NCBI RefSeq assembly: GCF_900188395.1
Contig: NZ_FZOB01000007.1
Location: 1-64,000 of the forward strand
DNA from: Desulfurobacterium atlanticum
Lineage (GTDB): Bacteria; Aquificota; Aquificia; Desulfurobacteriales; Desulfurobacteriaceae
Direction of reading: 5' to 3'
DNA: 64,000 nt
Shown here: piece after piece, positions 1 through 64,000 of the stretch
Layout of the letters: every line of letters starts with the position of its first letter
Position numbering within the stretch: the stretch's first letter is position 1
Made by a program: the position numbers and the translations under genes
The notes under the pieces: model-generated
The model's input: the letters and a program-made list of their open reading frames with translations, nothing else
Told to the model about the DNA's origin: nothing
The model's database searches: none

Positions 1-183
1 GGTATGAATGGGAGAACGCCTTTTGAGGTTTTAAAGAGTAAGTGGGATTGTTTGTTTAATCTTAATGTTGCTTGTTTCCCTGTTGTGCTGCTTGAGGATG
101 TTTTTGTGGTGGCTAATAGGCTGGGGGTATTGGAAAAGGGTGGGGAGAATGTGCTCACCCCCTACCAAAAGGAGAGTGTTTGA
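1..183 (+). pseudogene. C-terminal end of an integrase-fold (rve, DDE) transposase, cut by the window edge
   Basis: The reading frame enters from the left edge with no start and reads through to TGA at 181-183. The peptide begins GMNGRTPFEVLKSKW, which resembles the 'G-NGRTP-EVL' tail found after the catalytic core of IS481/IS3-like rve transposases. The catalytic residues lie outside the window, so the identification rests on this short tail. The last residues and the stop codon are supplied by the MITE that starts at 172. If the element is removed, the frame would instead run through TAC CAA AAG AAA TTT to TAA at 333-335. The gene is therefore probably altered in its last few codons. Whether the rest is intact cannot be judged here. 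Confidence 0.5.
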
Positions 184-316
184 AAATTCTTATTTGTTTC
201 TAAAAGGTATTGAGATTCTTCGGCTGCAAAGCAGCCTCAGAATGACGAAGAAAGTCATCCTGAGGGCAAAGCCCGAAGGATCTCTTAAAGTTCATAGCCA
301 TTTTTCAAACAGCCTC
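172..316 (+). mobile_element. 145-bp MITE-like element, copy A
   Basis: This copy is 145 bp and matches the reverse complement of 21642-21786 with four mismatches (about 97% identity). It is bounded by imperfect terminal inverted repeats, GAGAGTGTTTGAAAA on the left and GAGGCTGTTTGAAAA read inward from the right (13 of 15 match). Inside are two hairpins, each with an AAA loop (GGCTGC-AAA-GCAGCC and GGGC-AAA-GCCC), and no long coding frame of its own. The flanks show a likely imperfect target duplication: CTACCAAAAG at 162-171 and CTACAAAAG at 318-326. It sits in the 3' end of a transposase gene. Small size, inverted ends and lack of a transposase fit a non-autonomous element. Confidence 0.8.
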
Positions 317-339
317 ACTACAAAAGAAATTTTAAAATC

Positions 340-705
340 TTATTTGAGTAATTTCAGAAGTTCGGGAAGAAGATAAATAGTATCAACCACTCCAGCAAAT
401 CCACCGGCAAACAGAGTAGCCGCACATGCGATATCTTTTGCATATTTTGCTGTAAGTTTCCATTCTACTGTAGCTGTATCAACGGCTTTTTCAATTGATG
501 TGTTTATTAATTCTACAATTATTACAAAGTAGTTAATAGTAAATATCAGTAATTTGTTTTTCTGAAGCAGGAGTAGTGAGAGAAGTGCAAGAGATAACCA
601 CAGAAAAAAATTTATTCTAAAGTGAAGGTCTATTTTTAAAGCTGCAACCAGTCCTTCAACTGCATACCTTAACGCTTTAAGTATCCTGATTAAAAATCTT
701 TTCAT
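340..705 (-). CDS. dgkA: Diacylglycerol kinase / undecaprenol kinase (DgkA family)
   Basis: This is a 121-residue integral membrane lipid kinase, the usual length for the family. It carries the signature E65-LINTSIE-K-A-VD (E65, N68, E72, D76) followed by K90-D91, the residues that form the ATP/Mg site in DgkA. Three hydrophobic segments lie near 33-47, 52-68 and 94-110. It phosphorylates a membrane lipid alcohol: diacylglycerol in Gram-negatives, undecaprenol in Gram-positives. The sequence alone does not decide between them. It converges on the MITE-bearing transposase end. An A/T-rich gap separates its start from the divergent ODP-GGDEF gene. Confidence 0.88.
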   Translation of the reverse strand: MKRFLIRILKALRYAVEGLVAALKIDLHFRINFFLWLSLALLSLLLLQKNKLLIFTINYFVIIVELINTSIEKAVDTATVEWKLTAKYAKDIACAATLFAGGFAGVVDTIYLLPELLKLLK

Positions 706-785
706 GTTTTAAAAATATAGCAATTGAAAGTTAAGTTTGGGGTATAATAATTCAATAATTATAAAAATTTTAGGAGGTCTTGTTT

Positions 786-2462
786 TTGAAGATAGACCTT
801 TCGCAACCTATAGAGATAGCAGATGATATTTTCTGGATAGGTTATGTTGTTCCAAATGATCCGTTTCAGTGCCATGTGTATTTAATAAGGAATGGGAGCG
901 AGTCTGTTCTTATAGATCCTGGTAGTATGATAACTTTTCCTGTTGTTCTTGAAAAAATATTTAAGCTTACTACTCTTGACAAAATTAAATACATAATTTT
1001 TCATCATCAAGATCCTGATATCGTTGGATGTTTTTCTACTCTGGAGACTCTGTTTCCTAAAGGGGAAAGATATATTGTTACCCATTGGAGGGCTGAAGTT
1101 TTATTAAAGCATTATAGGTGGAAAACTCCTTTCTATCTTGTTGATAAAAATGATTGGCAATTAAAAGCGGGAGATAGAGAGCTTGAGTTTATTTTTACGC
1201 CGTATGCTCATTTTCCAGGAGCTTTCTGCACATTTGATAAGAAGACAGAAACATTATTCTCAAGTGATATATTCGGTGCTATTACTGATGAGTTTATGTT
1301 GTTTGCTGAAGATGTGGAAGAATATTACGCAGGAGTTGAACTTTTCCATAAACATTATATGCCAAGTAAAGTTGTTTTAAATTATGTTCTTGAAAAGATA
1401 GAAAAAGTTAATCCTGAAATAATAGCTCCTCAACACGGCTCAGTAATCAGAAAAGAGATGATACCTAAAATCATGGAAAGACTTAAAAGCCTTGATTGCG
1501 GTCTTTACCTTCTTGATAAGGAAGAAAGTGATATTTTTGTTCTTAATAGACTTGATGAGATTTTGAAGTCTCTTTTCAGATCAATTATATCTTCTTCAGA
1601 TTTTTCAGTAGTTATGAAAAATCTTTTCTTGAGCGTGAAACAGGAAATTCCTTTCCTTGTTAAGATAAAGCTTGAAGGTTTAGTTGATAGGGAAAGGAGA
1701 TTTATCGTTGATGTTCGTGAAGATATTATAAAGGAAAGGATTGTTGAAAATGTGAAGCGGGAAAATGAAAAAGGAAAATGTGCTTTTACGGAGGCTCTTG
1801 AAACAGATAAAGGAAAGGTTGGGGAACTTATTTTTTATACAGATAAACTTTTAAGTGAAGATGATAAAAAGTTTGTTAGTTTACTGATTAAGCATGTTAA
1901 GTATGCTCTGGCAGCAAGTTTTGAAAAGGAAATAGAGAAAAAACTTATAGAGATGGAAAACAGGAAGCTTCTGGAAAAAGTTTCTTTAGATCCTCTGACG
2001 CAGCTTTTTAATAGGGGATACCTTTATAATTTTTTACATAGAGCAATAAAAGGATTTATAAAGAATGGTTTTCCTGTGTCAGCTGCAATTATAGATATAG
2101 ACTATTTCAAGCTTGTGAATGATACTCATGGGCATCTTGTGGGAGATGTAGTTTTAAAAGGTCTTGCTGATATGATGAGGAGGGAGTTTAGAAGTACCGA
2201 TTGTATAATTAGATATGGAGGGGAGGAGTTTGTTGTGGTTATGCCGTTTACAGATTTAAAGAGAGCTTGTTTAAAAATGGAAAATTTTAGAAGGAAAGTA
2301 GAGAACAAAATCCTTTACAAAGAAAAAGGGTTGAAAATTACAATAAGCGTTGGGGTGAGTCAGTATAAAAAGGGTATGACAATAAAAGAGTTTCTTGAGA
2401 AAATAGATAGTAATCTTTATAAAGCCAAGCGGTCTGGAAGGAACAGAGTGATTTGTGGGTAA
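786..2462 (+). CDS. ODP-like metallo-beta-lactamase-fold diiron domain fused to a GGDEF diguanylate cyclase
   Basis: The protein has about 558 residues. Residues 1-230 match the flavodiiron/ODP type of beta-lactamase fold: HHQDPD (73-78), H100, H142 and D161 stand where the diiron ligands lie in oxygen-binding diiron proteins. A middle region (about 260-375) may be a GAF-like linker, followed by a short helical stretch. The C-terminal GGDEF domain has an intact GGEEF (about 478-482). The RSTD tetrad five residues upstream is the RxxD inhibitory I-site. The expected role is c-di-GMP synthesis controlled by O2 or another diiron ligand. I chose the TTG at 786 because AGGAGG (772-777) is 8 nt upstream; the in-frame TTG at 780 would be only 2 nt away. 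A TATAAT -10-like box lies at 743-748. No signal peptide is seen, so it should be cytoplasmic. Confidence 0.85.
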   Translation: MKIDLSQPIEIADDIFWIGYVVPNDPFQCHVYLIRNGSESVLIDPGSMITFPVVLEKIFKLTTLDKIKYIIFHHQDPDIVGCFSTLETLFPKGERYIVTHWRAEVLLKHYRWKTPFYLVDKNDWQLKAGDRELEFIFTPYAHFPGAFCTFDKKTETLFSSDIFGAITDEFMLFAEDVEEYYAGVELFHKHYMPSKVVLNYVLEKIEKVNPEIIAPQHGSVIRKEMIPKIMERLKSLDCGLYLLDKEESDIFVLNRLDEILKSLFRSIISSSDFSVVMKNLFLSVKQEIPFLVKIKLEGLVDRERRFIVDVREDIIKERIVENVKRENEKGKCAFTEALETDKGKVGELIFYTDKLLSEDDKKFVSLLIKHVKYALAASFEKEIEKKLIEMENRKLLEKVSLDPLTQLFNRGYLYNFLHRAIKGFIKNGFPVSAAIIDIDYFKLVNDTHGHLVGDVVLKGLADMMRREFRSTDCIIRYGGEEFVVVMPFTDLKRACLKMENFRRKVENKILYKEKGLKITISVGVSQYKKGMTIKEFLEKIDSNLYKAKRSGRNRVICG

Positions 2463-2476
2463 TATTTTAAGGGGGT

Positions 2477-2824
2477 ATGGAATTGGGAGAAAAAAAGGAA
2501 GGTTTTATTGATGCACTTTTTGACTTTTCCTTTTCGAAGTTTATAACTCCGAAAATAGCTGGAGTATGGCTTATTGTTGCTTATCTGTTTGAATCACTCA
2601 TAGCACTTGGAGCTCTGCTTTCCTCTTTAAATGCGGGAGGAACTGCCTTCGTTTCCACTTTGATACTCGTTGCTTTAATCTTACCTGTTGCTCTTATAGG
2701 AACAAGAATTACCATTGAGGGAATGGTATCTCTTGTAAAGATTGCAGAAGAGAGTGTGAGGATAAGAGAGTTGCTTGAGAATAAAGCGAGAGGAGAATCA
2801 GAAGAAGAAGAAGAAAGGGGATAA
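2477..2824 (+). CDS. DUF4282 family small membrane protein
   Basis: This is a 115-residue protein whose start is preceded by AAGGGGG. The segment FDFSFSKFITPKI (about 16-28) followed by two transmembrane helices (about 29-52 and 58-82) is the DUF4282 pattern. The C-terminus is a charged helix ending in a Glu-rich tail. The function of the family is unknown. It starts 14 bp after the diguanylate cyclase stop, so the two are probably co-transcribed. That placement could link it to the same signalling output, but this is inference. Confidence 0.72.
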   Translation: MELGEKKEGFIDALFDFSFSKFITPKIAGVWLIVAYLFESLIALGALLSSLNAGGTAFVSTLILVALILPVALIGTRITIEGMVSLVKIAEESVRIRELLENKARGESEEEEERG

Positions 2825-2933
2825 CTGTTAAAATAGAAAATTTGTGGGGGGACGAATATTTGTATAGTTGCTGTTTTTGAAAAGATCGTTTTATGGTTTT
2901 ATTAAAAATTAGGATTTATAGAATTTTAAGCAA

Positions 2934-2962
2934 TTGACATTCTTGTTCACTGCAACTATTAT
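2934..2962 (+). promoter_or_regulatory. Sigma-70-type promoter of katG
   Basis: A perfect -35 TTGACA (2934-2939) is followed by a 17-bp spacer and a TATTAT -10 (2957-2962). It lies 34 bp upstream of the katG start. Geometry and sequence match the housekeeping consensus. Confidence 0.75.
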
Positions 2963-2974
2963 TAAAAATGATAA
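2959..2974. promoter_or_regulatory. Inverted repeat overlapping the katG -10, possible operator
   Basis: TTATTA-AAAA-TGATAA forms an imperfect 6-4-6 inverted repeat that overlaps the -10 box and runs into the likely transcription start. The size and A/T-rich half-sites resemble Fur/PerR-family operators, and PerR often represses katG. The match to any one consensus is weak, so the regulator is a guess. Confidence 0.3.
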
Positions 2975-2987
2975 CTAATTTAATTAG

Positions 2988-5192
<2,205 letters not shown>

Positions 5193-5232
5193 ATCTTTAA
5201 ATTAGATTTTTATTCTGTAATTTGGTGTTAAA

Positions 5233-5262
5233 GGCCGGGGAATTTCCCGGTCTTTTTTGTTT
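5233..5262 (+). terminator. Rho-independent terminator of katG
   Basis: GGCCGGG and CCCGGTC form a GC-rich stem around AATT-type loop bases, followed by TTTTTT. It starts about 40 bp after the katG stop. Confidence 0.85.
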
Positions 5263-5342
5263 CCTTCAACTTATTCAGATTTGTGCTGAAAATGATGGGA
5301 TTTTAAAAACTTAAGTTGTGTTGAGGGATAATTTTTCTATTT

Positions 5343-5694
5343 TGGTGGAGGTGGCGGGATTCGAACCCGCGTCCGGAGATGCGGTCCGGATAGCTTCTAC
5401 ACGCTTAGCCTGTGTTTTGTTTTTTCGCTTCGGAGTTAGCCCACAGGCAGGCGCTCCGAAGCTATCCCCGTAAAGTTTCGGTTATCACCCCCGGGGAAAG
5501 GGTGGTAACCTATCTCCCCTCTCTGTCGCCCTACCTGTAACCGGGGAGATGGGTTACAGGGGGCGTCGCTGCATTATTAGGCAGCGAGAGCTAAGTTTTC
5601 GTCGGCAGCTATTTGCTGTGCCTTTTTTACGAGGTAGGCGCCTCGGCGTGCCGCTATCCGTACCGTTGCATCCCCGTCGAAACCAGTCACCCCC
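5343..5694 (-). ncRNA. ssrA: tmRNA (ssrA), 352 nt, one-piece
   Basis: Read on the minus strand, the RNA begins GGGGGUGACUGGUUUCGACG and ends with a T-arm (GGUUCGAAUCCCGCC) and encoded CCA. The 5' GGGGGUG pairs fully with the 3' CACCUCC to make the tRNA-like acceptor stem (one G-U). Between them lie the tag reading frame and several pseudoknot-like GC stems. It rescues stalled ribosomes together with SmpB. It is a one-piece molecule, not the permuted two-piece form. Upstream (5695-5765) is A/T rich with several TATAAT-like boxes, but I could not settle on one promoter. Confidence 0.95.
5574..5606 (-). other. tmRNA proteolysis-tag reading frame, ADENLALAA followed by two stops
   Basis: By alignment with the E. 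coli tmRNA, the resume codon is the GCC that follows AAAUAGCU. The frame then reads Ala-Asp-Glu-Asn-Leu-Ala-Leu-Ala-Ala and ends UAA UAA. With the alanine from charged tmRNA the tag is AADENLALAA. The ALAA end is the usual ClpXP-type degron. Confidence 0.82.
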
Positions 5695-5765
5695 ATATTT
5701 TAAGGAGGTTTGCTGAATATATAATTTATGCTATAATGGAATTTTGGCAAATGGTGGGTGTATTC

Positions 5766-6782
5766 CTATCTTTGCATCAATAGTTCTTTTGCCCACTTTA
5801 CATTAAATCCCTGCTTTAACACGAGATATGCTTCATTCTGCATTGAAAGCTTTGAGTGCCATACTCCAGCCTCCATAAAAAGGAATATTACCCCCATAAA
5901 AACACCTACTGCAAGAATTGGATAAACAAAGAATGGGATTTCTCTACTGAGTATCTGAAGTCTTATTCCGTTTCTATTACACGCTTCTTTACACTCAAGG
6001 CACATTGTGCATTCAGTATTGTTAAACTCTATACTTTTATGGGGTTTCAACCCAATTATACATTTTGAACAGAGATTACAGTTATTGCAGTTTGCAGGGC
6101 ATCTTCTTAAATGGGTTAAAGAAAAGAGGTTAAATATTCCATAAAATGCTCCAAGGGGACATAGATATTTACACCAAAATCTGGGAATTATGAAGGAAAA
6201 TGCCACTATACCAAAAATTATAGAAGCTATAAGAGGTCTATCTCCTTTAAAAAGTTCTATCCAGAATTTAAAAAGTTCAATGTCTGCGGCCGCGTTTATA
6301 TTCTGATTCATCATTGCCATCATCTGTGGAGGTATTTGCAGGATTATGTAAATAATCCATCCGAGGAGTAGAAATTTTACGGTTCTTAATGGATAATCAA
6401 GAAGAAAATATAGTTTATGGTTTTTAATCTTTTCGCCTATTTTATCAAGGTCTTTGGCAAACGGAGTTTTGTTTCGCAAGAATGTAAGAATATCCTGAAA
6501 AGTTCCCACCGGACAGAAAAAACTACAGAAGGCTTTACCGAAAAGAAATGTTGTAATAATTGCTGCAACCATTATAGCCATGGCTGCTGGATGAAAAGGG
6601 TCTGTAATACCGCTTCTGATTTGCATTATTATGTCGTAAACACCGGAAATGGGACAGAATCCGTCCATGAAGTCGGGGCGAGGCTTACCGTAATAAACAA
6701 ACATTGCATAACTGTAAATTCCGTAGGCTGTAAGGATGAGAAAAAAGGCTTGGATGAGCTGTCTTAATCTTTTTGTGTTCAT
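5766..6782 (-). CDS. NapH/YccM-type membrane polyferredoxin (4Fe-4S)
   Basis: This 338-residue membrane protein has about five or six transmembrane segments, two CxxxCP motifs (CSFFCP at 86-91 and CKYLCP near 206) and two cysteine clusters (CPANCNNCNLCSKC and CTMCLECKEAC) for two [4Fe-4S] centres. This is the architecture of NapH/NosR-C-terminal/YccM proteins, which pass electrons between the quinol pool and periplasmic or membrane partners. No nap, nos or other respiratory partner lies beside it, so its electron acceptor is unknown. AGGAG precedes the start, and a TTGACA promoter lies upstream. It stands alone between ssrA and tyrS. Confidence 0.82.
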   Translation of the reverse strand: MNTKRLRQLIQAFFLILTAYGIYSYAMFVYYGKPRPDFMDGFCPISGVYDIIMQIRSGITDPFHPAAMAIMVAAIITTFLFGKAFCSFFCPVGTFQDILTFLRNKTPFAKDLDKIGEKIKNHKLYFLLDYPLRTVKFLLLGWIIYIILQIPPQMMAMMNQNINAAADIELFKFWIELFKGDRPLIASIIFGIVAFSFIIPRFWCKYLCPLGAFYGIFNLFSLTHLRRCPANCNNCNLCSKCIIGLKPHKSIEFNNTECTMCLECKEACNRNGIRLQILSREIPFFVYPILAVGVFMGVIFLFMEAGVWHSKLSMQNEAYLVLKQGFNVKWAKELLMQR

Positions 6783-6812
6783 CGCATTCTCCTTAATATT
6801 TGTTTTCTTAAA

Positions 6813-6841
6813 AGTTTAACTTTGTTTTATTTAAATGTCAA
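6813..6841 (-). promoter_or_regulatory. Promoter of the NapH-like gene
   Basis: On the minus strand a perfect TTGACA (-35, 6841-6836) is separated by 17 bp from TAAACT (-10, 6818-6813), about 30 bp upstream of the start codon. The -10 is a 4/6 match. Confidence 0.5.
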
Positions 6842-6923
6842 GAAATAAATAAATTTCTAAAAATCTAAAAGTTATTGATTTTTTATACTAAAGACCTGGA
6901 TGAGAAATTTATTGTAGAGAAAC

Positions 6924-6971
6924 CCTAGATAGGGGGAAGCGGAAGTTCCCTGTAGTTAAGAGGAAACTTCC
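6924..6971 (-). terminator. Stem-loops over and after the tyrS stop, weak terminator
   Basis: On the minus strand GGAAGTTTCCT and AGGGAACTTCC make an 11-bp stem with one G-U. It overlaps the tyrS stop codon. Next comes a small CCCT/AGGG hairpin followed by TTTCTCT. The strong stem lacks a U-tract of its own, so termination is uncertain. Confidence 0.4.
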
Positions 6972-8176
6972 ACGTTTTCAGGTTTTATTCTTGCAAATCT
7001 TCTTTTTCCAACCTGCAGAATAATTTCTTTTGAAAGAACATCTATTTTTGTATTTTCATCGGTAATTTTTTTGCCATCAATTCTCACGCCACCACCTTTA
7101 ATCTGTCTTCTTCCTTCTGAAGTGCTTTTTACAAGTCCAGCTTCTTTTAGAAGACGTGGTAGCCACACGGGGTTTTCAGGTATTGTTATTTTGGGTTCTG
7201 GTATCTCTTCCGGGATTTCCCTTTTTGAAAACACTTTCTCAAAATGCTTTCTTGCTTCTACTGCTGCTTCTTCACCGTGAAAGGTTTTAACTATAATCTC
7301 TCCGAGCTTCTTTTTAACTTCCATCGGGTGAAGTTTGCCTTCTTCCACAAGATGTTTCATGCTTTCTATCTCTTCCTTTGGAACTCTTGTTACAAGTTCG
7401 TAGTATCGCCACATAAGCTGGTCTGAAATTCTCATCACTTTTCCAAACTGTTCTTTAGGGTCTTCCATTATTCCGATATAGTTTCCAAGAGATTTACTCA
7501 TCTTTTGGACACCGTCAAGTCCTTCAAGTATCGGCATCATTATGCATGCTTGCTGACTTTTACCGTATTCTTTCTGAAGGTGTCTTCCCACAAGAAGATT
7601 GAATTTCTGATCTGTTCCTCCAAGTTCAACATCTGCCTCAAGAGCTACAGAATCGTATCCCTGAAGGAGAGGATATAAAAACTCATGAATATGTATCGGC
7701 CTGTTTTCTTTAAATCTTTTAGCAAAATCCTCTCTTTCAAGCATTCTGGCAACGGTGTATTTTGATGCAAGTTTTATAAGGTCAACAGGGGATAGTTTTG
7801 ATAGCCATTCACTGTTAAAAACGACGACAGTTTTCTCTTTATCAAGAATTTTAAAAACCTGCTCTGCATAGGTTTTTGCGTTTTCTAAAATCTCCTCTTT
7901 TGAAAGAGGTGGCCGTGTTTCAGATTTTCCTGTAGGGTCACCTATCATGGCTGTAAAGTCGCCTATAAGGAAATATACTGTATGCCCGAGTTCCTGAAAA
8001 TCTCTTAATTTCCACAGAAGAACAGTATGGCCAAGGTGAAGGTCTGGTGCTGTCGGGTCAAACCCAGCTTTTACTTTAAGTATTTTGCCTTTTTTCAGTT
8101 TTTCTAAAAGTTCCTCTTCACCGATTATTTCAGCTGTGCCTCTTTTTATTATCTCAAGTTGCTTTTCAGGTGTCAT
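6956..8176 (-). CDS. tyrS: Tyrosyl-tRNA synthetase
   Basis: This is a 406-residue class I synthetase that charges tRNA-Tyr in the cytoplasm. It has the HIGH-type motif HLGH (47-50) and KMSKS (225-229), the tyrosine-binding stretch around QGYDS (172-176) and GGTDQ (186-190), and an S4 RNA-binding domain at about 340-400. Length and motifs fit the TyrZ-like bacterial branch. Its first codons overlap the end of the upstream acetyltransferase gene by 11 bp. It is the last gene of a minus-strand run with lysS, so the two synthetases may share a transcript. Confidence 0.96.
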
Positions 8177-8642
8177 TGTTTCCTCCTGTTTCTATTTCCA
8201 TCGCAGTTTCATCACAGTTTGGAAATTTTACGCAATTGATACAATCTCTCCATATCTTTTGAGGCAGAGTGTTTTTATCTATCTCTTTAAATCCTAACTT
8301 TTTGAAAAATTCACTCTGATATGTAAGGGTAAATATTCTTGTTATTTGAAGGTGTTTTGCATCTTCAAGGCAGGCTTTTATAAGGGTTCTTCCTATTCCC
8401 TGCTTTCTTTTTTCTGGATGAACTGCGAGGGAGCGTATCTCTGCAAGGTTGTCCCACACCACTGTAAGAGCGCAAACACCAAGTATTTTTCCGTCTTCTT
8501 CATAAACAAAAAAATCTCTTATGTTTTCATATATACTGTTGAGAGAGCGGGGAAGCATAAGCCCCTGCTTGGCATACTCGTTAATCAGAAATTGGATAGC
8601 TTCTGCATCTTTTATGGTTGCTTTTCTAACTTTCCCTTTCAA
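8166..8642 (-). CDS. argA: Short ArgA-type N-acetyltransferase (GNAT), probable N-acetylglutamate synthase
   Basis: This 158-residue GNAT-fold protein has the acetyl-CoA loop RKQGIGRTL (79-87) and a C-terminal LPQKIW...[10 protein letters not shown] region (126-143). That C-terminal region is seen in the stand-alone 'short' N-acetylglutamate synthases, which lack the amino-acid kinase domain of E. coli ArgA. It would make N-acetylglutamate from glutamate (or act on glutamine) for arginine synthesis. C134, C137 and C143 may bind a metal, but this is only suggested by spacing. It overlaps lolC-like by 4 bp and tyrS by 11 bp. No other arginine genes are nearby. Confidence 0.72.
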
Positions 8643-9862
8643 TTTTCACCTGCTCTAAGAACTTTAATCGGGTCTGTTTTAGCGGCTTTTCTTGCAGGAT
8701 AAATTGTTGCCAGAACGCTTATTAAAATGGCTGCCACTCCCGCAATTATACAGTCAGAAAGCTGAAGTTTAAAAGGTAGATGGTCTATGTAGTAAACATC
8801 GGGAGGTAGGGCTATAAGTTTATATTTTTCTCCCAGAAAAGATATTCCTATTCCTATTATTTCTCCTATTATCGTGCCTATTACACCTATGAGAAAGCCC
8901 TGTGTCATGAACACTTTAAGTATGAATCTATCTTTTGCTCCTAAAGTTTTGAGAATGGCTATATCTTTACTCTTGTGGTTTACATTCATCATTAAAAGGC
9001 TTGAGATATTAAAAGATGCCACGATAACTATTAACGTAAGTATTAGAAACATTGCCAATTTTTCAAGTTTTAAAGCGGAAAATAGACTTTTATTCATGGA
9101 TATCCAGTCGTTTACGATAAAGCTGTCTCCAACTGCCTTTCTTATTTCTTTTTCAGCCAGTTTAACGTTATCTGGGCTGTCAAGTTTTACCATTATTCCT
9201 GCTGGTTTGACGCCAAAAACTTCCTCTACGGTGTCAATATGAGCCAGGATAAGGGCGGAATCAAACTGATACATTCCAACATTAAAAATCCCTGTCACTG
9301 TGAATTTGCCGGTTCTGGGGATGTATCCAAAAGGAGTTTTTATTCCCAATGGAGAAATAAGGGTAATTCTATCTCCTACGGTCACTCCTACAGTATTTGC
9401 AAGAGTTTCTCCAATTACAACGCCATTTTTTTCCTTTTTGAAAATATCCCAACTACCGGCAACTAAGTGGCGCGGGATATTTGTAACTTTGGGTTCCCTG
9501 TCAGGAACACATCCTCTCAAATTTCCGCTAGAAAAGGCATTCTCTCCAGCAGAAACCATCACAGGAGTATAGCTGAAAAGTTCAGCACCTTTTACATGTG
9601 GAAGTTTCAATATTTTTTTCTCAGCTTCTTTAAGATTGCTTTTCTCTATTCCTGCATCCATCACTATAATATCAGCATTACTTGAGAGCAACCTATCTTT
9701 TATAGCACTTTGAAACCCTGTCATTACAGAATTTACAATTATTAAAGCTGCAACTCCAACGACAACACCAAGAATTGCTATAAGGAAGACAAAGGAGAGG
9801 AAACCTTCCCCTCTCCTTGGCTTTATCCCTTTAATTGAAAACCATTTTGTAAGTTTATTCAT
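8639..9862 (-). CDS. lolC: LolC/LolE-family ABC permease (lipoprotein release)
   Basis: The 407-residue protein has one N-terminal transmembrane helix (about 21-45), a large periplasmic MacB-like domain (about 46-265) and three C-terminal helices (about 268-292, 318-345, 371-390). It ends in [19 protein letters not shown], the typical LolC/FtsX tail. It should extract lipoproteins from the inner membrane for transfer to LolA. The lysS-lolC order is common in diderm bacteria, but the ATPase gene lolD, which usually comes next, is absent here. A single permease suggests a LolF-like or homodimeric complex. It overlaps lysS by 8 bp. Confidence 0.85.
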   Translation of the reverse strand: MNKLTKWFSIKGIKPRRGEGFLSFVFLIAILGVVVGVAALIIVNSVMTGFQSAIKDRLLSSNADIIVMDAGIEKSNLKEAEKKILKLPHVKGAELFSYTPVMVSAGENAFSSGNLRGCVPDREPKVTNIPRHLVAGSWDIFKKEKNGVVIGETLANTVGVTVGDRITLISPLGIKTPFGYIPRTGKFTVTGIFNVGMYQFDSALILAHIDTVEEVFGVKPAGIMVKLDSPDNVKLAEKEIRKAVGDSFIVNDWISMNKSLFSALKLEKLAMFLILTLIVIVASFNISSLLMMNVNHKSKDIAILKTLGAKDRFILKVFMTQGFLIGVIGTIIGEIIGIGISFLGEKYKLIALPPDVYYIDHLPFKLQLSDCIIAGVAAILISVLATIYPARKAAKTDPIKVLRAGEN

Positions 9863-11378
9863 TATTTTCTTCTTTCTTTTCAGGTTTTAATTGGGGGAAC
9901 AGAAGCACTTCCCTGATAGAATCTTTATCTGTAAACAGCATTGTTAGCCTGTCTATTCCTATCCCTTCTCCTGCTGTAGGAGGCATTCCGTATTCAAGAG
10001 CTCTTACAAAATCTTCGTCATAAGCCATAGCTTCGTCATCACCCTTAGCTTTTTCCTGAAGTTGCTGCATGAATCTCTTTGCCTGTTCTTCAGGATTGTT
10101 AAGCTCACTGTAAGCGTTTGCTATCTCCTGTCCGCAGATAAACAGCTCAAATCTTTCTACAAGCTCTGGATTGTCCCTTTTCTCTTTGGCGAGGGGAGAG
10201 ATGGCTTTTGGAAAGTCTATAACAAATGTGGGCTGCACAAGTTCAGGTTCCACAAGAATTTCAAATAGTTCCTGAACTCTTTTGAAATGGGATAGTTTTT
10301 CCGGTTTTTCAACACCAAATTTTCTGGCTGCTTCAAGAACCTTTTCTTCATCGTGTAAAAGCTCTTCTTCTGTTAAGCCTGTTCTCTTTGAAAGTTCTCC
10401 AATAAAAGAGATTCTTTTCCACGGTCTTTTAAAGGATAGCTTTTGACCCTGATACTCAAGCTCTCTTACACCTTTCCCTTTTATTTCATCAAGAAGGTAC
10501 TCAAACAGTTCTTCTGTCATTTCCATAAGGTCGTAGTAGTCTGCGTATGCCATATACCATTCAAGCATGGTAAATTCAGGATTGTGCCGTGTACTTATTC
10601 CTTCATTTCTAAAGTTTCTTCCTATTTCATACACTCTGTCAAGGCCACCCACTATAAGTCTTTTAAGGTAAAGCTCTGGTGCAATTCTTAGGTAAACATC
10701 TATGTCAAGAGCGTTGTAGTGTGTGATAAAAGGCTTTGCTGCTGCTCCTGATGCTACTGTTTGGAGTATAGGTGTTTCAACTTCTATAAATCCTTTACTG
10801 TTAAGGAAATCTCGTATCTTTTGAATCAATTTTGACCTTGTTTTAAATATCTCTCTTACTTCAGGATTTACGATAAGGTCAAGGTATCTCTGTCTGTAGC
10901 GTTTTTCAACATCTTTAAGTCCGTGCCATTTTTCCGGTAAAGGTCTTAAAGATTTTGTTAGAGGAATTAGCTCTTTAACTTCAATGGTCAGTTCTCCGGT
11001 TCTTGTTCTGAACAGTTTTCCTTTAACTCCTACTATATCTCCGATGTCTATCAATTTTTTAAATACTCTGTTGTAAAACTCAGCTCCTACATCGTCTCTT
11101 CTGATGTAGCACTGTATTTTTCCTGTGGAGTCCTGTATGTGGAAGAATGCAGCTTTCCCCATTATTCTCATGGAGACTATTCTTCCGGCAATGGAAAACT
11201 CTTCTTCCGGTAAAATCTCCTTTTCCCTTTCCTCTTCGGTTTTTGTTTTTCCGAACTTCTTTATCAATTTTCCTATGGTAGTATTTGTTTCATACCTGTA
11301 AGCGTAAGGATTAAAACCCTCCTCTTTCCATTTTTCAGCTTTCTCTTTTCTTATCTCTATAATGCTCTTTTCTGCCAT
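9855..11378 (-). CDS. lysS: Lysyl-tRNA synthetase, class II
   Basis: This 507-residue class IIb enzyme charges tRNA-Lys. The N-terminal OB-fold anticodon-binding domain covers about 55-150. Class II motif 2 is seen in FRNEGISTRHNPEFTMLEWY, and motif 3 in GEGIGIDRLTMLF near the C-terminus. GGGAGA sits before the ATG. It is the first gene of the minus-strand run lysS, lolC-like, argA-like, tyrS and is divergent from mlaE. Confidence 0.97.
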   Translation of the reverse strand: MAEKSIIEIRKEKAEKWKEEGFNPYAYRYETNTTIGKLIKKFGKTKTEEEREKEILPEEEFSIAGRIVSMRIMGKAAFFHIQDSTGKIQCYIRRDDVGAEFYNRVFKKLIDIGDIVGVKGKLFRTRTGELTIEVKELIPLTKSLRPLPEKWHGLKDVEKRYRQRYLDLIVNPEVREIFKTRSKLIQKIRDFLNSKGFIEVETPILQTVASGAAAKPFITHYNALDIDVYLRIAPELYLKRLIVGGLDRVYEIGRNFRNEGISTRHNPEFTMLEWYMAYADYYDLMEMTEELFEYLLDEIKGKGVRELEYQGQKLSFKRPWKRISFIGELSKRTGLTEEELLHDEEKVLEAARKFGVEKPEKLSHFKRVQELFEILVEPELVQPTFVIDFPKAISPLAKEKRDNPELVERFELFICGQEIANAYSELNNPEEQAKRFMQQLQEKAKGDDEAMAYDEDFVRALEYGMPPTAGEGIGIDRLTMLFTDKDSIREVLLFPQLKPEKKEENNE

Positions 11379-11530
11379 TTATCTCTCCCGACAAACTTTT
11401 TGGTAAGGCTTATGATTTTGAAGATTAATATTATAATCCTCAATAAGGCATTTTAGAAATCTTAAGTTTGAATTTTGCTGTAGTAAAATAGGGTGTCTTT
11501 AGTTTAAGGCTTGATGTGGAGATGTAGTTT

Positions 11531-12319
11531 ATGTGGTTTATGTGGATTTTTGAGATTATAGGAAGTATTGTTATTGGTGTTTTCTCTTTTATAGGGAGAT
11601 GGAGTATTCTTGCTGGAAAAGCTTTGATTCTTGCTTTTAAAAAACCGCTAAGGATTAAACGTTATTTCAACTACCTTGCCTCAATAGGGGCTGACTCTTT
11701 TCCTGTAATAGCAATAACTTCATTTTTTACTGGTGGTGTTCTTGCTCTTGAAACCTACAATGCTTTTCACCGGTTCAATGCTGAATATTTGATAGGTGCT
11801 GTTGTAGGCCTTTCTATGGCAAGAGAACTTGCTCCTGTTTTGACTGCCCTTCTTGTAACCGCAAGGAGTGGTTCGGCTATGGCGGCTGAAATAGGCACAA
11901 TGAAGGTTACAGAACAGATAGATGCTCTTGAAATGATGGCAGTTAATCCTATAAAGTATCTTATCACTCCAAGAATTTATGCTTCTGTATTAGCACTGGT
12001 ATTCCTTACGGTCCTTTCAGACATAGTAGGTTACATAGGCGGGTATGTGATAAGTGTTAAGATGTTTAATGTTAACAAAGTTTTATTTCTTAAATATACG
12101 GAAAGTTTTATGACAATGGATGATATATATCACGGACTTATAAAAGCTGCGTTTTTCGGGTTTATTCTCTCTGTAACGAGCTGTCTGTACGGCTATTACA
12201 CAAGAGGCGGTGCTAAAGGAGTTGGTGAAGCCACCACAAAAGCTGTTGTGGTTTCTTCTATGGGAATTTTAATATTTGACTATGTGATAACTTCTCTTTT
12301 AAGAATTTTTAATCTTTGA
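11531..12319 (+). CDS. mlaE: MlaE-type ABC permease (phospholipid transport)
   Basis: The 262-residue permease has five or six membrane segments. The conserved MlaE core is seen in LTALLVTARSGSAMAAEIGTM and in TEQIDALEMMAVNP. MlaE forms the membrane channel of the MCE transporter that moves phospholipids between the inner and outer membranes. GGAG at 11518-11521 supports the ATG at 11531; the in-frame ATG at 11540 is less well placed. It is followed after 7 bp by the ATPase gene and then by mlaD. No mlaA, mlaB or mlaC lies in the cluster. Confidence 0.93.
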   Translation: MWFMWIFEIIGSIVIGVFSFIGRWSILAGKALILAFKKPLRIKRYFNYLASIGADSFPVIAITSFFTGGVLALETYNAFHRFNAEYLIGAVVGLSMARELAPVLTALLVTARSGSAMAAEIGTMKVTEQIDALEMMAVNPIKYLITPRIYASVLALVFLTVLSDIVGYIGGYVISVKMFNVNKVLFLKYTESFMTMDDIYHGLIKAAFFGFILSVTSCLYGYYTRGGAKGVGEATTKAVVVSSMGILIFDYVITSLLRIFNL

Positions 12320-12326
12320 GGAATAG

Positions 12327-13094
12327 ATGTTAGAAGTTGCTATAAAAGTTGAAAATTTGAAGAAAGCTTTTGGCGAGAAAGTGGTGCACAATGGTGTTTC
12401 CTTTGAGGTTTATGATAGGGAAATCTTCGTTATTATGGGTCCATCAGGAACTGGAAAAAGTGTACTTCTTAAGCAGATTTCGGGACTTATAACCCCTGAT
12501 GATGGAAAAGTTATTGTTTATGGGAAAGATGTGTTTTCTCTATCAGAAGAGGAGAAACTGAAATTTAGAGAAGAGCTCACTTATGTATTTCAGGGAGGAG
12601 CACTTTTTGATTCTCTTAAGGTCTGGGAAAATGTAGCTTTTTTCCTGATAGAAAATAAAGGAATTCCTGAGGATGAAGCTAAAGAAAAGGCAAAATATTA
12701 CCTTTCTCTTGTTGGACTTGAAGGAACTGAGGAGCACTATCCTTCTGAACTCTCAGGCGGGATGAGAAAAAGAGTTGCAATAGCAAGGGCGTTGTGTGTT
12801 AATCCAAGATGTATCATGTTTGACGAACCAACTTCCGGACTTGACCCTGTTATGACAGCTATTCTGGATAGACTTATCCTAAAGCTTAAAAACGACCTTC
12901 ATAAAACCTGTGTAGTGGTAAGCCATGATATCCAGAGTGCATTTAGAATAGCAGATAGGATGGCTATTTTATGGAACGGCAAAATAGTAGAGATAGGAAC
13001 ACCTGAAAAAATAAAATTATCTGAAAATCCTGTTGTAAAGCAATTTATAAACGGCTTGCCGGAAGGACCTATAACAGTGGGGTATGAAAGATGA
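12327..13094 (+). CDS. mlaF: MlaF-type ABC ATPase
   Basis: The 255-residue ATPase powers the Mla transporter. It has Walker A GPSGTGKS (about 43-50), the signature LSGGMRKR, Walker B CIMFDEPTSGLDP and the switch His in VVSHD. The 'GGMRKR' form of the signature is characteristic of MlaF. GAGGA (12318-12322) precedes the start. The stop overlaps the start of mlaD by 4 bp (ATGA), indicating coupled translation. Confidence 0.94.
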   Translation: MLEVAIKVENLKKAFGEKVVHNGVSFEVYDREIFVIMGPSGTGKSVLLKQISGLITPDDGKVIVYGKDVFSLSEEEKLKFREELTYVFQGGALFDSLKVWENVAFFLIENKGIPEDEAKEKAKYYLSLVGLEGTEEHYPSELSGGMRKRVAIARALCVNPRCIMFDEPTSGLDPVMTAILDRLILKLKNDLHKTCVVVSHDIQSAFRIADRMAILWNGKIVEIGTPEKIKLSENPVVKQFINGLPEGPITVGYER

Positions 13095-14734
13095 AAAGCT
13101 TAAGCACAGAGGTTAAAGTTGGCATCTTTGTAACTGCGAGTCTCTTGGGCATTGGCATTATCGCAAAAACAATAGAACCATTAAAGTACAGCTCCCAAAA
13201 AGTAGAAGCGGTATATTACATAATTTTTGATAACGTTGCAGGACTGGCAAAGGAAGCGCCCGTTATGGTTGCGGGAGTTACGGTTGGCAAAGTGGATGAT
13301 ATTCAAGTTTTACCTGATGGAAAGGCTAAAGTTAAAGTTATTCTTACAAAAAAAGTTCCAATCAAAAAAGATTCTTACGCTGTAATAGAGACGATGGGGC
13401 TGATGGGAGAGAAGTATATAGAGATAATTCCCGGTTCTGTTAGTTTACCTTCTTTACCGCCAGGTTCTACAATTACAAAATCAAAATCAACAATTTCTAC
13501 AGACCAGCTTCTTATGAAAATCTATCAAACAGTTGATGACCTTCATAAATCTCTTGTTACTCCTGAAGGGGAAAACAGAATCGCCAGATTGCTTGATGAG
13601 ATTACTCGTCTTACAGACCAGGTTGCTCTGATGGTTGGGGATAACAGGGAAAATTTAAAGGAACTTGTGCAAAATCTTAAAGCACTTTCAGAATTTCTTA
13701 AAAGTGATATACCTGAAATTTCAGAAAATATGAAATCTTTAACTGCTCAGCTTAATCAGGTTGTTGTTGAGAATAGAGATGATATTAGAGAGGCTGTTAG
13801 AAATTTAAAAACTGTATCTAAAGAGATTCCTGAAATTGTTAATAGAGTGGGAAATCAAACAACAGATGTTTTAAATGAAACGAAGGATGTTGTTAAGCAA
13901 GCGAAGGAGATAGCTAGAGAGATAGATAAAACTGTAGCTAAGATAAATAGCATGTTGAATGATAAAAACAGGGAAAATGTTGCTGTAACCCTGAAGAATA
14001 TAAAGGAATCAACAGAGAGATTGAATTCTCTTCTTGATAAAATTCAAAAAGGTAACGGAACAATAGCGAAAATTATAAATGATGACACCCTTTACAAAAA
14101 TCTTACAACAGCCGCTGACGCTCTCGGGAATCTTGCTGATAAGTATGAAAAAACCGATGTTTATGTTGGTTTTCGTGGAGATGTAAATACGGCAACTGGT
14201 AATTTTAGAGGGGGAATTTCCTTTAAGATTGTTCCATCTTCAAAAGACAGATATTATCTTTTTGAAGTTGTTTCCGATTCTCATGGAAGGATAGATAGAA
14301 CCACTTATTACATTTACAATGGAACAGCCAGCACTGTAAATGAAGAGATAAGGCAGAGTTTTGATACTGAGTTTACCCTTCAGTATGCTAGGATATTTAA
14401 GGATCCGATTTTCTTAAAGAATGGAAGGTGGGTTCTCCGTGGAGGGATAATAGAGACCACAGGAGGAGGAGGTATAGATTATTTCTTTCCAGGGAATAGG
14501 TGGAAGTTCTTCTCCTCTGCATGGGAGTTTGACAGGAAAGATGAATACGGCAATGTTTTAAATCCTCATTTAAGGGTTGGTCTAAGCTACAACATAAACA
14601 AAAACTGGTATATTTACTTTGGTGGAGATGAGCTTCTGTATGATAAATGGAGAGGTTTCTTTGTAGGTAGTGGTCTTGTATTTGGAGACGATGATGTGAA
14701 GTATCTTATGGGTTCAATGCCGTCGCTAAAATAA
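13091..14734 (+). CDS. mlaD: MlaD-type MCE protein with long coiled coil and probable C-terminal outer-membrane beta-barrel
   Basis: The 547-residue protein is far longer than the roughly 180-residue MlaD of E. coli. A single N-terminal transmembrane helix (about 8-25) is followed by one MCE domain (about 39-115). Next comes a long helical region with heptad-like content (about 140-335). The C-terminal 190 residues (from about 356) are rich in alternating aromatic/polar strands with Gly/Asn/Asp turns (for example YVGFRGDVNT, WVLRGGIIETTGGGG, HLRVGLSYNINKNWYIYFGG). The protein ends in a short tail after the last strand. This looks like an outer-membrane barrel. A fusion of this kind has been described for MlaD of Veillonella, where it bridges the whole envelope. 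The barrel assignment here is by strand pattern only. Confidence 0.85.
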   Translation: MKSLSTEVKVGIFVTASLLGIGIIAKTIEPLKYSSQKVEAVYYIIFDNVAGLAKEAPVMVAGVTVGKVDDIQVLPDGKAKVKVILTKKVPIKKDSYAVIETMGLMGEKYIEIIPGSVSLPSLPPGSTITKSKSTISTDQLLMKIYQTVDDLHKSLVTPEGENRIARLLDEITRLTDQVALMVGDNRENLKELVQNLKALSEFLKSDIPEISENMKSLTAQLNQVVVENRDDIREAVRNLKTVSKEIPEIVNRVGNQTTDVLNETKDVVKQAKEIAREIDKTVAKINSMLNDKNRENVAVTLKNIKESTERLNSLLDKIQKGNGTIAKIINDDTLYKNLTTAADALGNLADKYEKTDVYVGFRGDVNTATGNFRGGISFKIVPSSKDRYYLFEVVSDSHGRIDRTTYYIYNGTASTVNEEIRQSFDTEFTLQYARIFKDPIFLKNGRWVLRGGIIETTGGGGIDYFFPGNRWKFFSSAWEFDRKDEYGNVLNPHLRVGLSYNINKNWYIYFGGDELLYDKWRGFFVGSGLVFGDDDVKYLMGSMPSLK

Positions 14735-14746
14735 AAGGAGTCTGAG

Positions 14747-15367
14747 ATGATAGCTGTTATAGATTACGGTATGGGGAATTTAAGAAGTGTAAGTAAAGCC
14801 ATTGAACATGTTGGTGGTAGTGTTGTTGTAACCGATAATCTGTTGAAGATAAAAGATGCGAAAGGAGTTGTTCTTCCGGGAGTTGGAGCATTTAAGGATG
14901 CTGTTAGAAATTTAAAAGATAGAGGTTTATGGGAAGTTATTATAGAGGAAGTGAAAGAAGGAAAGCCTTTCCTTGGTATCTGTCTTGGACTTCATCTTCT
15001 TTTTGAGGTAGGGTATGAATTTGGGAGAACAGAAGGGCTCGGAATTGTGAAAGGGGAGGTGGTTCGTTTTGAGCTTCCTTCTGAATATAAAATTCCCCAT
15101 ATGGGCTGGAACAGAATAAAAATCCAGAAAAAAAGTGAATTTTTGAAAGATGTAAGAGATGGAGAGTTTTTCTACTTTGTCCATTCCTATTATGTAAAGC
15201 CAAAGGAGAAAGATGTTGTTTTGACTTTAACAGATTATGGAATTGATTTTGTTTCTTCAATAGAAAAAGACAATATAATAGCTACCCAGTTTCATCCTGA
15301 AAAGAGTCAGAAAGCGGGGTTGAAACTTCTTAAGAACTTTATAGAGATAGTGAAAAAAGGTGTGTGA
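14747..15367 (+). CDS. hisH: Imidazole glycerol phosphate synthase, glutaminase subunit HisH
   Basis: This is a 206-residue class I glutamine amidotransferase. The nucleophile C79 lies in FLGICLGLH, and the H183/E185 pair lies in QFHPEKSQ. It releases ammonia from glutamine for HisF, the cyclase that makes imidazole glycerol phosphate and AICAR in histidine synthesis. No hisF or other his gene is next to it, so the pathway genes are dispersed. AAAGGAG precedes the start. The stop codon shares one base with the start of rlmB (TGATG). Confidence 0.95.
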   Translation: MIAVIDYGMGNLRSVSKAIEHVGGSVVVTDNLLKIKDAKGVVLPGVGAFKDAVRNLKDRGLWEVIIEEVKEGKPFLGICLGLHLLFEVGYEFGRTEGLGIVKGEVVRFELPSEYKIPHMGWNRIKIQKKSEFLKDVRDGEFFYFVHSYYVKPKEKDVVLTLTDYGIDFVSSIEKDNIIATQFHPEKSQKAGLKLLKNFIEIVKKGV

Positions 15368-16071
15368 TGGTAATTTATGGAGTCAATCCTGTGATAGAAG
15401 CTTTAAGAGCCGGGTATCCTGTTTTAAAAGTGTATATTGAAGATAGTTTTAGACATAAAGAGATACTTGAAAGGCTTAAAAAAGAAAGGATAAAAACGGT
15501 AAAAGTTGGAAGGAAAAAGTTAACCGAGATTTCAGGGACGGAGAAGCACCAGGGAATAGTGGCGGTTGTATCTCCTGTGGAACCTGTTTCTTTTGAGGAA
15601 CTTGCAGAAAGGACGGTTGCAACAAACGGTTGTTTACTCTTTCTTGACAGGATTGAAGATCCGCACAATCTTGGGGCGATTTTTAGAAGTGCCGATGCTT
15701 TTGGTATTACAGGGATTGTTATTCCTAAGGATAGAAGTGTAACTATAACAGATACTGTTGTTAAAGCTTCAACGGGAGCTGTTTTTTATGTTCCATTTTC
15801 AGTAGTTGGTAGTTTTCGTCAGAGTCTTTTCGATTTTAGAGAATGTGGCGGGTGGCTTGTTGGCCTTGAGTCAAGAGGAAAAGATATAAGCAATTATAAA
15901 TTTCCGTTTCCCCTCGGCCTTGTGGCAGGTTCTGAAGGTAAAGGGATTTCAAAACCTGTTAAGAAAATCCTTGATGATATTGTTACAATTCCTATGAAGG
16001 GGCACGTTAATTCTCTTAACGTATCCAATGCAGTGGCAATAGGGTTATATTTAATATCAATTCAAAAATGA
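15367..16071 (+). CDS. rlmB: SpoU-type rRNA 2'-O-methyltransferase, RlmB family
   Basis: This 234-residue SPOUT (trefoil-knot) methyltransferase would methylate the 2'-OH of a 23S rRNA guanosine (G2251 in E. coli). An N-terminal substrate-binding domain (about 1-70) precedes the three SpoU motifs: DRIEDPHNLGAIFRSADAFG, VAGSEGKGIS and PMKGHVNSLNVSNAVAIGLY. I chose the ATG at 15367, which overlaps the hisH stop by one base; a GTG one codon upstream (15364) is also possible. It is part of the hisH to ntrC run. Confidence 0.9.
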   Translation: MVIYGVNPVIEALRAGYPVLKVYIEDSFRHKEILERLKKERIKTVKVGRKKLTEISGTEKHQGIVAVVSPVEPVSFEELAERTVATNGCLLFLDRIEDPHNLGAIFRSADAFGITGIVIPKDRSVTITDTVVKASTGAVFYVPFSVVGSFRQSLFDFRECGGWLVGLESRGKDISNYKFPFPLGLVAGSEGKGISKPVKKILDDIVTIPMKGHVNSLNVSNAVAIGLYLISIQK

Positions 16072-16083
16072 CGGAGGGATAAT

Positions 16084-16476
16084 ATGGAGTCTTTAAAAGG
16101 AAAGCTTGTGTTTATTCAAACTACCGGTGGAGAGGGAGTAATTCCGTCTTCTGGTATCATAGGTATTCTTGAGGAAGTTGGAGAAGAGTATCTTAAAATC
16201 AAAGATGCCGGTATGTTTGCTCTTATTCCAACATCTCAGGGAGCGCAGGCAACAATAATGCCTGTTGATCCTACTGCAAATGAACCGGTTGATGCTTTTG
16301 TGATGAAAAATCAGATTGTTACTGTTGTCCCTGTAGGTGATAGGTCAAAGCTTAAAGAGTTTCATCAGCAGTTTAAGGCTGCAGCTGCAGGGATAGAGCT
16401 TCCATCTTCAGGACTTGACATTTCAAAGATTAAAGAGTTTCCTAAAGGTGGGAAAGGAGGATTGTCCTTAACTTGA
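16084..16476 (+). CDS. Conserved hypothetical protein, 130 aa
   Basis: I do not recognise the family. The first 65 residues look like a small beta-barrel (GKLVFIQTTGG, GIIGILEEVGEEYLKI, FALIPTSQGAQATIMPV), followed by a strand-rich middle and a Lys-rich, probably flexible tail. There is no signal peptide or membrane segment. GGAGG precedes the ATG. Its stop overlaps the TTG start of the downstream histidine kinase (TTGA), which implies coupled translation. A link to the kinase is possible on that basis only. Confidence 0.7.
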   Translation: MESLKGKLVFIQTTGGEGVIPSSGIIGILEEVGEEYLKIKDAGMFALIPTSQGAQATIMPVDPTANEPVDAFVMKNQIVTVVPVGDRSKLKEFHQQFKAAAAGIELPSSGLDISKIKEFPKGGKGGLSLT

Positions 16477-17486
16477 GAAATCCGGAATTTTCCGATTTAA
16501 TCTTTTCTTTGCCCTTCCCTCTTGCTGTATGTGATAGAGAGGGAAGGGTTTTCTTTTTTAATCAAAAGTTTGAGATGTTCTTAAATCGCTCTAAAAAATA
16601 TATTGAAGGTAAAAAACTCAAAGAGATAATTTCTGAAGAGATAGATAAATGGATAAAAAAGTGTGTTGATGAAGGTCTTGAAATTCACAACATAGAAATA
16701 GGAGATTTTCTGTTTACCCTTTCTCCATTTTTTAGAGGAGAAAAGATAAAGGGAGCGGTTGTAGTAATAGAAAAACGAAGGGAAGTTATTGGCACCGAAC
16801 ACTTTGATGTTTTCCTTAAAGGTATCTCTCATGAGTTAAGAAACCCTTTAAGCGGGATGAAAGCTTCTGCAAAGCTTATGCTGCAACTTAAAGAGTTTGA
16901 TGAAGAGCTTGTGGAAGTTGTTGTTTCAGAGATTAACAGGATAGAGCGGTTTCTTGATAGAATATGTGAAAGTTTTGATTTTTCAAGGTTAAAGTGGTGC
17001 AGGTATAACATTCATAAACTTTTAAACGATGTTCTTAAAGCATTTAAGACAGTATTTGAAAAGGAAAGAATTATTGTTGAACAAAGGTTTGACCCTTCAC
17101 TTCCTGAAGTTTCTATTGATAGAGATAGAATGTTTCAGGTATTTTCTAACATTTTGAAAAACAGCGTTGAAGCTTTTGAAGGAGATAAAGATAGGAAAAT
17201 AGTTGTGGAAACAGGATATGCGATACAGCCTAAAGGTTTCATATTTGTGAAAGTGAAAGATAATGGAAAAGGGATGGACAGGAAAGAGCTTGAAAATCTT
17301 TTTACTCCATTTTTTACAGCCGGAAAAGAGAAAGGAACAGGCTTGGGAATGTATATATCCCGTGAGATAGTTTTAAATCACGGTGGTAAAATAGATGTTC
17401 AAAGTGAAAAAGGTAAGGGAACTACTGTTACTGTTTATTTACCGATAGGAGAGACTGGGAAGTATGGCACGAATTCTTATAGCTGA
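16473..17486 (+). CDS. NtrB-like PAS/histidine kinase
   Basis: This is a 337-residue cytoplasmic kinase without membrane segments. An N-terminal PAS-like sensor (about 5-105) is followed by the H-box GISHELRNPLSGM with phospho-acceptor H120. The ATPase half shows N-box NILKNSVEAF, G1 DNGKGMD and G2 GTGLGMYIS. This is the NtrB/GlnL layout. TTG at 16473 is the likely start, with AAGGAGG 12 nt upstream; it overlaps the previous stop. The gene overlaps the response regulator by 23 bp, so the pair is clearly cognate. The signal it senses is not shown by the sequence. Confidence 0.9.
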   Translation: MRNPEFSDLIFSLPFPLAVCDREGRVFFFNQKFEMFLNRSKKYIEGKKLKEIISEEIDKWIKKCVDEGLEIHNIEIGDFLFTLSPFFRGEKIKGAVVVIEKRREVIGTEHFDVFLKGISHELRNPLSGMKASAKLMLQLKEFDEELVEVVVSEINRIERFLDRICESFDFSRLKWCRYNIHKLLNDVLKAFKTVFEKERIIVEQRFDPSLPEVSIDRDRMFQVFSNILKNSVEAFEGDKDRKIVVETGYAIQPKGFIFVKVKDNGKGMDRKELENLFTPFFTAGKEKGTGLGMYISREIVLNHGGKIDVQSEKGKGTTVTVYLPIGETGKYGTNSYS

Positions 17487-18846
17487 TGATGAGAAAAATA
17501 TAAGACTTGTATTAAAGAAGTATCTGCAGAGCCTTGGTCATACGGTTTATGAGGCAAAGGATGGAAGAGAAGCTCTTGAAATTCTTGAAAAAGAGAAGCC
17601 TGACCTTGCTTTCCTTGATATAAAAATGCCTGTAATTGATGGAATAGAACTTTTATCCTATGAGAGAGATGTTCCAAAAGTTATTCTCACAGCCTACGGC
17701 ACTATGGATTACACCATAAAAGCGATAGACAAAGGAGCAATTGACTATATAACAAAACCTTTTGAGCTTGAAGATATAAAAGCGATAGTTGACAGGATAA
17801 GTTTTTCCACAGAGAAGGAAGAGCTTGACATTGTGGAAGAAGATGCAATTATAGGCTCAAGCAAAAAGATGCAGGAAGTTTTTAAACTTATAGGAAAAGT
17901 TGCAAGGACAGACGCAACGGTGCTTATAATCGGAGAAAGTGGCACCGGTAAGGAACTTGTAGCAAGAGCTATTCATAAATACTCAAGGCGAAGTGGCGGA
18001 CCTTTTGTTGCCATAAACTGTGCCGCTCTTCCGACAAATCTCCTTGAAGCGGAACTTTTTGGTTATGAGAAAGGAGCTTTTACCGGGGCAACTTCAAGAA
18101 AGAAAGGTTATTTTGAACAGGCAGATGGCGGGACACTTTTCCTTGATGAGATAGGAGAAATAGAACTTTCCCTTCAATCCAAGCTTTTGAGGGCTATTCA
18201 GGAGAAAGAGATAAGGAGGCTTGGAGGAGATGCACCTGTCAAGATAGATGTAAGGATAGTGGCTGCAACAAATAGAGACCTTGAAAAAGAGGTAAAAGAG
18301 GGAAGATTCAGAGAAGACCTGTTTTACCGGTTGAACGTTTTAACGATTGAACTTCCACCTTTAAGGGAGCGAAAGGAAGATATTGTCCCTCTTGCTCTTT
18401 ACTTTATTAAGAAATTTGCGAAAGAATTTAAACTTCCTGCCAAACAGTTAACCGACAGGGCGAAGGAGTGGCTATGTTCTTATGATTTTCCCGGAAATGT
18501 GAGAGAACTTGAAAATATGATTCTAAAGGCTATGCTTCTTTCACCGGTTGATGTTATTGATGTTGAAGACTTGCAGGTAGAAAAAGAGAAAATTACCACT
18601 CCAAATCTTGAAGAAGCGATAAAAGAGTTTGTTAACTATGTTTTCTTGGTTGAACAGAAAGAGAAAAATAATCTTTACGATATAGTTATGAAAAGTGCTG
18701 AAAAAATATTGATAACGGAAGTTTTAAAATATTCTGACTGGAATCAGGTAAAAGCTGCAAGGACTCTTGGAATTCACAGAAATACTTTAAGAACAAAGAT
18801 AAAAGAGCTTGGAATAGAAATACCACGCAGAAAGCATAAATTCTAA
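17464..18846 (+). CDS. NtrC-family sigma-54-dependent response regulator
   Basis: The 460-residue protein has three domains. The receiver domain carries phospho-acceptor D52 (in LAFLDIKMP), T77 and K98. The AAA+ sigma-54 activation domain has Walker A GESGTGKE (157-164), the GAFTGA loop that contacts sigma-54 (204-209) and Walker B GGTLFLDEIGE. A Fis-type helix-turn-helix lies at about 425-455 (WNQVKAARTLGIHRNTLRTKI). It activates sigma-54 promoters after phosphorylation by the upstream kinase. I found no convincing -24/-12 promoter in the window, so its targets probably lie elsewhere. Confidence 0.95.
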   Translation: MARILIADDEKNIRLVLKKYLQSLGHTVYEAKDGREALEILEKEKPDLAFLDIKMPVIDGIELLSYERDVPKVILTAYGTMDYTIKAIDKGAIDYITKPFELEDIKAIVDRISFSTEKEELDIVEEDAIIGSSKKMQEVFKLIGKVARTDATVLIIGESGTGKELVARAIHKYSRRSGGPFVAINCAALPTNLLEAELFGYEKGAFTGATSRKKGYFEQADGGTLFLDEIGEIELSLQSKLLRAIQEKEIRRLGGDAPVKIDVRIVAATNRDLEKEVKEGRFREDLFYRLNVLTIELPPLRERKEDIVPLALYFIKKFAKEFKLPAKQLTDRAKEWLCSYDFPGNVRELENMILKAMLLSPVDVIDVEDLQVEKEKITTPNLEEAIKEFVNYVFLVEQKEKNNLYDIVMKSAEKILITEVLKYSDWNQVKAARTLGIHRNTLRTKIKELGIEIPRRKHKF

Positions 18847-18879
18847 ATTTCAAAATAAAATCTGGTGAGGAGAAAGGCT

Positions 18880-20148
18880 ATGGGAATGACTATAACCCAG
18901 AAAATTCTTGCAGAACACGCCGGAAAAAAAGAAGTTTATCCTGGCGAGTTGATTATGTGTAAGGTGGACATCGCTCTTGCCAATGATGTTACCGCACCTA
19001 TTGCCATAAAAAGGATAAAAGAACTCGGTGCGGAAAAGGTTTTTGATAAGGATAAGATAGCTCTTGTTCCTGACCACTTTACTCCTACAAAGGACATAAA
19101 GTCTGCTGAACAGGTGAAGATGATGAGAGAGTTTGCAAAAGAGTTCAACATTACACATTTCTGGAATGAAGGGAGAGTTGGTGTTGAACATGCCCTTTTA
19201 CCTGAACAGGGGGTTGTTGTTCCTGGAGATGTTGTTATAGGCGCAGACTCTCATACATGCACCTACGGTGCTCTTGGTGCTTTCTCAACAGGAGTAGGTT
19301 CAACTGATATGGCTTACGCATGGCTTACAGGAGAAGTGTGGTTTAAAGTTCCAGAGCAGTTAAAGTTTGTTTACTTTGGTAAGCGTAATAGGTGGGTTTC
19401 CGGAAAAGACTTGATTCTCTATGTTATTGGGATGATAGGAGTTGATGGTGCCCTTTACAAAACTATGGAGCACACAGGAGAAGCTATAAAAGAGCTTCCT
19501 ATGGACGATAGATTTACAATCTGCAATATGGCAATAGAAGCTGGTGCTAAAAACGGTATTATAGAACCTGATGAAATAACTCTTGAGTATGTAAAAGGAA
19601 GGGCTAAAAGACCTTACAAGCTCTATAAAAGTGACGAAGATGCTGAGTATGCAGAAGTTTTTGAAATAGATGTATCCAAGATAGAGCCTCAGGTTGCTTT
19701 TCCTCACCTTCCGTCAAATACAAGACCTGTTACTGAAGCTACCCATGTAACAATAGACCAGGTGGTTATCGGTTCATGTACCAACGGAAGGATTTCTGAC
19801 TTAAGAATTGCGGCACAAATATTAAAGGGTAAAAAGGTAAATCCAAATGTTAGATGTATAGTGATTCCTGCAACTCAGGAGATATATAAGCAGGCGATGA
19901 AAGAGGGACTTATAGACATTTTCCTTGATGCTGAATGTGTTGTTTCAACTCCAACGTGCGGTCCGTGTCTTGGTGGTCACATGGGTATTCTTGCAAAAGG
20001 TGAGAGAGCGGTTGCTACAACAAACAGAAACTTTGTTGGAAGAATGGGGCATCCAGAAAGTGAGGTTTACCTTGCTTCTCCAGCTGTTGCTGCTGCTTCA
20101 GCTGTTCTTGGTAGAATCGCTCATCCTGATGAAGTTGCTGGAAATTGA
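18880..20148 (+). CDS. leuC: 3-isopropylmalate dehydratase large subunit (LeuC / homoaconitase family)
   Basis: The protein has 422 residues. It isomerises 2- to 3-isopropylmalate in leucine synthesis, paired with a LeuD small subunit. The [4Fe-4S] ligands are C300 (GSCTNGR), C360 and C363 (CGPCLGGH). The C-terminal block [20 protein letters not shown] is diagnostic. The ~420-residue length is that of the archaeal/Aquifex-type LeuC. AGGAG at 18868-18872 supports the ATG at 18880; the upstream in-frame GTG overlaps the ribosome binding site. No leuD follows. A related substrate such as homoaconitate cannot be excluded. Confidence 0.92.
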
Positions 20149-20154
20149 CATAAG

Positions 20155-20175
20155 GGCAGGGAACCTTTCCCTGCC
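20155..20175. terminator. Hairpin between convergent leuC and the propeller gene
   Basis: GGCAGGGAA and TTTCCCTGCC form a strong stem just after the leuC stop. Neither side has a good T-run, so it may act as an mRNA end-protecting hairpin or a weak terminator. Confidence 0.45.
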
Positions 20176-20181
20176 ACTGAC

Positions 20182-21570
20182 TTATTTGAAATTTTTCTTA
20201 TACTCTTCAAACTCCTTTTTGTAGTCGGAGAAGGATTCACTTTTCTCTTTCGCTTTAAAGATGATGGTTTTCTTGGTTATCTTTCCGCTGTCATCTTTAA
20301 CAGCTATTACGACTTTGTGTTCTCCTGGATTTTTAAATGTTATAGAAATTGAAGCTGGGGGAGTTCCTTTGCCTATTTTTCCTTTCCCATCCACACTTAT
20401 GAAGTGAGCTACGATTTTTGAGTCATCAGAAGCAAATATAGATACGTTTACTTTTAGTGGGGTAAACCCTTCCTGTGGATGGGCTTCAACAACAAGTTTT
20501 GGTGGGAGATTTTCCTCTTGTGGTTCATTCTTTGGTACACTGGTTGTTGTGGTTTCTGCAGTTTGGTTTTCTGTTTCTGAAAGTCCCTCTTTCTCTATGC
20601 TGGTATTTACAACCGTCTTTGTAAAGGGTGTTTTATATACGGTAAACTGGTTATTAATAAAGGTTCCAAGCAAAGACTTGTCTTTAGATAAAACAAGACC
20701 ATCTCCTGATACGTTAGTATTTGTAATGGAGTTTTTAACAATATTTAATAGAAACACTTTCCGCGGGTCAAAAGAGTATTTCGCAAAGGACAAAAGAATT
20801 TCATCTTTATTTACCGGTGCAACTCCAAAGAATTTACCTCCTTTCTTTTCCAGCACAACTTTTGATGTTTTAAGCTCATAAACTCTTACTATATCGTTCC
20901 ATCCATCTTCAACGTAAATATACCTGTTTGAGATAGGAATCGCAATTTCAACTCTTCCTTGAGGTATGATTTCAGATATCAGGTTTCCAGACTTTGTGAA
21001 AAATCCAACTTTTCTATTGCTGTATGCGATGAAATGTTTTCCGTCTGGAAGGAAGTAAAATCTGGTAGAGAAATCCCTTCCAATGTTTACTTTTCTTACA
21101 GTTTTTCTGTTTATAAGGTCAACCTCTTCCATTGTTCCGTTACTATATAAAAGCAATATCTTTCCATAAGACAGGGGTTTGAACCATGAAAACTGACCTT
21201 CCACAGTTTCTATAACATCTCCGTTGTTACCTATGTAATAGAGTTTATTTTCAGATAGAACGTAGATGTGGTCATTATTTTTCGTGGCGGTGATGAAGTC
21301 TTTTCCTTTTATACGGTATGTATTGAGAAGTTCTCCTTTTTTGATGTTCCATAATTTTACTGTGCCGTCTTTTGATAGGGTTATTATTCCTTTACCTTCT
21401 TCAGTCTCAAAAAAGTTAATGGAGACTATTTCTGAAGAGTGGGTGCCTTTAAAAAGGATGTCAAACTGAAGAGGTTTTATTTTCTGGCTTCCAAATGTTG
21501 CAGCAAAAGGAGAAGCTAAAGGTATCAAGAAGGTAATGATTACCAGAAATAAAATTTTTATCTTTTTCAT
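20182..21570 (-). CDS. Exported WD40-like beta-propeller protein with PKD-like C-terminal domain
   Basis: The 462-residue protein has a clear signal peptide (MKKIKILFLVIITFLIPLAS, cleavage near 23-25), so it should be periplasmic or outer-membrane associated. Residues about 35-320 carry repeated four-strand units, for example GKGIITLSKDGTVKLWNIKK and HIYVLSENKLYYIG, which match a WD40-like propeller. A Thr/Glu-rich linker (about 325-350) leads to an Ig/PKD-like domain (about 355-445) containing PPKLVVEAHPQEGFTPLKV. The C-terminus is a short charged helix. It probably serves in binding or scaffolding. The ligand is unknown, and it stands alone. Confidence 0.65.
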   Translation of the reverse strand: MKKIKILFLVIITFLIPLASPFAATFGSQKIKPLQFDILFKGTHSSEIVSINFFETEEGKGIITLSKDGTVKLWNIKKGELLNTYRIKGKDFITATKNNDHIYVLSENKLYYIGNNGDVIETVEGQFSWFKPLSYGKILLLYSNGTMEEVDLINRKTVRKVNIGRDFSTRFYFLPDGKHFIAYSNRKVGFFTKSGNLISEIIPQGRVEIAIPISNRYIYVEDGWNDIVRVYELKTSKVVLEKKGGKFFGVAPVNKDEILLSFAKYSFDPRKVFLLNIVKNSITNTNVSGDGLVLSKDKSLLGTFINNQFTVYKTPFTKTVVNTSIEKEGLSETENQTAETTTTSVPKNEPQEENLPPKLVVEAHPQEGFTPLKVNVSIFASDDSKIVAHFISVDGKGKIGKGTPPASISITFKNPGEHKVVIAVKDDSGKITKKTIIFKAKEKSESFSDYKKEFEEYKKNFK

Positions 21571-21641
21571 CTGTTCTCTCCTCCCTCGGGTTTTATGTTA
21601 AAAATTTACCATAAATTGAGTTTATAATTAACATTTTCAGG

Positions 21642-21786
21642 GAGGCTGTTTGAAAAATGGCTATGAATTTTAAGAGATCCTTCGGGCTTTGCCCTCAGGA
21701 TGACTTTCTTCGTCATTCTGAGGCTGTTTTGCAGCCGAAGAATCTCAATACCTTTTACAAACAAATGAGAATTTTCAAACACTCTC
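21642..21786 (-). mobile_element. 145-bp MITE-like element, copy B, with perfect 11-bp target duplication
   Basis: This is the second copy of the element at 172-316, in opposite orientation and differing at four positions. It is flanked on both sides by the identical 11-bp sequence ACATTTTCAGG (21631-21641 and 21787-21797), a target-site duplication. The ends are GAGGCTGTTTGAAAA and, read inward from the right, GAGAGTGTTTGAAAA. The internal hairpins match copy A. The right-hand duplication plus the following AGG rebuilds the ribosome binding site of the AK6 gene. Confidence 0.92.
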
Positions 21787-21805
21787 ACATTTTCAGGAGG
21801 AAAAG

Positions 21806-22309
21806 TTGAGACTATGTATAACAGGAACACCGGGAACCGGGAAAACTACTGTTGCAAAAATTCTTTCTGAGAAACTCAGGCTACCTATTTATAATCTTTC
21901 AGATATTGTGAAAGAGAAAAAGCTCTATAAAAGTTTTGACGAAGGAAGGGATGCTTTTATCGTTGATATTGAAAAGTTAAGGGAATTTTTCAAAGATAAG
22001 CACAGATTTATAGCAGAAGGACTTGTGGCTCATTACATCCCTTGTGATGTTCTGGTGGTTTTGAGAGCAAAACCGGATGTAATAAGAGAGAGGTTAAAAG
22101 AGAGAAACTATACCACAGAGAAAGTGGAGGAAAACGTTGAAGCAGAACGGATAGCTTATTGCGCTACTGAAGCTTTTGAGAATTTTAGCGGAAAAGTTTT
22201 TATCCACATAGACACTTCTAACAGAACTCCTGAAAAGATTGTGAATGTTATAATAGAAGGAGTTAAACGTGGTGGTATTGTTGAGGAGATAGACTGGTTG
22301 GAGGGTTGA
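21806..22309 (+). CDS. AK6/Fap7-type adenylate kinase
   Basis: The 167-residue P-loop kinase has GTPGTGKTT (7-15). The overall pattern of the AK6 family is present: the NLSDIVKEK segment, a short NMP region, and a LID with LRAKPDVIRERLKERNY. AK6 proteins are typical of archaea and eukaryotes, where they also assist small-subunit ribosome assembly. They recur in some thermophilic bacteria. It starts at TTG 21806, 5 nt after GGAGG. The MITE lies immediately upstream, so its promoter has either been displaced or sits in the element. It overlaps the pgi start by 1 bp. Confidence 0.82.
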   Translation: MRLCITGTPGTGKTTVAKILSEKLRLPIYNLSDIVKEKKLYKSFDEGRDAFIVDIEKLREFFKDKHRFIAEGLVAHYIPCDVLVVLRAKPDVIRERLKERNYTTEKVEENVEAERIAYCATEAFENFSGKVFIHIDTSNRTPEKIVNVIIEGVKRGGIVEEIDWLEG

Positions 22310-23520
22310 TGGGGTATGTTAGATATGACCTGAAAGGTATTAAATGCCTGCCTGAAACACTTAAAAAACTTGACTTCTCTTCCCTTTTTACCAGAGAGAA
22401 GATGCCTTTTATAGGTGCCTTTTCTGTTCATATAAAGGAGATAAAAGAAACTTTAAGAAGGTTTAAAGAGATTTACGATAATATGTTTGTTATCGGCATC
22501 GGCGGTTCATCTCTTGGTATTCAATCAATATATGAAGGTATATACGGAAAGCATAAAATTACAGGCAGAAAACTTTACTTTCTTGAGAATGTTGATCCTT
22601 TTAACATTCATCAAATTTTTCAGTCGGCTCCGTGGGATAGAACCGTTTACTGTGTGATAAGTAAGTCGGGAAGTACCCTTGAAACAGTATCAATTTTTAA
22701 TCTTGTCCTTTATGAGATGAAAAGGAGAGGTTTTACTGACCTTTATAAGAGATTCATATTTATCTCGGGGAAAAATACTCCCTTTTATTCTATTGCAAAA
22801 GAACTTGGTGCTCCTTTTTTTGAGATACCTGAAGAGATAGGGGGTCGGTTTTCTGTTCTCACTCCGGTAGGGCTTATTCCTGCAGATTTTGTTGATATTG
22901 ACCCTTACGCTTTAGTAGGTGGAGGTATGGAAATTCTGGAAGAGATTTCACAGAATAAAGAGCATGAAGCTATTATTCTGACATGTGCAGAGTATGAGAG
23001 TTATATAAACGGTAGAAACATAAACGTTATGATGCCCTATTCTGATTCTTTAAGAAAGTTTTCAGAATGGTGGGTTCAGCTGTGGGCTGAAAGTCTGGGA
23101 AAAGATGGTAAAGGACAGACTCCTCTTCCTGCAGTTGGAACTGTTGACCAGCATTCGCTCCTTCAGCTTTTTATGGATGGTCCTGATGATAAGTTTTACC
23201 AGTTTATAAAAGTTGAGAACTTCGGCAGTGATTTTATACTTCCCAAAAAGACGCAGGTGCTTGATTTTATTGCAGGTAAAAGAATTTCAGATATTATCCA
23301 TGCAGAGTTTGAAGGAACTGTTGAAGCTTTAAGGCAGGGGGGAAGGCCTGTTGCTGTTTTAGAAGTTAGTAGAATGACACCAGAAGTAATGGGAGCGCTT
23401 TTTACTCTTTACATGGTGAAAACAGTAGTGATGGCGGAGCTTATGGGAGTTAATCCTTATGGCCAGCCGGGAGTGGAAATAGGGAAGAAGATAGCTAAAA
23501 GGAAGCTTGGAGGAGTATGA
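22309..23520 (+). CDS. pgi: Glucose-6-phosphate isomerase
   Basis: This 403-residue cytoplasmic enzyme interconverts glucose-6-phosphate and fructose-6-phosphate. It has the phosphate-binding SIS pattern (GIGGSSLGIQSIYEG and ISKSGSTLETVS), plus GTVDQHSLLQLF and QPGVEIGKKIAKRKL near the C-terminus. It belongs to the shorter bacterial type (about 400-450 residues). The ATG at 22309 overlaps the previous stop (TGATG), with GGAGGG just upstream. It overlaps rsmB by 4 bp. In an autotroph it would serve gluconeogenesis and cell-wall sugar supply. Confidence 0.94.
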   Translation: MGYVRYDLKGIKCLPETLKKLDFSSLFTREKMPFIGAFSVHIKEIKETLRRFKEIYDNMFVIGIGGSSLGIQSIYEGIYGKHKITGRKLYFLENVDPFNIHQIFQSAPWDRTVYCVISKSGSTLETVSIFNLVLYEMKRRGFTDLYKRFIFISGKNTPFYSIAKELGAPFFEIPEEIGGRFSVLTPVGLIPADFVDIDPYALVGGGMEILEEISQNKEHEAIILTCAEYESYINGRNINVMMPYSDSLRKFSEWWVQLWAESLGKDGKGQTPLPAVGTVDQHSLLQLFMDGPDDKFYQFIKVENFGSDFILPKKTQVLDFIAGKRISDIIHAEFEGTVEALRQGGRPVAVLEVSRMTPEVMGALFTLYMVKTVVMAELMGVNPYGQPGVEIGKKIAKRKLGGV

Positions 23521-24815
23521 ATACACGCGAGATTGCTGTTAAAATTTTATGTGAGTTTGAAAAAGATCTGAAGATAAAACCTCACTTTGAAAGATTAACA
23601 AAAAATCTTTCTTTTAAGGACAGAAGTTTTGTAAGGGAGATTGTTTCAGGAAGTGTCAGATTTTTGAAACTTCTTGATTTTTCCATAGAAAAGGTTTCAG
23701 GAAAGAATCAGAAAAAACAGCATCCTGCTGTTAGAAACAGTTTAAGGATTCTTGCTTATCAGATTTTTTTTATGTCGGTGCCTCTATATGCTGCCATAAA
23801 TGAAACTGTTGAAGCAGTGAAGCATTTCAGGAAAAAAGCTGCCGGGTTTGTTAATGCTGTTGGAAAAAAACTTATAAATTTTGACTACAAAGCTGAAATA
23901 GAAAAAATCCCTGACTTTTATGAAAGGATATCTACTTTGTACTCTTTTGAAAATTGGATGGTAAAAAGATGGCATAGATTTTACGAAGATGAGTTAGTTT
24001 CTATTCTCTCATTCCTTAATAGAACTGCACCTCTTTATATTAGAATTAACACTTTAAAGGTTAAAGTTTCAGACTATTTAAAATTTCTTGAAGAGAGCGG
24101 TATAGAGTTTGAGGTTCATCCATTTATAAAAGAGATGGTAAGGATTAAAGGAAAAGTTGATATACAATCTTTGCCCGGATACGCTGATGGGTTTTTTTAC
24201 ATTCAGGATGTAGCTTCTTACCTTTCAGCCCTTTTATTATCGCCTCAGAAAGGAAAAAAAATCCTTGATATTGCAGCTGCCCCAGGCGGTAAAACTACCG
24301 CGATAGCAGCACTTGTGGAAAATGAAGCTGATATTATTGCGGTAGATGTTGATTCCGAAAGATTGAAGCTTCTTGATAGAAATCTTGAAAAGCTTGGTGT
24401 AAATTGTGTTAAAACGTTAAAAACGGATATTACAAAAGAAAATCCTTTTACAGAAAACAGCTTTGATAGAGTTTTGCTTGATGCTCCCTGTAGTGGAACG
24501 GGAATTATAAGAAGACATCCTGAAGGCAAATGGAACAAAAGTTTATCTTTGATAAAACATAACCAGAAATTGGAGAAAGCGCTGTTAAAAGAGGCTTTTA
24601 AACTCCTTAAGCCAGGTGGGACACTGCTTTACAGTGTTTGCAGTCTTGAAAGAGAGGAGGGAGAGGAAATTGTTAATTTTGCATTAAATATAGGTTTTAA
24701 AAAAAGAGACTTTGATATAAAATTTGAAGAAATAGGTGTTAAAGGAAGTATGGCAAGGGTGTTTCCTCATAAGCAGGGAACGGATGGATTTTTTTACGCT
24801 ATATTTACAAAATAG
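23517..24815 (+). CDS. rsmB: 16S rRNA m5C967 methyltransferase RsmB
   Basis: The 432-residue protein has an N-terminal NusB-like RNA-binding domain (about 1-135) and a C-terminal Rossmann methyltransferase domain. The SAM site is seen in ILDIAAAPGGKTTAIA. The two catalytic cysteines of m5C-RNA methyltransferases are C325 (DAPCSGTG) and C375 (SVCSLERE). It methylates C967 of 16S rRNA in E. coli numbering. Its ATG overlaps the pgi stop (ATGA). Confidence 0.93.
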   Translation: MNTREIAVKILCEFEKDLKIKPHFERLTKNLSFKDRSFVREIVSGSVRFLKLLDFSIEKVSGKNQKKQHPAVRNSLRILAYQIFFMSVPLYAAINETVEAVKHFRKKAAGFVNAVGKKLINFDYKAEIEKIPDFYERISTLYSFENWMVKRWHRFYEDELVSILSFLNRTAPLYIRINTLKVKVSDYLKFLEESGIEFEVHPFIKEMVRIKGKVDIQSLPGYADGFFYIQDVASYLSALLLSPQKGKKILDIAAAPGGKTTAIAALVENEADIIAVDVDSERLKLLDRNLEKLGVNCVKTLKTDITKENPFTENSFDRVLLDAPCSGTGIIRRHPEGKWNKSLSLIKHNQKLEKALLKEAFKLLKPGGTLLYSVCSLEREEGEEIVNFALNIGFKKRDFDIKFEEIGVKGSMARVFPHKQGTDGFFYAIFTK

Positions 24816-24823
24816 GAGGGGTT

Positions 24824-25474
24824 ATGGCAGAGGTAGAAAGGTTAAAACTTAAAAGGGAAGTTATGCTTAAGCTTATAAAGGCTCTTATTGATGGTGAAGA
24901 GCTTGAAAAAGTGTCTGAGATTGTGAGTATGGACCCAAATCTTTCTCTCAGACTTTTAAAGTTCATCAATTCTCCGTATTTTGGATTGAGTAAAGAGATA
25001 ACATCCATTGTTCAGGCTGTTGCCTATCTTGGATATCAGAATCTTAAAGACTACATTTTCGTTCTTTTAACCTCTTCACTTCTAAAATCTGCAGATAGAG
25101 ATGAAATAAGGAATATACTTAAGCAGGCTTTTGCCATGAAATATGTTGCAGAAAAACTTTTACCGGCTCATGTTGATGAAGCTTTTATGGTTGGACTGCT
25201 GGCCCCGGTGCTTAAGGAAGTTGATGTTGATGAGTTAAAGAAAATTCTCCAGAAAGCTGGTGTTTCGGATAACATAATAATGGGACTTCTTGATGAAGGA
25301 AGTTCTCTTTATAGAATAAAAGAGTTTACCAAGAAACTTCTTGATTTTTGTGAGAGAGTTGCAAGGAATGAACAGGTTGACCTGAAAGATACAGAAGGAC
25401 TTACTTTCAGTGATATAGATGATATATGTAAAAAGGCAACAAAAGAAGCAGAATCTTTAATATCTGCACTTTAA
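24824..25474 (+). CDS. HDOD-domain signalling protein
   Basis: The 216-residue protein is nearly all one HDOD domain: VSMDPNLSLRLLKFINSPYF followed by ITSIVQAVAYLGYQNLKDYI is the family hallmark. The metal-binding HD residues of true HD phosphodiesterases are absent, as is usual for HDOD. HDOD proteins act in c-di-GMP, chemotaxis and stress signalling, probably as scaffolds. GGAGG precedes the ATG. It ends the AK6-pgi-rsmB run and is followed by a strong terminator. Confidence 0.82.
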   Translation: MAEVERLKLKREVMLKLIKALIDGEELEKVSEIVSMDPNLSLRLLKFINSPYFGLSKEITSIVQAVAYLGYQNLKDYIFVLLTSSLLKSADRDEIRNILKQAFAMKYVAEKLLPAHVDEAFMVGLLAPVLKEVDVDELKKILQKAGVSDNIIMGLLDEGSSLYRIKEFTKKLLDFCERVARNEQVDLKDTEGLTFSDIDDICKKATKEAESLISAL

Positions 25475-25496
25475 TTTTAGAACAATTTCATTTTGG

Positions 25497-25528
25497 AAGC
25501 CCCTTAAAAAGGGGCTTTTTTTTATTTT
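25497..25528 (+). terminator. Rho-independent terminator of the AK6-pgi-rsmB-HDOD run
   Basis: AAGCCCCTT, loop AAAA, then AGGGGCTT followed by a run of at least eight T. It is a textbook hairpin about 23 bp after the stop. Confidence 0.93.
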
Positions 25529-25536
25529 TAGAGGTC

Positions 25537-25564
25537 TTGAAAAAAAGAAAATGTAGCATAAATT
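25537..25564 (+). promoter_or_regulatory. Candidate promoter of the histone-fold gene
   Basis: TTGAAA (25537-25542), a 16-bp spacer and TAAATT (25559-25564) lie between the terminator and the gene. The region is A/T rich, so other -10 boxes are possible. Confidence 0.35.
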
Positions 25565-25608
25565 TCCATTTTAGAAAATATAAAATATAATTTTAAGGAG
25601 GTGAGGGA

Positions 25609-26058
25609 ATGGCAGTTGTTGGATTTGCAAAACTTGAAGCACTTTTCAGGAAAGCTGCAGGCCTTGACATTGATAAAAATAAGGCAAAAGTAATTACAGA
25701 TATTGTGGAGAAAAAACTCTATGACCTTCTTCTCATAGGTGAAAGAAATGCAAAATACAACGGCAGAGATGTTATATGGGAGTGTGATGTTCCGTTAACA
25801 AAAGGGTTTCTTGAAACGATTCAAAAATTTAAGGAACTTGAAGAAGTGCTTGAATTAAAGGATATTCTTGATTTTCTGGCAACACAACCTCCGCTAAAAT
25901 ATCCCCTTGAAGCAGAACTTGAAAATAAACTTCCAGAGATTGTTGGAGCACTGCTTTTCATTCTTGCGAGGATAATAAAAGAGATAGATGAAAATTGTAA
26001 GCAGCCTTCTGTTGAAGATATTGAAAGAGCAGGAAGAATTCTTGATTTAACTATGTAA
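25609..26058 (+). CDS. DUF1931 histone-fold doublet protein (Aq_328 family)
   Basis: The 149-residue all-helical protein contains two consecutive histone-fold-like halves. The first runs to about residue 70 (ALFRKAAGLDIDKNKAKVIT, then DIVEKKLYDLL), and the second runs from about 75 to the end (DVPLTKGFLETIQKF ... QPSVEDIERAGRILD). This is the family of Aquifex Aq_328, whose structure shows an ancestral histone fold. It is free-standing, with AAGGAGG upstream and strong terminators on both sides. DNA binding is not proven for the family. The sequence is acidic overall, which argues against simple nucleosome-like wrapping. Confidence 0.85.
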   Translation: MAVVGFAKLEALFRKAAGLDIDKNKAKVITDIVEKKLYDLLLIGERNAKYNGRDVIWECDVPLTKGFLETIQKFKELEEVLELKDILDFLATQPPLKYPLEAELENKLPEIVGALLFILARIIKEIDENCKQPSVEDIERAGRILDLTM

Positions 26059-26084
26059 GCTGCTATCACGATTTTAAACAGAAT

Positions 26085-26113
26085 AAAAGCCCGGCATCTG
26101 CCGGGCTTTTAAA
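26085..26113 (+). terminator. Rho-independent terminator after the histone-fold gene
   Basis: AAAAGCCCGGCA and TGCCGGGCTTTT form a perfect 12-bp stem with a two-base loop. A-runs and T-runs on the two sides would let it work in both directions. Confidence 0.92.
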
Positions 26114-26266
26114 ATATTTCCCATCGCTCTGACATCAAAGGTATCTATTGCATTCTATATATCACCTTATAAATTCTGGAAAGATTAATCTCTAACAGTT
26201 TTTTAACACTTCCCTCCTTAATATATCACTGCGCGAAAAATCTAAACTTTAAAGGAGGAAAGATAT

Positions 26267-27331
26267 ATGAAAAAGTTCCTGTGTCGTTTATTTTCAGGCC
26301 TACTTACTGCCGTTGCACTTGTGAACATTGCAAATGCTCAAGAAGTTTTAAGAATTATCACCTGGAAAGGCTACATTCCTAAAGAGCTTCAGGAGAAGTT
26401 TGAAAAAGAAACGGGTATTAAGCTGAAAATCACTTATTCAAACAACGAAGAGATGCTTGCAAAGCTTCGTGCAACAAGGGGCGGCGGTTTTGACCTTGCC
26501 CAGCCTTCAGCTGACAGAATTCTTTTCGCTGCTAAAAAATACAAAATTTACCAGCCTATGGATTATTCAAAGATTGAAGTTAAAAATATCAAACCCACAC
26601 TTTTTAAAGCAACTAAAGAGATTTCAGGCGGTTATGCAGTTCCTTACTGCTTTGGAACAACTGGACTTATAGTTAATAAAAAGTATGCTCCTGATGCCAA
26701 CGACTGGAGCGACCTTTATAATCCTAAGTACGCCGGACATATAGCTTACAGGCTTAAAAGGCCGCTTCTTATTGGTGTTGCTTTTGCCATGGGATATAAC
26801 CCGTTTAAGCTTTACAACAATATCCCAGAATATAAGAAGATGATAGACAAGGTAGCCCAAAAACTTATAGAAACCAAAAGCTACGTTTACGCCTACTGGA
26901 ACAGTGGAGACCAACAGAGAGAGTTTGCAAGAAGTGGTAAGGTTTGGGTTGAGACAGGATGGGACGGAATAGGGTGGAATCTTCACAAAGAGAATCCTGA
27001 TATAGATTTTATTGCTCCTAAAAGTGGTGCTCTCGGATGGATAGATACCTTTGCAATTCCTAAAAGAAGCAGAAATGTGGAAGGTGCATATAAGTTTATC
27101 AACTTTATGTTAAGACCTGAAAATGCAGCAGTTTTTGTTAATCATGAGAGATATCAAAGTGCTTCTAACGGTGTTGAAAAATACGTGAAGAAAGAAATTA
27201 AAGAAGATTGGCAGAGAACTTTTGACAAGAAGAACCTTGAGAACATAAAGTGGTACCCGGCTCTTCCTGCAGCCTGTGAAAAGATTGAGTCTGAAGCTCT
27301 TGAAAGAATCAAAGCAGCCGCTGCAAGATAA
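26267..27331 (+). CDS. PotD-like periplasmic solute-binding protein
   Basis: The 354-residue protein has a signal peptide (cleavage after about residue 24, ANAQE) and then a type II periplasmic binding fold beginning LRIITWKGYIPKELQEKFEK, typical of the PotD/PotF (polyamine) and 2-aminoethylphosphonate-binding branch. YWNSGDQQREFARSG and GALGWIDTFAIPK are conserved blocks. It is the first gene of an ABC importer operon and is followed by a hairpin that would raise its transcript level over that of the membrane genes. AAAGGAGG precedes the start. The ligand cannot be read from the sequence. The context of a phosphatase-like last gene favours an organophosphate or phosphonate over a polyamine. 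Confidence 0.85.
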   Translation: MKKFLCRLFSGLLTAVALVNIANAQEVLRIITWKGYIPKELQEKFEKETGIKLKITYSNNEEMLAKLRATRGGGFDLAQPSADRILFAAKKYKIYQPMDYSKIEVKNIKPTLFKATKEISGGYAVPYCFGTTGLIVNKKYAPDANDWSDLYNPKYAGHIAYRLKRPLLIGVAFAMGYNPFKLYNNIPEYKKMIDKVAQKLIETKSYVYAYWNSGDQQREFARSGKVWVETGWDGIGWNLHKENPDIDFIAPKSGALGWIDTFAIPKRSRNVEGAYKFINFMLRPENAAVFVNHERYQSASNGVEKYVKKEIKEDWQRTFDKKNLENIKWYPALPAACEKIESEALERIKAAAAR

Positions 27332-27340
27332 TCTGCTTCA

Positions 27341-27372
27341 GGGCACTCATGTGAGTGCCCTTACTTTTTTAA
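27341..27372 (+). terminator. Intra-operon attenuator hairpin between binding protein and ATPase genes
   Basis: GGGCACTCA, loop TG, then TGAGTGCCC followed by TTACTTTTTT. The stem is perfect over 9 bp, and the T-run is interrupted. Such a partial terminator after the binding-protein gene is common in ABC importer operons. Confidence 0.7.
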
Positions 27373-27392
27373 GTTCTTTTTTGGAGTAAACG

Positions 27393-28439
27393 ATGGCAAT
27401 TCTCAAACTTTCCGGAATTTCAAAAAGTTTTGGAGATACAAAGGTACTTGAAGATATCAACCTTTCAATTGAAGAAGGGGAATTCTTCTCTATTCTCGGA
27501 CCTTCAGGCTCTGGAAAAACAACGATTTTAAGGCTTATAGCCGGTTTTATTTTTCCCGATACCGGAGAGATAAGAATAAATGACAGGGTGATAAATCAAC
27601 TGCCTCCTGAAAAGAGGGAAGTAAATATTGTGTTTCAAAATTTAGCCCTTTTCCCAATGATGGATGTTTTCGGAAATGTGTCTTTCGGATTAAAAAACAA
27701 AGGACTTTCAAAGTCTCAGATAAAAGAAAAGGTTTCAAAAATTCTTGAGAAGGTTGGTCTTAAAGGATTTGAGAAAAGAAAAATCAACGAGCTTTCCGGT
27801 GGACAGAAACAGAGAGTTGCCCTTGCAAGAAGTCTTGTAATGGAACCGAAAATTCTTCTTCTTGATGAACCGTTAAGTGCTCTTGATAAAAAGCTAAAAG
27901 AGCAAATGATGATTGAACTTAAGCTTTTGCAGAAAGAGTTAAAAACCACTTTCGTTTATATAACCCATGACCAGAGTGAAGCGATGGTTATGAGTAACCG
28001 TATTGCAGTAATAAATGAAGGCAAAATTGAGCAGATAGATACTCCTTATAAACTTTATAACTATCCACAAACTCCCTTTGTTGCCTCTTTTGTAGGTGAA
28101 AATAACAGGTTTAAAATCGTTGCCCAGGATGAAAAAAGCGTCACTACAGAAAAGGGTTGGAAGATACCGATAGATACAGAGGAAAATAGACAGAAACTTA
28201 AAAAGATGAAAATAAAAGAGGTGTTTATTCGTCCGGAAAGCTTCTTTATATCTCCATCAAAAGGAATCCTTTCTGGGTATATTCGTTCGGTTTTATTTGA
28301 TGGTCCTCATACAAAGGTCTTTATAGAAACAGAGTATGGTGATGATATTTTAATAAATCTTAAAGATAAGAATTTTAAACCGTCAGAAGGAGAAAGAGTA
28401 AATCTGGGGATAAATGGTGATGAAATCAGGCTATTCTAA
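27393..28439 (+). CDS. PotA-like ABC importer ATPase
   Basis: The 348-residue ATPase has Walker A GPSGSGKTT (about 36-44), signature LSGGQKQRVALARSL, Walker B ILLLDEPLSALD, the switch His in YITHDQ, and a C-terminal TOBE-type regulatory domain (about 240-348). It belongs to the PotA/FbpC/UgpC branch that drives CUT1/POPT importers. GGAG precedes the ATG. It overlaps the next gene and is co-transcribed with the binding protein and two permeases. Confidence 0.92.
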   Translation: MAILKLSGISKSFGDTKVLEDINLSIEEGEFFSILGPSGSGKTTILRLIAGFIFPDTGEIRINDRVINQLPPEKREVNIVFQNLALFPMMDVFGNVSFGLKNKGLSKSQIKEKVSKILEKVGLKGFEKRKINELSGGQKQRVALARSLVMEPKILLLDEPLSALDKKLKEQMMIELKLLQKELKTTFVYITHDQSEAMVMSNRIAVINEGKIEQIDTPYKLYNYPQTPFVASFVGENNRFKIVAQDEKSVTTEKGWKIPIDTEENRQKLKKMKIKEVFIRPESFFISPSKGILSGYIRSVLFDGPHTKVFIETEYGDDILINLKDKNFKPSEGERVNLGINGDEIRLF

Positions 28440-29268
28440 AGACTTTACTGTTAAAATATGCGCTTTGTTGGTACTTTTGTGGGTTTTTCTGTTGATAATA
28501 CTTCCCCATTTAGGGCTACTATATTCCTCTTTTACTACAGAAGATGGAGTTTTCACATTCAGCAACTATCTTAAATTTTTTAAACAGAAAATTTACTATA
28601 CAACTTTTCTCTATACTTTTTTAAATGGATTTCTCATTTCGTTTCTCTCCTTTCTTCTTGCAATGCCCCTTGCATTTTTTCTTGTAAAAGTTCTTCCTGA
28701 AAGAATTTCCCGGATTTTCATGGCTATTATTTTAATCCCCCTTGGGGTAGGTGAACTTATTATTGTTTACGGTTGGATGATAGTTCTTTCTGATAACGGC
28801 CTGATAAAACACCTTCTTCACTATATCGGAATTTCACATATGCCGAAACTTTTAAATACCCCTTTCAGTATGACAATTGGTTTTCTTTATGTTTCTTTTG
28901 TTTTTATGCTTCTTCCTATAATACAGGTACTTGAAAATCTTGATGACTCAATGATAGAAGCTGCCCTTGACCTTGGAGTGTCAAAGCTTGCTATTTTCAG
29001 AGAGATAATCATTCCGTTTTCTATGTCAGGTATTATTTCTGGAGTAATCATGGTATTTACTCTCGTTATAGGTGATTTTCTCGTTCCAAATATATTGGGA
29101 GGTAAAAGCGCCCTCTGGTTTACGGAGATTATTTACGATAACTTTCTTACAACATTAAACTGGAACCTTGGTTCTGCTTTTGGCTTTCTGCTTCTCCTTG
29201 GTGCTGTTATTGTGATATGGATACTTATAAAAATTTCCGGTCAGGATTACGAGAGGGTTATTAGATGA
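28420..29268 (+). CDS. PotB-like ABC permease
   Basis: The 282-residue inner-membrane permease has six predicted helices and the EAA loop EAALDLGVSKLAIFREIIIP near residues 180-200, which contacts the ATPase. I prefer the ATG at 28420 because GGGGA (28406-28410) is about 9 nt upstream; the in-frame ATG at 28414 is too close to it. The gene overlaps the ATPase gene by 20 bp and the next permease by 4 bp. It forms the heterodimeric channel with that permease. Confidence 0.9.
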   Translation: MKSGYSKDFTVKICALLVLLWVFLLIILPHLGLLYSSFTTEDGVFTFSNYLKFFKQKIYYTTFLYTFLNGFLISFLSFLLAMPLAFFLVKVLPERISRIFMAIILIPLGVGELIIVYGWMIVLSDNGLIKHLLHYIGISHMPKLLNTPFSMTIGFLYVSFVFMLLPIIQVLENLDDSMIEAALDLGVSKLAIFREIIIPFSMSGIISGVIMVFTLVIGDFLVPNILGGKSALWFTEIIYDNFLTTLNWNLGSAFGFLLLLGAVIVIWILIKISGQDYERVIR

Positions 29269-30110
29269 TTAGAGGTATTGCTTCCAAAAGATATAACTTT
29301 ACTGTTTCTTTCTTCGTGGGACTATTTTTTGTCTTCTGGATACTACCCCTTTTTGTTATTTCTCTTCTTGCATTTAACGATGCAGATTATATAGGCTTTC
29401 CCTTCAAAGGATTTACTCTTGATTGGTTCATAGGTTCAGGTAAAAAGGTGGGAGTGTTTCATAATCCTGATCTTTTACACGCAATAGTGGTTAGTGTGAA
29501 AACGGCAACTATTGTCTCTGCTGTATCGCTTATAATTGCTACGGCTGCGGTTTTATACTTTGAAAAAGCAAAGTCAAAGGCTAAAAATATTCTTTACTAT
29601 CTGGCTGTCTCTCCTCTTATAATTCCCGGTGTTATTCTTGGTATTGCTATACTTACCTTTGCCACCACTATTCTTTACTTTTTGCAGGACCATGCGTCTA
29701 TTGACCTGACCGATTATCTTTCTCCCGGATTCTGGTTGGTTGTTATTGGACAGATTTCTTTTGTTACATCTTACAGTATGCTTATTATTCAGGCACAGAT
29801 GAAGAAGTTTGATAGAACATGGGAAGAAGCGGCCCTGAATCTTAAAGCCGGCCGCTTTGATATCTTACGGTATATTACCGTTCCCTTTTTAAAACCTGCT
29901 CTTATTAAAGCTTTCATTGCAGGATTTTTAATCAGTTTTTCAAACTTTAACACAACCGTTTTTCTTGTTGGTTCAGATCCGACTCTTCCTATCTATCTTT
30001 TCTCTCAGGTTAAGTATAACCTCACTCCGGTTGTTAATGCAGTTTCATTTCTTATTATTCTGGTTATTACCTCCTTTGCGGTAATAGATTTCATCTTTAA
30101 GAGGGATTAA
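29265..30110 (+). CDS. PotC-like ABC permease
   Basis: The 281-residue permease has six predicted helices and the EAA motif EEAALNLKAGRFDILRYITVP (about 184-204). It pairs with the upstream permease. ATGA overlap of 4 bp at its start indicates coupled translation. The next gene begins at the first base after its stop, so the phosphatase-like enzyme is part of the same unit. Confidence 0.9.
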   Translation: MIRGIASKRYNFTVSFFVGLFFVFWILPLFVISLLAFNDADYIGFPFKGFTLDWFIGSGKKVGVFHNPDLLHAIVVSVKTATIVSAVSLIIATAAVLYFEKAKSKAKNILYYLAVSPLIIPGVILGIAILTFATTILYFLQDHASIDLTDYLSPGFWLVVIGQISFVTSYSMLIIQAQMKKFDRTWEEAALNLKAGRFDILRYITVPFLKPALIKAFIAGFLISFSNFNTTVFLVGSDPTLPIYLFSQVKYNLTPVVNAVSFLIILVITSFAVIDFIFKRD

Positions 30111-30887
30111 ATGAAAAAGTTGATTCACATAGCGGTTGATGGCTTGAGACCGGAAATGATTGATACAGGGCGCTGTAAATTTTTAAAATCTTTATCTGAA
30201 AAAGCTTTATATACAAATCAGATGCGTTCAGTAATTCCTCCCATTACTTTACCCTGTTTCTTTTCAATATTTCACGGGGTTAATCCTCTTACACACGGTG
30301 TTTTTTACAACATAATTCCTGAAAATTATACGGTTAAATCTCCAAACCTTTTTGATGTTTTAACGGATAACGGTATAAACACTATCTCTTTTTTTAACTG
30401 GAAAACTCTTGGAAAAAGTATGGGAAAGAAGAAACCTTCAGGGGAAAAGGTGTTTATTGACGATTTAACAATAAAGGGAGATGTTGAAATTGTTGATAAG
30501 GTTATCTCTCTAAACGAGGAGAGAAAGTTACCTGATTTTATTTTTATCTATCTTGGAGCTCTTGATGAAGTTGGTCATAAATACGGCTGGCTTTCATCTG
30601 AATATGTAAAAACTGCCGAAGTGGTGGATTCCCTTATTGAAAAACTTTTTAGAGTTTTCAGTAAAGAGTGTGATTTTCTTATCCATAGCGACCATGGAGG
30701 TTATGAATTTGGCCACTACGTTATTATGGAAGAGATAATGAACGTGCCTTTTATCTATTATTCTTCAGGGGAAAAGTTGGACACTCTGCAGAAATTGGCA
30801 CCTTCCATCGTTGATATTGCTCCCATAGTTCTTTCTCGTTTTGGTATAGAAATTCCTGTTTCATGGGAAGGAAACAGCATTTTCTAA
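30111..30887 (+). CDS. Compact cytoplasmic alkaline-phosphatase-superfamily hydrolase
   Basis: This 258-residue enzyme belongs to the nucleotide pyrophosphatase/phosphodiesterase branch of the alkaline phosphatase superfamily. The full two-metal site can be read: D10, nucleophile T46 (PPITLPC), D152 and H156 (GALDEVGHKYG), D194 and H195 (IHSDHGG) and H202 (EFGHY). No signal peptide is present, unlike secreted phosphatases. It probably acts in the cytoplasm on what the importer brings in. Candidate reactions are phosphomonoester, phosphodiester or phosphonate (PhnA-like) hydrolysis. At 258 residues it is shorter than most relatives (about 400). It abuts the permease stop with no gap. Confidence 0.85.
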   Translation: MKKLIHIAVDGLRPEMIDTGRCKFLKSLSEKALYTNQMRSVIPPITLPCFFSIFHGVNPLTHGVFYNIIPENYTVKSPNLFDVLTDNGINTISFFNWKTLGKSMGKKKPSGEKVFIDDLTIKGDVEIVDKVISLNEERKLPDFIFIYLGALDEVGHKYGWLSSEYVKTAEVVDSLIEKLFRVFSKECDFLIHSDHGGYEFGHYVIMEEIMNVPFIYYSSGEKLDTLQKLAPSIVDIAPIVLSRFGIEIPVSWEGNSIF

Positions 30888-30905
30888 GTGCTGTTTTTTT
30901 CTTTT
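30871..30905 (+). terminator. Terminator overlapping the stop of the AP-superfamily gene
   Basis: AAACAGCA, a loop containing the TAA stop, TGCTGTTT and then TTTTTCTTTTTT. The stem is 8 bp. It separates the first importer operon from the second. Confidence 0.82.
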
Positions 30906-30973
30906 TTAACAAATTACTAACAATTAATAGTTATCTTTTCTATCAAACTTTTAAGTTTATTTTCGGAGGTGTT

Positions 30974-32044
30974 ATGAAAAAAAGTAAATTTTTAAAATTT
31001 GCCTTTATTCCCACTGTAGCGATTGCTTTATCAGGTTGTTTTAATAATAATCAGAATGTTCAAAAAGAAGAAACCAAAAAACCAGAAGTTACACAGGAAA
31101 AGAAGCAACTTTCAGGAACTATCAACTTTTACACGTCCCTTCCTAAAACTATAGCTCTTGAGATAGCTGATAGATATCATCAAAAACATCCTGAAATTAC
31201 TGTAAACGTTTACAGAAGCGGCGCATCAAAGATAATGGCAAAACTCGGGGCTGAAATAGAAGCGGGTAAAGTGATGGCAGATGTTGTCTGGCTGGCAGAC
31301 CCGGGGAACACAATTTTCCTTAAAAACAAAGGGGTGCTTTTAAAATACACTCCTGAAAATGCAGAAAAAGTTGCTTTTAAAGATAAGGATGGTTACTATT
31401 TCGCCGGAAGATTTATAGCTCCTGTTATAGCATTTAATACCGGAATTGTTAAAAATCCCCCGAAAAGTTTTAAAGTAATCTCTGAAAAAGAGTATAGGGA
31501 TACCCTTCCTTCTCCGTGGAACAGAGCGAAAGGATGGTGTGCTATTCCCAATCCTCTATATTCAGGTTCTGCCCTTGCTTTTGCTTATGGTATGTATAAG
31601 CTTTACGGCTGGGATTACTTCAGGAGATTAAAAAATAATGGAGTGGTTGTTTTAAAAAGTAACGGTTCTGTAAAGAACGGAATACTTCAGGGAGAAAACC
31701 CTGTAGGCGTTACACTTGATTATATGGTGAGACAGCAAAAGGCGAAAGGAATGAACATAGATTATCTCTATCCTGAAGATGGAACTGCTCTGATACCAAG
31801 CCCTATAGCTGTTTTAAAAACAACTAAAAATCCTGAAGTTTCAAAGGATTTTGAAAACTTCCTTCTCTCAAAAGAGGTTCAAACTCTTCTTGCTGATAAT
31901 TACATAATTCCTGCAAGGAGCGATATTTCTTCAGATAAAGTCCCCTCTATTGATTCTATAAAGAAAATAAACGTTGATTGGGATAAAGTTTCTGGAAACC
32001 TTGAAGAGATAAGAAACAAATTTTCACAAATAATGCTCAAGTGA
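30974..32044 (+). CDS. AfuA/FbpA-like solute-binding lipoprotein
   Basis: The 356-residue protein has lipobox LSGC (residues 19-22) after a short Lys-rich signal, so it is lipid-anchored at C22. A Lys/Glu/Gln-rich linker leads to a type II periplasmic binding domain beginning GTINFYTSLPKTIALEIADRY. It ends near residue 356. This is the family of Fe(III)-, hexose-phosphate- (AfuA) and 2-aminoethylphosphonate-binding proteins. The iron-binding tyrosine pair of FbpA is not evident in the expected YY context. GGAGG at 30965-30969 places the start at ATG 30974. Context with a phosphoesterase suggests an organophosphate ligand. Confidence 0.82.
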   Translation: MKKSKFLKFAFIPTVAIALSGCFNNNQNVQKEETKKPEVTQEKKQLSGTINFYTSLPKTIALEIADRYHQKHPEITVNVYRSGASKIMAKLGAEIEAGKVMADVVWLADPGNTIFLKNKGVLLKYTPENAEKVAFKDKDGYYFAGRFIAPVIAFNTGIVKNPPKSFKVISEKEYRDTLPSPWNRAKGWCAIPNPLYSGSALAFAYGMYKLYGWDYFRRLKNNGVVVLKSNGSVKNGILQGENPVGVTLDYMVRQQKAKGMNIDYLYPEDGTALIPSPIAVLKTTKNPEVSKDFENFLLSKEVQTLLADNYIIPARSDISSDKVPSIDSIKKINVDWDKVSGNLEEIRNKFSQIMLK

Positions 32045-32054
32045 TGGAGTCTAT

Positions 32055-33734
32055 ATGTCCGAGAGGTCTTTAAGGGAGAGATTTTCTCTCCCGTTATCTG
32101 AAATTCAGATTTTATGGGTTTTTACTCTTTTTGTTTTAATTATTACAACTTTTTATCCTTTTGCACTCCTTGTGTTTAAAAGTATTACCGGAGTAAGGAG
32201 TGAAGAAGTTCTAAAAGCTGTTCTTACAGACAGAGAAACTTATGTTTACACATTTAATACTATTAAACTTGCTGTTTTTGTAACGGTTTTAGCTATTATA
32301 CTTGGAGTTCCTTCTGCTTTTCTTGTCTCAAGGACAGATATTTATTCCCGAAAAATTTTAAAATTTTTAATAGTTCTCTCTTTCACTCTTCCCCCTTATG
32401 TAAGTGCTATAGCATGGATACAGCTTGCGGCACCTTATTCAGGATATTTAAATAGATTTTTTCACCTTTTTGGTTTTCCTGCTGATTTCATCAATATTTA
32501 CTCTTTCTGGGGAATAGTCCTTGTAATGGCTATCAAGTATTATATCTATGTGTTTTTGACAACTTCAGCTTCACTTGAACAGATAGACCCTTCTCTTGAA
32601 GAAGCAGCCAGAATGAGCGGAGCTTCACCTTTTAAAGCTTCCCTTTTAACACTTAAACTGGTCATTCCGTCCATAGCTTCAGGAGCTCTTCTTGTTTTTA
32701 TAGCTACATGTGCAAACTTTGGAATTCCTGCTTTAATTGGCGAAAGGGCTAACTTTTATGTTCTAACAACTAAAATTTACAGTGCCCTTTCTATTCCAGA
32801 CCTTGACAGGGCTGTAATACTTTCTCTTTTCCTGATAGTGATAACTGCGGTTGTTCTTCTGATTCAGAAAAAAGTTTCACATGGAAAACACTATACAACT
32901 GTTACCGGGAAAGCTTCTCGTCCGTCGTTATTAAAACTTGGTAAAGTAAAAATTGCTGTATCTTTACTTCTTTATATAGTGCTTTTTATTACGACTGTAG
33001 TCCCTATATCTTCTCTCTTTTTCAGTGCATTACTTAAAACTCCTGTAGCACCATTAACTTCTGTAGATTCGTACACGTTATCAAATTTTCTATTTGTTAT
33101 TTTCAAGGATCCTTCCACGACAGAGGCTATAAAAACAAGTTTCTTTTCTTCTGCTCTTGCAGCTTCAGTTATCACAGTTTTTGGAGCACTTATTGCATAC
33201 ATAGTGGTTAAAACCGATATAAAAGGAAGAACGATTATAGATTTTCTCTCTTCCATTCCTTATATTTTGCCGGGCACGGTTGTTGGAGTTGCAATAATAG
33301 TGGCTTTTATAAAATTTCCTTTCTTTGAGACTTTGTGGATTTTACCGTTTGCTTACTTCATCAGGTATCTTTCCTATGGAGTTAGAACGGTTACAGGTTC
33401 CCTGCTTCAGATAGATAAAACTCTTGAAGAAGCTTCTTTCATGTCCGGAGCTTCATGGGTGCAGACCTTTAAAAACATAATTTATCCTCTGTTAAAATCC
33501 GGGTTGCTTGCTGCATGGATACTTGTTTTTATTCCTGCTTTAAGTGAACTTACCGTTTCCATAATCATATATCCGCCGCAGCATCCTACCATAGGGGTTG
33601 CAACGTATAATCTTATGGAAGAGGGGTCATACAGCTTTGCTTATGCTCTTTCAGCTCTTGTTACATTAATTGTTGTTGTTTCTTACGGAATTGTTACCAG
33701 AATCACCGGAAAATTTGCCGGAAGGAGAATTTAA
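32055..33734 (+). CDS. FbpB-type double-length ABC permease
   Basis: The 559-residue permease has about twelve helices in two homologous halves. Each half carries an EAA loop: EEAARMSGASPFKASLLTL (about 180-198) and EEASFMSGASWVQTFKNII (about 460-478). One chain therefore replaces the usual permease pair. This architecture is usual in iron(III), AfuB and PhnV/U-like importers. It lies between the lipoprotein and ATPase genes. Its TAA stop overlaps the ATPase start codon by one base (TAATG). Confidence 0.92.
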   Translation: MSERSLRERFSLPLSEIQILWVFTLFVLIITTFYPFALLVFKSITGVRSEEVLKAVLTDRETYVYTFNTIKLAVFVTVLAIILGVPSAFLVSRTDIYSRKILKFLIVLSFTLPPYVSAIAWIQLAAPYSGYLNRFFHLFGFPADFINIYSFWGIVLVMAIKYYIYVFLTTSASLEQIDPSLEEAARMSGASPFKASLLTLKLVIPSIASGALLVFIATCANFGIPALIGERANFYVLTTKIYSALSIPDLDRAVILSLFLIVITAVVLLIQKKVSHGKHYTTVTGKASRPSLLKLGKVKIAVSLLLYIVLFITTVVPISSLFFSALLKTPVAPLTSVDSYTLSNFLFVIFKDPSTTEAIKTSFFSSALAASVITVFGALIAYIVVKTDIKGRTIIDFLSSIPYILPGTVVGVAIIVAFIKFPFFETLWILPFAYFIRYLSYGVRTVTGSLLQIDKTLEEASFMSGASWVQTFKNIIYPLLKSGLLAAWILVFIPALSELTVSIIIYPPQHPTIGVATYNLMEEGSYSFAYALSALVTLIVVVSYGIVTRITGKFAGRRI

Positions 33735-34792
33735 TGGGTGTTCTTGTTCTTGAAAATGTGAGAAAAAGCTATAAAGATGTTGAAATTTTAAAGAGAATAA
33801 GCCTTGATGTTGAGAAGGGAGAGTTTTTAACACTTCTGGGCCCATCAGGTTGTGGGAAAACAACCACCTTAAGAATAATTGCAGGCCTTGAAGTGCCCAC
33901 ATCGGGCAGGGTTGTTGTAGATGGAAAAATTTTTTCCGCTCCGAAGGAGAAAATCTTCATTCCCCCTGAAAAAAGAAATATAGGTATGGTTTTTCAAAGT
34001 TATGCTGTCTGGCCTCATATGACGGTGTTTGATAATATAGTTTATCCTTTAAAAATTCGTAAACTCAAAAAACAGGAGATAGAAAGGAAAGTCAAGGACG
34101 CTCTCAATATGGTAAGACTTAGCGGACTTGAAAGGCGCTATCCTCACCAGCTTTCAGGGGGACAGCAGCAAAGGGTTGCCCTAGCAAGAGCACTTGTTAT
34201 GAATCCCAAAATAATGCTTCTTGATGAACCTTTGTCAAACCTTGATGCCAAACTAAGAGAAGAGATGCGGTTTGAGATAAAGGATTTACAAAAAAGAACC
34301 GGCATAACAATCATCTATGTTACCCATGACCAGACTGAAGCTATGGCAATGAGTGATAGGGTAGTGGTTATGAAAAATGGTGAGATAAGACAGATAGGCA
34401 CTCCTATGGAAATATATAAAAATCCTGTGGATACGTTTGTTGCCGACTTTATAGGAAGTGCAAACTTTATTACTCCGAAGAAAGTTGAAAAGTGCGGAAA
34501 TTGCTTGGAAATCTCCTTTTTAAACAGGAAATTGACGGTTGCTAAACTTCCTCATGAGAAAATTAAAGTTGTTGTAAGACCGTCAGAGATAGAGCTTTCA
34601 AAAGAAAAACTGACCGATTCTATTGACGGAAGAGTTGTTGCAAGTTCGTTTTTAGGTGAATTTAACATGTATAAAGTTATGTTGGAAAAGGATTTAGTTT
34701 TAACTGTGATAAGTGATAGGAAAGATTTTGAAACAGGAGATACTGTTTTTGTTAAGATTAAAAACTGTGTTGTAGTTGCTGACAGAGATTGA
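33734..34792 (+). CDS. FbpC/PotA-like ABC importer ATPase
   Basis: The 352-residue ATPase has Walker A GPSGCGKTT (about 36-44), signature LSGGQQQRVALARAL, Walker B IMLLDEPLSNLD, switch His in YVTHDQ, and a C-terminal OB/TOBE region (about 245-350). It energises the upstream fused permease. Its sequence is clearly distinct from the PotA-like ATPase of the first importer, so the two systems are not a recent tandem copy. Confidence 0.92.
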   Translation: MGVLVLENVRKSYKDVEILKRISLDVEKGEFLTLLGPSGCGKTTTLRIIAGLEVPTSGRVVVDGKIFSAPKEKIFIPPEKRNIGMVFQSYAVWPHMTVFDNIVYPLKIRKLKKQEIERKVKDALNMVRLSGLERRYPHQLSGGQQQRVALARALVMNPKIMLLDEPLSNLDAKLREEMRFEIKDLQKRTGITIIYVTHDQTEAMAMSDRVVVMKNGEIRQIGTPMEIYKNPVDTFVADFIGSANFITPKKVEKCGNCLEISFLNRKLTVAKLPHEKIKVVVRPSEIELSKEKLTDSIDGRVVASSFLGEFNMYKVMLEKDLVLTVISDRKDFETGDTVFVKIKNCVVVADRD

Positions 34793-34799
34793 GGGCTTT

Positions 34800-36251
34800 A
34801 TGGTTAAAGTTGCTCATATAAGTGATACCCATATAACTTATGGAAACGCTTTCAACAGAACCGCTTTTGATATAGCTATTGAAAAAATAAACAAGAGTGA
34901 TGTTGACCTTGTTATTCACACGGGTGATGTAACAGACCAGGGTCTAAGAGACGAATATGAGTATGCAGCATTTCTATTTAACAAAATTGAAAAGCCTTTA
35001 ATAGTTGTTCCTGGAAATCACGATGTCAGAAATGTCGGTTATGAACTTTTTGACCGCTTTTTTGGGCAATTTTTTAAAAAAGTGGAAGTTGGAGGAATCT
35101 CTTTTATTCCGATTGATACTACCGTGCCGGATGTTGGAGACGGTGAGCTTGATTTTTACGAGATGGAAAGATTAAAGGAAAAACTTTTTGAAGAAAAAGA
35201 AACTATAAAAGTTGTTATTGGGCATCACCATCTCTTTCCGCTTCCCTTTACAGGCAGAGAGAGAAATGTAATTTCTAACAGCGGTGACCTTATTGAGCTT
35301 TTTAACTCTTCAGGTGTTGCTGCCTATCTTTCAGGACATAAACATGTTTTTAATGTGTATAAACTTTCTGATACGGTAGTGATAAATGCTGGTGCCGTTT
35401 CGTGCAGGAAAACAAGAAAAGGAGATGTGAACAGTTTTAATTTTATAAATTTTGACAATTTTACAAATGGAGTAGATGTTACGGTAATTGCTGAATATAT
35501 TGATGGAAGTAGAGAAAGGAAGATTTTCTCTATCCCTGAGAAAAGTAAAGCTATTTCTGATAAAGGTGCAAAACTTCTTACTATCGTTCAGATAAGTAAT
35601 ACCTGCGTATCGGACAGATTTTATTTCAGACAGGACGTTATGGAAAAGGGGATAGAGACTATTAACAAAATTAACCCCGATTTTGTAATTCACTGCGGGA
35701 ACATTGTGGATGCAGGAGTGGAGCGCTATTTTGAAAGAGCGGTTGCTTTGCTGAGTAATTTAAAATCGTCTTTAATGGTCGTGCCCGGCAGAAACGATTT
35801 TTCATTTAACGGAGACATCTTTTTCTTTCGTTATTTTTCTCTTAAACCTTTTGAAACCGAAAAGATTAAGTTCGTTCCTGTTGTGACGGTAAATAAAGAT
35901 GCTAAAACGGGAAGACTTGGAAGAAGCGGTTTGAAATTTCTTAAAAAGGAGCTTGAAACAGAAAAAGAAAAAATTGTTTATCTTCATCACAACCTTCTTC
36001 CCGTTCCGCACAATAGAGAAACAGGAATTCTTGAAGATGCAGGAGATATTATTAAGCTCCTGATAGATAAAGGGGTAAAACTTGTCCTTACAGGTTATGG
36101 AGATAACAGCTTTTTTACTAAACTGGAAAACGTTTCTTTTGTGAATTCAGGAAGTTTTTCATGGGAGCTTCACAACAATCCCGCTGGTTTCTCCTTTAAT
36201 CTAATAGAGATTTATGAAAATGATGTCTGTGTTAAAGAAATTTATTTTTAG
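34800..36251 (+). CDS. Tandem calcineurin-like metallophosphoesterase: active first domain, degenerate second domain
   Basis: The protein has 483 residues. The first domain (about 1-250) has a complete two-metal site: D9 and H11 (ISDTH), D43 (HTGDVTDQG), N73-H74-D75 (PGNHD), HHH in GHHHLFP, and the final GHKH. It resembles GpdQ/CpdA-type phosphodiesterases. The second domain (about 260-483) repeats the layout, but each motif is altered: ISNTC for ISDTH, GNIVDAG for GDVTDQG, GRND for GNHD and GYGD for GHKH. It should not bind metal. GAGGG at 34791-34795 supports the ATG at 34800. No signal peptide is present. It is the last gene of the second importer unit. Its stop overlaps the dus gene end by 4 bp. 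Confidence 0.85.
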   Translation: MVKVAHISDTHITYGNAFNRTAFDIAIEKINKSDVDLVIHTGDVTDQGLRDEYEYAAFLFNKIEKPLIVVPGNHDVRNVGYELFDRFFGQFFKKVEVGGISFIPIDTTVPDVGDGELDFYEMERLKEKLFEEKETIKVVIGHHHLFPLPFTGRERNVISNSGDLIELFNSSGVAAYLSGHKHVFNVYKLSDTVVINAGAVSCRKTRKGDVNSFNFINFDNFTNGVDVTVIAEYIDGSRERKIFSIPEKSKAISDKGAKLLTIVQISNTCVSDRFYFRQDVMEKGIETINKINPDFVIHCGNIVDAGVERYFERAVALLSNLKSSLMVVPGRNDFSFNGDIFFFRYFSLKPFETEKIKFVPVVTVNKDAKTGRLGRSGLKFLKKELETEKEKIVYLHHNLLPVPHNRETGILEDAGDIIKLLIDKGVKLVLTGYGDNSFFTKLENVSFVNSGSFSWELHNNPAGFSFNLIEIYENDVCVKEIYF

Positions 36252-37204
36252 TTTGCTGTTTTTATTTCCTTGAGATTTTCCAAAAGCTCTCTACAGCTTT
36301 TGCTTCTCATCACTTTTTCGTTCAGCTTTGCTTTTCCTCTTATCCCTTTAAAAAGCTGGACAATCTGCATCTTTATCTCTTTGCAGGCTTTTTCTTTCTT
36401 CATAAACTCCCACATCATCTCAAGTTCCTGCAGGATAAACTCTATCCTTTCGGAAAATGTGGCTTTGTAGTCTCTTCTCTCTTTAAACTCTTTAAATATC
36501 CACGGGTTTGATACTGCTCCCCTTCCTGCCATCACACCGTCACATCCTGTCTCTTCAAACATCCTTTCAACATCTTTCCATTTCCATACATCGCCGCTTC
36601 CGACTATCGGCACAGGACTTAATTTTTTCAAATCCTTTATCCTTTCCCACCTTGCTTTTCCTGAAAAAAGCTCTGTGGAAAGTCGCGGGTGAAGGGCTAT
36701 AAGGGAAACACCGCCTTCTATAAGGTTTTCGGCTATCTTTTCAAGATTGTCCTCTTTAAATCCAAGTCTGATTTTTGCCGTTACAGGAATGTTGTAAGGT
36801 TTTAAAGCGGCAACCGTTTCTCTGATTATCTCTTTCATTATTTCAGGATACTGAAGAAGGTAAGCAGCGGATTTTGATTTTAAAACCTTTTTGACAGAAC
36901 ATCCAAAGTTTATATCTATCGCGTCTGGCCTGCATTTTTCAGCAACAATTTCGGCAGCTTTTGCTATCTCTTCCGGATTTCTTCCGTAAAGCTGAAGGTG
37001 AATCGGTCTTTCCTCTTCGGTAAAGTAGGCAAGTTCTCTTTCTATTCCTTTGTAGATTATCCCCGTTGCGTTCATAAGTTCAGAGTAAACTCTATCTGCT
37101 CCAAGCCGCCTGCAAAGTCTTCTGAACGCTGAATGGGTGTAACCTGCCATGGGAGCAAGGATTATCTCTTTACCTTTAAACAGTTTATACCTCCTCTGTC
37201 GCAA
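36248..37204 (-). CDS. dus: tRNA-dihydrouridine synthase
   Basis: This 318-residue FMN-dependent TIM-barrel enzyme reduces uridines in tRNA. It has the FMN-site start LAPMAGYTHSAFRRL, catalytic C102 in INFGCSVKKVLKS, and GSGDVWKWKDVERMFEETGC with MAGRGAVSNPWIF for phosphate binding. The Cys loop reads GCSVKK where most Dus have GCPVKK. It overlaps the radical SAM gene by 20 bp and converges on the metallophosphoesterase gene with a 4-bp overlap. Confidence 0.93.
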   Translation of the reverse strand: MRQRRYKLFKGKEIILAPMAGYTHSAFRRLCRRLGADRVYSELMNATGIIYKGIERELAYFTEEERPIHLQLYGRNPEEIAKAAEIVAEKCRPDAIDINFGCSVKKVLKSKSAAYLLQYPEIMKEIIRETVAALKPYNIPVTAKIRLGFKEDNLEKIAENLIEGGVSLIALHPRLSTELFSGKARWERIKDLKKLSPVPIVGSGDVWKWKDVERMFEETGCDGVMAGRGAVSNPWIFKEFKERRDYKATFSERIEFILQELEMMWEFMKKEKACKEIKMQIVQLFKGIRGKAKLNEKVMRSKSCRELLENLKEIKTAN

Positions 37205-38045
37205 GTCTTAAACCCAATTTTTCGGCAAACCGGTAAACTTCCTGAAACTCTTCAGGTGTTACTCTTCTTGCTATTTCGGGGAACTCCTTTGCTCTGAAGG
37301 CTGGAAAATACTGCTCCATAACGTTTACATAGGCATCTCTTCCGAGATTTTCAGCTATCCATTTTAGAATCTCTTTACTATCCTCTGTGAATCCTGGCAT
37401 CACAAGATGCCTTATAATCAAGCCTTTTGTAGCTATTTTGCGGGTATCGGTTTTTAGATTTCCAACCTGGCGGAACATCTCTTTTACCGCTTCCTTTACA
37501 ACTTCAGGATAATCCGGTGCAAGAAGGTATTTTTTTGCAAACTCTCTGTTAAATGTTTTTATATCCGGCATGTAGATGTCTATCAATCCTTCAATTTTCT
37601 TTAAAGTTTCAACCTTCTCGTAGCCTCCGCAGTTATAGACTATCGGAACGGTTAATCCCTTTTCCTTTGCTTTTATGATTCCTTCTGCTATAAGCGGTAT
37701 CTGGTGGGTGGGAGTAACAAAATTTATGTTATGGCATCCCCGACCTTGAAGGTAAAGCATAATGTTTACAAGGTCTTTAACATCAATCTCTTCTCCTTCT
37801 GCGTAATGGGAAATATCAAAGTTCTGACAGAATACACAGCCTAAATTGCATCCGGAGAGAAATATTGTTCCCGAACCTCCCACACCTGTTAAAACAGGTT
37901 CTTCTCCAAAATGAGGAAATGCAGAGGCAACTTTGAGTTTATCTCTTACTTTACAAAAGCCTGTTTCTTTTCTTCTGTCAACCCTGCAATCTCTCGGACA
38001 GAGAGTACAGGAGGAGAAAACGTTTTCGGGAAAAGGGTTATTCAC
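37185..38045 (-). CDS. Radical SAM protein of the PflA-like activating-enzyme group
   Basis: This 286-residue protein has the radical SAM cluster motif CNLGCVFC (C66, C70, C73), an N-terminal set of cysteines (C13, C16, C20, C31) that could bind a further metal centre, and the NCGGYEKVETL and DIKTFN segments seen in the 'putative pyruvate formate-lyase activating enzyme' group (PflX/YgfA-like, COG1313). The substrate of this group is unknown. No glycyl-radical enzyme is nearby. It overlaps the decarboxylase gene by 8 bp and dus by 20 bp, giving a three-gene minus-strand operon. Confidence 0.82.
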   Translation of the reverse strand: MNNPFPENVFSSCTLCPRDCRVDRRKETGFCKVRDKLKVASAFPHFGEEPVLTGVGGSGTIFLSGCNLGCVFCQNFDISHYAEGEEIDVKDLVNIMLYLQGRGCHNINFVTPTHQIPLIAEGIIKAKEKGLTVPIVYNCGGYEKVETLKKIEGLIDIYMPDIKTFNREFAKKYLLAPDYPEVVKEAVKEMFRQVGNLKTDTRKIATKGLIIRHLVMPGFTEDSKEILKWIAENLGRDAYVNVMEQYFPAFRAKEFPEIARRVTPEEFQEVYRFAEKLGLRLATEEV

Positions 38046-39183
38046 CTTTCACTCCTTCAAGTATCTCTTCTGGCGTAAGCGGTATTGTGTCAACTTTCTC
38101 ATTGCCGGGATTAACCACAACCTGAAGGAATCTTTTCCCGTTTAAAAGCCATTCAATCTTATCCCGCAGTTTTAACCTTTCCCATACACAGTCTGTCTCT
38201 TTAAATCCCATTCCCCTTGCCACAACTTCAACATCGGCTGTTGAGAAGTTAAAGTTTTCCTGGTCTCCCGTACTTCCCCATGTGCCGTTATCAACACAGA
38301 AGATTTTAAAGTTTTCTTTTCCATAAACTGCACAGGTTGCAATGGTTCCTGTATTCATAAGCAGAGAACCGTCACCGTCTATTGAGATAACGTTTCTCTC
38401 TGTTGCGATTGAGTAGCCTAAAGCGATAGATGAAACCAGCCCGAGACTTCCCAGCATATAAAAGACAGGATTTTTAACATTGAGTATCTTTTTAAGATGG
38501 TAAACTTCCCTTGCAGGAAATCCTATGTTTGCAAACAGTGTGATTTTGCTGTCATCTGTCTCTTTAAGAAACAGAAGAAGTTCTGATAGGGCTTCAAACC
38601 TTCTCATATCGGGGTTTTCTATCTCTTTTTCAATTTTTACTTCTACTACTTTCTTTCTTTCCTTCTCAAATACAGGATTTTTACACTCTTCACCTTCAAA
38701 AAGTGCAGGGGATAATAGTATCGCCACAGGAATTCTCTCTTTAAAGGCTCTATCAATTGCACTCGGAATCAAGTGAAGTGAATTTTTGTCATACACCTTT
38801 ATAACAGGGACATTACACGCTTTAAAAATGTTTTCAACCGTCTCTCCCATCAGAACCTGCGGAACTATTTTCTCTTTGTAGATACCTCTGTGAGACACAA
38901 AAATTGGTAAAGGTATATTGTAAGTTTTTATAAGTGTTATAAGTGCTCCTATGATGTTTCCCACACCTGAAGATTGGATAAACATGGCGTATCTTTTCTT
39001 TCCAAGGAAAAGGCCGGCCGCTATTCCCAATCCTTCCTCTTCCCTTGTTAGTTTTATATGCTTTTCCTTATAGTTTGAATCAAATTGCTGGAGGAGGGAT
39101 TTAATTCTGTCACAGGGAAGGGAAAGAGCGTAATCTATCTTCGCTCCTTTTAAAACACCTAATATAAATGACGATACTTCCAT
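38038..39183 (-). CDS. comDE: Fused ComDE-type thiamine-diphosphate decarboxylase (sulfopyruvate or phosphonopyruvate)
   Basis: The protein has 381 residues. The N-terminal part (1-165) is a ComD-like domain with the cofactor-activating Glu in TREEEGLGIAAG (E50). A charged linker (about 170-200) leads to a ComE-like domain (about 205-381) with the diphosphate site SIDGDGSLLMNTG (GDGS 270-273) and DNGTWGSTG. In methanogens ComDE converts sulfopyruvate to sulfoacetaldehyde for coenzyme M. The closest alternative is phosphonopyruvate decarboxylase of phosphonate synthesis, whose fold and motifs are very similar. No PepM, ComA/B/C or other pathway gene is in view. It heads a minus-strand operon with a radical SAM gene and dus. 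Confidence 0.78.
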   Translation of the reverse strand: MEVSSFILGVLKGAKIDYALSLPCDRIKSLLQQFDSNYKEKHIKLTREEEGLGIAAGLFLGKKRYAMFIQSSGVGNIIGALITLIKTYNIPLPIFVSHRGIYKEKIVPQVLMGETVENIFKACNVPVIKVYDKNSLHLIPSAIDRAFKERIPVAILLSPALFEGEECKNPVFEKERKKVVEVKIEKEIENPDMRRFEALSELLLFLKETDDSKITLFANIGFPAREVYHLKKILNVKNPVFYMLGSLGLVSSIALGYSIATERNVISIDGDGSLLMNTGTIATCAVYGKENFKIFCVDNGTWGSTGDQENFNFSTADVEVVARGMGFKETDCVWERLKLRDKIEWLLNGKRFLQVVVNPGNEKVDTIPLTPEEILEGVKGE

Positions 39184-39308
39184 TTCCTGCCCCTTAAATG
39201 CTGTTTTTTGAATAATAGCAAACCTTTTATTGCCTGAGATAGATTAAATCATAAATATAGTTGATAAAATAGTTTAAATCTCATTAAATCTCAACAGATG
39301 GAGGTTGG

Positions 39309-40730
39309 ATGTTTAAGAACATATTCAGAAAAAAGGAAAATGACGGATTTCTCACTCCGAAGCAGATAGTAGAAGAGCTTGATAAATACATAGTCGGGCA
39401 AAAAGAGGCTAAAAAGGCTGTAGCTGTTGCCCTTAGAAACCGCTGGAGAAGACAGAGACTTCCTGAAGATATGAGAGAAGAAGTGGCGCCCAAAAACATA
39501 ATTATGATTGGTCCCACAGGAGTGGGAAAAACAGAGATAGCAAGGAGACTGGCAAAGCTTGTTAACGCTCCTTTTGTAAAGGTGGAAGCGACAAAGTTTA
39601 CAGAAGTCGGTTATGTTGGTAGAGATGTTGAATCAATGATAAGAGACCTTGTTGAAATAGCGGTTAACATGGTTAAAGAGGAGAAGATAGAGGAAGTCAA
39701 GCAGAAAGCCCGGGAGATGGCTTACGATAGAATTGCTGAGTATCTTGTGCCGGAACCTTCAAAGAAAGCTCCTTCTTTTGAGAATCTTTTTGACGTTTTC
39801 CTTCCCCAGCAGCAGAAAAGAAGGGAAGAACCTGATTTTTCAGAGGTGAAAAAAGAAAAGGAAAGGTATAGAAAGCTTGTTAAAGAAGGGAAACTTGATG
39901 AAGAGGAGATAGAAATCCCTGTAACCGTTGAAACAACACCAAATATCGGTGTTATAGGTATCGGGCCTGGTATGGGAGCAGATGCTGGAAATATTCAGGA
40001 TTTACTCTCTTCAATCTTTCCAAAACCGAAAAAGCTCAGAAAGATGAAGATAAAAGAAGCGATAAAGTATCTTGAGCAGGAAGAGGCACAAAAGCTGATA
40101 GATATGGATGAAGTTATAAAGGAAGCGATAAACAGGGTGGAAAACCACGGAATAGTGTTTATAGATGAGATAGACAAGGTTGCAGCAAAAGGTGGTGGTA
40201 AAGGACCGGATGTATCAAGAGAGGGAGTTCAAAGAGACCTTCTCCCTATAGTTGAAGGGTGTAAAGTGCCTACAAAATACGGTCTTATAAAAACAGACCA
40301 TATTCTTTTTATAGCAGCTGGAGCGTTTCATATTGCAAAACCTTCAGACCTTCTTCCTGAGCTTCAGGGAAGATTTCCTATAAGGGTTGAACTGAAACCT
40401 CTTACAAAGGAGGACTTTATAAGAATTCTTACAGAGCCGAAGAACGCCCTTACAAAACAGTATGTTGAGCTTCTTAAAACAGAAGGCGTTGAGATTGAGT
40501 TTACGCAGGACGGAATTGAAGAGATAGCTAAAATGGCAGAGGAAGCAAATACAAAGGCGGAAAATATAGGTGCAAGAAGGCTTCACACCGTTCTTGAAAG
40601 GTTGCTTGAAGATGTTTCTTTCAACGCTCCCGATATGAAGGGAGAAAAGGTTGTTATAGACAGTAAGTATGTAAGGGAGAAACTTGGCAACATTATTGAA
40701 GATGAAGATTTAACCAGATATATTCTTTGA
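39309..40730 (+). CDS. hslU: HslU, ATPase subunit of the HslUV protease
   Basis: This is a 473-residue AAA+ unfoldase. It has Walker [10 protein letters not shown] (68-76), the pore motif region GYVGRD (about 100), an inserted I-domain (about 115-235), Walker [11 protein letters not shown], and the C-terminal tail ending YIL that inserts into HslV. It unfolds substrates for the HslV peptidase. The gene for HslV, which normally precedes hslU, is absent here: upstream is the divergent comDE-like gene. GGAGG precedes the ATG. It starts a long plus-strand run with pepQ and fabG. Confidence 0.96.
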
Positions 40731-40740
40731 GGTTTTTTGT

Positions 40741-41760
40741 ATGGGAAATGTTGAGAAAGTTGCGTATAAAGTTGGAAAATTTGGAGATTTTTATGTCTCG
40801 TTTGATGTTAAGGAGATTCTTTACCTGATATCTTTTCAGCTCTCCTTTGGATTTGTAGCTGTTTCTTCAAAAGGAGAAGGGTTTTTGTTTACAGATAAGC
40901 GTTATCTTAATAAGGCTAAAGAAGAGGTAGAAGGGTTTAAAGTTTTTGAGTGGAAAGGAATTGATGCTTTAAAAAGTTTCTTTGAAGGTAAGATATTAAT
41001 CGTTGATCCTGATAGGATGAAACTTTCAATGTTCAATCAGCTTTCCGGGCAATTTCAAATTGTTCAGGTAAAAAATTTTCTAAAAGAGTTTCGTATGGTT
41101 AAATCGGAAACAGAAATTTACTGTATAGGAAGAGCGGTGGCTGTTGCCGAACAGGCTTTAAAGGATGTTCTTCACCTTCTTAAACCAGGAATTACAGAGT
41201 ATCAGTTCAGGAAAGCCCTTGTAGAAAGACTATTCTATTACGGAAGTGAAGAGGCTTTTGAGACAATAGTTGCTTCTGGAAAAGGGAGTGCAATTCCCCA
41301 CTGGAAAACATCCCAGAAAGAGATAAAAAACGGTGATGTTGTTATTGTTGATTTTGGAGCAGTGTTTAACGGTTATGTTTCTGATATAACAAGAACTTTT
41401 CTTGTCGGTGATGTTCCTTCAGATATGAAGGAGATTTACGATGTTGTTCTTGAAGCTCAACTTAAAGGTATAAAAACTATAAAAGCGGGAGTTTCGTGTA
41501 AAAAAGTTGATAAAATTGTCAGGGATTTTATCTCAGAAAGGGGATATGGGGAGTATTTTATTCACGGGACAGGTCACGGAATAGGAGTTGAGGTTCATGA
41601 GTATCCCGTGCTTAATCCCCGCTCTGAGGATGTTTTATCTGAAAGGGCTGTTGTAACTGTTGAACCGGGTATCTACCTGCCCGAGCTTGGCGGTGTAAGG
41701 ATTGAAGATGATGTGATGGTTGTTGACAAAGGGGTTTCCCTTGTAACGCTTGAAAAGTAG
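40741..41760 (+). CDS. pepQ: M24 family Xaa-Pro peptidase
   Basis: The 339-residue enzyme has a creatinase-like N-terminal domain (about 1-115) and a pita-bread catalytic domain. All five metal ligands are recognisable: D in VIVDFGAVFNG, D in YVSDITRTF, H in HGTGHGIGVEVHEYP, E in VEPGIYLP and E in VRIEDD. It removes N-terminal residues before proline. It lies 10 bp after hslU, suggesting joint expression in peptide turnover. Confidence 0.9.
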   Translation: MGNVEKVAYKVGKFGDFYVSFDVKEILYLISFQLSFGFVAVSSKGEGFLFTDKRYLNKAKEEVEGFKVFEWKGIDALKSFFEGKILIVDPDRMKLSMFNQLSGQFQIVQVKNFLKEFRMVKSETEIYCIGRAVAVAEQALKDVLHLLKPGITEYQFRKALVERLFYYGSEEAFETIVASGKGSAIPHWKTSQKEIKNGDVVIVDFGAVFNGYVSDITRTFLVGDVPSDMKEIYDVVLEAQLKGIKTIKAGVSCKKVDKIVRDFISERGYGEYFIHGTGHGIGVEVHEYPVLNPRSEDVLSERAVVTVEPGIYLPELGGVRIEDDVMVVDKGVSLVTLEK

Positions 41761-41777
41761 CTTTATAAGGAGGATAG

Positions 41778-42512
41778 ATGGGAAGGGTAATAGATATTTC
41801 AGGGAAAGTTGCACTTGTAACCGGAGGAACGAGAGGGATCGGAAAAGCGATAGCAGTTGCATTAAAAGAAGCCGGAGCAACCGTCTATATAACAGGTACA
41901 AATGAAGAAAAGACAAAAGCGGTTGCCAGAGAGATAGGTGTAAATGGTTTAAAAATGAATGTTTGCGACAGAGAAGAGGTAAAGGAAAAGGTAGCCTTAA
42001 TCGTGGAAAAAGAAGGAAAAATAGATATTCTTGTTAATAATGCAGGAATAACAAGAGATACGCTCTTTATGAGAATGAAAGATGAAGATTGGGACAGTGT
42101 GATAGATACAAACTTAAATGGCGTTTATAACGTAACAAGGCAGGTTATTCCTGTTATGATGAAAAAACGTAGTGGTTGTGTAGTAAATATCTCATCTGTT
42201 GTAGGGTTTACAGGAAATCCCGGTCAGGTTAACTATTCAGCCACAAAATCTGCTCTTATAGGATTTACCAAATCTCTTGCAAAAGAGGTAGCCTCAAGGG
42301 GGATAAGGGTTAACACCGTTGCTCCGGGATACATAACAACAGATATGACAGAAAAGATACCTGAAAAGGTGAAGGAAGCACTTGTAAAATCCATTCCGAT
42401 GAGAAGAGAGGGAGAACCTTCTGAAATTGCTGATACTGTTCTTTTCCTTGTTTCTGATATGGCATCTTACATAACAGGCACCACAATCCATGTTAATGGT
42501 GGACTTTTCTAA
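41778..42512 (+). CDS. fabG: 3-oxoacyl-ACP reductase FabG
   Basis: This 244-residue short-chain dehydrogenase performs the first reduction of each fatty-acid elongation cycle with NADPH. It has the cofactor motif TGGTRGIGKA (about 15-24), NNAG (about 86-89), and the catalytic Ser and YxxxK in NISSVVGFTGNPGQVNYSATK-like order (Y and K near 154 and 158). The PGYITTDMT segment is typical of FabG. AAGGAGG precedes the start, and acpP follows 47 bp downstream. Confidence 0.94.
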   Translation: MGRVIDISGKVALVTGGTRGIGKAIAVALKEAGATVYITGTNEEKTKAVAREIGVNGLKMNVCDREEVKEKVALIVEKEGKIDILVNNAGITRDTLFMRMKDEDWDSVIDTNLNGVYNVTRQVIPVMMKKRSGCVVNISSVVGFTGNPGQVNYSATKSALIGFTKSLAKEVASRGIRVNTVAPGYITTDMTEKIPEKVKEALVKSIPMRREGEPSEIADTVLFLVSDMASYITGTTIHVNGGLF

Positions 42513-42559
42513 AAGTAGGAATATAATTTCCACTACCAACTATTTAAGGGAGGTTTAAT

Positions 42560-42796
42560 ATGGCAGAAAACATCGAAGAAAAGGTGAAAGAACTTATCGC
42601 CGATAGACTTGGAGTTGACCCTGAAGAGGTAACACCAGAAGCTTCTTTTGTAGAAGATCTTGGTGCAGATTCTCTTGACACAGTTGAGCTTGTTATGGCT
42701 CTTGAAGAAGAGTTTGGAATTGAAATTCCTGACGAAGATGCTGAAAAGATTCAGACAGTTGGTGATGCGATAGAATACATTAAAAATCACACTTAA
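42560..42796 (+). CDS. acpP: Acyl carrier protein
   Basis: This is a 78-residue acidic helical carrier. The phosphopantetheine attachment serine is S38 in [12 protein letters not shown]. It carries growing acyl chains in fatty-acid synthesis. The fabG-acpP order matches the common fab cluster. GGGAGG precedes the ATG. Confidence 0.97.
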
Positions 42797-42811
42797 AAGT
42801 AAATCACTTCA

Positions 42812-42831
42812 AAGGGAGCTTAAGCTCCCTT
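42812..42831 (+). terminator. Hairpin after acpP
   Basis: A perfect palindrome with half-site AAGGGAGCTT lies 15 bp after the stop. It is followed by CCCTGCCC rather than a T-run, so it is more likely a stability hairpin or weak terminator. Confidence 0.45.
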
Positions 42832-42926
42832 CCCTGCCCAATTTTCCCATTTCTTTCAATTTAAAAAAAGTTTACAATTAATTTTAAAAGTTTCATTTTT
42901 AAAATCCAACTTTTCTTGGGAGAAAA

Positions 42927-43898
42927 ATGAGTGTTTTCATAAGAGACATCTATCAAATGCCACAGGGACAGGAGTTTGAAGATTTTTTTCTTATTGAGAG
43001 TGCCGAAATAAAAAAACACAGAACAGGAGAACCGTATTTAAGGCTTATCATCTCTGACAGAACAGGAACCCTTCCTGTTTTATGGTGGAAACCGCCAAAA
43101 GATGCTGACCTTACAATTTTTAAAAAGGGCGATGTTGTTTTTATCTCTGCTTATGTTGAAATTTTTCAGGGAAATGTTCAGCCGAAAATAAAATCCATGC
43201 GGCATGCTCAGGAAGGGGAATTTGCCGAAGATAAATTCATATCAAAAAGCCGCTTTGATATAGAAGAGCAGTTTACAAAGCTGCTTGAGATTATAGAGAC
43301 TATCAAAAATCCTTATCTTAAGAAGCTTCTTGAAGTGATATTCTACGATGATGAAATATCTTCTGCCTTTACAAAAGCTCCAGGCGGAAAGTTTATCCAT
43401 CACGCTTCAATAGGGGGACTTATTGAACACACTCTTGGAGTTGTGGAAATATGTGAAGTTGTTGCAAAACGTTATAAAAGTATAGACAGAGACCTTTTAA
43501 TAACAGCGGCTATTTTGCACGATATAGGGAAAATTCACGAATACAGCATTAAAATTGCGATAGATAGAACAGATGAAGGGATTCTTCTTGGTCATATCTA
43601 TACCGGTAGTGAGCTGATAGCTAAAAAGATAGATGAAATAGAAGGTTTTCCAAAAGAATTAAAAATGAAACTTCTCCACTGTATCCTCTCTCACCACGGA
43701 GAGTATGAATATGGTTCTCCAAAAAGACCAAAAACACTTGAAGCTGTGGCGCTCCACTTCGCAGATGCCCTTGATTCAAAAGTGAAAGGGTATGAAGAGC
43801 ATATAGAGAGGGAACTTGGAGAAGAAAAGGGCTGGACCAAAAGACACTTTGCCTATGATGTTCCTATCTATTTTGACGGGGAGATAAACTATGAATAG
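42927..43898 (+). CDS. YhaM-type 3'-5' exoribonuclease (OB fold plus HD domain)
   Basis: The 323-residue protein has an N-terminal OB-fold (about 10-100) and a C-terminal HD phosphohydrolase domain. The metal-binding residues are visible in HHASIGGLIEHTLGVVE and ILHDIGKIHEY, and in ILSHHGEYEYGSP. This is the architecture of YhaM, a Mn-dependent RNA/DNA 3' exonuclease. The start has GGGAG upstream. It overlaps the purM start by 8 bp. Confidence 0.88.
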   Translation: MSVFIRDIYQMPQGQEFEDFFLIESAEIKKHRTGEPYLRLIISDRTGTLPVLWWKPPKDADLTIFKKGDVVFISAYVEIFQGNVQPKIKSMRHAQEGEFAEDKFISKSRFDIEEQFTKLLEIIETIKNPYLKKLLEVIFYDDEISSAFTKAPGGKFIHHASIGGLIEHTLGVVEICEVVAKRYKSIDRDLLITAAILHDIGKIHEYSIKIAIDRTDEGILLGHIYTGSELIAKKIDEIEGFPKELKMKLLHCILSHHGEYEYGSPKRPKTLEAVALHFADALDSKVKGYEEHIERELGEEKGWTKRHFAYDVPIYFDGEINYE

Positions 43899-44925
43899 GA
43901 AAAAACTAACCTATAAGGATGCCGGCGTTGACATTGAAGCTGGAGATACTCTGGTTGAAAAAATAAAGCCCTTTGCAAAGAGAACGTTTGATAAAAATGT
44001 TCTTGCAGGGATTGGCGGATTTGGTGCAGGATACCTTCTACCGGAAGGATACAAGAAGCCGGTTCTTGTCTCAGGCACTGATGGAGTGGGAACAAAGTTA
44101 AAGGTTGCCCAGATGTCAAGCATTCACGATACAATCGGTATAGACCTTGTAGCTATGTGTGTGAACGATATTTTAACAGTGGGAGCCAAACCCCTTTTTT
44201 TCCTTGATTACTTTGCCACCGGAAAGCTTTCTGTTGATGTTGCCGCCGATGTTGTTAAAGGAATTGCAAAAGGTTGCGAAATGGCAGGCTGTGCCCTTAT
44301 AGGCGGTGAAACAGCCGAAATGCCAGATTTTTACCCAGAAGGTGAGTATGACCTTGCAGGGTTTGTTGTGGGAATAGTTGATAGAGACAGATACATCACA
44401 GGAGAAAATATAGAAGCAGGAGATAAAATTTTAGGAATAGCATCTTCAGGTATCCACAGTAACGGCTACTCTCTTGTGAGAAAGCTGTTTTTTGAAATTT
44501 TGAGCCTTGGAATTGACGATGAGCTGGAAGAACTTGGAGGAAAAGTTTCCGATATTCTTCTAACACCTACAAAAATTTATGTTAAGTCTGTTCTTGAGCT
44601 TATTTCAAATATTGAAGTTAAAGGCCTTGCCCACATAACAGGTGGAGGGATTCCCGGAAATCTTGTCAGGATTCTTCCGGAAGGGAGAAAAGCCGTTATC
44701 AGGAAAGATTCCTGGGAAATTCTACCGATATTTAGGTTTATACAGGAAAAAGGGAATGTTCCTGAGGATGAGATGTTCAGGACATTTAATATGGGTATAG
44801 GTATGTGTGCTGTGGTCTCTCCTGATAATTTTAAAGAAGCTGTTGCTGTACTTGAGCAGGCCGGAGAGAAGGTTTTTGTGATAGGGGAAATAGTTGAAGG
44901 TGAAAGAAAGGTGGAAATGCTATGA
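43891..44925 (+). CDS. purM: Phosphoribosylformylglycinamidine cyclo-ligase
   Basis: This 344-residue enzyme makes aminoimidazole ribonucleotide in purine synthesis. It opens with LTYKDAGVDIEAGD, the PurM signature, and contains SGTDGVGTKLKVA, DLVAMCVNDIL and LIGGETAEMPDFYPEGEYDLAGF. It forms a two-gene purine unit with purN, overlapping it by 4 bp. Confidence 0.97.
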   Translation: MNRKKLTYKDAGVDIEAGDTLVEKIKPFAKRTFDKNVLAGIGGFGAGYLLPEGYKKPVLVSGTDGVGTKLKVAQMSSIHDTIGIDLVAMCVNDILTVGAKPLFFLDYFATGKLSVDVAADVVKGIAKGCEMAGCALIGGETAEMPDFYPEGEYDLAGFVVGIVDRDRYITGENIEAGDKILGIASSGIHSNGYSLVRKLFFEILSLGIDDELEELGGKVSDILLTPTKIYVKSVLELISNIEVKGLAHITGGGIPGNLVRILPEGRKAVIRKDSWEILPIFRFIQEKGNVPEDEMFRTFNMGIGMCAVVSPDNFKEAVAVLEQAGEKVFVIGEIVEGERKVEML

Positions 44926-45569
44926 GAATAGCCGTTTTTGCTTCCGGTCGTGGAACCAACTTTGAAAAGATAGCAGACGGAATCGTTTCAGGTAAGATAA
45001 ATGGAGAGATAGCTTTACTTTTTACAGACAGAAAAGAGGCTCCTGTTATAGAAAAGGCAAAAGAAAGAGGGATAGAAGTTGTTTTTCTTTCTCCCTCAAA
45101 GTTTGAAAGTAGAGAATCTTATGATAGAGAAATTTTAAACATTCTTGAAAGATATAAGATTGATCTTATCTGTCTTGCAGGTTATATGAGAATAGTAACT
45201 CCTGTTTTGATAGAACCGTTTAAACACAGAATTTTGAACATTCATCCTTCTCTTCTTCCTGCTTTTCCCGGTTTAAACGTTCAGAAAAAAGCTGTTGATT
45301 ACGGCGTGAAAATTTCAGGAGCTACCGTTCATATTGTTGATACAGGTGTTGACACAGGTCCGGTTGTTGTTCAGGCTGCTGTTCCTGTTGATATTAATGA
45401 TACAGATAAATCTCTTTCTGAAAAAATCTTAAGATGGGAACACCGCATCTATCCTCAGGCTGTTAAGTGGTTTGTTGATGGAAGGGTAAAAGTAGTAGGA
45501 AGGAAGGTTGTCATTGAAGGAGCGGATTATACCTCTTTGCCTGCTGTTCCTGCACTGGAGGATTTTTGA
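44922..45569 (+). CDS. purN: Phosphoribosylglycinamide formyltransferase
   Basis: The 215-residue enzyme transfers a formyl group from 10-formyl-THF to GAR. It has GRGTNFEKI near the N-terminus, the catalytic Asn-His in LNIHPSLLPAFPG, and the Asp in HIVDTGVDTGPVV. The ATGA overlap with purM indicates coupled translation. Its stop shares a base with the next start (TGATG). Confidence 0.96.
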   Translation: MRIAVFASGRGTNFEKIADGIVSGKINGEIALLFTDRKEAPVIEKAKERGIEVVFLSPSKFESRESYDREILNILERYKIDLICLAGYMRIVTPVLIEPFKHRILNIHPSLLPAFPGLNVQKKAVDYGVKISGATVHIVDTGVDTGPVVVQAAVPVDINDTDKSLSEKILRWEHRIYPQAVKWFVDGRVKVVGRKVVIEGADYTSLPAVPALEDF

Positions 45570-46777
45570 TGGAGATTTGTAAGATAAACGGTATAGATGT
45601 GATTATCAATCCTGTTGATGAGCTTGACATAACTTCAGTTGTTATATTTTCTGAAAACGGCAGTATAACTGACGAAAAAGGAAAAGCCGGAACAACGTTT
45701 TTATCTTTAAGAGTTGGATTAAAAAGAAGCGAAAAGAAAACTTCAAAAGAGATAGCCTTTATAACAGAACCTTACGGTTCAACAATATCACCTGATACAG
45801 GAAAAGATTTTTCCACAATCTCTTTTCAAACAGTATCAGAAGGAGTGTCTTTATACTTTGAGATATTTTCAGAACTTATAACAGAGCCTGCATTTACAGA
45901 TGAAGATTTTATGATAGAAAAGGAGACGCTTCTTGCATCTATAAGAGGAAGGCTTGAAAGTCCGTTTTCTTTTGGATATGAACATTTTCAGCTTTTAACG
46001 TATAAAGGAACACCTTACGAAAATATTCCTTACGGCACTTTAAATACTGTTGTTCCGATAACAAAAACCGATATAGAAAATAGATATAAAGAGTTTTTCA
46101 AAACCGGTAAGTTCACAGTGTCCATTTCCGGAAAGATACCTGATGGTATTGAAAAGCTTATAGAAAACCTGCCGATTTCCTGTGAAGGAAAAGTTTTTGT
46201 TAACTTCAGTGCTCCGATAGAAAATACAGAGAGTGTAAATCTTTGTAGAAAAGGCTCAACCCAAACATTTATTTTAAGGGGATACGAAGCTCCTTCTGTT
46301 AAAAACTGGGAAGACTATGTCGCTTTTAAGCTTTTAAACACAATTGTTGGAGAAGGATTTAACTCCATAATGTTTAAAGAACTGAGAGAGAAAAAGGGGC
46401 TTGCCTATTCAACAGGTTCTTTCTTCCCTTCTTCTCTTTTTACAGGAAGATTTGTCCTTTATATAGGTACCTCACCTGATAAAGAGAAAACAGCTTTAAA
46501 AGGGATGGATGAGATTATCGGCAATCTTCCTTCACTTATTACAGAGGAAAATCTTACAAGAGCAAAGAATTACATAGAAGGAACATACCTTCTTGACCAT
46601 GAGACAAGGCTTAGAAAAGCCTGGTATTGTGGATGGTGGAACGTTTTAAAAGAAAATCCCGATTTTGACAGAAAATATCTTGAGAAGTTAAAAGCTGTTC
46701 CCCTTTCAAAATTGGAAGAACTATCAGAAAAATTGGCTCAAAAACCGTATCATCAGGTTATTGTCTGTGATGGATAG
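45569..46777 (+). CDS. M16 (pitrilysin-like) family protein lacking the zinc-binding motif
   Basis: This 402-residue protein has the two M16 half-domains in order. The C-terminal half shows AFKLLNTIVGEGFNSIMFKEL and REKKGLAYSTGSFF, which is the substrate-side M16_C signature. In the N-terminal half, the place of the inverted zinc motif HxxEH reads GTTFLSLRVGLKRSEK, without those residues, so it should be non-catalytic. Such proteins usually pair with an active M16 partner; none lies in the window. GGAGGA precedes the ATG at 45569, which overlaps purN. Confidence 0.8.
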   Translation: MEICKINGIDVIINPVDELDITSVVIFSENGSITDEKGKAGTTFLSLRVGLKRSEKKTSKEIAFITEPYGSTISPDTGKDFSTISFQTVSEGVSLYFEIFSELITEPAFTDEDFMIEKETLLASIRGRLESPFSFGYEHFQLLTYKGTPYENIPYGTLNTVVPITKTDIENRYKEFFKTGKFTVSISGKIPDGIEKLIENLPISCEGKVFVNFSAPIENTESVNLCRKGSTQTFILRGYEAPSVKNWEDYVAFKLLNTIVGEGFNSIMFKELREKKGLAYSTGSFFPSSLFTGRFVLYIGTSPDKEKTALKGMDEIIGNLPSLITEENLTRAKNYIEGTYLLDHETRLRKAWYCGWWNVLKENPDFDRKYLEKLKAVPLSKLEELSEKLAQKPYHQVIVCDG

Positions 46778-47261
46778 GGTAATAGTTGTCAGTGCATGTC
46801 TTCTTGGTGTTGGATGCAGGTATGACGGCAGGAAAAATCTGTGTAAAGAAGTGGTTGCATTGAAAGATAGCTTTTTTCTCCTTCCTGTATGTCCTGAGCA
46901 ACTTGGAGGACTGCCAACTCCAAGACCTCCTGCAAAAATATACGGAGGTGATGGGTTCAGTGTGATAGAGGGAGAAGGTAGGGTTTTAACTGTAGAAAGA
47001 AAAATAGATGTTACATCTGAATTTTTGAAAGGAGCTGTTGAAAGTGTAAAATTAGCTGATATTTATAAAGAAAAAGTTGTCTGTGTAATTTTAAAAGAAA
47101 GAAGTCCTTCCTGCGGGGTAAAAACCATATATAATTTTAATTCAGATACTTTAAAACAGGGTAAAGGCGTTGCAGCCGCTTTATTTATAAGGAACGGTTA
47201 TAAAGTTATAAGCTCAGAAGAGCTTGAAAAGATAAAAAAACTTAAAAGGGAGTTTAAATGA
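46770..47261 (+). CDS. DUF523 family protein
   Basis: The protein has about 163 residues. It carries the DUF523 hallmarks ACLLGVGCRYDG, LPVCPEQLGGLPTPRPP and ERSPSCG, with conserved cysteines that suggest a metal or redox centre. The biochemical function of the family is unknown. I chose the ATG at 46770, inside the end of the M16-like gene; TTG 46761 and GTG 46767 are other possible starts. No clear Shine-Dalgarno is visible, so translation probably depends on coupling. Confidence 0.82.
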   Translation: MDRVIVVSACLLGVGCRYDGRKNLCKEVVALKDSFFLLPVCPEQLGGLPTPRPPAKIYGGDGFSVIEGEGRVLTVERKIDVTSEFLKGAVESVKLADIYKEKVVCVILKERSPSCGVKTIYNFNSDTLKQGKGVAAALFIRNGYKVISSEELEKIKKLKREFK

Positions 47262-48331
47262 GCAGATTACCAGAACTTGTTATAGCTGATTTAAAGCCGA
47301 AATATCCTATTATTCAGGGTGGAATGGGAGCAAAGGTTTCCCTTCATAAACTTGCAGCTGCTGTTGCAAATGCCGGTGGTATGGGAGTTATCTCTGCTGT
47401 TTTACTTCAGGAAAAGGACAGAAAAAAAGAACCGAAAAAAACGTGTAAAGGTAAAGACCTTGAGTCTCTTGGAATGAAACCTTACCTTTACGCCACAGAA
47501 CTCGCTGAAGAGATAAAGAAAGCAAAAGAGCTTGCTCCTGATGGTATTATAGGGGTAAATATAATGTATGCTCTTACCCATTTTTATGAGCTCTTACTTA
47601 CTGCAATAGATGCTGGTGCGGATTTTATAATTCAGGGTGCAGGCTTTGGAAAAGATGTTTTTAAAATATGTAAAACGTTTGATATTCCTCTTATTGAAAT
47701 TGTTTCAACTCCAAAAGGTGCTGCTCTTTCAGAAAGACTTGGGGCTTCCGCTGTAATAGTTGAAAGTGTTGAGGCCGGTGGCCATCTTGGAACAGATAAA
47801 AGCTTGTGGGAAGTTCTTCCAGATATAGTTAAAGCTGTAAAAAAGATTCCTGTAATTGCGGCTGGTGGTATATTTGACGGTAAGGATATGGCAAAGGCTT
47901 TTGAGATGGGAGCAAAAGGTGTTCAGATAGCTACAAGGTTCATTGCAACCTATGAGTGTGATGCTGACCAGAGATTCAAGGATTACATAATTCAGGCAAA
48001 ACCTGAAGATTCAATTTTTATAAAGAGTCCTGTTGGAATGCCCGCTCACGCTGTGAGGAATCCTTTTACAGACAGACTTGAAAAAGAGGGTAGAATTCCT
48101 CATAGTTGTGATTACAACTGTTTGAAGACATGTGCAAAGGCAGATTCTATCTACTGCATAGCAGATGCACTTCTTGCTTCTGCAGCAGGAGATGTTGAAA
48201 ATGGACTTGTCTTTTCAGGAAGTAATGTTGGACGGGTAAACAGGATGTATCATGTTAAAGAACTAATTGAAGAGCTTGTGAAAGAGTGTGAAGAGGAACT
48301 TGAAAAGAGAAACCTTAATTTCGGGGGGTAA
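47258..48331 (+). CDS. Nitronate monooxygenase / FabK-like flavin oxidoreductase
   Basis: This 357-residue FMN TIM-barrel protein begins with YPIIQGGMGAKVS. It has VESVEAGGHLGTDK and VIAAGGIFDGKDMAKAFEMGAKGVQIATRF, the flavin- and phosphate-binding blocks of the NMO/FabK family. A Cys-rich C-terminal stretch (CDYNCLKTCAKADSIYC) is unusual for plain NMOs but is seen in some anaerobe members and could hold an Fe-S cluster. It might act as an enoyl-ACP reductase (FabK-like), given fabG and acpP 5 kb upstream. That is inference. Confidence 0.78.
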   Translation: MSRLPELVIADLKPKYPIIQGGMGAKVSLHKLAAAVANAGGMGVISAVLLQEKDRKKEPKKTCKGKDLESLGMKPYLYATELAEEIKKAKELAPDGIIGVNIMYALTHFYELLLTAIDAGADFIIQGAGFGKDVFKICKTFDIPLIEIVSTPKGAALSERLGASAVIVESVEAGGHLGTDKSLWEVLPDIVKAVKKIPVIAAGGIFDGKDMAKAFEMGAKGVQIATRFIATYECDADQRFKDYIIQAKPEDSIFIKSPVGMPAHAVRNPFTDRLEKEGRIPHSCDYNCLKTCAKADSIYCIADALLASAAGDVENGLVFSGSNVGRVNRMYHVKELIEELVKECEEELEKRNLNFGG

Positions 48332-49146
48332 TGATGAAAAAATGGATTTTTGTAGTTATGCCTTTACTTTTTGCCGGTTGTGTGTCCAATCAGCCTTCTA
48401 ACGTTAATACCACTCCTCAACAGGTAAAGGTTGATAAGTATAAAGAGCTGGAACAAAGACTTGCTGCTGTTGAAAATAGAGTTTCGCAGATTGAAGCTAA
48501 AACAGTTGAAAACGGTGCAAGGATTAAAACTCTTAATGAAAGAGTGGCAAGAATAGAGGACAGACTGGTCTCAGACGAGAAAGACATTTATGACCTTAAA
48601 AAGAAAGTTGAAAAGGCAGAAAAGGTTATAAATGAGATTACAGTATCCCTTAATGCCACTGAACAAAAAGAGGAAACGGGAACAAAAGAGCAACCCTTAC
48701 CTATTGTAGAACAGCCTTCTCAGGAGGTGCAGACACCGGAAGTTGTGAATGTTTCCGATGAGGATATTTACAAAAAAGCGTTTAATGCTATGGAAACTGG
48801 AGAGCTTGATACTGCGAAGATTCTGTTTGAAACACTCGTAAAAAGATATCCTGACAGTCCACTTGCAGATAATGCTCTCTACTGGATAGGAGAAATTTTC
48901 TACTCTCACGGTGATTACGCCACAGCTCTTAACTACTTTAAGCAAGTTGTTGATAACTATTCAAAATACTATCCCTCACCTAAAGGGAACAAAGTTCCTG
49001 CAGCACTATTAAAAGAAGCTCTCTGCTATAAAGGCCTTGGTGATTATGCTCAGGCTAAAAAACTTTTAAAAACTCTTATAAGCAAATATCCTTCTACAAA
49101 CGAATCAGCTATAGCCAAAGTAAAACTTATGGAGCTTGGAGATTAA
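48331..49146 (+). CDS. CpoB/YbgF-like TPR lipoprotein
   Basis: This 271-residue protein has a lipoprotein signal ending LLFAGC, an N-terminal coiled coil (about 35-110) and three C-terminal TPR repeats (about 145-270; ALYWIGEIFYSHGDYATALN is one). This is the layout of CpoB/YbgF, which links Tol-Pal constriction with peptidoglycan synthesis. No tol or pal gene is adjacent. The ATG at 48331 overlaps the previous stop (TAATG), and a second ATG at 48334 is equally well placed after GGGGGG. Confidence 0.82.
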   Translation: MMKKWIFVVMPLLFAGCVSNQPSNVNTTPQQVKVDKYKELEQRLAAVENRVSQIEAKTVENGARIKTLNERVARIEDRLVSDEKDIYDLKKKVEKAEKVINEITVSLNATEQKEETGTKEQPLPIVEQPSQEVQTPEVVNVSDEDIYKKAFNAMETGELDTAKILFETLVKRYPDSPLADNALYWIGEIFYSHGDYATALNYFKQVVDNYSKYYPSPKGNKVPAALLKEALCYKGLGDYAQAKKLLKTLISKYPSTNESAIAKVKLMELGD

Positions 49147-49149
49147 AGA

Positions 49150-49554
49150 ATGGATGAAAAACAATTAAGAGTAAAAGGCCTTGCATATAGAGGACTTGAT
49201 TTATGGCTTAACCTTGAACTTTCAAAGTTCAGACCAGACAGCCAGTATGAGCAGGTAAATAGTTTTATCGCACAGAGATTTAAGACCGACAACCCTAATC
49301 CGCTTCTTAAAATTTTAGGGCTTCTTGAAATGGCTCTAATAGAAGATGCTTTAAGCGGTAAAAACTACTTCACGGAAGAGGAAAGAGAACAGGTTATTAA
49401 AGAGGTGGTAGAATCTCTTGCAAAAGATTTTCCTGATATTTTAAAAGAGATAGAAAAGATGGCTGATGACATAAATGGTAAAATTACTCAGTTGAAAGAA
49501 CTTTCACAGAAGTACAGAGAGAATATGGAGGAAGATGAATGTCAGGGAAAATAA
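49150..49554 (+). CDS. Hypothetical helical protein, 134 aa
   Basis: I do not recognise this protein. It is predicted to be all-helical and charged, with the pattern [21 protein letters not shown] near the start and a C-terminal coiled-coil-like segment (about 95-128). There is no signal or membrane segment. It starts 3 bp after the lipoprotein gene and overlaps ino1 by 16 bp, so it is part of the operon. Confidence 0.65.
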
Positions 49555-50636
49555 AGGTTGCAATAGTGGGTGTTGGTAATTGTGCAAGTTCTCTTATTCA
49601 GGGGATTTACTACTATAAAGATAAATCTCCGGAAGAGTTTTCAGGGTTGATGCACTTTGATGTTGGTGGTTATAAGCCCTGGGATATAGAGATAGTTGCT
49701 GCTTTTGATATTGACAAAAGAAAGGTAGGGAAAGATGTAGGTAAAGCAATTTTTGAAAAGCCTAACTGCACAGCTGTTTTCTGCCCGGATGTTCCTGAGA
49801 TGGGTGTTGAGGTTCAGATGGGACCTGTTCTTGATGGATTTGCAGAACACATGAACGATTATCCGGAAGACCAGAGGTTTGTTGTTGCTGATAAAGAACC
49901 TGTTGATGTTACAAAGGTTTTGAAGGAATCTGGTGCAGAGGTTGTAATAAACTACCTTCCTGTTGGTTCTGAAGAAGCTACAAGGTTCTATGCTCAGTGT
50001 GCCCTTGACGCAGGATGTGCATTTGTTAACTGTATTCCTGTGTTTATAGCTTCAGACAGTGAATGGGCAAGGAAGTTTGAAGAAAAAGGGCTTCCTATAG
50101 TTGGAGATGACATAAAGTCTCAGGTAGGAGCAACTATTACTCACAGAGTGCTTGCAACTCTTATGTCTGATAGAGGCGTTGCCATAGACAGAACATATCA
50201 GCTTAACTTCGGCGGAAACACCGACTTTCTCAATATGCTGGAGAGAAAAAGGTTAAAAACCAAAAAAGTTTCCAAGACAGAAGCTGTTCGTTCCCTGATT
50301 CCTTATCCTATTGCCAATGATAACATTCACATCGGACCGAGTGATTATGTTCCGTGGCTCAAGGATAATAAAATAGCATACATAAGGCTTGAAGGAAGGC
50401 TCTTTGGTGATGTTCCTATGTATATAGAGCTTAAGCTATCTGTGGAGGATTCACCAAACAGTGCCGGTTCAGCTATTGATGCTATAAGATGTGCCAAGCT
50501 TGGTCTTGACAGGAAAATTGGTGGACCACTTTATTCAATTTCCTCTTATACAATGAAACATCCGCCAATTCAGTATCCTGATTGGAAAGCGAAAGAGCTT
50601 GTTGATGGCTTTATTAAAGGTGAAGTAGAGAGATAA
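49539..50636 (+). CDS. ino1: myo-Inositol-1-phosphate synthase (bacterial/archaeal type)
   Basis: This 365-residue enzyme converts glucose-6-phosphate to myo-inositol-1-phosphate with NAD. It has the NAD motif [13 protein letters not shown] (about 10-22), [27 protein letters not shown], the [17 protein letters not shown] active-site block and [12 protein letters not shown]. The short 360-residue form is shared by actinobacteria and hyperthermophiles. The product could feed di-myo-inositol phosphate, a thermoprotective solute, or inositol lipids. No next-step gene is adjacent. GGAGG precedes the start. Confidence 0.94.
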
Positions 50637-50652
50637 AAAAATTTTTAAATCA

Positions 50653-50676
50653 AAGGGGGCTTTTTGGCCCCCTTAA
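50653..50676. terminator. Terminator between convergent ino1 and mtnP
   Basis: AAGGGGGC, loop TTTTTG, GCCCCCTT. It lies between two converging genes with A/T on both sides, so it probably serves both strands. Confidence 0.85.
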
Positions 50677-51531
50677 TTAAATTCTGTCTTTTATTAAAAG
50701 TTCAAGTCTCTTAAATACTTCTTCAGTTATGTATTCTTTCTTTGTTTGAATTGCTCCTACAAGGGCTGTTCTTGCGTAGGAGTTTTCAATATCTTCAGGT
50801 TTAAGTGTTTCTATAACGCGTTTTAACATTCTTTTTGCGTTTTCTATGTTTTTAGCCATTGTTGCAAGAACCTTTTCAACGTTAACTTCTTCGCCCTCTT
50901 TCCACACGTCATAGTCTGTTGCAAGAGCTACTGCAGAGTAAGGAATTTCCGCTTCTCTTGCAAGCTTTGCTTCAGGAATGTTTGTCATTCCTATAACATC
51001 AACACCCCAGCTTCTGTATATTTTTGATTCAGCTTTTGTTGAAAATTGAGGTCCTTCTATACAGATGTATGTTCCTTCTCTGTGAACAGGGATTCCTTCT
51101 TCTATACAGGCTTTATAAACTATCTCATTTAGAAGTTCACATGTTGGTTTATCAAACGGTATATGAGCTACAATGCCATTTCCGAAGAATGTGGAAGGTC
51201 TGCTTTTTGTCCTGTCAAAATACTGAGTAACAATAACAAAATCACCAGGTTTTATCTCTTCTTTCATTGAACCGACAGCACTTACTGAAATTATCGCATC
51301 AACACCGAGCATTTTAAATCCGTAAATGTTTGCTCTGTAAGGCACTTCGGATGGAAGGTATATGTGTCCTCTCCCGTGTCTTGGAAGAAAGTAAACGTCT
51401 TTTCCTGCAAGCTTACCGTGAATGTAAGCATCTGAAGGTTTTCCGAAAGGAGTTTCAAGTGTTATCTCTTCCACATCGGTTAATCCTTCAATGTTGTAAA
51501 GGCCGCTTCCTCCGATAATTCCTATCTTCAT
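50677..51531 (-). CDS. mtnP: S-methyl-5'-thioadenosine phosphorylase
   Basis: This 284-residue PNP-family enzyme cleaves methylthioadenosine to adenine and methylthioribose-1-phosphate. It has IGIIGGSGLYNIEG, PRHGRGHIYLPSEVPYRAN, CIEGPQFSTKAESKIYR and DVIGMTNIPEAKLAREAEI, which match MTAP rather than trimeric purine nucleoside phosphorylase. It works in methionine/polyamine salvage. GGAGG precedes the ATG. It is the last gene of the pyrD run. Confidence 0.92.
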   Translation of the reverse strand: MKIGIIGGSGLYNIEGLTDVEEITLETPFGKPSDAYIHGKLAGKDVYFLPRHGRGHIYLPSEVPYRANIYGFKMLGVDAIISVSAVGSMKEEIKPGDFVIVTQYFDRTKSRPSTFFGNGIVAHIPFDKPTCELLNEIVYKACIEEGIPVHREGTYICIEGPQFSTKAESKIYRSWGVDVIGMTNIPEAKLAREAEIPYSAVALATDYDVWKEGEEVNVEKVLATMAKNIENAKRMLKRVIETLKPEDIENSYARTALVGAIQTKKEYITEEVFKRLELLIKDRI

Positions 51532-51543
51532 TTCAAGCCTCCT

Positions 51544-51840
51544 CTATTTTCTAAAGGTTATCTCTTTTACACCTTCAATTTTTACTATCGTTCCCATTCC
51601 CCATACATTGATAACTTTATCACCGTCATTATCAACGCCTTCAAGAATTTTTATTGTTATGTTTTTAACCCCGTTTCCCCCTATATCTTCTGCCTGCTGC
51701 TCAAGCATGGAGACCACTCTCATAACAGGGTCTATAGGAAGTTCACCGTTAAACCAGTTTTTTTCTTTTTGCTGAATAAACGCGTATGCGATGTTTAAAA
51801 CTTCGTGATTTTGTGGAATTTCTCCAAATGAGAGTATCAC
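51544..51840 (-). CDS. Hypothetical protein, about 98 aa, GTG start
   Basis: I do not recognise the family. The start is taken as GTG at 51840 because GGAGGTG (51851-51845) lies just upstream; an ATG 15 codons earlier has no such site. The N-terminal half has a helix with NIAYAFIQQKEKNW. The C-terminal half looks like a four-strand sheet (KNITIKILEGVDNDGDKVIN, TIVKIEGVKEITF). No signal peptide is seen. It sits 12 bp upstream of mtnP and 57 bp after pyrD. Confidence 0.6.
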   Translation of the reverse strand: MILSFGEIPQNHEVLNIAYAFIQQKEKNWFNGELPIDPVMRVVSMLEQQAEDIGGNGVKNITIKILEGVDNDGDKVINVWGMGTIVKIEGVKEITFRK

Positions 51841-51897
51841 TTTACACCTCCAGATTGTTGTTTGTTTAAATTCTACAAGATTCAACCAGTCTGATGT

Positions 51898-52809
51898 TTA
51901 TATCTGTAATTTTCCTTTTATTTCTTCTACTGATGAAAACCCTTTTTTCTCAAGGTATTTTTTGATTCCGTCTGCAATTTTAACTGCAATGTCAGGGTCT
52001 ATAAAATTGGCAGTTCCAACCTGAACAGAAGATGCTCCTGCTATTATAAATTCAACTGCATCTTCCCATGAGCTTATGCCACCTATCCCTATTATCGGAA
52101 TGGAGACCGCCTTTGCTATCTGATAGACCATTCTTAAAGCTACAGGTTTTATCGCAGGGCCCGACAGTCCACCTATCACATTTCTTATTCTCGGTCTGAA
52201 AGAGTCTATATCTATTGCCATTCCTATCAGCGTGTTTATTGCAGATATTCCGTCAGCTCCGGCAGATTCAACCGCTTTTGCTATCTTTACGATATCGGTA
52301 ACATTTGGAGATAGCTTTATGATTACAGGTTTGTCGGTGGCTTTTTTTACGATTTCTGTTATCCTTGCCGCTTCATCAGGGTCTGTTCCAAATGCAAGTC
52401 CACCTTTTTTCACATTTGGACAGGATATGTTAACTTCAATTAAATGAACACCCTCCACTCCTTTTAGTGCTTTTGCCACAGCTTCATACTCTTCATAGGT
52501 GGTTCCGTATATGTTGGCAACAATTTTCACTTTGTAATTTTTAAGTTGTGGAACTATTTTTTCCACAAAATAATCCACTCCCGGATTTTGCAAACCTATC
52601 GCATTTAACATTCCTGACGGTGTTTCCCAGATTCTCGGCGGAGGGTTTCCCTCTCTTGGAGTTGCCGAAAGTCCTTTTACGCAGATGGCTCCTATTTTAT
52701 TAAGGTCTGTTAAGTTTTCATATTCAAGTCCGAATCCAAACGTTCCAGATGCGGTCCAGACAGGAGTTTCAAATTTTATCCCGAATAGGTTTACACTTAT
52801 ATCTGCCAT
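51898..52809 (-). CDS. pyrD: Dihydroorotate dehydrogenase, class 1B catalytic subunit
   Basis: This 303-residue FMN TIM-barrel enzyme oxidises dihydroorotate to orotate. The catalytic Cys lies in VNISCPNVKKGG. FMN-phosphate blocks are GIGGISSWEDAVEFIIAGA and VQVGTANF. The short cytosolic class 1B type normally works with PyrK, whose gene is not adjacent. Together with pyrE at 59 kb it places pyrimidine synthesis in scattered loci. The start overlaps the rlmD stop by one base. Confidence 0.94.
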   Translation of the reverse strand: MADISVNLFGIKFETPVWTASGTFGFGLEYENLTDLNKIGAICVKGLSATPREGNPPPRIWETPSGMLNAIGLQNPGVDYFVEKIVPQLKNYKVKIVANIYGTTYEEYEAVAKALKGVEGVHLIEVNISCPNVKKGGLAFGTDPDEAARITEIVKKATDKPVIIKLSPNVTDIVKIAKAVESAGADGISAINTLIGMAIDIDSFRPRIRNVIGGLSGPAIKPVALRMVYQIAKAVSIPIIGIGGISSWEDAVEFIIAGASSVQVGTANFIDPDIAVKIADGIKKYLEKKGFSSVEEIKGKLQI

Positions 52810-54086
52810 TATCTCACCTTCCTTAAAAAGGCTATCGTTTCTATGTGATAAGTTTGAGGGAACATATCTATAAGCTTTGATTTTTCCATATGGATACCGT
52901 GCTGATAGAAAAGGGCTATGTCTCTTGCTAATGTAGCAGGGTTGCAGGAAACATAAATAATTCTTTTTAGTCTTGGAAGAGAAGATATTTCCCTTATGAT
53001 ACGTTGACTCAACCCGCTTCTTGGCGGGTCTATGACAACCAGGTCGGGGCTGTTTTCCTTTATTATTTCTATGCCCTCTTCTGTTTCTCTGCAGAAAAAA
53101 GAGATGTTTCTAAGTCCGTTAATATCTTTGTTATAAAGAGCATCGCTTATGGCTGAAAAGCTTGCCTCTATTCCAAAAGCTTTGTGCACATATCTTCCAA
53201 CAGGTATTGTTAATGTTCCAACACCGCAGTAAAGGTCTGCTGCAAGAAGATACTGATATTCCATCGCTCCTTGTGAAACTTTCTTTATGAGATTTTCAAC
53301 CTGAAATCTGTTTACTTGAAAGAATGAGTCTGCACTTACTCTGAATTTGAATTTATCAATCTTTTCGTAGGTAAAGTCTTTCCCGAAAAACTTTATCCTT
53401 TCCGGATATCCTGATTCTCCCGATTTGTATATTCCAAAACCTACAAGGTTGACATTAAGCATATCCTTTATATCATCAAGAGTAAGGTCAATCTTTTTAA
53501 ACTTTCCGTGATAAACAATTTTAAGGATTACTTCATCTTTATTTGATGAGTATATGTGAAACTCGTTAGGTTCTGTTGGAAGAAGAGAAGCCAATTTTTT
53601 TAAGCCTTTTATGGCCTGAGAAAGGTTTTCTTTTAAAATATCACATCTATCTATATCAACAACTTCGTGAGTCCCTTTGGCGAAGAATCCGACTTTGCCG
53701 TTTTTTACTTTAAACTGAGCTCTATTTCTGTAGTGCCACGGATTTGGTGAGGGGATTACTTCGTCAATATTAGGCTTTTTTATTCTTCCAATTTTCTGAA
53801 GGTTTTCTTCAAGAATAGCCCTTTTAGCTTCTACCTGAGCTTCATAATCAAGATGCTGCCAATCACAGCCTCCACATTTTCCAAAATAGGGACATCTTGG
53901 TTCTATCCGATTTTTTCCTTTCTTTACAATTTTCTTTATTCGTCCCTCACTATATCCGCTCTTTTTTAAAGTTTCCTCTATTTCAACAACATCTCCGGGA
54001 GCAGTAAAAGGAACAAAAAATGTCCTTCCCTGAAATCTTCCAAGACCTTTTCCACCGTAAACAAGTTTTTCTATTTCAAGTTGCAA
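52809..54086 (-). CDS. rlmD: 23S rRNA m5U methyltransferase, RlmD/RumA family
   Basis: The 425-residue protein has an N-terminal TRAM domain (about 1-55), a [4Fe-4S] site from CPYFGKCGGC (about 65-74) plus the later Cys in DRCDIL, and a C-terminal SAM-binding domain (LAADLYCGVGTLTIPVGRY). The nucleophile is the Cys in YVSCNPATLARD, and the base is in VIDPPRSGLS. It methylates U1939 (or U747/U1939 as in RlmCD) of 23S rRNA. It overlaps pyrD by one base. Confidence 0.93.
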   Translation of the reverse strand: MQLEIEKLVYGGKGLGRFQGRTFFVPFTAPGDVVEIEETLKKSGYSEGRIKKIVKKGKNRIEPRCPYFGKCGGCDWQHLDYEAQVEAKRAILEENLQKIGRIKKPNIDEVIPSPNPWHYRNRAQFKVKNGKVGFFAKGTHEVVDIDRCDILKENLSQAIKGLKKLASLLPTEPNEFHIYSSNKDEVILKIVYHGKFKKIDLTLDDIKDMLNVNLVGFGIYKSGESGYPERIKFFGKDFTYEKIDKFKFRVSADSFFQVNRFQVENLIKKVSQGAMEYQYLLAADLYCGVGTLTIPVGRYVHKAFGIEASFSAISDALYNKDINGLRNISFFCRETEEGIEIIKENSPDLVVIDPPRSGLSQRIIREISSLPRLKRIIYVSCNPATLARDIALFYQHGIHMEKSKLIDMFPQTYHIETIAFLRKVR

Positions 54087-54133
54087 TAAAACCTCCTGAT
54101 AAAGCTTGATGGGTAAAATTTTACCATCTTAAA

Positions 54134-54161
54134 AAACAAAAGGGGCGCCTGAGCGCCCCTT
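54134..54161 (-). terminator. Terminator of hsp20
   Basis: Read on the minus strand: AAGGGGCGC, loop TCAG, GCGCCCCTT, then TTGTTTTTT. It lies 26 bp after the hsp20 stop, separating it from rlmD. Confidence 0.9.
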
Positions 54162-54186
54162 TCATAATTTCCAACTATTTTTAAAA

Positions 54187-54687
54187 TTACTTTTCTTCCT
54201 TTCCTTTGTTCCCCTTTTCTTCTGGCTCTTTTACGATAATTTTAACCTCTTTTCTTGCAGAGTCAGCTTTTGGAAGTCTTATTTCAAGAATGCCCCTGTC
54301 ATAGGTTGCTTCTATTCCCTCTTCTTTTACCTCTACTGGAAGAGGTATAATTCTTTGAAACTCTCCATAAAATGTTTCACTGAAGAACACATTATCTTTT
54401 TCTTCCTTCTGCTCCTGCTTTTTGACACCACGGATTATAAGGTGGTTTCCTCTGACTCTTACATCTATACTGTCCTTGTCTATTCCAGGCATTTCCGCTC
54501 TTACAACAAGCTCATCAGGTGTTTCATACATCTCTATCTTTGGTTCAAATCCCATTTCAAATCCGGGAATTTCTCCAAATCCTCTTGTAAGTTCAGCAAG
54601 CATTCTTTCCATCTCTTTTGAGATTCTGAAGAAATCTTCAAATGGATCGTATCCGCCTCTTCTTCCAAAAAATCCTCCAAACATCAC
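54187..54687 (-). CDS. hsp20: Hsp20 small heat-shock protein
   Basis: This 166-residue chaperone has the alpha-crystallin domain (about 45-145): PKIEMYETPDELVVRAEMPG, HLIIRGVKK, and the terminal strand motif GILEIRLPKA. The N-terminus is Gly/Arg/Phe-rich (FGGFFGRRGGYDPFEDF), and the tail is Lys/Glu-rich. It holds unfolding proteins for refolding. GGGAGG lies upstream, and a strong sigma-70-type promoter precedes it. No CIRCE operator is visible. It is a single-gene unit. Confidence 0.94.
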   Translation of the reverse strand: MMFGGFFGRRGGYDPFEDFFRISKEMERMLAELTRGFGEIPGFEMGFEPKIEMYETPDELVVRAEMPGIDKDSIDVRVRGNHLIIRGVKKQEQKEEKDNVFFSETFYGEFQRIIPLPVEVKEEGIEATYDRGILEIRLPKADSARKEVKIIVKEPEEKGNKGKEEK

Positions 54688-54733
54688 TCCCTCCCTTAAA
54701 AAGATGTTTTAGATTTCATTAAGTTCAGTTTTA

Positions 54734-54762
54734 AATATAGACGGAAGGTGTTTAATCGTCAA
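54734..54762 (-). promoter_or_regulatory. Promoter of hsp20
   Basis: On the minus strand TTGACG (54762-54757), a 17-bp spacer and TATATT (54739-54734) give a near-consensus housekeeping promoter about 47 bp upstream of the start codon. Confidence 0.72.
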
Positions 54763-54802
54763 GGATATAAAAGGGAAAAGGGGAACCATTTCACCTAATG
54801 TT

Positions 54803-55465
54803 TTAATCTCTTCTTTCACCAAAAAGGTTTAGAAGTGCAAGAAAGAGATTTATAAGGTCAAGATAAAGAGCAAGTGCACCGAAAAACGCATTGCCATCTG
54901 TGTATGCCATCTCTTCAAGCCTTTGAATGTCGTAAGCTGTAAGGCCTAAAAACACTATAACCGTAATTACACTTATAACGATCCCAAATCCTGCAGATTT
55001 GATAAGAAATACGTTAAGAAGGGATGCAATTACGACTCCTATCAGACCGACAAAGAGATAGGTGCCAAATTTTCTGAAATCCACTTTTTTGGTTAATGCA
55101 AGAATGGCCATTATTCCAAAGAGAAATCCGGCAGAGGCAAATGCCGTTATGATTGATGCTCCGGTATAAACATAGAATATTGGGGCAAGCATTACTCCTT
55201 CAAGGGCAGAGAAAAGGTAAAAAGTTATACCTGCAAAGATCCCGTTGTTTCTTAAAACTCCTGTTAAAATAACAAGAACAAAACTTGCTATTCCAAATCC
55301 TATAAGCCCGAAAGTGCCTATTTTTGCCCAAAGACCTATAGCAAGGGTCATATAAGCTGAGATAGCTGTAAGTAGTAGTCCTAAAAACATGTTGAGAAAC
55401 ACTTTTGACAAAAAGGCATTAAAATCTCTTGTTTCTACCCTTTCCATCTGATAGATTCTGTTCAT
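54803..55465 (-). CDS. Bax inhibitor-1 / YccA family membrane protein
   Basis: This 220-residue protein has seven hydrophobic helices. The conserved C-terminal block LTAYDIQRLEEMAY precedes the last helices (ALALYLDLINLFLALLNLFG). This matches the UPF0005/BI-1 family, which includes YccA, a modulator of FtsH, and calcium-leak channels. Which of these roles it has is unknown. AAGGAGG precedes the start. It is divergent from rplU. Confidence 0.92.
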   Translation of the reverse strand: MNRIYQMERVETRDFNAFLSKVFLNMFLGLLLTAISAYMTLAIGLWAKIGTFGLIGFGIASFVLVILTGVLRNNGIFAGITFYLFSALEGVMLAPIFYVYTGASIITAFASAGFLFGIMAILALTKKVDFRKFGTYLFVGLIGVVIASLLNVFLIKSAGFGIVISVITVIVFLGLTAYDIQRLEEMAYTDGNAFFGALALYLDLINLFLALLNLFGERRD

Positions 55466-55555
55466 TATTTTCCTCCTTTCTACTGGAAATTTTCCGACTA
55501 GTAAATATATTACTTCTGAACGGTAAAGTTTTATGTAAATAAGGAATATTTACTC

Positions 55556-55583
55556 TTGACCTAAATAGGGGTTTTGTTATAAA
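55556..55583 (+). promoter_or_regulatory. Promoter of rplU-rpmA
   Basis: TTGACC (55556-55561), a 16-bp spacer and TATAAA (55578-55583) lie about 40 bp upstream of the rplU start. Both boxes are 5/6 matches. Confidence 0.7.
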
Positions 55584-55624
55584 TTACACTTCCGCTTTAA
55601 ATTCTTTTTTTTGGAGGGCTCGTA

Positions 55625-55933
55625 ATGTATGCAGTTGTTAAAACTGGCGGGAAACAGTATGTAGTTGAACCCGGTCAGGTTTTAAAGGTTGAAAAGATAA
55701 ACCTACCTGAGGGTTCAGAGGTTGAACTTGAAACTCTTATGATAAGAAATGATGATGGTTCTGTGAAACTTGGTGAAGAAGTTAAAAATGCTAAAGTTAA
55801 AGCTACTGTTGTAAGACACGGAAAAGGAAAGAAAATTATAGTTTTTAAGTACAAAGCTAAAAAGCATTACCAGAGGAAAGCTGGTCATCGCCAGCACTTT
55901 ACAGAGCTTAAAATTGAAGAGATTGTAAGCTAA
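55625..55933 (+). CDS. rplU: 50S ribosomal protein L21
   Basis: This 102-residue protein has the standard L21 opening [18 protein letters not shown] and the C-terminal [19 protein letters not shown] block that contacts 23S rRNA. GGAGG lies before the ATG. It forms the classic rplU-rpmA pair. Confidence 0.98.
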
Positions 55934-55946
55934 CTGGAGGTTTATC

Positions 55947-56204
55947 ATGGCACATAAGAAAGGTATGGGTTCTACCAAGAACGGTAGAGATTCTATTGGT
56001 AAAAGACTTGGCGTTAAAAGGCACGACGGACAGGTTGTAAAAGCCGGAAACATTCTTGTAAGGCAGAGAGGAACAAGCATCCATCCAGGTGCAAATGTTG
56101 GATTGGGTAAAGATTACACTCTTTTTGCTCTTGTTGATGGTATCGTTAAGTTTGAAAGAAGAAGAAATAAGAAAGTTGTAAGTGTATATCCTTTAGATAA
56201 CTAA
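55947..56204 (+). CDS. rpmA: 50S ribosomal protein L27
   Basis: This 85-residue protein begins [20 protein letters not shown], so it lacks the cleavable N-terminal extension found in Firmicutes. [19 protein letters not shown] is the L27 core. It reaches the peptidyl-transferase centre. The obg gene that often follows is absent: the next gene is convergent. Confidence 0.98.
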
Positions 56205-56929
56205 TTCTGGGGCTTTGCCCCCTCTTTCTTTTCGTACTCTTTAATTACTTCTTTCACGCTGTTTTCTCCAAAGTATACGTTTCCGTTTTCGGTGATGAAA
56301 ACAGGAGTAGAGGTTAAACCTCTTGCTTTAAGTTTGTCCATTGTGCTCCATACCTTCAATTTTCCTGAGGTGCACACTTTCCCTCTGTAGTTTCCTTCCA
56401 TAAAGTTTTTTATGTTTCCGTGAGAACAGATAAACTTTATGGCTTTTTCTTCAGCCTCTTTTGAGGAGAACGGAGCAAGTATAAATTTCAGTTTTATTCC
56501 GTTTTCAAAAAACAGCTTCATCTTTTTACTGCTTTTTCTACACGCTTCACATTCAGGGTCAACTATTACATAAACATATCTTTTACCTTCTCCCGCTTCA
56601 AAACTTACCGATTTTTCAAGAAAATTCATAAACTCTTTATCAATTTTTCTATCCGGTAGCTTGAATATCAGACCCTGAATAAGGTAACGTGCTTTTTCAT
56701 CTATAAAAAAGTTTCCTTCCTGTGTGATAACCCTGCAGAATCCATCAATACCAATAGGATAGACAGCTTTTACCTTTATGGGTTTCCTAAATGTTAGTAA
56801 AAGCTGTTTTTCAACATCGCCGATCTTAGGGCACCCTTTCCCGTATGCAGATACTGTTACCGCTGTGAAGAATAGAATAACCTTCAATATTAGTTTCATA
56901 ATAAAAAATTTTACCATACGAACTTTCAT
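56201..56929 (-). CDS. DsbC/DsbG-like periplasmic thioredoxin-fold protein
   Basis: The protein has up to 242 residues. A hydrophobic signal segment ends near residue 30 (TVSAYGKG). A small N-terminal domain follows, then a thioredoxin fold with C127-E-A-C130 ([11 protein letters not shown]) and a cis-Pro in LTSTPVF. This is the DsbC/DsbG arrangement for disulfide isomerisation, though the CxxC is CEAC rather than CGYC. A start at the third Met (56899) would shorten the signal. No ribosome binding site decides between the starts. It converges on rpmA, with its stop inside the terminator region. Confidence 0.78.
56209..56232 (+). terminator. Terminator of rplU-rpmA
   Basis: GGGGC, loop TTT, GCCCC, then TCTTTCTTTTC. 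It lies within the 3' end of the converging thiol-disulfide gene. Confidence 0.72.
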
Positions 56930-57019
56930 CTTTTTAGTGAGGAGAGTTTTAGTCAGTAGAGTTGATATTAATCGTATAATTCATATATTACAGATAACCA
57001 AGTTTTTCAGGAGGATTGT

Positions 57020-57577
57020 ATGGAGTTTTCTTCAATCGTTAAGAATATGGAGTTTTACAGAAACATTTGTGGGAAAAGGGAGATAAAAAGGGAAGATGTG
57101 GATTTTGAAGAGATTGCAAAGAATGCCTATGAAGGTTATAAAAAGGTAGGGTGTGAATTTGGTGTCATAACGTCTGTTTCAGCTGCTCTTGGAATTGATA
57201 TTGATTTTGAGAAAGTTATGGAAATTAAAAAGGAACTGCCTTTTAAATGGGGGGCTGTTTGCGGAGCTGTTACAGGTGCGTTTGTGCTGTTCTCTCTTCT
57301 TCTTGAAGAATCGGATTTTGAAGAAGCTGCAAAAAAGATAATAAAATTTCACAACGAAACTCCGCTACCACATTATGGAGGTAATGGAACTGCTGTTCCA
57401 AAGGCAAGTGCCGATTCAATACTTTGCAGGGATTCAATTTTAAACTGGACCCGTAAAACAGGAATACCTGTGAGAAGTCCTTTAAGAAGTGAAAGATGTG
57501 GAAGAGTTACTGCAGACATAGCTGTTGAGACTTTGAATATTATTTTTGAAAAACTGCCAGTTTCTATTTCTTTATGA
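57020..57577 (+). CDS. C_GCAxxG_C_C family redox protein
   Basis: This 185-residue protein has conserved cysteines spaced as in the C_GCAxxG_C_C family (PF09719-like). The core GAVCGAVTGAFVLFSLLL carries the central Cys. Others lie in KKVGCEFG, ILCRDS and SERCGR. Members are small, Fe- or redox-associated proteins of anaerobes with no settled function. The start has GGAGG upstream. A TTGATA/TATATT pair at 56962-56989 could be its promoter. Confidence 0.78.
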   Translation: MEFSSIVKNMEFYRNICGKREIKREDVDFEEIAKNAYEGYKKVGCEFGVITSVSAALGIDIDFEKVMEIKKELPFKWGAVCGAVTGAFVLFSLLLEESDFEEAAKKIIKFHNETPLPHYGGNGTAVPKASADSILCRDSILNWTRKTGIPVRSPLRSERCGRVTADIAVETLNIIFEKLPVSISL

Positions 57578-57591
57578 TTTTAACGCTGTTT

Positions 57592-57620
57592 TTGTGGAAA
57601 TAGTTTCCTTCGGTTATAAA
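57592..57620 (+). promoter_or_regulatory. Candidate promoter for the acidic protein gene at 57654
   Basis: TTGTGG (57592-57597), a 17-bp spacer and TATAAA (57615-57620) lie 33 bp upstream of the start codon. Confidence 0.5.
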
Positions 57621-57653
57621 TTAACCTAAACGTGTTTTGAAACTGGAGGAATT

Positions 57654-58028
57654 ATGGAAGAGAAACTTAAAAGAGAGGAACTGGCAGAACTGATGGCAAC
57701 AGTTCTTGAGATGGAAGGTTTTGAGGTTTATGATGTTGAAACAGATGAAGAGTATAAACCTGATTTTCTTGCTGTTTATAAGGATGAAGAGGTTGAGTAT
57801 CAGATAGCCGTTCAGGTAGAAGATTGTGAATCATTGAATTCCTCTTTAGCAGAAGAGAGAGCCAAAGCTATAGCTGAACACTGCCGTCAATCAGGTGAAG
57901 GATTCTTCATTTCTGTTCCTCTTGAGTGCGAAAAAGAAGCTCAGGATAAGCTAAAAGAGTGGGAAATAGAAGATGTAGCTGAACTTGTCCCTATAGGTCT
58001 TGAGTTTGAGGAAGAAGAGGAGGAGTAA
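57654..58028 (+). CDS. Acidic hypothetical protein with a restriction-endonuclease-like core
   Basis: The 124-residue protein is strongly acidic and ends in a run of Glu. Residues about 15-60 read as helix, strand, then YKPDFLAVYKD and YQIAVQVEDCESL. This resembles the PD-(D/E)XK (Mrr/archaeal resolvase-like) core, but the usual ExK lysine is replaced (QVE). If the fold is right, it is probably inactive as a nuclease. GGAGG lies before the ATG. It precedes a radical SAM gene by 47 bp. The function is unknown. Confidence 0.6.
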   Translation: MEEKLKREELAELMATVLEMEGFEVYDVETDEEYKPDFLAVYKDEEVEYQIAVQVEDCESLNSSLAEERAKAIAEHCRQSGEGFFISVPLECEKEAQDKLKEWEIEDVAELVPIGLEFEEEEEE

Positions 58029-58075
58029 AGAGTAGTAAATTTGCTGCTCCTCACATCAATATTTAAGAGGCAGAG

Positions 58076-58999
58076 GTGGAAATTAGATTTAAAACTTTCT
58101 CCAATTATTTAAAAGAGATATTCAAGGAGAGGGTTTTTAGGGTTACAGTTGACGCCGGATTCACCTGCCCAAACAGAGACGGAACAAAAGGAATTCAGGG
58201 GTGTATCTACTGTTATTCTGGTTCTGAATACAATCCTGAAAAGCGGCAAAAGGGTATAAGGGAGCAGATAGAGGAAGGGATAGAAAGAGCCAGAAAAAGG
58301 TATAAAGCTGATAAGTTTCTCGTCTATTTTCAGGCTTATACCAACACATACGCTCCGATTGAAAAGCTGAAAAAAATCTATGATGAGATAAAGAATTTTC
58401 CCGAAGTGGTGGGAATTATAGTAGGAACAAGACCGGATGCTGTGTCTTATGAAGTGCTTAAGCTCATAAATAGTTATACCGAGAATTATCTTGTGTGGAT
58501 AGAGTACGGTCTTGAAAGTCCTCACTTTAAGTCGCTTCAATGGATGAATCGGGGTCACGGATTTTCAGATTTTCTAAATGCTTTTAATCTTACAAGAAAG
58601 TTTCCTTCAATAAACATTTGTGTTCACATAATTTTAGGGCTTCCTGTTGAAACAAGGGAAGAGATGCTTGAAACAGCAGACATCCTCGCAGCTTTAAAGA
58701 TTGATGGAGTGAAAATACACCCTTTACACGTGATAAAAGGGACCCCTTTAGAAAAGCTTTATCTTAACTATCCTTTTTCTCTCATGAAAGAGGAAGAGTA
58801 TGTTGACCTTGTTGTTGACTTTATAGAGAGGCTACATCCTGATACTGTAGTTCAGCGTATTACCGGAGAAGCTCCTTCAGAACTTTTAATTGCTCCTTCA
58901 TGGTGCAGTCAAAATTCAAAAAATAGATTGATAAACAGAATAAGAGAGAGATTTATTGAAAGAGATACATATCAGGGGAAAAATTGCAAATTCTGCTAA
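58076..58999 (+). CDS. TIGR01212/YhcC-type radical SAM protein
   Basis: This 307-residue protein has the unusual cysteine spacing of the YhcC family, C-x12-C-x2-C (AGFTCPNRDGTKG then GCIYC), plus FQAYTNTYAP, GTRPDAV and WIEYGLES. Family members are linked to Elp3-like radical SAM enzymes, but their substrate is unknown. It starts at GTG 58076. A Cys pair at the C-terminus (NCKFC) may bind metal. Confidence 0.88.
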   Translation: MEIRFKTFSNYLKEIFKERVFRVTVDAGFTCPNRDGTKGIQGCIYCYSGSEYNPEKRQKGIREQIEEGIERARKRYKADKFLVYFQAYTNTYAPIEKLKKIYDEIKNFPEVVGIIVGTRPDAVSYEVLKLINSYTENYLVWIEYGLESPHFKSLQWMNRGHGFSDFLNAFNLTRKFPSINICVHIILGLPVETREEMLETADILAALKIDGVKIHPLHVIKGTPLEKLYLNYPFSLMKEEEYVDLVVDFIERLHPDTVVQRITGEAPSELLIAPSWCSQNSKNRLINRIRERFIERDTYQGKNCKFC

Positions 59000-59043
59000 A
59001 ATCTTGAAACAGTTTTTCTGGTAAACAGTTTTAGGAGGTTTAC

Positions 59044-59634
59044 ATGCTTACAGAAGAGGAAATAAAAGAGATATTCCTGAAAACAGATGCGTTCCTAGAA
59101 GGTCATTTCCTTCTTTCAAGCGGTCTTCACAGTCCTTACTATCTTCAGTGTGCTAAAGTTTTGCAATATCCAGAATTTGCCGAGATTTTATGCAGGGAGA
59201 TAGGTGATAAGGTAAAGGAGCTTGATGTTGAGATAGATTTTGTAATAGCCCCGGCAATAGGTGGAATTATCGTTTCCTATGAAACAGCAAGGCACCTTGG
59301 GGTAAGGGGAATATTTGCCGAGCGAAAAGATGGTGTTAACCTTATCTTAAGGAGAGGATTTGAAATAAAACCTGGAGAAAAAGCACTTGTAGTTGAAGAT
59401 GTTGTTACAACAGGAAAATCAACAAAAGAAACAATGGAAGTGGTAAAATCCTGCGGTGGAGAAGTTGTCGCAGTGGCAAGTCTTGTTGATAGAAGCGGGG
59501 GAAGTGTGGATTTTGGGGTTCCCTTTGTAACTTTGTGGAGCCTTGAAGTTCCTGCATATAAGCCTGAAAGTTGCCCTATATGTAGAGAAGGAAAGATACC
59601 CCTTGAAAAACCTGGAAGCAGAAAAATAGTTTAG
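59044..59634 (+). CDS. pyrE: Orotate phosphoribosyltransferase
   Basis: This 196-residue type I PRTase makes OMP from orotate and PRPP. The PRPP-binding motif is VVEDVVTTGKST (about 117-128). The N-terminus has the orotate-side HFLLSSGLHSPYYLQCAK. A C-terminal CPICREG segment is typical of the thermophile/actinobacterial branch. AGGAGG precedes the start. It shares a transcript with the prenyl synthase, 10 bp downstream. Confidence 0.95.
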   Translation: MLTEEEIKEIFLKTDAFLEGHFLLSSGLHSPYYLQCAKVLQYPEFAEILCREIGDKVKELDVEIDFVIAPAIGGIIVSYETARHLGVRGIFAERKDGVNLILRRGFEIKPGEKALVVEDVVTTGKSTKETMEVVKSCGGEVVAVASLVDRSGGSVDFGVPFVTLWSLEVPAYKPESCPICREGKIPLEKPGSRKIV

Positions 59635-59644
59635 GAAGGGGCTT

Positions 59645-60619
59645 ATGAAGATATTTAAACCGTTTGAAGTTATAAAAAATGAACTCTACGCCTGTGAAGA
59701 GTTTGCTGAGAATCTTTTAAGGTCTGATGTTAAATCTGTTCTTGAAGCGGGCGGTTATATTTTTAATAGCGGTGGAAAAAGGGTAAGACCTGGATTAACC
59801 ATACTTTCTGGGAAACTTTTCAATCCTGACGATAAAAAGTTAATTCCTGTAGCCATTGCGATGGAGTATATTCACACGGCTACTCTACTTCACGATGATA
59901 TTGTTGACGGAGCTTCTTTAAGGCGCGGAAAGCCTTCTGCAAATGCAGTTTTTGGCAATGATGTGGCTGTTCTTGTAGGTGATTATATGTTTGCTCAGGG
60001 AGTTTCAACATTTGCCACATACGGAGGTGTTGAGGTTCTTCAAAGAGCCCTTGATGCTATAAGGGATATGTCAGAAGGTGAACTTAAACAGCTTGAGATG
60101 ATAGGTAATGTGGATTTAACAGAAGAAGATTACTTTGACATTATCTATCGTAAAACTGCATCTCTCCTTTCAACCTGTTGTGAAGCTGGAGCTATTATCG
60201 GTGGTGCTGACAGGAAGCAAAAGCTTTCCATGAGGGACTTTGGAAAATTTATAGGGTATGCGTTTCAACTTGTTGATGATGCTTTTGATTATATTTCAGA
60301 TGAAGAAACTATAGGAAAACCTGCTGGAAACGATATTCGGGAAGGAAAAATAACATATCCTTTTATAGCTGTTCGTGATACTTTAAGAGAAGAGGAGAAA
60401 AATAGGGTTGAAGAAATTTTCAACTCTCAAAATCCATCAAAAAGTGATATAAATTATATAAGGGAAATCGTTATAGAGCGGGGTGGGGTTGATAAAACGT
60501 TATCTCTTGCAAGGGAGTATGTTGGGAAAGCCAAGGCTTTGCTTGATGATATAGATGATTCTATTTATAAAAATTCCCTTAAAGAGATAGCAGATTTTAT
60601 AGTTGCCAGAACATACTAA
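59645..60619 (+). CDS. ispB: Long-chain polyprenyl diphosphate synthase
   Basis: The 324-residue trans-prenyltransferase has both Asp-rich motifs: DDIVD (84-88) and DDAFD (211-215), with GGKRVRP (43-49) for IPP binding. The residues before the first motif are small (H-T-A-T-L-L-H-D-D), which fits long products such as the C35-C40 side chains of menaquinone-type quinones. The exact chain length cannot be read from the sequence. Confidence 0.88.
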   Translation: MKIFKPFEVIKNELYACEEFAENLLRSDVKSVLEAGGYIFNSGGKRVRPGLTILSGKLFNPDDKKLIPVAIAMEYIHTATLLHDDIVDGASLRRGKPSANAVFGNDVAVLVGDYMFAQGVSTFATYGGVEVLQRALDAIRDMSEGELKQLEMIGNVDLTEEDYFDIIYRKTASLLSTCCEAGAIIGGADRKQKLSMRDFGKFIGYAFQLVDDAFDYISDEETIGKPAGNDIREGKITYPFIAVRDTLREEEKNRVEEIFNSQNPSKSDINYIREIVIERGGVDKTLSLAREYVGKAKALLDDIDDSIYKNSLKEIADFIVARTY

Positions 60620-60644
60620 TAGTTACTATCTTAATTAGGAAGGT

Positions 60645-60705
60645 GCTCTCCCATCTCCACACCTCCTGGAGATTTCCAGAAGAGGTTGGGAGGGGCCTTT
60701 CCTTT
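60645..60705 (+). terminator. Composite nested stem-loop after the prenyl synthase
   Basis: Three nested stems share one axis: CTCCCA (60648-60653) with TGGGAG (60687-60692), ACCTC (60661-60665) with GAGGT (60682-60686), and CTGGA-GATT-TCCAG (60666-60679). GGGGCC and pyrimidine-rich CTTTCCTTTCT follow. It may be a terminator or attenuator, or a structured leader for the PRTase-rarA-aroE run. Confidence 0.5.
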
Positions 60706-60755
60706 CTATTGTGAAATTTATTTGATTTCAGCAGGAAATATTTGAGAGGGAAATT

Positions 60756-61409
60756 ATGGTCTTTACAGACAGAAAAGAAGCAGGAAAGCTTCTTGCAGAA
60801 GCCATTATAAATAAATATGATGGAACTCTTGTTTCACCGGTTGTTGTTGCTATCCCGCGAGGGGGAGTTGTTGTGGCAGAACCTGTGGCTGAAGCTTTAA
60901 ATGCACCTTTAACCCTTATCTTCCCGCGAAAAATAGGAGCTCCTTTCAATGAAGAGTATGCGATAGGTGCTGTAACAGAAAGCGGCTTTGTTCTCTTGAA
61001 TCCTGATATTACAGATGATGTAGCGGCGCGGCTTGGAATCACCAGAGAATATATTGAGAAAAAAGCCTTTGAAGAGATGGAGGAGATAAAAAGGAGAAAG
61101 GAAAAATTCAGGGTAAGTGATATTAATATGAAGGATAGAGATGTGATTCTTGTTGATGACGGAATAGCCACAGGGCTTACAGTTAAAGCAGCTATTATGG
61201 AACTAAAAAACAAAAAACCGAGAAGGATTATACTGGCAATTCCTGTCATGCCGGCTGAAAAGGTTGACGAGTTCAGGTCTATTGTTGATGATCTTATAGT
61301 TTTATATCCTGCTCCGTTTTTCAGGGCTGTGGGGCAGTTTTACAGTCAGTTTCCACAAACAGATGATAGTGAAGTTATAGAAATTCTTGAGAAGTTTAAA
61401 GGAAAATGA
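60756..61409 (+). CDS. Phosphoribosyltransferase-domain protein
   Basis: This 217-residue type I PRTase-fold protein has the PRPP loop VILVDDGIATGLT (about 130-142), an N-terminal PRGGVVVAEPVAEAL, and KIGAPFNEEYAIGAV in the flexible-loop position. It matches the family of orphan phosphoribosyltransferases often annotated as 'phosphoribosyl transferase domain protein'. The substrate is unknown. It overlaps rarA by 4 bp. Confidence 0.85.
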   Translation: MVFTDRKEAGKLLAEAIINKYDGTLVSPVVVAIPRGGVVVAEPVAEALNAPLTLIFPRKIGAPFNEEYAIGAVTESGFVLLNPDITDDVAARLGITREYIEKKAFEEMEEIKRRKEKFRVSDINMKDRDVILVDDGIATGLTVKAAIMELKNKKPRRIILAIPVMPAEKVDEFRSIVDDLIVLYPAPFFRAVGQFYSQFPQTDDSEVIEILEKFKGK

Positions 61410-62692
61410 TGGAAACTCTCTTTTCAAAAGGAAAACGTCCACTTCCTTACAGACTTCAGCCTGAAACACTTGATGAGTTCATAGGTCAGTCCCACATTCT
61501 CGGTAAAGGTAAACCTTTAAGAAATTTGATAGAGAAAGACGCTGTTAAGTCTTCAGTATTCTGGGGGGAACCGGGAACGGGAAAAACAACTCTTGCAAGA
61601 CTTATTGCAAAACTGTCCAGGGCAGAGTTTATAGAAATTAACGCTGTAACTTCAAACATAAAAGAGATAAAAGAAGCTCTAAAAAGAGGAAAAGCAAACT
61701 TTGAATTAGGAAAGAAAACTATACTTTTTATTGATGAGATTCACCGTTTCAATAAAATTCAGCAGGATGCCCTATTGCCAGACATTGAAGCTGGAAACGT
61801 TATTCTGGTAGGGGCATCAACGGAAAATCCCTACTTTTCCCTTGTTCCGGCTCTTCGCTCTCGTGTAAAGCTTTATAAGTTTAATCCTCTGTCTGTTAAA
61901 GAGATAAAAAAGCTTCTCAGATGGGCTTTGACAGATAGAAGAGGGTTAAGAGATAAAAAACTTAAAATTTCCGAAGAAAATCTTGAGCTTATTGCACGGC
62001 TGAGCGGTGGAGATGGAAGGAAAGCTCTTAATTTTCTTGAGGAGATAGCATCCCTTGTGCCGGTTGGAGCAGAAATTACCAGGGAGATAATTGAAGAGGT
62101 AGCATACGGAGAAACTACCGGATACGGCAAAGGGGATTACCATTACGATATTATTTCCGCTTTTATAAAATCTGTCAGGGGTAGTGATGTTGATGCTGCC
62201 CTTTACTATCTTGCAAGGATGTTAAAGGGCGGTGAAGACCCTATGTTTATAGCAAGAAGGCTTGTTATCCTGGCATCGGAAGATATAGGAAATGCCAATC
62301 CAGAAGCCCTTCTCATTTCAAACGCCGCAATGAACATAGTTTCAAAGATAGGAATGCCAGAGGCTGCATTAACACTTGCACAGGCTACAATTTACCTTGC
62401 CATGAGTCCAAAATCCAACGCTGTTTACCGTTCTATTGGTAAGGCTCTTGAAGCGGTTGAGTCAGGGGATATTCTGCCAGTTCCTTTACATTTGAAGGAT
62501 TCCCATTATGAGGGAGCAAAGAAGCTTAATCACGGGAAAGGATATCTTTATCCTCATAATTTTCCTCGCCATTACGTGAAGCAGAAATATCTGTCTGAAG
62601 ACAGGAAATTTTACACTGATGACGGGATAGGTTTTGAAAAACAGCTTAAAATTTGGCTAAAGGAGATGATGGAAGATGAGAATAACGGGTAA
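61406..62692 (+). CDS. rarA: Replication-associated recombination protein RarA (MgsA)
   Basis: This 428-residue AAA+ ATPase has Walker A GEPGTGKTT (about 51-59), Walker B ILFIDEIHRFNK, sensor-1 GASTENPYFSL and the C-terminal tetramerisation domain with EDIGNANPEALL and YLYPHNFPRHYVKQKYL. It acts at stalled replication forks. An ATG one codon further on (61409) is also possible. It overlaps aroE by 17 bp. Confidence 0.95.
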   Translation: MMETLFSKGKRPLPYRLQPETLDEFIGQSHILGKGKPLRNLIEKDAVKSSVFWGEPGTGKTTLARLIAKLSRAEFIEINAVTSNIKEIKEALKRGKANFELGKKTILFIDEIHRFNKIQQDALLPDIEAGNVILVGASTENPYFSLVPALRSRVKLYKFNPLSVKEIKKLLRWALTDRRGLRDKKLKISEENLELIARLSGGDGRKALNFLEEIASLVPVGAEITREIIEEVAYGETTGYGKGDYHYDIISAFIKSVRGSDVDAALYYLARMLKGGEDPMFIARRLVILASEDIGNANPEALLISNAAMNIVSKIGMPEAALTLAQATIYLAMSPKSNAVYRSIGKALEAVESGDILPVPLHLKDSHYEGAKKLNHGKGYLYPHNFPRHYVKQKYLSEDRKFYTDDGIGFEKQLKIWLKEMMEDENNG

Positions 62693-63515
62693 AACTGAAG
62701 TTTATGGAATATTTGGCTTTCCTGTTAAACACTCTCTTTCACCGTTAATGCAAACTGCAGCGTTTAGGGCACTTGGCATAGATGCTGTTTATGTACCTTT
62801 TGAAGTTTCTCCGGAAAATCTTGATAAAGCGGTAGAAGGCTTGAAGGCTATGAACATTAAGGGAGTAAATGTTACAGTTCCGCTTAAAGAGAGAATTATT
62901 CCCTATCTTGATAGTATAGATAAGACTGCTGAGTTTATGGGAGCGGCTAATACGGTAAAGAACATTGATGGAAAACTTTACGGTTACAATACTGACGGAG
63001 ATGGATTTGTTGATTCTCTTATAGAAGAAGGTATTGAAGTTAGAGACAGAAAAGTTCTTATTATCGGGGCAGGTGGTTCAGCGAAGGCTATCGCTTATGC
63101 CCTTTTAAAAAGTGGAGTTAACAGGATTGTAATAGCGAACAGAACAATTGAAAAAGCAGAGAGTCTCGCTGATAAGTTAAAAGGAATTGGTGATGTAAAT
63201 ACAGTTTCTCTTTTAAACATAAATTCTGTTATTGATAAGTTTGACATTCTAATAAATACAACATCTGTTGGAATGGAAGAAGATGACCCATTCCTATTTG
63301 ATTACAACCATATAAAATCTTATATGGTTGTGGTTGACATTATTTACAAACCTTTTGAAACAAAACTTTTAAAAGTGGCAAAATCAAAAGGTGCAAAAAC
63401 CATAAACGGTCTTGGAATGCTTATTCATCAGGGAGCAAGGGCTTTTAAAATCTGGACCGGTAAAGAAGCTCCTGTTGAAGTGATGAGAAAAGTGCTTTTA
63501 GAAGGATTGAAATGA
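62676..63515 (+). CDS. aroE: Shikimate dehydrogenase
   Basis: The 279-residue enzyme reduces 3-dehydroshikimate with NADPH. The substrate side shows FGFPVKHSLSPLMQ and the catalytic Lys/Asp pair in NVTVPLKERI and YNTDGDG. The NADP motif is GAGGSAKAIAYAL with NRT (ANRTIEKA). NTTSVGM and GLGMLIHQGARAF complete the family pattern. It overlaps the next gene by 4 bp (ATGA). Confidence 0.95.
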   Translation: MRITGKTEVYGIFGFPVKHSLSPLMQTAAFRALGIDAVYVPFEVSPENLDKAVEGLKAMNIKGVNVTVPLKERIIPYLDSIDKTAEFMGAANTVKNIDGKLYGYNTDGDGFVDSLIEEGIEVRDRKVLIIGAGGSAKAIAYALLKSGVNRIVIANRTIEKAESLADKLKGIGDVNTVSLLNINSVIDKFDILINTTSVGMEEDDPFLFDYNHIKSYMVVVDIIYKPFETKLLKVAKSKGAKTINGLGMLIHQGARAFKIWTGKEAPVEVMRKVLLEGLK

Positions 63516-64000
63516 TAGAAATGCTTAAAAGCTTTGTTTCTACCCCTTTGATGGAGCAGTTTCAGGTTTACTTTATGTCTGTACTTTTTGGTGGTTTGAT
63601 AGGAATAGAGAGAGAATATAAAAAGCAGAGAGAAGGAACTCCGGCTTTCGGGGGAATAAGAACTTTTATTCTGCTTTCTCTTATAGGAACTGTTTCTGCT
63701 GATATTTCAAGTAGAGGTTATTCTTTTCTGCTTCCTGTATCTTTTCTTACGGTAGCTTCATTTATTCTCTGGGCTCAAAAACATGAACAGGAATCGGGAT
63801 TAACGTCGGAGTTTGCCGCCCTTTTAACCTATCTTGTAGGTATTCTTTCTTTTTTTAGAGAATTTCAGCTTTCAGCGGTTATCTCAATAGCTGTGTTTTC
63901 TGTTTTAACCTTTAAAAAGCAGATGCATGATTTTGTTAAACATATAACCCTTGAAGATTTTGTTGCGTTTTTAAAGTTTGCCGTTGTTTCTATTATCATC
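63512..64000 (+). CDS. MgtC/SapB-family membrane protein, N-terminal part (runs off the window)
   Basis: The frame opens at ATG 63512 (overlapping the aroE stop) and stays open to the window end, giving 163 residues. It has the MgtC hallmark LFGGLIGIEREYKKQREG followed by GGIRTFILLSLIGTVSAD, then several transmembrane segments. Longer relatives with a DUF4010 half exist, so the gene may continue well beyond. Its role may be in magnesium or membrane-potential homeostasis; this is not fixed by the sequence. Confidence 0.85.
   Translation, partial: MIEMLKSFVSTPLMEQFQVYFMSVLFGGLIGIEREYKKQREGTPAFGGIRTFILLSLIGTVSADISSRGYSFLLPVSFLTVASFILWAQKHEQESGLTSEFAALLTYLVGILSFFREFQLSAVISIAVFSVLTFKKQMHDFVKHITLEDFVAFLKFAVVSIII

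Follow-up and report, generated by a model that had tools for sequence, protein, structure and literature searches.

A long MlaD with a predicted C-terminal outer-membrane-type barrel in Desulfurobacterium atlanticum and other Aquificota

The mlaE-mlaF-mlaD locus

We analysed a stretch of 64,000 nucleotides from Desulfurobacterium atlanticum (positions 1 to 64,000 of contig NZ_FZOB01000007.1), hereafter called the window, in which three adjoining genes on the forward strand were assigned as follows.

11531..12319, + strand: mlaE, inner-membrane lipid permease, 262 amino acids (PF02405, E = 1.2e-79; TIGR00056, 265 bits, above the cut-off)
12327..13094, + strand: mlaF-like ABC ATPase, 255 amino acids (PF00005, E = 8.1e-32; NF008809, E = 3.2e-61, under the cut-off)
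13091..14734, + strand: long mlaD, 547 amino acids (open reading frame; 129 of the 136 Aquificota genomes compared have homologues)

The reading frame of mlaD occupies exactly positions 13091-14734 and starts with ATG. The gene order is mlaE-mlaF-mlaD, with 7 bases between mlaE and the ATPase gene and an overlap of 4 bases between the ATPase gene and the start of mlaD; hisH follows 12 bases past the end of mlaD, and lysS and a lolC/E permease gene lie upstream on the opposite strand. Since NF008809, the MlaF model, scored under its cut-off, the ATPase was named mlaF-like because of its placement between mlaE and mlaD. The nearest public relative was a Desulfurobacterium metagenome-assembled genome (MAG; 82% identity), and a search of a plasmid collection gave no relative that covered 80% of the query. 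A 130-residue open reading frame elsewhere in the window (16084-16476, + strand), located between genes for a SpoU-type methyltransferase and a histidine kinase, had no match in Pfam or NCBIfam.

Domain layout of the long MlaD

A full-length AlphaFold2 model of MlaD was built with 15 homologues. Ahead of the C-terminal domain, the following features were recognized.

13106..13171, + strand: N-terminal transmembrane helix, residues 6-27 (AlphaFold2 secondary structure)
13214..13435, + strand: MCE domain, residues 42-115 (Pfam MlaD/MCE, PF02470, E = 9.5e-20)
13499..14143, + strand: helical linker, residues 137-351, a needle presumed to cross the periplasm (AlphaFold2 helices, pLDDT under 50)

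PF02470 matched the protein once, giving a single MCE domain per chain. The strands of this domain were modelled at residues 40-113, and structural comparison aligned 98 residues of the domain with the core of Escherichia coli MlaD (5uw8) at an rmsd of 1.3 A (Z = 12.4). A sequence search of the PDB matched MlaD and Mce1 chains to the N-terminal half of the window protein only. The hydrophobicity of the linker had a period of 100 degrees, which was reached by none of 300 shuffles, and its 215 residues, if all helix, would by computation reach about 32 nm, which is sufficient for a periplasm. The model helices have a pLDDT under 50, and the crossing of the periplasm by the linker is accordingly a presumption. 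A first-pass annotation, made from the letters of this DNA, had described a transmembrane helix, one MCE domain, about 200 residues of helix and a strand-rich C-terminus, and this layout was borne out by the single PF02470 match and by the AlphaFold2 model.

A predicted barrel at the C-terminus

The remaining part of the protein contains three features.

14156..14683, + strand: predicted C-terminal barrel, residues 356-531 (AlphaFold2; structural matches to outer-membrane barrels)
14438..14482, + strand: conserved hairpin RGGIIETTGGGGIDY, residues 450-464, strands 5-6 (G452 and G459 invariant)
14687..14713, + strand: predicted C-terminal helix DDDVKYLMG, residues 533-541, past the last strand (AlphaFold2)

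In the full-length model the barrel has ten strands (residues 356-366, 371-381, 387-397, 424-436 and 446-454 for strands 1-5, and residues 457-465, 471-478, 493-501, 506-513 and 523-531 for strands 6-10). The pLDDT by block was mostly 75-90, less at the edges and under 50 in the loop at 398-424, which joins strands 3 and 4 and is lengthened by a small hairpin at 404-417. When residues 354-531 of this model were compared with the PDB, the top matches were OpcA (1k24, Z = 16.6) and Legionella porin I (9nh1, Z = 14.2), and matches to the designed ten-strand membrane barrel TMB10 (8uzl, Z = 14.1) and to Pla of the OmpT/Pla family (2x56, Z = 13.8) were also obtained. Because the matched structures are barrels, we infer that the barrel is closed. 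A model of the domain only, made with eight sequences (mean pLDDT 66), matched KdgM, NanC and other mostly twelve-strand outer-membrane barrels, and Foldseek with this model returned nothing at E under 0.001. In a Pfam search with the isolated C-terminus, the window protein fell into no family, and two homologues weakly touched OMP_b-brl (E = 0.07).

The strands have alternating faces: on one, hydrophobic residues make up 73% and polar or charged residues 3%, and on the other they make up 32% and 41%, respectively. This per-strand alternation was reached by 22 of 5000 shuffles, in a test that is not independent of the model because the strands were taken from it; across the entire barrel stretch, the hydrophobic period was no better than that of shuffles (155/300). 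Judging from the modelled strand ends, loops of about 26, 14 and 9 residues lie on one side of the barrel and short turns lie on the opposite side, and this arrangement is the pattern of outer-membrane proteins. The last residue was Phe in 8 and Tyr in 2 of the 14 barrel-bearing homologues from other phyla, and Phe or Tyr is the usual final residue in outer-membrane barrels.

Both the prediction and the structural matches thus point to a transmembrane-type barrel. A soluble sandwich or calycin fold was considered for the C-terminus and judged unlikely, since membrane barrels score higher; the built-in barrel proposed in the first-pass annotation is in line with a ten-strand prediction whose best matches are outer-membrane barrels. 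The strand number is provisional: the better model gives ten and the two models together give ten to twelve, with ten favoured because the barrels of Aminicenantes homologues are short (about 124 residues) and the barrel of Veillonella parvula MlaD has ten strands (PMC10665443).

Conservation and homology of the barrel

Over 30 Aquificota sequences, the top residue had a mean frequency of 0.68 in the MCE domain, 0.53 in the linker and 0.68 in the C-terminal domain, and in six more distant members the identity was 38-57% in the barrel and 27-36% in the linker. The most conspicuous conserved motifs were DDDxKYL in the end helix and RGGxxE(S/T)xGGxGxD in the hairpin. In the former, D533, D535, Y538 and L539 were conserved in at least 95% of the 30 Aquificota sequences; in the latter, G452 and G459 were invariant in 15 of 15 aligned homologues, in an alignment extending to other phyla. 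Because homologues exist in most of the Aquificota genomes compared (129/136) and the barrel is conserved like the MCE domain, the pattern of the long MlaD is not a product of chance.

Profile comparison indicated that the Aquificota barrel is homologous to the barrel encoded at another locus, L004 (99.6% probability, 172 columns). The Aquificota profile gave only partial matches with sequences from Riflebacteria and Omnitrophota and no match with Aminicenantes. As a control, an unrelated outer-membrane-like protein of the D. atlanticum genome was compared in the same manner, and no sequence homology with the barrel was detected. A MAG labelled Omnitrophota (L014, 6001-7500) encodes an MlaD with a barrel-like C-terminus and a final Phe, as does another MAG (L011, 5893-7392). 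Omnitrophota are often grouped with the PVC bacteria. In the PVC groups, no barrel was found in a previous survey (PMC10665443).

Genome content and distribution in Aquificota

The genome of D. atlanticum (1.74 Mb, 99.7% complete) was compared with a set of 136 Aquificota genomes, using E. coli and Caulobacter as positive controls. It has one MCE gene. A weak PF02470 match (G000:C9:37792) was examined as a second candidate and rejected, as it is an adaptor protein encoded beside TolC-like and RND efflux pump genes. The first-pass annotation had remarked on the lack of MlaA and MlaC genes nearby, and this lack extends further than was claimed: searches of the whole genome, and of the 136 Aquificota genomes, found neither gene, with the controls positive. 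Of the two outcomes that the annotation had named as refuting its reading, a soluble sandwich or open sheet instead of the barrel and separate mlaA and mlaC genes elsewhere, neither was observed. The PqiC family (PF03886) was likewise found neither in D. atlanticum nor in any of the Aquificota genomes (0/136), with positive controls. D. atlanticum has LptD, LolA and a TamB homologue, and the cell therefore has a built outer membrane.

Over the whole set, MlaD was found in 129, MlaE in 126, the TamB homologue in 120 and LolA in 113 of the 136 genomes. The match to MlaD ran through the barrel (to residue 542 or beyond) in at least 118 of 136 genomes, which belong to four families out of five; the remaining one (f2) consists of two genomes only, one of them 64% complete, and had no barrel match among those listed. 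The barrel-tipped MlaD is thus phylum-wide in Aquificota as judged from sequence, and it is the sole MCE route in these diderms, which also carry LptD and Lol genes.

Comparison with known MCE systems

Barrel-tipped MlaD has been known since 2023, when it was described for Veillonella and inferred in 103 sequences (Grasekamp et al. 2023, PMC10665443). With that many sequences it is not rare, and what is added here is its presence throughout the Aquificota. Aquificae are unnamed in the main text of that paper (PMC10665443), and our search of the open-access literature found no paper linking the Mla system with Aquificae or Aquificota. The MlaEFD core has been argued to be ancestral (Grasekamp et al. 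2023, PMC10665443), with duplications and transfers reported in Gracilicutes (PMC10665443). The occurrence of the MCE-barrel form across the Aquificota is at most compatible with a deep origin, which the first-pass annotation had regarded as supported.

The window MlaD agrees in layout with V. parvula MlaD (PMC10665443), having a transmembrane helix, one MCE domain, a long helical region and a predicted C-terminal ten-strand barrel, so that the earlier comparison with a Veillonella-type fusion holds. In both organisms mlaE, mlaF and mlaD adjoin, and MlaA and MlaC are absent. The window protein is longer (547 residues versus 419) and has about 215 helical residues, whereas V. parvula has about 150, for which a tunnel of 23.5 nm was estimated (PMC10665443). 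Unlike V. parvula MlaD, it has an end helix past the last strand, although a helical extension occurs in some sequences (PMC10665443). The neighbouring genes also differ, being hisH and lysS in the window and tolC and tamB in V. parvula. No Lol system has been identified in V. parvula, whereas Aquificota have LolA (together with lolC/E in the window genome) and yet lack MlaA; the absence of Lol is therefore not a general reason for lacking MlaA.

With E. coli MlaD, a component of MlaFEDB, the window protein shares the fold of the MCE domain and the partners MlaE and MlaF. However, E. coli MlaD has 183 residues without a needle or barrel and depends on MlaC and MlaA, and the window protein scored 93.4 bits with the equivalog model of the E. 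coli type (TIGR04430), below the cut-off of 135. The MlaA and MlaC that the six-part Mla system of the E. coli type requires are missing from the window genome. The mycobacterial Mce1 complex (8fed) resembles the window MlaD in that each chain carries a single MCE domain and, behind it, a helical needle, with matches in both sequence and fold. It is, however, a hetero-hexamer with one small barrel shared by the chains, each of which supplies a single strand (PMC10665443), and no chain has a full barrel of its own. PqiB, LetB and Brucella MpcD are, like the putative assembly considered here, envelope-spanning MCE assemblies. PqiB and LetB have several MCE domains per chain whereas the window MlaD has one, and the Pqi and Mpc systems use an outer-membrane lipoprotein, of which the PqiC family is absent in the Aquificota set.

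Proposed function

We consider that the window MlaD is the MCE subunit, barrel-tipped and probably hexameric, of a three-component MlaEFD lipid transporter (probability of about 0.78). The assignment of a long barrel-tipped MlaD to a three-part MlaEFD system, made from sequences and models, is well supported by the domain layout, the barrel matches, the absence of MlaA, MlaC and PqiC, and the spread over at least 118 of 136 genomes; for the outer-membrane location, the stoichiometry and the direction of transport, we infer the following. The N-terminal helix would join MlaE and MlaF in the inner membrane, the periplasm would be spanned by the long helices, and the ten-strand barrel made by residues 356-531 would sit in the outer membrane. 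By homology, six chains may assemble to give a ring plus a helical tunnel whose bore is hydrophobic and whose tip carries six barrels, and ATP hydrolysis may drive glycerophospholipids between the outer and inner membranes, most likely in the retrograde direction. The barrel end would then take the docking, and perhaps the extraction, role of MlaA, and the needle would take that of MlaC. The expression 'single-protein bridge' in the first-pass annotation is thus an overstatement: MlaE and MlaF would be needed for power, and since hexamers are the form of the MCE proteins that have been characterised (PMC10665443), six chains together would make up the bridge. V. parvula MlaD is recovered in the fractions of both membranes, and a mutant deleted for it has a lipid-asymmetry phenotype (PMC10665443).

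A variant of this explanation, which we regard as quite possible at somewhat less than even odds, is that the barrel is only an anchor that holds the tip of the needle, while lipids get into or out of the tunnel at the inner leaflet or in the spaces between barrels, neither traversing a barrel nor being extracted by one. The narrow bores of ten-strand barrels would suit such a role. The choice between stability or anchoring and passage was left undecided for V. parvula (PMC10665443), and the barrel is wholly absent from many long MlaD proteins. On the other hand, conservation of the barrel to the same degree as the MCE domain, and of the end helix as well, seems to be beyond the needs of an anchor.

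Transport in the opposite direction, in which MlaEFD supplies phospholipids to the outer membrane, is unlikely: the direction of Mla is disputed in the literature (PMC10665443), but the TamB homologue, a protein proposed for outward flow, is present in 120 of 136 genomes, and phosphatidylethanolamine accumulates in the outer-membrane vesicles of V. parvula mutants (PMC10665443). A needle of the Pqi or Brucella Mpc kind, docked by a separate outer-membrane lipoprotein, is very improbable, because, even though LolA and the LolC/E permease would allow a lipoprotein to be placed in the outer membrane, none of the 136 genomes has the PqiC family and the window MlaD has a predicted barrel of its own. 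We give the least credence to a soluble periplasmic lipid-binding barrel of the calycin or lipocalin kind, since the two soluble barrels on the list of the full-length model (DUF3598, 2o62, Z = 12.1; CpeS lyase, 4tq2, Z = 10.4) rank below the outer-membrane barrels (Z = 16.6 to 13.8), the best 24 rows obtained with the domain-only model contain none, the long loops are confined to one side as in outer-membrane proteins, and the majority of homologues have Phe or Tyr as their last residue.

The barrel-tipped MlaEFD transporter can be extended to a more specific proposal, which is tentative and in our estimation doubtful: in Aquificota, with this sole MCE route, the barrel and the DDDxKYL end helix might constitute a portal that extracts outer-leaflet phospholipid, with one protein replacing both MlaA and MlaC. 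How phospholipids traverse the periplasm has yet to be settled, and the Mla system studied in most detail looks like an exception. Aquificota are distant from model organisms, and many of them grow hot. Thermostable proteins suit structure work, and since D. atlanticum has one MCE gene, it offers MlaEFD as a clean system of three genes; the Aquificota MlaEFD could tell a lipid portal from an anchor.

Variation of the mla genes among Aquificota

The tight mlaE-mlaF-mlaD cluster was typical of the window's own family. In several families, mlaD lies far from mlaE (among genomes G053, G098, G100 and G074-G076), and in three genomes from another family, f4, mlaD has a gene other than mlaF upstream of it; both observations count against the three-component reading. 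A gene resembling that for 3-dehydroquinate synthase II precedes mlaD in G074-G076; the internal stop codons in mlaD of these three genomes were only apparent, the stop being located at the gene boundary, and the genes are therefore intact. A second MlaE with a frame of 328-369 codons, compared with about 250 in the usual form, was found at G001:C1:1085623, G101:C3:28832, G031:C59:15578 and other positions, and perhaps carries an extra N-terminal domain. In genome G131, two mlaE-mlaD copies with equal scores are 7.2 kb apart (C2:203736-206718 and C2:210959-213941), and either were duplicated recently or reflect an artefact of the assembly. Finally, near an efflux-pump operon of the D. atlanticum genome, a gene at L071 (265-1461, - strand) encodes a predicted exported protein that consists almost entirely of ankyrin-like repeats.
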